A stretch of DNA of 24,421 nt. Origin: Syncephalis plumigaleata. Its lineage: Eukaryota > Zoopagomycota > Zoopagomycetes > Zoopagales > Piptocephalidaceae. Under the pieces are notes generated by a model that worked only from the letters and a program-made list of their open reading frames with translations, made no database searches and was not told where the DNA came from. Location: the NCBI GenBank assembly GCA_025201365.1, contig JAIXMF010000202.1:1-24421 (forward strand). Direction: 5' to 3'. Position numbers and translations under genes: made by a program. Positions 1-24,421 of this stretch are shown here, in pieces. Numbering within the stretch: position 1 is the first letter of the stretch; each line of letters starts with the position of its first letter.

Positions 1-2
1 AC

Positions 3-548
3 GCGCCCAATATTGTTCTATCGAGTAAATTCATTCATAATATTCGCCGGTCGCAAAACATGAATGAAACCATCGAGATTCAAGTGGACTTTTACACGCC
101 ACACGAGAAGATTGCGGAATTGGCTCGACGCCTTGAAGAGTTCCTTGAAACACAAATGCCACGTGACTTTGTTCCTAAGTTAACGATCAATCTCGGTAGT
201 ATCGATAATACGAATCGTCTTGCACTTACCATGGTCATCGAGCATAAGAGTAACTGGCAGGATGGTGGACGTCGCTGGACACGTCGTACTAAATTCATGA
301 TGGCACTCAAGGAGATTATCACGGAATTGGATCTACGCTACTATCTACCACCGCAACGTGTGGAGTATTTGTCGCCATCGCGTTCCGCACCACCAGCCGA
401 TCAGCCATGGGCACCGTATCCAGGCAATCCAGATGATGCAGCATCATCAAGTGGCTCGCAAGGATTAAGACAGCGTAATAATGGCAACTCAACAGCTTAC
501 AGCAACGAGATGGCTAAACAGGCATTAGTCATGAATCAAGTGATGTAA
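3..548 (+). CDS. MscS-family mechanosensitive ion channel, C-terminal part (5' end outside window)
   Basis: The frame is open from base 3, so this is the last 181 codons of a longer gene and the Met at base 60 is internal. The segment reading SSKFIHNIRRSQNMNE followed by an amphipathic beta/alpha region matches the cytoplasmic C-terminal domain of fungal MscS-like channels (the Msy1/Msy2 type of fission yeast), where an Ile-x-N-[IV]-R-R-S-x-N-M segment is conserved. The tail from about residue 125 is Ser/Pro/Gln/Asn-rich and probably disordered. Fungal members sit in ER or other internal membranes and release ions on osmotic swelling. The membrane helices and any EF hand would lie upstream of the window. 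A possible poly(A) signal follows 38 bases after the stop. The family call rests on recognition of this motif, without a search. Confidence 0.8.
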   Translation, partial: APNIVLSSKFIHNIRRSQNMNETIEIQVDFYTPHEKIAELARRLEEFLETQMPRDFVPKLTINLGSIDNTNRLALTMVIEHKSNWQDGGRRWTRRTKFMMALKEIITELDLRYYLPPQRVEYLSPSRSAPPADQPWAPYPGNPDDAASSSGSQGLRQRNNGNSTAYSNEMAKQALVMNQVM

Positions 549-586
549 GCATAATCGTATACTATGCTGATACGATGCTATTAACA

Positions 587-592
587 AATAAA
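587..592 (+). terminator. Poly(A) signal of the MscS-like gene
   Basis: AATAAA 38 bases after the stop codon, in a T/A-rich stretch. Confidence 0.5.
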
Positions 593-663
593 CACTCTGT
601 TATTAATATTATTATTACAATAAGATAAATTAGTTTGAAATGAAGACAATGATTGTTTGCCTA

Positions 664-690
664 ATGATGATGATGATGATGATGATGATT
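664..690. repeat. (ATG)n microsatellite
   Basis: About nine ATG/GAT triplets in a row, ending just before the left end of the 697-1293 element. Non-coding here. Confidence 0.9.
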
Positions 691-696
691 TAACTA

Positions 697-1293
697 CAGG
701 CTTTTTCCATCCAATTTGCGCAGTTAGCCTTCTGTTTTTACGAATAAATAATAGTTAACACTTACAAGTATTACTACTCCGTATTTTGGGTGCCATTGTC
801 GTTTGGGCGACAGTGTGGCGGTTGACGATACAACCTGGTTAATTTGTTATTTGTTGTTTAGATCCCTCTTGATCTTGATCTTCATTTAGTGAATGCTTTG
901 CGGATGTACTAGGATCAGGAGGAGGAACGGCACGTCGTTGAAATTGTGTTGGAACACCCTTTCCATCGCGAACACTGTGGATAATCTGAATGAAGTTTAG
1001 ACATGCTGCCATATCCCAATTCCATACACGATAATCAATAGCTACTTGTAAGTACATGACATGGCAATATCCAACTATACTAGTACACTTGTATCGTCTC
1101 CCTTATAGAATTGATGATGATAGTTATCGCTATCAATAAATGATCCATTACTGAATACTGAATTGTTATTATTATCATGCTATATCAATTGGCATTTCTA
1201 CGGTGATAATGGTGTTAACAATTGTGTAAATCTATCTATCAATAAACCGCAAAAGTTAAAGGATAAATGCGCAAATTGGATGGAAAAACACTG
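697..1293. mobile_element. 597-bp TA-flanked MITE-like element, Tc1/mariner type
   Basis: The left end begins CAGGCTTTTTCC (697 onward). The right end read on the minus strand begins CAGTGTTTTTCC (1293 downward). The next 14 bases, ATCCAATTTGCGCA, are identical in both ends, and weaker similarity continues to about 55 bases. Both ends are flanked by TA (695-696 and 1294-1295), the target duplication of Tc1/mariner elements. The ends resemble those of the large element at 3192-7712 (CAGGGTTTTTCC, then CCTTTAACTTTTGC further in, which the right end shares), so the two are relatives but not the same subfamily. There is no transposase inside. The interior holds a 73-codon minus-strand frame and a short hairpin near 793-814 (8-bp stem with one G-T pair). 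Most likely a non-autonomous element, older than the large one because its ends have diverged. Confidence 0.8.
839..1057 (-). CDS. 72-aa open frame inside the 597-bp element, unknown
   Basis: An ATG-initiated minus-strand frame lying wholly inside the 697-1293 element. The first half (YLQVAIDYRVWNWDMA and onward) has the mixed hydrophobic/charged composition of a folded protein; the second half is Pro/Ser/Glu/Gln-rich like a disordered tail. I recognise no family. The frame is open upstream of the ATG for about 14 codons, so the piece could be the 3' exon of a host gene captured by the element, or a chance frame. No convincing upstream exon was found. Low confidence that it is expressed. Confidence 0.2.
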   Translation of the reverse strand: MYLQVAIDYRVWNWDMAACLNFIQIIHSVRDGKGVPTQFQRRAVPPPDPSTSAKHSLNEDQDQEGSKQQITN

Positions 1294-1483
1294 TATAAAT
1301 ATCGTGTTTGTGTGGAGATGTACCACCACCATCTCTTTCTCTCCCCACTTTCTCTCGATTTGGCACTTCCCTGTTTCTCACCTCTCTTTTTCTTATTGAA
1401 CAACCTCGTTACCCTTGTTCATCCTCCATTCTACTGGTAAACTATTAAGCAATCCGACCATTAGGCATGTTAGTATATATGGT

Positions 1484-2854
1484 ATGCGTGCTAGACCCTA
1501 TCACTACTTGTTAGCAGCTGCCTGGCACGGTAAATCCAGCTGGTACACGTTGGCAGCAAAGCACACGTCTTTGTTGAAACCGCCTACTACCACGTCAAAG
1601 TCACCGTCGCTATTGTCCACGGGTGCAGAAAAGTCAGTAGCGAATGTCAGTGGCACAATTACTATTCCGCATAAAATACCAAATATTCACGAGTTATCCG
1701 CGCAACATCGTTTGAAAACTCGTCGTCGTGTGGATGCAGGAGGCGATGCATTCTTTTGTGCCACGGATCATGATGCAGTAGCATTAGGTAAGATGACATG
1801 ATTGGTAGTGCTCATATAGGATGACATTGATGTCTAACAACGTGATTATTTGTATAGGTGTTGCAGATGGTGTATCTGAATCAGCCAAGGTAATTATTCT
1901 ACTAGTACATTGTTGACTGCAACTAATCACTATATGAATAGTATGGTGGTAATCCATCAGAATTCTCATGGCTCATGATGGAGATGGCATCAGATCGTTT
2001 TCATAAGATACAACAACAACGATTAAAGAAACAGAATGTAGACGGATATATACCACGAGAATCAGTAGTGGATGCACGTGAGATCATGGAGGGTGCCTAT
2101 GAAGATATGCTTGCACGATCACCCTTAATTACTGGTAAGTAGTAGGATGAAGCATAAATAGGATCTATAATAACAGCTATAATCATCATAGGTAGTAGTA
2201 CCGTATGTTTGTTGACACTATGCCAAGAGACTGGTGTACTAGACTCGGCCACCTTAGGTGATAGTGGCTATGCAGTATTCCGTGATGGTCGTTTACATCA
2301 TCGCTCAACTGTACAGCAACATCGATTCAATTACCCATATCAATTATCAATTAGAACACTACAGTCAACAGATATTCATACAACGGATGTTACTCTATCA
2401 TCTGATGGCGGTAAAGCAACTGAGAAGCACTTGACTGAAACTACCGTTGCGAATGGACCTATACTGCCTAAAGATGCGGTAACAGACAGTCATCAGTTGC
2501 AAGATGGTGATCTAGTTCTACTTGCATCAGATGGGTTCATGGATAATATGCATGAGAATGAAGTGGTACAAGTAATAGAAACGGAACCATCCCTACTGAC
2601 TGATGCACGACAATGGGATTCGGAACTAGAGGATGCACTGTGTCGTGTTGCATGGCGATTAGTACAAACATCCTGGACACTCTCGCAGGATCCTAATCGT
2701 TTATCACCTTGGGCACAGTCAGCTCGTGACCTTGATGCAAGTTATTCGATGGGCGGGTAAGTTATTTATCGATCATATACATTACTAGTTACTCATTCCA
2801 AATAGAAAACCAGATGATATCACATTAATGCTTGCTCTTGTAAGAAGACTGTAA
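1484..2854 (+). CDS. PP2C-type Ser/Thr protein phosphatase, PTC7/azr1-like, probably mitochondrial
   Basis: Five exons: 1484-1787, 1858-1889, 1942-2134, 2192-2756 and 2806-2854. Introns are 70, 52, 57 and 49 bases, all GT-AG and phase-consistent; the product is 380 aa. The first ATG gives an N-terminus rich in Arg/Lys/Ser with no acidic residue in the first 45, as in mitochondrial targeting signals; the nearest upstream in-frame start is only a TTG. PP2C metal-binding motifs are present: GGDAFF (D88), GVADGV (D105), LASDGFMDN, and KPDDIT near the end. TLGDSGY and the QQHRFNYPYQL segment are typical of the Ptc7/PPTC7 branch, which in yeast dephosphorylates Coq7 to activate coenzyme Q synthesis. 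The usual GVGGW after the second motif reads GVSES here. Before the transposon inserted, this gene and RRP8 were convergent, about 320 bases apart. Confidence 0.88.
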
Positions 2855-3191
2855 TCAATACGATATAACTAAGCAATTGAATGATCATTTCTCGATATCA
2901 CTCAAAGATCAAGTCAACATAAACCAAATTCATTCATGTACTCTATTTTAGGTTTATAGGCTTGTCTTTCTTTTCGATACACAACAGCGATGCGATGATG
3001 ATGATGATTTATGTTGCTTACACTTTCACATTTATTAATAACAATGTATACTTTCTAATTCATTAGTGTCTGAATGATTTGATAACTAATCAATGAACAT
3101 GTTAATATTCTATAATCTTGTATTTTATATGTCAATACGAGTAATGGAGTTTATTAAACCAATGTCTATTTATTAACGTCGTTTATATATA
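2855..3191. other. 3' intergenic region holding the severed RRP8 tail
   Basis: No gene of its own. On the minus strand 3191-3173 encodes the detached RRP8 ending: it completes the Cys codon and then reads IYKRR and TAA. Two AATAAA signals follow on the minus strand (3169-3174 and 3150-3155), presumably the original RRP8 poly(A) region. TA at 3190-3191 is the left copy of the transposon target duplication. The rest is A/T-rich with a short GAT repeat near 2990. Confidence 0.85.
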
Positions 3192-3463
3192 CAGGGTTTT
3201 TCCAACCAGTTGGCATTGTTGGCCTTTAACTTTTGCTCTCATTGAAAAATAATTTTGCATACTAGTTAGCATCTTTGTCTTTATCATTATGCGGGTATGG
3301 AATCCACCATTAGCAGATACTTTGTTCTTTGTTTAGCATTCGCCCTATGTTATTCACCACAATACAAATGCCCTTGTGTCCGCATCAAACAATGCTTTGC
3401 AGCGTACGTTTTGCATTGCTAGAACTCACCTTGCACTAATAATGTATCTGCCAAATAATAAAA
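3192..3463 (+). repeat. Left terminal inverted repeat, 272 bp
   Basis: Matches the reverse complement of 7441-7712 at 271 of 272 positions, compared line by line. The one difference is C at 3451 against A at 7453 (T on the minus strand). The inner end carries AATAAA on the plus strand. Confidence 0.97.
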
Positions 3464-3528
3464 CGTTTTTCTGTTAACAAAGGTTTGATGGTGTATCACA
3501 TTGGAAGCGTACGTAATTGGTAAAAGAA

Positions 3529-3534
3529 TTTATT
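3529..3534 (-). terminator. Poly(A) signal of the transposase gene
   Basis: AATAAA on the minus strand 8 bases after the transposase stop codon. Confidence 0.45.
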
Positions 3535-3541
3535 AACGTGA

Positions 3542-5042
3542 CTACAGATTAGATTCTTTTGCAAGACAACGGTCAAAGAATGTCTGAGCATGTTTAATCC
3601 AAGCAATGCAGTTATCTTTTGTAATAAGCTTGCTGGATTCTATTATTCGCTCCTCAATAGAATCATTCTCGCACAGTTCAGATCTTATTACGCCTGCCTT
3701 GAGCTTTGACCAGCATTCCTCTATAGGGTTCAGGAATGGCGAATAGGGCGGTAGGTAGGCGCAGTGGTGACCATGGGACTCTAATAGTTCTGCTACTGCT
3801 TTGGATTTGTGAATGGGCGCATTATCCATAATAAAGTATCGATTCTTCATATTGTTCTCGGCCAAAACTGTAATGGCCTGTTGTAAGAACATTAGGAAAT
3901 GTGTAGTCCTTGTTCCGATACGTCCGTGTATTTCCTCCGCTTTGGCGCCTTTCGTTTTGCGTTTCTTGACCGATTCTAACTTTGGCGTCTTCATGGAGAA
4001 ATTTAGAACGCCATCAGCACTAATGGCACCTAAAACTGAATATGTCACGCCACGTTGCGTGAGGACTGTCGCTTTGGCAGGCTCTCCTTTCTTCGAGCGA
4101 CCACGCGTTCGCCGTGCGTTTACGCTAAATCCAGCTTCGTCAATGAACACACAGTTTGATAAAAAGTCCATTTCTGTGTTGGCAATCCACCCGCCAACTA
4201 TTTCTGCCCGTAATTCAATGGTGCGCGGCTCATTTCGAGCAGCTGGAATTCGCTCTAATTTTTTCATTGTTAAGCTACAATGCTTCACCATGTGCTTTTG
4301 AAGGGCGGATGTCGTGATACTTAAGCCTTCAAACGCTGCCTCAATCTTCTTCTTCGCCTCGTTAAGCGTTAAAGTTGCATCATCTTCGTATATCTTAATT
4401 AAAAACTCAGTATGCTCTTCAAACAATTTCTGATTGCCGTTCTTCTTTTTTGTTGCAGTCTTTTCCTTTACTACAACGTTGCCATCGTCTGCCAATTCCT
4501 CGCGAGTAAACATTTCTTTTTGCTCTTCTCTCCATGTTTGGATATATTTTTGTCCCGTCCGCTCATGTATACCACATTGGCGAGCCGCCGCTGCAGCCGA
4601 AAATTTACCCGTGCTGTATAGGTCGATAAGGCGAGCTTTTTGCGCTTCTGTATATCTCCGGTATGTACCACGTGAGGCCTGCTTCGGCGCTTCCTATTCA
4701 ATAATAAATACATTGTATTCACTCATTGCATGTTAACATTACCTCTTTGTCATCATCCTTGTCTTTTTCCGCTTGATTGGTAATTGGCTCCTCTTCCCTT
4801 ATTTCAACAATATTAACCTCCTCGTCCACTTCACTGCTTGATTCGAGCATTCTTTCCGGCGGAGATGAGACTGGTGTCGAAGAATATTTATATATAGGTT
4901 TTACTTCGCCAGTATCTGCTATAAAGATTGCTCTATTGAGCATAGATATCTCCATTTCGTCGGAATCAGTAAGGGAGCCTGCAGCAACAAATAGCGTTGA
5001 TGCATATTCAAGGGCATCTTCAGCACGAGTATTGTTAGTCAT
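3542..5042 (-). CDS. Tc1/IS630-type DDE transposase (DD34E), two exons
   Basis: Exons 5042-4743 and 4693-3542 are joined by a 49-base intron (donor GTAATG, acceptor GAATAG, phase 0), giving 483 aa. The splice restores a helix-turn-helix at about residues 108-156 (RGTYRRY ... CGIHERTGQKYIQTW) in frame with the catalytic domain; reading exon 2 alone from its internal Met would lose it. Catalytic residues: D285 in FIDEAGF, D390 in FIMDNAPIH, and E425 in PYSPFLNPIEECW. The last two are 34 residues apart, the DD34E spacing. The N-terminal 100 residues are acidic and Ser-rich. Residues about 338-360 are a Lys-rich insertion between the first two catalytic residues. The start was chosen as the ATG just before TNNTRAED; an in-frame ATG at 5102 would add a hydrophobic stretch. 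The enzyme should cut at the inverted repeats and insert into TA. Confidence 0.93.
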
Positions 5043-5320
5043 GTTTAAAATAAAAACACTAGTGAATTGTAAAAGTTGAAAGCGCGGCAAGTAAAAGCAC
5101 ATCAAAGGCAAGTCAGTTGAATAACGGTATAATTGTACCTGATTATTTTAATATATATATATATATTCGCATTCTAAATGCTCTTGTGCTTGTATACTGA
5201 GAGGTCCTTGTGCCAAAGAGGTCCTTGTGTCGGTATTCTTACAGGTCATTGTTTCTGAAATGTCCTTGTTTGTAAGCTGTCATTGATTTAAAAATAGTAT
5301 TATATCATTATTCTAAAATA

Positions 5321-5820
5321 TCATTGTGCCAATGTGTCAATATGTCAATGTGTCAATACGCCAATATGTCAATATTTCATTGTTTTAATATGTCAATATG
5401 TGAATGTGCGAATGCGTCATTGTTTCAATAGATCAATAAGTCAACGTGCCAAAGCACCAATATTTCAATATGCAAATGTTCCAAAGTTCCAAATGTATAA
5501 GATTAACAGTGAGCCAATGTGCCAATGTGTGAATTGTCCAATGCGCCAACGCGCCAACGCGCGAATAACTCAATGCGTCAATACGTCAATGGGTGAATTG
5601 TCCAATGCGTCAATGCGCCAACACGCAAATATGTCAATGCGTGAATGTGTCAATATGTGAATTGGTCAATGTGCGAATGTGCCAATGCGTGAATTTTTTA
5701 ATACGGTAATACGGCAATACGCGAATACACCAATACGGCAATATGTGAATAAGTCAATACGGCAATACGTGAATATAATAATACGTGAGTACGTCAATAC
5801 GTGGATACGCCAATGTGTAA
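5321..5820. repeat. Degenerate 8-bp tandem array, consensus CAATRYGY
   Basis: About 60 imperfect copies of an 8-base unit (CAATATGT, CAATGTGT, CAATACGC, GAATGCGT and similar). Because 8 is not a multiple of 3, translations in all frames show a meaningless 24-base repeat of peptides; no protein is claimed. It lies in the spacer upstream of the transposase gene. An (AT)8 run at 5151-5166 and looser GGTCCTTGTG/GTCATTG-type copies at about 5200-5300 lead into it. Confidence 0.9.
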
Positions 5821-6204
5821 TGTTATTAGTGCACGTTACCTCCTATCATCATATATATCGCAAATAACAATTGTCTATTTCCTTAGGCCACCGGTGCTCT
5901 ACCTACTTCCTCGGCCAGGGATTCGCGTGACAGTGAACATGCCGCTGCTCATGCGTCATAATAATCCCTTGTGTCAGTGTGTATAATAGCTACAATCTGA
6001 ATAGTGCGATGATTCTTTGTTCTTTATTTCAATAAAAATATAGGGACATGTATATATATATATTCGCTCCTGTGGTGCGAACAATCACGCTCACGCCATA
6101 GCTATTGTTCCACGTATAGACTGTTGATTCTGTTGACCTGTGTATGTTACCATCAGTTTCGTAAATTATTAAGGCGGATTAAACCAATGGCAATTGAACC
6201 TTGA
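5821..6204. other. Spacer between the two repeat arrays in the transposon
   Basis: Unique sequence with no credible frame. It includes an (AT)n run at 6051-6063 and a more G+C-rich patch at about 5880-5960. No gene or RNA was recognised. Confidence 0.6.
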
Positions 6205-6775
6205 TATATTGACAAATCGTCACAATGTGTCAATAGCGCACAATGTCAATGTTCATTGTCTTACTAACAATGACGCACTGTGTCAATGTTATAAGCTATC
6301 AACACTCCATTATGTCCGTATGACAATAGCATGCAGTGTCTATGTTCATTGTCTCAGTATGACCATAGTACACAATGCCAACGTTCATTGTCAGCATTCG
6401 CTGTCTTGATATGACAATAGTACACAATGCCAATGTTCTAAGCTATCAGCATTCCATTGTGCCAGTATGACAATATTATTATGTGCTATTGTTATTAAGA
6501 CGACGAATGTTGACATAGAATATTGGCATTGTACGTTGAACACTTTTCGCACACAACAATAACACACAATGCCGACATTTTATGCTAGCATTCATTGTCT
6601 CAATAATGATAACGGACAATGTCGATATCTTAAGCTATCAAAATTCCATTATGCCCGTGTGATAATAGCACACAATTTCAATGTTCGCTGTCAATATCCG
6701 TTGTCTTAGTATGACAGTAGCGCACAACGTCAACAGTCTAAGCTATCAGCATTCGTTGGCTCAGTATGGTAATAT
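6205..6775. repeat. Degenerate repeats of about 60-75 bp, CACAATG/CATTGTC-rich
   Basis: Recurring blocks: ATGACAATAGCACACAATG, then CAATGTTC, then TAAGCTATCAGCATTC, then CATTGTCTCAGT, repeated with substitutions and deletions about eight to ten times. The AAGCTATCA block recurs at about 6293, 6430, 6634 and 6740. CAATG and its complement CATTG both abound, so many sites can pair with each other. The array lies upstream of the 6891 gene, on the opposite side of the spacer from the 8-bp array. Confidence 0.8.
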
Positions 6776-6890
6776 ACAGAAGCATGTAAAACATTTAAAA
6801 ACACGTTAGAAGCGTTCATCTTCAAAAAAGTTCATTACAAACATTTCATTACTTTTTATTTTGTGTCAAATCAACACGCCAAATTATAAA

Positions 6891-7352
6891 ATGGACAATA
6901 GCACGACCTCATCCAGTACCGCTCGCCAATCTTATCAAGCTGTAGTGAGGAAAAGACGCGGACAATATAAACATTACGAGCCTGGTCAGATTAAATCATT
7001 TCTGTTTAATTATTTTTGTCTCAAGATGACTTTGGACGAGGCAAGTCGGAATTCAGGTGTTACTAAAAGTACAGGCCGTCGATACGTTAAAAAATGCCGA
7101 GACAACAAAAGTGAACTTACTAAGTTTGGTATATGTTTTCGTACTAATACGCAAGGTACGTATAAAGATGAGATCTATAATAATTCGCTGACACAACGTT
7201 ATAAGATCGTTTACAACGGCAGCCCGAAAATATTCAATATAGATTTACAAAATTTAAGTGACCGCATACATATTTCAATGTATCACGATGTAGCATTAAA
7301 TAAACGCTATTATAAATATTTCTTTGCGAATGTTAAAAACATCATACGTTGA
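6891..7352 (+). CDS. Transposon-encoded small helix-turn-helix protein, 153 aa
   Basis: Starts at the ATG at 6891; the frame is open further upstream but only to a TTG. About residues 22-70 (RGQYKHY ... SGVTKSTGRRYVKK) align without gaps over 49 residues with the transposase helix-turn-helix at its residues 108-156: 14 identities, including R-G-x-Y, Y, Q, Y, K, A-x-R, G-[IV], T-G and Y. No DDE residues follow. The remaining about 80 residues (KIFNIDLQNLSDRI and onward) match nothing I know. It lies just inside the right inverted repeat and is divergent from the transposase. It could be a transposition repressor, a second end-binding factor, or a decayed remnant of a duplicated transposase gene. 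An intact ATG-to-stop frame argues against decay. Confidence 0.65.
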   Translation: MDNSTTSSSTARQSYQAVVRKRRGQYKHYEPGQIKSFLFNYFCLKMTLDEASRNSGVTKSTGRRYVKKCRDNKSELTKFGICFRTNTQGTYKDEIYNNSLTQRYKIVYNGSPKIFNIDLQNLSDRIHISMYHDVALNKRYYKYFFANVKNIIR

Positions 7353-7440
7353 TTCAAGTAGCCAGAATACAGAATACACTAGACACATATGCATTAAACT
7401 AAGCTAGGTGTAGCACCATTATTATTATTATTAGCAGAAT

Positions 7441-7712
7441 TTTTATTATTTGACAGATACATTATTAGTGCAAGGTGAGTTCTAGCAATGCAAAACGTAC
7501 GCTGCAAAGCATTGTTTGATGCGGACACAAGGGCATTTGTATTGTGGTGAATAACATAGGGCGAATGCTAAACAAAGAACAAAGTATCTGCTAATGGTGG
7601 ATTCCATACCCGCATAATGATAAAGACAAAGATGCTAACTAGTATGCAAAATTATTTTTCAATGAGAGCAAAAGTTAAAGGCCAACAATGCCAACTGGTT
7701 GGAAAAACCCTG
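7441..7712 (-). repeat. Right terminal inverted repeat, 272 bp
   Basis: Inverted copy of 3192-3463 with one difference. Its outermost 38 bases on the minus strand now serve as the end of the RRP8 reading frame, with a TAA at 7677-7675. Confidence 0.97.
7442..7447 (-). terminator. Possible replacement poly(A) signal for RRP8 inside the inverted repeat
   Basis: AATAAA on the minus strand at the inner edge of the right inverted repeat, about 230 bases beyond the new RRP8 stop. Position and strand fit; use is inferred. Confidence 0.35.
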
Positions 7713-9054
7713 TACATGGTTTTAATATGAGTTCATTATCACGTAATGGTCTTGTTTCTTTTGCAGTCTTGTTCTTATTATTCTTGCTTGGTTTATTCGT
7801 ATCAGTTGCTTTTCCTTTCGTAAAATCAAAACATATAAACATTTTGTTTTTATCATCCTACATGTATAATTTAATGTTAATGCACATTGCTACTACACTA
7901 ATCGATTAAACTAGTGGCACTTACTTTATGTTGAAGTTCAAATCCCATAGAAGTCAATATCTTTACAAATCGATCAACACTGGTAAATCGACTTTTAACT
8001 TCGGCCACCTTCAATTCACCACTAGAATAACATGTGAACAAGGGTGTGTAAGTTAATATTGTTGCTGTAACATAAATAGCAATATCACCTACCCTGGACG
8101 TAGTATTCTATAAGCTTCACGTAGGAAATCGATAAAGTTGGTGCCCATGAGCGATAAACAGAATATTACCATATCAGCCGCGTTATCTGCCATGGGCACA
8201 TTAGCGATATCGCACGCGGTAATCCGCTCATTTCCTGCTACCAAATCAAACGAGTGCATACGATGGGCTTGTCCAACGCGTAATGCCAGCATGGCTTCAC
8301 CGCAACCCATATCAGCTACGGTTAATGGTTCGGTACGCGATTGTAATTCGGCAATATAACGATCAAGTGGATTCTCCGGCCATTCCTCCACTTGTGATCG
8401 AAATCCTTCGTGATACTATGATAGTCAACATATAGACACATTAACAGAGAAGCATGATTCATTACTACTATTATACTGGTTATTCTAACTTACTTGTTCA
8501 AACAGTTCCGGTTGCTCTGAGAATAACTTGAACGACGTATCACCCGATGTCGTATATAATTGCTCGTTAAGCCATCGAAACCGTGCACCATGCAATTTCT
8601 TCTTCATTTGTTGCTGTAATGGTGTTAATCCATCCTTGCTATTGCTACTATTATTTGTGCTATCCTTTGCTATGTTACGCGTTCGTTTTATTGATACTCG
8701 CGTGTCTACACTCGTTACATCCTAGGATCATTGATGAGTTATTCGTTTAACGTAGTGTATGTATACTACTAGTTTACCTTGTTCATTTTTCGTTTATTTT
8801 TAGTACTTTTATCCGTAGCTTGAACTACATTCGTATGAGTCGGTTTATTTGCACTGTTACCAGACTCGGTTGTTATAGCAACACCGGATTGACGTGCTGC
8901 ATCTCTAGCGGCACTTTTGGCCAATGCCTAATAATGACTACTGATTAGTATATATGCTATAGTATGTATTATAGTGGTAACATACCTCCTTCAACTGCTG
9001 TTTCTGTCGTGAAGCAAACAGTGAACGTCGCGGTTGTTGTTGTTGTTTAGGCAT
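7675..9054 (-). CDS. RRP8: Rrp8-type 25S rRNA (adenine-N1) methyltransferase with transposon-altered C-terminus
   Basis: Six exons on the minus strand: 9054-8986, 8927-8778, 8721-8494, 8415-8093, 8021-7925 and 7857-7675. Introns are 58, 56, 78, 71 and 67 bases, all GT-AG; the product is 349 aa. Family signatures in order: GARFRWLNEQLY, YHEGFRSQV, WPENPLDRYI, SAM-binding VADMGCGEA (about 182-190), HSFDLVA, ACDIANVPM, FCLSLMGTN (about 234-242), GELKVAEVKSRF, MGFEL. The N-terminus is basic and Gln-rich, as in nucleolar proteins. In yeast Rrp8 makes m1A645 in 25S rRNA and aids early 40S/60S processing. The frame reaches LKPC, crosses into the transposon right inverted repeat, adds 12 residues (TGFFQPVGIVGL) and stops. 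The family ending IYKRR lies detached at 3191-3173. The catalytic domain is intact, so the protein may still work. Confidence 0.93.
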
Positions 9055-10596
9055 TAGAGTAGGAATTGTAGAGAAAACAATTTTATTGAATAAAAAAGAA
9101 ATAAAAAGCTCAAAAACAGCAATTAATCTTATAATCCAATTGATCTGGTATATCCTTTTCCTATTCATCATCATATGATCTATATAGTATAGGTTGTAGT
9201 TGATACTTGTCTTATAAATAAAGAACAAGTAGCAGTAGCTTTATTCTCTTTGTTTGTTACGTGTTGCCACGCTTGCACATATGATAGGTCATTGTTGATG
9301 ATGATTGGCATGTACAACAGCTGCATCTACTAATTAGATTGATGGATGAGATGGGATAGGATAGGATGGGATGGGAGGGAAGGTAAGAGTTGCGTGAGGT
9401 TTGTTACCAATTAAGTTACTAATGCATAGAGAGAAGCTTGACTACCAAAATAACCGTACAGATACATGCGTACACATCCATATCCATATCCACATACTTG
9501 CACATATCTCGTTCTACTCGTGTGTGAGTGTGTCTACTTTGTATTCTTTGCTTTCTTTTTTGTCATCTTGTTTTTATCATTACTATTGTTATTACTACTA
9601 CTCTAATATATACTACATTATACTACTATTACTACTATTACTACCACTATTAATGTAAGTAGCTACTATTTAGGAATTGTGTTGTGCCTTATTAAAACGA
9701 GGAGTCAAGGGGTAGTGGTTTATTTGTGTTGCTATAAAATGGCATTTCTCTGTAAACTCCGCCTTCTTCACTCTCCTTCACTCCTTTATCCTTGACTGGT
9801 GGCGGATATAAATCTAGTCTAGTTATGCTATTACTAACAACGCATTATCAAATCATAACAATAGTAACAGCAGCAATAACAATAACAACAATTAGTACAA
9901 GGATACATACAGATATACATATAGAAAACTAAAAAGAACCAAGTAACTTGATTCATAACAACAACAACGGCACTCTTCACCAGTGTGTTGATACGAATAT
10001 TGGTGTGTGCGTGTGTGTATGTGCGTGTGATAGTGGCATCATTCATAGAAGTTATAATAATATATAAAGGCCATTTAGTCACGGTAAGTAACTAGACGGA
10101 TATCTCATTGTATGCGAGCTTCCCCATTTATATGCTTATTCGTATTACATGACTTGAATAGTTTGCTAGTAAGCAAGAGCAATAGTCTCCTATTTATAGA
10201 TGCTTATTAGCAAGTAGCACTCATTGTTGTGATTATTGTTATTGATGACTATAGAGACTTGTTATTTTCACCAATTCTAAATCGACAACACCATCACTAT
10301 TCATCTTTTCTTTCTCTCCTTTCTCTCTCTCTCTCTCGTTCGCTCTCCCTTTTTTCCTTACCTTTCAACAAAAAAGGTCCCACTTGACCTTTCTAACCTC
10401 TTGCATATCTGTTCTACGTTGTCAACGTTTAGTCTCAACTACTCATCGTGTTAATCTTCAATTACTTCTTGTGCAACGCTAGTAGTTCACATCTCGAGCT
10501 CATCAGCTGTTATGCACCATTATTAACGAGTATCTTGATATTTCTTGCATTTCTTACAGCCACACCTATAAACACCATTCCTCTGCATATCCATCG
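9055..10596. other. Divergent upstream region of RRP8 and the GAR-domain gene
   Basis: No credible gene; the frames here are low-complexity (Tyr/Leu/Ile runs from TATTAC repeats). It holds a GGGAT/GGGAG purine stretch at about 9350-9384, TACTAC/TATTAC repeats at about 9580-9655, and CAACAA/AACAAT repeats at about 9860-9965. A pyrimidine-rich (CT)n tract at about 10300-10375 precedes the GAR gene start, as is common at fungal promoters. Both promoters must lie here. No defined operator site was recognised. Confidence 0.6.
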
Positions 10597-13500
10597 ATGG
10601 CACTTGCAGAACCAACACCGCAACTGGCCAATATTCTAGGAGCACGGGCGTCATTGTTAATGGAGAGTAACTCGGAAGTATCGAGTCAGGGAAGCAATAG
10701 TGACACAGTTACCACTGCCACTTCGACCACAATGACCACCACCACCACCACTTCTACTTCTACCTCTACTACTACCGCATCTGACACGGCATCGATCATT
10801 GCCACAACATCCCTTGTAGCTAGTGCCAAGCTTAAACTAGAGAATGCGATGGCGGCCAGTAACGCGACTCATACCAGTTCTGTGCGTTCCCTCTCCACCA
10901 ATAGCACCACTACGCTTGTTAATCAGCCATTACCGAGTATGCCATCGGCTCCGCCTTCTAGCGCGGGTAGTGGTCGGCATCGTCAGCATAAGCGTACGGA
11001 AAGTCAAGTGATGATGTCGGCGCGTGCCTTAAACGAGCTAAGAGCCAAATTCGACACTATCGGCGAGACACCCACGCGTAATGAAGTTAGTCTCATGGAG
11101 CTGATGTCAAAGTTCCAAACGGGTCAGGAGGAAGTGAATCTATGGCTGGGAGCAACTACGGTCGCGTTAGCCTCATTGGAAGCGGGTGGACTTGGCTCGC
11201 TAGAGGACCTGGAGGGCACTGCCGCTTTAGTCGTATCGGTCAATCGTTTCACCCTCCAGATGGAGAGTCTCACCAGTATCGGGAAGGATATTCGACGACG
11301 CTTGCAACTCGAGAGCAGCCCCGATATTGATGCTCGGCAAGTCGAAAAGGATTGCGACATGCTCGAACAAAGCTGGCGCGAATTACGTGAGCGTGTAACT
11401 GCTGCACGTAAAATGGCCGTCGAAATACAGGAACGAGATCAGGAGACCGAGAATATATTCCGCGTACTTGATGCCGATGTAACACGATCGCTAGGTGCAT
11501 CTAATACGAGTGCAGGCACGTTAGATGCACTGGAGCGTCGTCTAATCGCTCTGGAGACGCGTGTCAAGGAGATGGCACCTGCAGATGTACGTGCACGCGA
11601 AAGGCTGGAGGCACGTGTACGATCAGTGCGTAATACGCTTAAAGGGGCACGAGCTGCTGCTAATCGACGACATGATACGTTTACCGCGGTAGCTGGACAA
11701 TTGGACGATTTACTCTCCACCCTACGTACTGTTGCCACACGATGTTTAACATCGCTTCGAGATTGTGAGGAGCACTTCAAAAAGGAACCTACCAATGCAG
11801 CTGCCGGTATGACAGCCGAGGCTAAGCAACATGTCTCCGAGTTCCAGGCGAAACGTAAACATTACACACCCGCCGTGGAGAAGTTGTTGCAACTATTGTC
11901 CTCGAGTGTGATGGCTACTAAAGCGGCCAATGCTGCTACGGCATCGATGTCGTCGTCATTGGGTGCAACTCATTTAGCAACACCAGATGTGTCAGAAGAT
12001 GAAGCGGAAGAGGTGAACGACCGCGAGGATCGTGCGGTAATGCGTCGTTATACCGATGCCGAACAGGCCTGGGAGCAAGTACAGGAGATTATGTGGGATG
12101 TTGATACGCTACATCAAGAGCTGGAAACGATGGAGGCCGACGCAAAGAGCAAGAAGAAAATCGCGTCAGATAGCGAGGAGGATGAAACGCATCTCTATCC
12201 TGAACTATCCGTGCTCTCTTCATTGTCACGCGGTGCATCACCATCCCATCGTTCGGATAGCAGCCATGAGGAGAAACCTGTAACGCGTGGCAAGCGTCCT
12301 AAAACACCATCGCGTCTTAAGCAACCGGGATTCATGCTAACGAATCGACCTGCCACTAGTCATGATTTACGTGCACCGCCTAATCCAAACCTGTTAACCG
12401 TGCCATCTCCCTTGCCATGCCGTGCACCTACCGCTGCTGCTGCTGCTCATCATCAGCATCGTCAACGCTCGTATACACCTGATGTACCATCACCGGCTAG
12501 ACGTGCAAAGTCACCGAGTGTCGATGTAACAAATCGACGAATGGGTGCAGCCAGAGTTGCATCGCCTGCTCCTACAACTACTAATCGGACTACTGCTAAT
12601 GGCAATACTCGTACTCGTACTCCACTACGACATCAACCGTCTGCCCATCAGTTACGTACTACGACTAGCGAGAGACCGACGAAGCCTCGTGCCGTTTCAC
12701 CATTACCGCATAGTCGTACGACACCAGGTCGTTTCTTGAATGCCACGACATCTGCTCGTGATGCACGTCCATCATCATCGATGGCTCGTTATCAAAGCGC
12801 ACCATCTCCCACGCCACCGGTGCATACTCGTCGTAGTAGTCACGGTGCCGCCATCACTCGTGCCTCCACTTCCATGGGTGTCCGCTCCTCTGGACCTAGA
12901 TCACCTCCTTTGCCGGTACCGCGCGGTGCAACGGGTACACGTGCAGTGGCCAGTGCAACACCAGCTCGTCTCGCCGCACATACGGCCACCGCTCGACCTG
13001 CTTCATCATTAGGCGGCTATGGTCGATCAACACCGACACCTGTACCGGCAAGTGTTCGTCGCGTTGAACGTGAATCGGGCAGATCTGCTTCCTCCATGGG
13101 TCAATACGATCTAACGCCCATGCCTGCCTCGGAAGGAGTCATTAGTCGACCGGCACCTTCATTGTTGTCGGCTACCGCTCGTTACTATGCTCCGGGTAAG
13201 AATGTATCCGCTGAACGAGCAGCTACACCATTGCCACCACCTACGGCCGATGTCAATGATGATGATGATGATGATGATGGCATGGATCAAAATGGCAAGC
13301 GTGATGTATCGCCTCCTGTATCTATTCGATCGCAAAGGAGTCGTCGTAGTTCCGATGATAACGTGCCTAGTATCGATGTCACCCAGAGTGCATCGTCCAA
13401 GCTACGTGTAAAATATGTTCCTGATCGTAAGGATCCACTGGATATTCGTGTGGCGGCTATCGTCAATAACGCACCATTAAGCGTGCCCATACGACGTGTC

Positions 13501-13689
13501 AACAATGGTCGATACTCCTTCGGTGGCAAGGTGTGGTTCTGTAAGATGGAGCCACCACCACCACCACCAAAGAACGGCTACGGTGCAGGCACTGTAGCGA
13601 GTAGACCGCGTGACAATGTCAGTGTACGCGTTGGAGGCGGTTGGAAGGATCTTGAAGTTGTATTAATGGAATGTGCTATTGCCGACTAA
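10597..13689 (+). CDS. GAR (Gas2) domain cytoskeletal protein, Kar9/spectraplakin-like, 1,030 aa
   Basis: A single uninterrupted frame from the first ATG. Layout: Ser/Thr-rich low-complexity N-terminus (about 25-125); a long charged helical, spectrin-like region (about 140-520); a basic Ser/Pro/Arg/Thr-rich disordered region (about 545-880); an Asp run (about 887-894); and a GAR domain (about 935-1025). The GAR domain is recognised by KYVPDRKDPLDIRVAA, NNAPLSVPIRRV, GRYSFGGK and VSVRVGGGWKDLE. GAR domains bind microtubules; in filamentous fungi they occur at the C-terminus of Kar9-family proteins, which link microtubule plus ends to actin for nuclear positioning. Three [ST]-P-L-P motifs (604-607, 701-704, 877-880) in the basic region are candidate EB1/Bim1-binding SxIP-type sites. 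A proline run (986-991) interrupts the GAR domain. The GAR call is firm; the Kar9 link is an inference from architecture. Confidence 0.85.
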   Translation: MALAEPTPQLANILGARASLLMESNSEVSSQGSNSDTVTTATSTTMTTTTTTSTSTSTTTASDTASIIATTSLVASAKLKLENAMAASNATHTSSVRSLSTNSTTTLVNQPLPSMPSAPPSSAGSGRHRQHKRTESQVMMSARALNELRAKFDTIGETPTRNEVSLMELMSKFQTGQEEVNLWLGATTVALASLEAGGLGSLEDLEGTAALVVSVNRFTLQMESLTSIGKDIRRRLQLESSPDIDARQVEKDCDMLEQSWRELRERVTAARKMAVEIQERDQETENIFRVLDADVTRSLGASNTSAGTLDALERRLIALETRVKEMAPADVRARERLEARVRSVRNTLKGARAAANRRHDTFTAVAGQLDDLLSTLRTVATRCLTSLRDCEEHFKKEPTNAAAGMTAEAKQHVSEFQAKRKHYTPAVEKLLQLLSSSVMATKAANAATASMSSSLGATHLATPDVSEDEAEEVNDREDRAVMRRYTDAEQAWEQVQEIMWDVDTLHQELETMEADAKSKKKIASDSEEDETHLYPELSVLSSLSRGASPSHRSDSSHEEKPVTRGKRPKTPSRLKQPGFMLTNRPATSHDLRAPPNPNLLTVPSPLPCRAPTAAAAAHHQHRQRSYTPDVPSPARRAKSPSVDVTNRRMGAARVASPAPTTTNRTTANGNTRTRTPLRHQPSAHQLRTTTSERPTKPRAVSPLPHSRTTPGRFLNATTSARDARPSSSMARYQSAPSPTPPVHTRRSSHGAAITRASTSMGVRSSGPRSPPLPVPRGATGTRAVASATPARLAAHTATARPASSLGGYGRSTPTPVPASVRRVERESGRSASSMGQYDLTPMPASEGVISRPAPSLLSATARYYAPGKNVSAERAATPLPPPTADVNDDDDDDDGMDQNGKRDVSPPVSIRSQRSRRSSDDNVPSIDVTQSASSKLRVKYVPDRKDPLDIRVAAIVNNAPLSVPIRRVNNGRYSFGGKVWFCKMEPPPPPPKNGYGAGTVASRPRDNVSVRVGGGWKDLEVVLMECAIAD

Positions 13690-13887
13690 GTCAAATGAAT
13701 GTTTTTATGCGTATTGTTGAGTATTCTCCCTCCTTTTCTTCATCTTCTTATTCCTCTTCTTGTTATCGCTATCTACATTCATTGATTAGCTATAGTCAGT
13801 CAATTGTTATCGAGATGGATAATGGAATGTGACACTTGTTTATGGTAACTATTTTTTATTATTATATTAGCATTAATATTATAAATA
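13690..13887. other. Shared 3' region of two convergent genes
   Basis: 198 bases between the GAR gene (plus) and the polymerase kappa gene (minus). CT-rich on the GAR side and A/T-rich on the other; no gene. Confidence 0.7.
13855..13860 (-). terminator. Poly(A) signal of the polymerase kappa gene
   Basis: AATAAA on the minus strand about 28 bases past the stop codon. Confidence 0.5.
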
Positions 13888-16800
13888 CTACAATTGATTA
13901 AAATAAGAAAAATCGAGCAATGTTTGACGTGATGTACCAGTGGGTTTTGATCGCTTTCTACCTCTACGTGATTTAGTATTAGTAGAAGTGGAAGTGGAAG
14001 CAAAACTACTACTATTATTAGTGTATTATGTAATGGTAAGGAATAGACGATGGAAATGTTGACTTACCGTTTAGGACGTGAATTATTATTGCTAGTATTA
14101 TTGCTGGAATGATCTACATTATTCGTACTAGTGTTGTCTTCTGGTTGTAATGACGCTTCTGTTTGTCTACGTAAACAATGCTCTACATGACAATAGAGTG
14201 CAGCCTCTGAACGAGCCTCTAATCTCGTATTACACACGGGACAGGTTGACTTGATAAGACCGGAATCCCATACCATGGCTGATATGTTTGTCTACGCGTC
14301 ATTATCATGAATAATTATCATTGACTATGGATGATTTACGATGTAGTCACTTACTGTGGTATTAGTGTCGTTGTCATTGATGGAGGGTTTTCTAAAGAAC
14401 TGTAGTTGTATACACGATTATGTAAGTAATGATCTATGCTCTTTGTTCATTACGTATTTACCTTGGTAATCGATTTGTTGATCTGTTTCGTACGCATATC
14501 TTGCAATGCCGATATACGCAATCCCATTAGTCGTATATCAATGGGTTGCTCTTGTTCCAATAGCTAAAAGTCATACAGCTTATTAGTATATATGTGTATG
14601 TGGAATAACTATATAGATTACCTGTTTGCCCTGAGTGTACAAATCCTCCTCTGTAAATATACACTGGGCTAAACTACGTGATCGTGATAGTATAGTAAAG
14701 TCGGATCGTTTAAGCTTCAAAGTGATTGTCGATCCCTAAATGACATTGCACACAGTTAACGTAATGCTCGATTGTTATGATTATTAAGCCATGTCGATAA
14801 CTACTTACCTTGATTTGTTTACGATCTAGATTACTTGCAAGTTTGTCGGCTATCTTTTTTAACATTTCCAACTGTTGTTGCGCGTCAGACATGTTGCGGA
14901 AAGTGCTAACAATATTATTGTGGCAATTAGTACACAATAATAGGAATAAACTAGACTATTTGCATTGCTTACCGTTCTACACTAATACTTTTACGATCAT
15001 ATTGACTGTATAATAGCAATAATGATGATGCTTGTTACTAAATACTAATAAATGACTCGATTGGTACTTACACGGATAGATCGGTTTTACCTAGTCCTAA
15101 TGCAGCACGCGATATAAACTCGAATGATTTCGATGATAGTAGTAGTTTTAGCATAACACGATGCTCATGCTAGATTTGTTCAATTAATCCTATCATTATC
15201 TCTCTTACTACACGCATTTAGCTTACCATGTCATTGCCTGTTGTCACACCAAGTGCACCGAGTAATTGCTCTGTCACTCGACCAATGCCTAATTATCAAT
15301 TTATTATGGATGCTGCTATTTTAGCTATTATTATCAACTTACCATTCAGTTGGCGTACAGGTAACTCGCGTACAAACTTCATAATAACATCCCTGTCATT
15401 CTTTAGCGTATATTGACCTGTTTCAATATTCATCAAGTATTTGTCCATGATGACATTATGGTGTATCTCTTACCATTTGGCTTATTAATATCGGAGCATA
15501 TCTAAGTACAATGCATATATATATATAGTTGTTATTGCTGTACCATCACCATCCTATCGATGATAACACCTACTTTGGCTAGACGTCTAATACATAAATC
15601 TATATTAGCTGTGATTGTTTATATCTCTAGTATTCCTAGTGTTATTACTTACTTGTTGGCTGCAATACCTGCACTAGCTGCATTTGTGACTAGTTAGTTA
15701 TCATGTAGTATGACCATGATTCATATGAAAATACCTGTTAGATTTGTTTTCCTAATATACAGCGTTGTTAATCACACACATGCAAGTTTTCTAGTCTTGA
15801 TCAGTACAACAACTTACTCGAATATCTCTTGTCTAATCTTGTGTGTCGCCTCCTCTGCAGTCATGCCCGTTTCCTCCATGTAGCTCGTAAGGTTTAGATA
15901 GGCTAATTTAGAGTAATATTAGTATACATTAATGGCATTACAGTGATAATGCATTAAACCTACACTCATCAATGCCTGCCGCTCTAATTAGATAGTAGTT
16001 AGCATCCTGACTATGGCCGAACAAAACGAATACACTAATACTTGCAGAAATTGTGGATCATATCTCTATTCACTAGATTAGCAATGAATGAATAATCGAG
16101 CATATCATTTGATTACCTCGAGTATAGCTTGAACTTGCTTCGATATCGCCCTAATTATTAGCACTATTGAGCTATCTAATACCAATAGATCATCGTATCC
16201 CATAGCTTACTTGTATTTGGCTCCATTGACAGGTATGATAATCAACTCTATTGATTATACATTGGCTGTTATATTAGTTGAATAATCAACAATGGTTAAT
16301 ACGCTCAACGTACCAGGACACAGTTTCTACATATCATCCAAATGATAGTAATAATGATGATGATTAGTACAGACAGCAATTCTGACATTATTATTCTTCT
16401 ATACGATACCTTGGCAATATAGCCAGGCATTGCCGATCTAATACCAAATTTGCTATAATTATGTCATGTTAAACAATTTGTCATTGTGTATCACTACTGC
16501 AGGGATTACCGTGCAACATCTAGCAATCATAGTAACTATTAGTATTGCCTAACTGTAATGCTTTAATACAAACTTACAATTTGCGGTAGAAAGCATACTA
16601 TTCCCCTGTAATTCATTCGTTCATTCATTCATTTACGCGTAATATGCTTTTAAGTAAACAGTATCATACATATATATATATACATATCGCTACCTACTCC
16701 AACTGCCATGGGTTTTGTCTTTAACTCCGGGTTGTCAAGTTCCTCGACTGCCGCGTAGAATGCTAGTCATTTCCAATAAACACATCGTTAACAATGGTTG

Positions 16801-17415
16801 ATTTATTATTCATCATGAAGCAGCCTCCTCCATTACCATCCATATCTATATGTACTATTGTTTGTGATAAATCGCGTTCTACTTCAAGTTGTCGCCAATC
16901 CATATCAACTTGCTTGCGAATCTGCGTTAAATCACGCCCCTCCAATCGTTTCTTCCTCTCTAGCAGTTGCTCGATTCTCCTACGGAGTGCTTGGTCTTTT
17001 CGTCTCTCGTTCTCAAAAAATGGTGTTCCCTAATAGCGTGGTATGCAATCAATTATTAACCATTCGCCGACAAGTAGGAATGCAGTGACATTCTACCTAC
17101 CTTGGAAGCTTCGTATATAACACGCGTAATCATGGCTTTATCTGTGCTCTGTAGGCCCGCCTTGTTTGCCGAAGGTCCAAGAATTCGTGCCATAAACGTG
17201 GAATTATTGCTGTCATTCTTGCTTGATTCCTCGACAGCGGCATCCTCAGCAGCATCCTCGGTGGCTTCTCCAGTATCCTCCCATTCCAAAAAGTCAGCTA
17301 CTTCGTCCTCGCTGTAATCGTCATTCTCACTATCCCAGCCTTGTGTATCAACTGTGATGCTGCTCTTATCGCTGGCAGTAAGTGAAGGCACCGATTCTGC
17401 AGCTGGTAATGACAT
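13888..17415 (-). CDS. DNA polymerase kappa (DinB-type Y-family), 26 exons
   Basis: Exons on the minus strand (high to low): 17415-17101, 17029-16837, 16762-16698, 16605-16578, 16519-16510, 16452-16410, 16326-16314, 16247-16211, 16150-16117, 16065-16046, 15983-15964, 15902-15818, 15751-15735, 15677-15653, 15586-15574, 15501-15474, 15417-15343, 15288-15227, 15169-15072, 15005-14973, 14905-14809, 14735-14622, 14563-14462, 14399-14355, 14291-14068, 14011-13888. Total 1,920 bases, 639 aa. Motifs: NKAGLQSTDKAMI; IVHIDMDAFYAAVE (catalytic D167); MLSTANYVARKFGIRSAMPG; GIDES (D258, E259); TASAGIAANKRLAKICSD; NGIGRVTE; LGLGKTDLSV; and little-finger SISVERTF. A C2HC ubiquitin-binding finger has C541, C544, H559 and C563. 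The tail SRQTLLDFSYF resembles a PCNA-binding motif. It performs translesion synthesis past bulky N2-guanine lesions. The acidic N-terminus (about 15-70) is poorly conserved. Budding yeast lacks this polymerase. Confidence 0.92.
15984..16045 (-). other. Probable GC-AG intron in the polymerase kappa gene
   Basis: Donor GCAAGT (the GC-type consensus), a CTAAC branch site, and acceptor CTAATTAG; 62 bases. Using it joins YDPQF to L-A-A-G-I-D-E and gives the expected five residues between the Phe and the catalytic Asp. GT donors nearby either hit a stop or add four residues. Confidence 0.65.
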
Positions 17416-18209
17416 GGCGCGAAATATGAGTAGGGATAAAAAGAAGAAATTGTGACTCAACATGTCAAAATGAGCGCAATGGTAACGATGCTCGTTTGTC
17501 ATTACACAATAATTGACTGATTTATTCACCAAAACAAACAATAACAATAACAGTTACACTGCAAGTGTACACGCACTGTTCCATGTCACAATGGAAGAAT
17601 GCTAGCAATCAACATATGAATCTACACGTTCCTCTGGTATGTGTCTTGCTAGTTAATGATTGTTTTCCATGTTTATTCTCAAGCGATACAAAAGCATTAA
17701 TGATTGCGAATTAGAGAATAAATACTATGGAAGCAAGCGCGCTACTATCAAACAAGCTACTGCTCATTACGGCGTGTTCTGATCCATGTTTGTAGGTAGA
17801 CATGCTTTCGTCTTGCCAAACATGTAACATCCACAAAAATGATAGGCCAATGTTACGACTGTTAAGCTTTATTTGCAAGGATATAGGCCTACAAAACACT
17901 TTAGTTCTATCCTGTTTCGTCATTATTTTATTTGGAAAGGTAAAAAAGAAAGATCACTACGCCGTATTTGTAAGTGGCACGACTCGGACTCGTGTTTCAA
18001 ACCATCGTTTATGCGCATTTTCATGGTCCGAACATACGGGATTAGACCATCAAGCGAGCAGAAGAACACTGGATGATTGCTTAGCGTATTCCACTATAAA
18101 TATTAGATTATTTGTTGTAATCTTCTGCATACTTTATTTTTGCCTTATTCATCCACTTATTTACTTACGTTTGATACTATTCCGTTTATAAGTTACATTT
18201 TACGATATT
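17416..18209. other. Divergent upstream region of polymerase kappa and the secreted-protein gene
   Basis: About 800 bases holding both promoters. A 129-codon plus-strand frame at 17802-18191 starts with ATG, but its product is Cys/Leu/Ile/Phe-rich and matches no family, so it is not called as a gene. No RNA gene or operator was recognised. Confidence 0.55.
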
Positions 18210-19360
18210 ATGTTTACGCAATCGAAAGGTACTCTGGCCCTGATGGCCGCCTCTTTGCTGGTAGTAATGGCATCGATGGACGTGGTTTCCGGAGATGTAC
18301 ACATGTCCTCGCATGTTCGACGAGGTGATTCAGGGTACAAGCCATCGGTCACCGGTCCTATTGGTTATGATGAAGGTAAGTGTGAATAATATTGCTATTA
18401 TTAACGACTAATCATTTGAACCCAATGTAGCAACCAATACATTTTACGGACAGAAACTGCAGGAAGCAAATGCATTCGGTAAAGGAGGATTGATGCTTGA
18501 GCAGCCCGTAAAGAGCACAGATCCCAAGATACGTAAGATTAAAGGCTCGTACCACGGGGAGAAAGTGGAGCTTGGATGTATAGAGCCAATGCAATTTAAT
18601 GCTCCACCGTCAGACAGTTTAGTTCGACTACTTAAATTCTACCAACGCTGTCTGACGACCGAGAATACCGTTGCTAATCTGCTCAATAAGCGCATGGTTG
18701 GATGTCCGGTGTTCAAGATTGATGCGAATCAGGGCCACACTTGCTACACTATCTCCACGCCCACGTTCTTTGCTCCACCGGATAAAAAGATCATTCTCAC
18801 TCGATTTGTGGAGAACATGAGGGTCAATGCCAAATTCATAAACGATATTGCAGAGCGATTCGTTCACAGTAAGTGGTACAAAGCGTATTGTCGTTGCTGA
18901 TTAAACACTAAAAACTCATCGATTAGGTGTTGCTTTCCTGGCATCACTTGGCTTTTATTTTGATTTCTACAACGATAAGAGTAAGTTAACAGGGAAGTTA
19001 TTAGACGACTATACTAATCAGCTATCTCGCCTAGGTGTTCAAATTTCTAAAGTTAAATACAGCACAGTAGCTATGCCTTTGGTTACATTTACCGATCCAT
19101 CAAAATATCAGCCCATCTTAAATATCAAGGATGTTCAGTATCTCACGATAGCAAGGAGATTCTTGATCAGGTTCTATATGAGCAATAAGGATTACTTTGA
19201 TCCAAGTGTTAAAGAAGCCCTGATCGAGAGTATGGCTGAGCAAATGATTGCAAGCATTACACCACAATCATTGCAGGATAAACTTCAGCAGGGTGCCTCC
19301 TTGAACAATAGAGAACCAGGTAGTTCTCCACTAAAAACCATGAACTTCCCACCGCAATAA
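18210..19360 (+). CDS. Secreted protein of unknown family, 345 aa, three exons
   Basis: Exons 18210-18375, 18431-18868 and 18927-19360; introns of 55 and 58 bases, GT-AG, phases 1 and 1. The N-terminus has a short basic start (MFTQSKG), a hydrophobic core (about 8-25) and a small-residue region ending VVSG, a typical signal peptide. HVRR followed by GD (about 35-40) could be a Kex2-type processing site. The mature part is alpha/beta-like, with Cys residues in LGCIEP, QRCL, VGCP and HTCYT that could form two disulfides, then an aromatic-rich segment (SLGFYFDFYNDK) and a Gln/Ser/Pro-rich tail. I recognise no enzyme motif or family. The start codon is preceded in frame by a stop 7 codons upstream. 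It is divergent from the polymerase kappa gene. Confidence 0.8.
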
Positions 19361-20320
19361 ATTGCTTAATATCTTGTCTAATAAACCTATATCGTGGCTT
19401 TATTCCAGTCAATACGAATGTATTCGTCATATTGCCAATTAGCCTACAAGTTTACTATCGTTTTTTGGTGTATACCTTCAAATTTCAATGCTATAAGGTT
19501 AAACAAAAGGGGAAGTATGCAATGGCTGCATTTTAGCCAAGTGAGACATATCTTGTGTAATGATGATATATATGGCTAGTTCGAACCACAATATACGATG
19601 TATTTGCGGTATACTTCACGTATACATATTGCAGTGTTGCGGGTGTCGTGAAAGCATTGCACGGTACGCTGTGCAAGGGTTTTAACGGTATCCCCATTGT
19701 AATGCGCATATTGCATCGGTGGTAATGATCGCAACAAGGATTTCGACCGTTTTGGTCGGTTGCGCAACTACAATTGATCTGAACATTGATATGTTGAGTG
19801 TAATGCAACAGGAAAAAGCTTTTTATAGCAAATTATGCTATTTTGAGGTAGTATGAGATAAGCAAATGACGCACACGGCATAGGCCGTACATTCTATTAT
19901 TCTATAAAGAAACGTGGAACTACTATTGAGATGTAAATGAAATTACGATGAGAAATTTACAGATTTAATGTACTATTTCAAGGTAGCGGTTGAAACACCG
20001 ATCATACCGGGTTAATTAAGCAATATGAAAGATCTACAGCAATAAGATGAACTGACGATAAACGATGTGTACCTCTGTTGTATCTCTTGCACTTTCTATC
20101 GCATTCGTCACTTGTCGTTGTGTTATTTTATCCAGTACATTCCATTCTCTTAGTAAAGAAGGTCTACATTCGCTAGTCATTGTTATTTCATTTACACATT
20201 AGCGTGCGTGGTTGATTTTATTTATTGCGCTTATATATATGCATAGCTATCGTTGCCTTGCATCGTAATAGGTTATACAGTGTACACGATTGCCGTAACG
20301 AAAGAAAGAAACAAGTCAAC
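19361..20320. other. Intergenic region, no gene seen
   Basis: About 960 bases. A short CGACC/GGTCG hairpin lies near 19742-19760, followed by a GTTGCGCAAC palindrome. Frames on both strands are short and unlike proteins. It includes the promoter of the methyltransferase gene. Confidence 0.55.
19380..19385 (+). terminator. Poly(A) signal of the secreted-protein gene
   Basis: AATAAA 20 bases after the stop; another AATAAA overlaps the stop codon itself. Confidence 0.5.
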
Positions 20321-21507
20321 ATGGGAAGCGAGGGTTCAAAGTTAGCCGAGCGTGTTCAACGGCAAAAAGGTCGTCGTGGATCCAGTGCCACTATTGCAGG
20401 CGCAAATAGCATTCGTGTTGTGGAGCAGTATGGTCGTCTCTACCTGGACATGGATCGGGTGGCTTATCGTTTGCCTGTCGACGCGGAGGAAATGGACCGG
20501 TTAGTAGAATGTTGGCAGGATTATCATGCTGCGATACTAATATGACAGATAAGACTGGATGCATTGCATTACTTACTACGCTCCATCACCGGTGTCAACT
20601 ATTTCGCGCCAACCGATAAGATGACCCGTTGCATTGATCTTGGTACAGGTTCTGGTATATGGCTTATGGTAAGCGTGATGTTTTACGTGAGAAATGCGTT
20701 ATACTGCTTGCTAAAATGCAAACCATGCTCATGCTTAGGAAATGGCCTCTGAACATGCGAACTGCGAGTTCGTCGGAGTGGACATTGTCTTGCCGCCCAC
20801 ACTTGACTTGAAGCCGGCAAACTGCGAATTTGCCGTGGCGAACATACTTGAAGGTAGGCCGATAAAGATTTGCTAATCATCTATCGTCATCTACGCAAAG
20901 ATTAGTCGATAAGAACGAACGAGTAGATATGCGGATGTTTGTTTATGCGGTATAGCTAATCGCTAAATAATGATGGTCATCTATTGTTATAGGTCTGCCG
21001 TATCCGGATAACAGTTTTGATTTCGTACATCATCGTTTTCTTAATCTTGCCATACCGGATCAAATGTGGCCGGTCTACGTGCACGAATGCGCACGTATTT
21101 GCGCACCTAATGGATGGATAGAAATGGTGGAGACCACAGGGACACTAACCAATGTGGGCGTACACGGGGAACGCTTCAATACGTGGCATCATCAGTTGAT
21201 GCATCCGTGTGGTGTGGATTTATTCGCCGTGGACGAAGTACCGACCCGTATGCAGGCAGCACGACTGAGCGATGTACGCACGGAACAGTACATGATTCCC
21301 GTTGGGGATTGGGCGGGTGAGATGGGCAAACGCGGCTGGAGTTGTCTACGTGCCAACATTGAAGCGGTGCGTCACCTGCTGACACAGGAAGTGGGACTTT
21401 CCAGCAATGATGTCGATGTATTTCTGAAAAAGCTAAACGAAGAAGCAAACCGTCTAAAAAGCTACTGGACAGTACGTGTTTATTGTGCACGGAAACTCAT
21501 CCAATAG
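20321..21507 (+). CDS. SAM-dependent methyltransferase (LaeA-like, class I) with N-myristoylation signal
   Basis: Exons 20321-20499, 20554-20668, 20739-20853 and 20993-21507; introns of 54, 70 and 139 bases; 307 aa. The first splice (donor GTTAGT, acceptor GATAAG) restores E-M-D-R-L-D-A-L-H-Y, the helix that precedes the Rossmann fold in this family. SAM motifs: CIDLGTGSGIW (about 86-96), FVGVDI with the ribose-binding acid (D113), ANILEGLPYPDNSFDFVHHR (about 133-152 region), then APNGWIEMVE. The start MGSEGSK has Gly2, Ser6 and Lys7, the N-myristoylation consensus, followed by Arg/Lys-rich residues, which suggests membrane attachment. Such methyltransferases are expanded in Mucoromycota and mostly uncharacterised; the substrate cannot be told. 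The gene at 24218 begins in a similar way. Confidence 0.88.
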
Positions 21508-21600
21508 TCCATGGCATCGCTTTTATATTTTAACCCTTTAGTGACACTATTCTCCATGATGCTTAATATGAATCATTATCCTCTTTAATTAATTAATATT

Positions 21601-21606
21601 AATAAA
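21601..21606 (+). terminator. Poly(A) signal of the methyltransferase gene
   Basis: AATAAA about 93 bases after the stop, after TTAATTAATTAATATT. Confidence 0.45.
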
Positions 21607-22024
21607 ATCCATGCTATAAAACGACATTAATTTGTCAGTTAAACTGACGCAAGCACATTACTAATCCTGATTAGCCAGCGTAGTTTCAGCAGCGTGATGA
21701 TATGTTTCAATGTTAGGAATAAACCTGCTCGACGACATCATGTAATAATAAATGAATACATGCTCCCTTGTACTACTGAGAAAATAATCAGCTGTCATTA
21801 TGCATGACGAGTGAAAGTAACGACAGGTAACTGCAGACTATGCCACCTATTAGCGTGAATAAACATGCATCATGGAAGGAAGTGTAGACAGAAAAATATA
21901 CTGACACGAAAAGCTAGGCAAACAGACATAGGAAGTGTCGACTGACTGAGCAAACGGATGAACGAGTAAGGAAGTGATTGACGATGAACTAGAATAATGT
22001 AGAGCAGCTCATATGACGCTGAAT

Positions 22025-22055
22025 GGATGAATGAATGAATGAATGATTGATTGAT
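22025..22055. repeat. (GAAT)n/(GATT)n microsatellite
   Basis: Seven or so imperfect tetranucleotides. Confidence 0.85.
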
Positions 22056-22467
22056 ATTCCATACCTTTGAATTTAACCGTTTCACAAGAATACAATTGCC
22101 ATGCCTACTTGCATATGAGCCATTTTTCTCCTAGTTCAAACCAAAAAAGCAAAGCAAAGCAAAAAGAAAAGCAAAGGAATGCAGGTCAAACATCGATATG
22201 GCCATTGTCTATTGAAGACAATTATGCCGAATTTATTCCATAGTATTTTGACATGAACAACGTTAAATGTATACGAATATGGAAAGTCGATTGAAGGTCT
22301 ATGCTACATATATACACATCTAGAACACGGAACTAAATGAGATAGCTGTTAGTTTATCCATTAGCCGTTGTCAATGGCGTACGTGTGAACATGAGCTACA
22401 TTATGACTTTGGCATCATGGACATGCCATGCTCAATGGTCACTTATGGTTGTGACAAACTAGCATCA

Positions 22468-22492
22468 CGATGATGATGATGATGATGCTGAT
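22468..22492. repeat. (ATG)n microsatellite
   Basis: About eight GAT/ATG triplets with one CTG interruption. Confidence 0.85.
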
Positions 22493-22974
22493 GTGAGTTT
22501 ACTAGCATGCTTGCATATGTCCGTGTTTGTCCGTGTCCGTGTGCACGTAGTATGTAGTGCGTCTAGTATGGTGGCGTCACGACACATGGGCTAGAACAAA
22601 AGTGTGAACCAGTTAGTCGACAATACGTATGAGTGTACATATTACACCGCGTGAACAGCCATTAGCATGAATGAATAATGGCGATGCTATTGTTACTGCT
22701 ATTGTTACTGCTGTTATCGGCGTAATAGTGGCACCTTCTTCCAAGCAAGTGTTCCTTCAACTTGCTATCAATGACTACTCTTTCTGCATGTGTACTTGGT
22801 GCATCTTACATCATGCATTACAATAGGGGAAAATGGCAGCAGCTACGCCAGTGCTACGTAAAAAAATAAATCAATGACTAGTATGGTTACGCGAGTGGCT
22901 GCACCATAGCAAACGGGATAATAACGACGATCTTTTCTTTGCTATCCTTCCTCTCTATGGAGACTGACTAGTAG

Positions 22975-23005
22975 CGAGAGAGAGAGAGAAAGAAAGAAAG
23001 AGAGA
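22975..23005. repeat. (GA)n/(GAAA)n purine tract
   Basis: Perfect GA repeats passing into GAAA repeats. Confidence 0.85.
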
Positions 23006-23686
23006 TGACGAGGGTACTCACTTTTGCGTGCCCCTCCCCCATTTTTTCTTCGTTTCTTCTCTCCTATTTTAGTTCTACTTTGATTGCTACGTGGTATTAA
23101 TGGCACGGTTAACATCGATGCCACTCCTACATGATGTCCACCATAACCGGTAGATGGTGTTTATCTGTCGCTTCCTTGTGGAATGGACCGTTCGCGCCAT
23201 TTAACGCGGAACACAATTTGAAACATGTAACATCACCACGATTGGCTATTTGCCGATAAAACATTAAAACGGAATAACTCATCATGGCATAGACCATCTT
23301 CATACGGTCAATGTACAACTCTATTAGTGTGGGTATGTTACAAGAACAAAGAATGTCGCGACATAGGATGAATGTCTATGCGTGTATGTACATACGTACG
23401 TGTGTGTGTGTGGTCACGAACATACCATTGTTCTCCTACTATCTCAGAGTGCCAAAGATACGCCTAAATACTGACGCATGCGTCATACTTTGGCCTATGA
23501 TGCGACATTGTTAGACTACCGGTTTGATTCAGTCCCAATTTGTATTCATGTGTCGGCGGCATGCGGATTCAACGATTCTATAGTATGCTATTCGAGTGGC
23601 TTTTTCTCTTTCCTTCATTGATTCATTCATTCATGCTGGTCTAATGGAATAGAAGCCATTTTGACGTAGCACAAATGTTGATCGAT

Positions 23687-23706
23687 ACACACACACACAT
23701 ACACAC
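23687..23706. repeat. (AC)n microsatellite
   Basis: About nine AC units with one T interruption. Confidence 0.85.
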
Positions 23707-23845
23707 GTACAAGCGCACATATGCGAACATGGCCGTCACTGTCAATGAATGATAAGTGGACGTCTCATTTACGCCGTCATTCATGCTCTCTCTCTCTTTT
23801 GCGTGCTTCTTGATTGTTCACCTGTTTGTCGCATGCAGCTATCAC

Positions 23846-23899
23846 TCCCACTCACTCACTCACCCATTTATTCATTCATCCATTCGCTCATTCGCTCAT
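23846..23899. repeat. CACT/CATT tetranucleotide repeats
   Basis: CTCACT units pass into CATTCATTCATC and CATTCGCT units. Confidence 0.8.
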
Positions 23900-24217
23900 A
23901 CCTGACACGGGCCGTTTTACAACGAAATAACTACATAATAAGCGACAGTTAAATAAAGACATTGCTCGCTTTACATTTCATGACCCTTTCGATTTGTATG
24001 TTGATAACACGCCATCATCTTTGTAATTATCAGATATATCCCGCCTGATAATTATTCTTCTTTCAACCTGCGGTTGTCGCAATTGCTATTGTTATCGTTG
24101 TTATATTGCATTCTAGTCAATCCTTTTTTTTGCTACTGGCATCTTTACTTTTTTTCTTTACTAAAATTGATTTGATTTTCTATTATTATTATTATCATCC
24201 ATATTATCATTATTATT

Positions 24218-24421
24218 ATGGGCAGTCGACTGTCCAAGTTAAAACATGCCAGTAGCGCAGTGGTGCTCCTACGAGGAAAGCGTCGATTTAATCACCGTCG
24301 TAGTATGAGCAATGACACGGCACTGACGCAAGTCAGCCTTTCCTCTGAGACATCGGCGGCTACACGACCTCTTAAAATCCGCAGCAAAAAACGTCGACGT
24401 TCAGACACGATGCCCGGTAGG
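24218..24421 (+). CDS. N-terminal part of a myristoylated basic protein, possibly a second methyltransferase (3' end outside window)
   Basis: An ATG-initiated frame of 68 codons runs open off the window end. It starts MGSRLSK (Gly2, Ser6, Lys7: N-myristoylation consensus), followed by two basic clusters (RGKRRFNHRR and RSKKRRR) separated by a Ser/Thr-rich stretch. The start resembles MGSEGSK of the gene at 20321. In Mucoromycota LaeA-like methyltransferases a myristoylated, Ser-rich, basic leader often precedes the catalytic domain, so a tandem paralogue is plausible, but the catalytic part is not in the window. The upstream TATTATTATT run and the lack of an in-frame upstream ATG support this start. 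Confidence 0.6.
   Translation, partial: MGSRLSKLKHASSAVVLLRGKRRFNHRRSMSNDTALTQVSLSSETSAATRPLKIRSKKRRRSDTMPGR

Follow-up and report, generated by a model that had tools for sequence, protein, structure and literature searches.

Our analysis supports the conclusion that a transposon, by inserting at a TA dinucleotide, has swapped the conserved C-terminal ending of an RRP8 gene for residues encoded by the transposon's own terminal inverted repeat (TIR). The altered gene copy lies in the window, that is, the whole stretch of DNA that was analyzed, which is the complete contig C116 (24,421 bp) of a 32.6-Mb assembly comprising 383 contigs. Very probably, the source is a diploid, dikaryotic or heterokaryotic eukaryote in which a Tc1/mariner-like element jumped into the 3' end of one RRP8 allele; the other copy of the gene, on contig C35, is intact. 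In the scheme that we propose, an autonomous-looking and recently active element inserted, in one haplotype, into the TA where the Cys and Ile codons meet shortly before the RRP8 stop, and the window and C35 contigs would represent two alleles. The altered allele would presumably be transcribed to give a protein that keeps its whole methyltransferase core but lacks the last five conserved residues, and the intact allele would mask any loss of function.

The RRP8 copy in the window (7675 to 9054, minus strand) is predicted, from its open frame and its GT-AG introns, to encode 349 amino acids. Its start codon is at 9054, and its six exons (9054-8986, 8927-8778, 8721-8494, 8415-8093, 8021-7925 and 7857-7675) are separated by five GT-AG introns of 56 to 78 nucleotides. 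Exon 6 reads ...NELILKPC up to the right inverted repeat of the element, with the Cys codon TGT at 7716-7714. Translation then continues through a new tail of 12 codons, TGFFQPVGIVGL (7678 to 7713, minus strand), to a TAA stop codon that is supplied by the element (7675 to 7677, minus strand). In the first codon of this tail, ACA, one base comes from the TA; the remaining codons are element sequence. On the far side of the element, the displaced ending of the gene (3173 to 3191, minus strand) begins with the base that completes the Cys codon, continues with IYKRR and a stop, and reads T ATA TAT AAA CGA CGT TAA; in the empty C35 copy, an identical sequence directly follows the rest of the gene. 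The window copy has lost IYKRR, its last five residues, and has gained 12 others.

The first-pass annotation, which was made from the sequence alone, had read these junctions correctly base for base (element at 3192-7712, LILKPC plus 12 residues, TAA at 7677-7675 and IYKRR-stop in the flank at 3191-3173). It had also predicted that removing the element and one TA would give PCIYKRR-stop. Joining the two flanks with a single TA yields this ending, as does the natural empty copy. That annotation proposed to look for the empty TA site in other isolates, and we found the site on C35 in the same assembly. Judging by gene content and intron size, we share its view that the organism is probably a fungus.

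A search of the assembly with the Pfam Methyltransf_8 model detected two RRP8 loci only, one in the window and one at C35:277643-278337; the search gave six matches, exon by exon, every one of them within these two loci. On C35, the insertion site is uninterrupted, with a single TA and no element, and the predicted protein of 342 amino acids ends in CIYKRR (its C-terminus is ELILKPCIYKRR-stop). The window is colinear with C35:274617-294395 from its first base to its last, in four blocks of 94.9 to 97.9% identity, and the largest break in this colinearity is the element. Outside the blocks lie the element, approximately 359 bases at 758-1116 of the window, and an insert of 238 bp on the C35 side. 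Of the 337 codons before the insertion site, 22 differ between the two RRP8 copies, 13 silently and nine not (dN 0.011, dS 0.062), and stops and frameshifts are absent. Decay of the window copy beyond the insertion was therefore ruled out, given this absence and a dN/dS of roughly 0.18 between the copies.

The 238-bp insert (C35:278927-279164) is a TA-flanked inverted-repeat element, located 132 bp upstream of the intact RRP8 start codon. It is absent upstream of RRP8 in the window, so that each RRP8 copy bears a different insertion. Stretches resembling this small repeat are found at approximately 685-1303 of the window, and the roughly 359 bases between them (758-1116) are missing in C35.

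Pfam family PF05148 (Methyltransf_8) matches the window protein with 286.9 bits (cut-off 27), aligning residues 108-311 with profile positions 2-205 of 219, and the frame of the methyltransferase domain stays open. The corresponding score of the C35 protein is 294.5 bits (same cut-off), and its match reaches profile position 219 of 219. RRP8 methyltransferases characteristically end in PC-x-YKRR. This ending is missing from the window protein, whose match to the profile stops at position 205 whereas that of the C35 protein runs to the end, and its absence marks the window gene as an altered copy, not another gene. The human Rrp8 crystal chain 2zfu_A, which the C35 protein matches over its residues 113-303, ends in LQPCLYKRR. 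Because C35 holds a natural empty copy with exactly the PCIYKRR sequence, and because the human chain ends in this way, a chance joining of the ending is excluded. Conservation of the RRP8 ending is thus supported at the sequence level by the Pfam profile, the C35 copy and one human sequence; the initial description of the tail as conserved from fungi to animals is backed here to the extent of these three lines. Used as a phmmer query, the C-terminal 53 residues of the C35 protein gave no matches, and a scan of viral contigs for Rrp8 relatives gave seven pattern matches, none of which was confirmed.

The element itself (3192 to 7712) is 4521 bp long, starts with CAGGG, ends with CCCTG and is flanked by a TA target-site duplication at 3190-3191 and 7713-7714. 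Its terminal inverted repeats, each of approximately 272 bp (left, 3192 to 3463; right, 7441 to 7712), differ by one mismatch within 272 bp. A transposase gene (3542 to 5042, minus strand) was predicted from splice sites, reading frame and domain searches; its two exons, 5042-4743 and 4693-3542, are separated by an intron of 49 nucleotides and encode 483 amino acids. The transposase matches the Pfam families DDE_3 and HTH_23 above their curated cut-offs and HTH_Tnp_1 barely so (24.3 versus 24.1), and its match to HTH_28 falls below the cut-off. Its second catalytic D and its E are 34 residues apart (DD34E). Among PDB structures, its best match is Sleeping Beauty, and this match is weak (E 0.00018). 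A second open frame (6891 to 7352, plus strand) could encode 153 amino acids, for which we found no Pfam match above a curated cut-off; the best was DUF1961 (E 0.00024, 20.9 bits versus a cut-off of 25). Between the two genes, the interior of the element contains long degenerate repeat runs at 5273-5830, with an 8-bp period, and at 6216-6770. These sequence features place the element among the DD34E Tc1/mariner-like transposons, although it is unusually long. At a length of 4521 bp and with two open frames, it departs from the description of such elements as short and carrying a single transposase gene; short length is a usual feature of Tc1/mariner elements, not a strict one.

When the left end of the element is read in the frame of RRP8 (window 3173-3260, minus strand), it continues as NWLEKPCIYKRR-stop, and the KPC that the insertion displaced is rebuilt, because the target flank equals the element end at eight of 10 bases. 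We take this to be chance. TA flanks that match the element end at eight or more of 10 bases number seven among 6596 in 40 kb of C35. We also considered a target preference for sites like the element's own end and rejected it: the match of eight in 10 is found at one RRP8 flank, yet at the nine remaining flanks of the five copies agreement ranges from zero to just six of 10 bases.

The same in-frame left end bears on the idea that splicing removes most of the element and lets the window copy retain its normal ending, since a splice into this end would yield KPCIYKRR. Within 3161-3500, however, there is no YAG acceptor between the in-frame stop of the left repeat and the tail, although rarer acceptors are possible. 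The nearest YAG trinucleotides end at 3262, before the left-repeat stop, and at 3166, after the tail's own stop. Moreover, an intron of approximately 4.4 kb would be needed, compared with the 56 to 78 nucleotides of the RRP8 introns. On the basis of the acceptor scan and intron size, we rejected splice rescue as a likely outcome and regard it as very unlikely.

Five full-length copies of the element were compared, namely the copy in the window and those on contigs C344, C90, C39 and C362. The latter four differ from the window copy at 0, 0, 1 and 2 positions (0 to 2 differences per 4521 bases), and TA is present on both sides of all five. In searches with both flanks, each of the four other insertions was found to have a counterpart contig that is free of the element and aligns straight across the site at 97 to 98% identity. 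As for the window, three of these four empty counterparts consist of exactly flank, one TA and flank. In the fourth, which lies on C223 and corresponds to the C39 insertion, the junction is altered: two TAs are separated by an additional C, and there are other small differences. More distant relatives, with repeats that are 73 to 99% alike, are scattered across the genome, among them four shorter copies of 2562 to 2617 bp. The survey of relatives scored 40 of 180 candidates and listed at least 42 matches, and more full-length copies may exist.

Because the five full-length copies are nearly identical and each has an element-free counterpart, we regard the burst of transposition as recent. Divergence between the presumed haplotypes is far greater than that among element copies: the aligned blocks of the window and C35 differ by approximately 2 to 5%, and the dS of RRP8 is 0.062, versus 0 to 2 differences per 4521 bases. 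This disparity suggests that the haplotypes had separated long before the RRP8 insertion took place.

Two of these other sites deserve separate mention. At the C39 insertion (G000:C39:1500-6750), the C223 counterpart (16100-19600) reads TA-C-TA, which resembles an excision footprint, and small differences adjoin it. The copy on C90 (G000:C90:380100-385350) splits an exon in the coding region of a GPI2-like gene (PF06432); in its counterpart on C78 (G000:C78:900-4600) the site is empty and the exon is open.

The paired state of the RRP8 region appears to be common in this assembly. We drew 20 arbitrary 400-base pieces of the genome and searched with 10 of them, using the central 200 bases in nine cases and 180 bases in the tenth. 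Five of the 10 have a second place at 98 to 100% identity, and five do not. Among the doubled pieces, two have a 100% identical copy on a different contig, perhaps through overlap in the assembly, and one has its second copy on its own contig (C112), which fits no simple haplotig pattern. The simplest reading of these sequence comparisons is that a second haplotype is partly retained as short contigs in the assembly.

Alternatively, the two RRP8 regions could be recent segmental duplicates, that is, paralogues within one haploid genome, one of which was hit by the insertion. The assembly alone cannot tell alleles from duplicates, and the arbitrary piece that is doubled on C112 shows a pattern that duplication would explain. 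Against this idea, colinearity between the window contig and C35 extends end to end apart from insertions, as in a haplotig, and doubling is widespread, involving five of the 10 arbitrary pieces searched as well as the element-free counterparts of the other four full-length insertions. We therefore judge segmental duplication to be improbable. A sample that is a mixture of two related haploid strains would yield an identical assembly pattern, and in that event the tail would truly be replaced in the only RRP8 copy of one strain. Direct evidence for a mixture is lacking, however, and haplotypes that are a few percent apart would equally be expected of a dikaryon or a diploid, so that we see a mixture as unlikely. 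An assembly artefact, in which a copy of the repeat was placed in the window contig by mistake, is scarcely credible: the element is indeed repeated and nearly identical elsewhere in the genome, but both flanks are colinear with C35 around the same TA, and the TA duplication is clean, a pattern not to be expected from a misjoin.

If, as we favor, the two copies are alleles, the consequences of the insertion for the organism are probably slight. The initial proposal, that the tail of RRP8 has been replaced with the catalytic domain spared, holds for the window copy; it does not extend to the organism, since the RRP8 copy on C35 is intact, and we reject an organism-wide loss of the Rrp8 tail for this reason. 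In the window copy, the stop codon sits in the last exon, and nonsense-mediated decay by way of a downstream junction would therefore not be expected. Candidate polyadenylation signals in the form of AATAAA hexamers overlap and follow the stop codon in the C35 copy, and the element separates these from RRP8 in the window. Another candidate signal, AATAAT at 7656, lies within the right inverted repeat past the stop codon of the window copy.

RRP8 is reported to introduce an m1A methylation in helix 25.1 of large-subunit rRNA in yeast and human, and living yeast cells that lose Rrp8 become cold-sensitive and show mild defects in processing and translation (PMC6085284). With an intact copy present, little or no phenotype would be expected here, and any functional damage to Rrp8 is probably masked by the other copy. 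It is conceivable, though rather unlikely, that the element-capped allele is made as a stable enzyme, in which case the haplotypes, possibly residing in two nuclei, would yield Rrp8 proteins with different endings. If true, this two-ended Rrp8 would constitute a natural allelic test of the role of the conserved YKRR tail in rRNA m1A methylation.

The RRP8 insertion is a clear, well-documented new example of an ordinary and already known type of event, and it leaves knowledge of Rrp8 and of transposons unchanged. Its value is that a recent insertion carries its own control, in the form of the empty site in the same assembly, and that it provides two natural versions of RRP8 that differ mainly in the conserved tail. 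It also indicates that this transposon family moved recently here, with at least two of the five full-length copies examined sitting in coding exons (RRP8 and the GPI2-like gene). Such insertions are probably tolerated because the other haplotype is intact. Our literature searches found no report of an RRP8 gene with a transposon insertion in fungi, nor of Tc1/mariner elements in Mucoromycota.

Compared with known systems, the element resembles DD34E members of the Tc1/mariner (IS630-Tc1-mariner) group in its TA duplication, inverted repeats, transposase with HTH and DDE_3 domains, and 34-residue spacing. It differs in its size of 4.5 kb, its repeats of approximately 272 bp, its second open frame and its long internal repeats; Tc1/mariner elements are typically 1.3 to 2.4 kb long. 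The window gene shares PF05148 with RRP8/nucleomethylin, the 25S/28S rRNA m1A methyltransferase, and differs in that 12 residues replace the last five, whereas the C35 protein has the same kind of ending as human nucleomethylin (2zfu_A). Differences between haplotypes have been tied to transposable elements in a dikaryotic fungus (PMC12129025). A similar alteration of a protein end is described for Mariam, an insertion in exon 6 of a wheat 5-formyltetrahydrofolate cyclo-ligase gene that occurs in two accessions only (PMC6824096). As in RRP8, a transposon-like insert in a coding exon supplies a premature stop and changes the C-terminus; unlike the RRP8 element, Mariam is 307 bp long, is described there without terminal inverted repeats and is flanked by a 9-bp duplication, and expression was measured in that study (PMC6824096).
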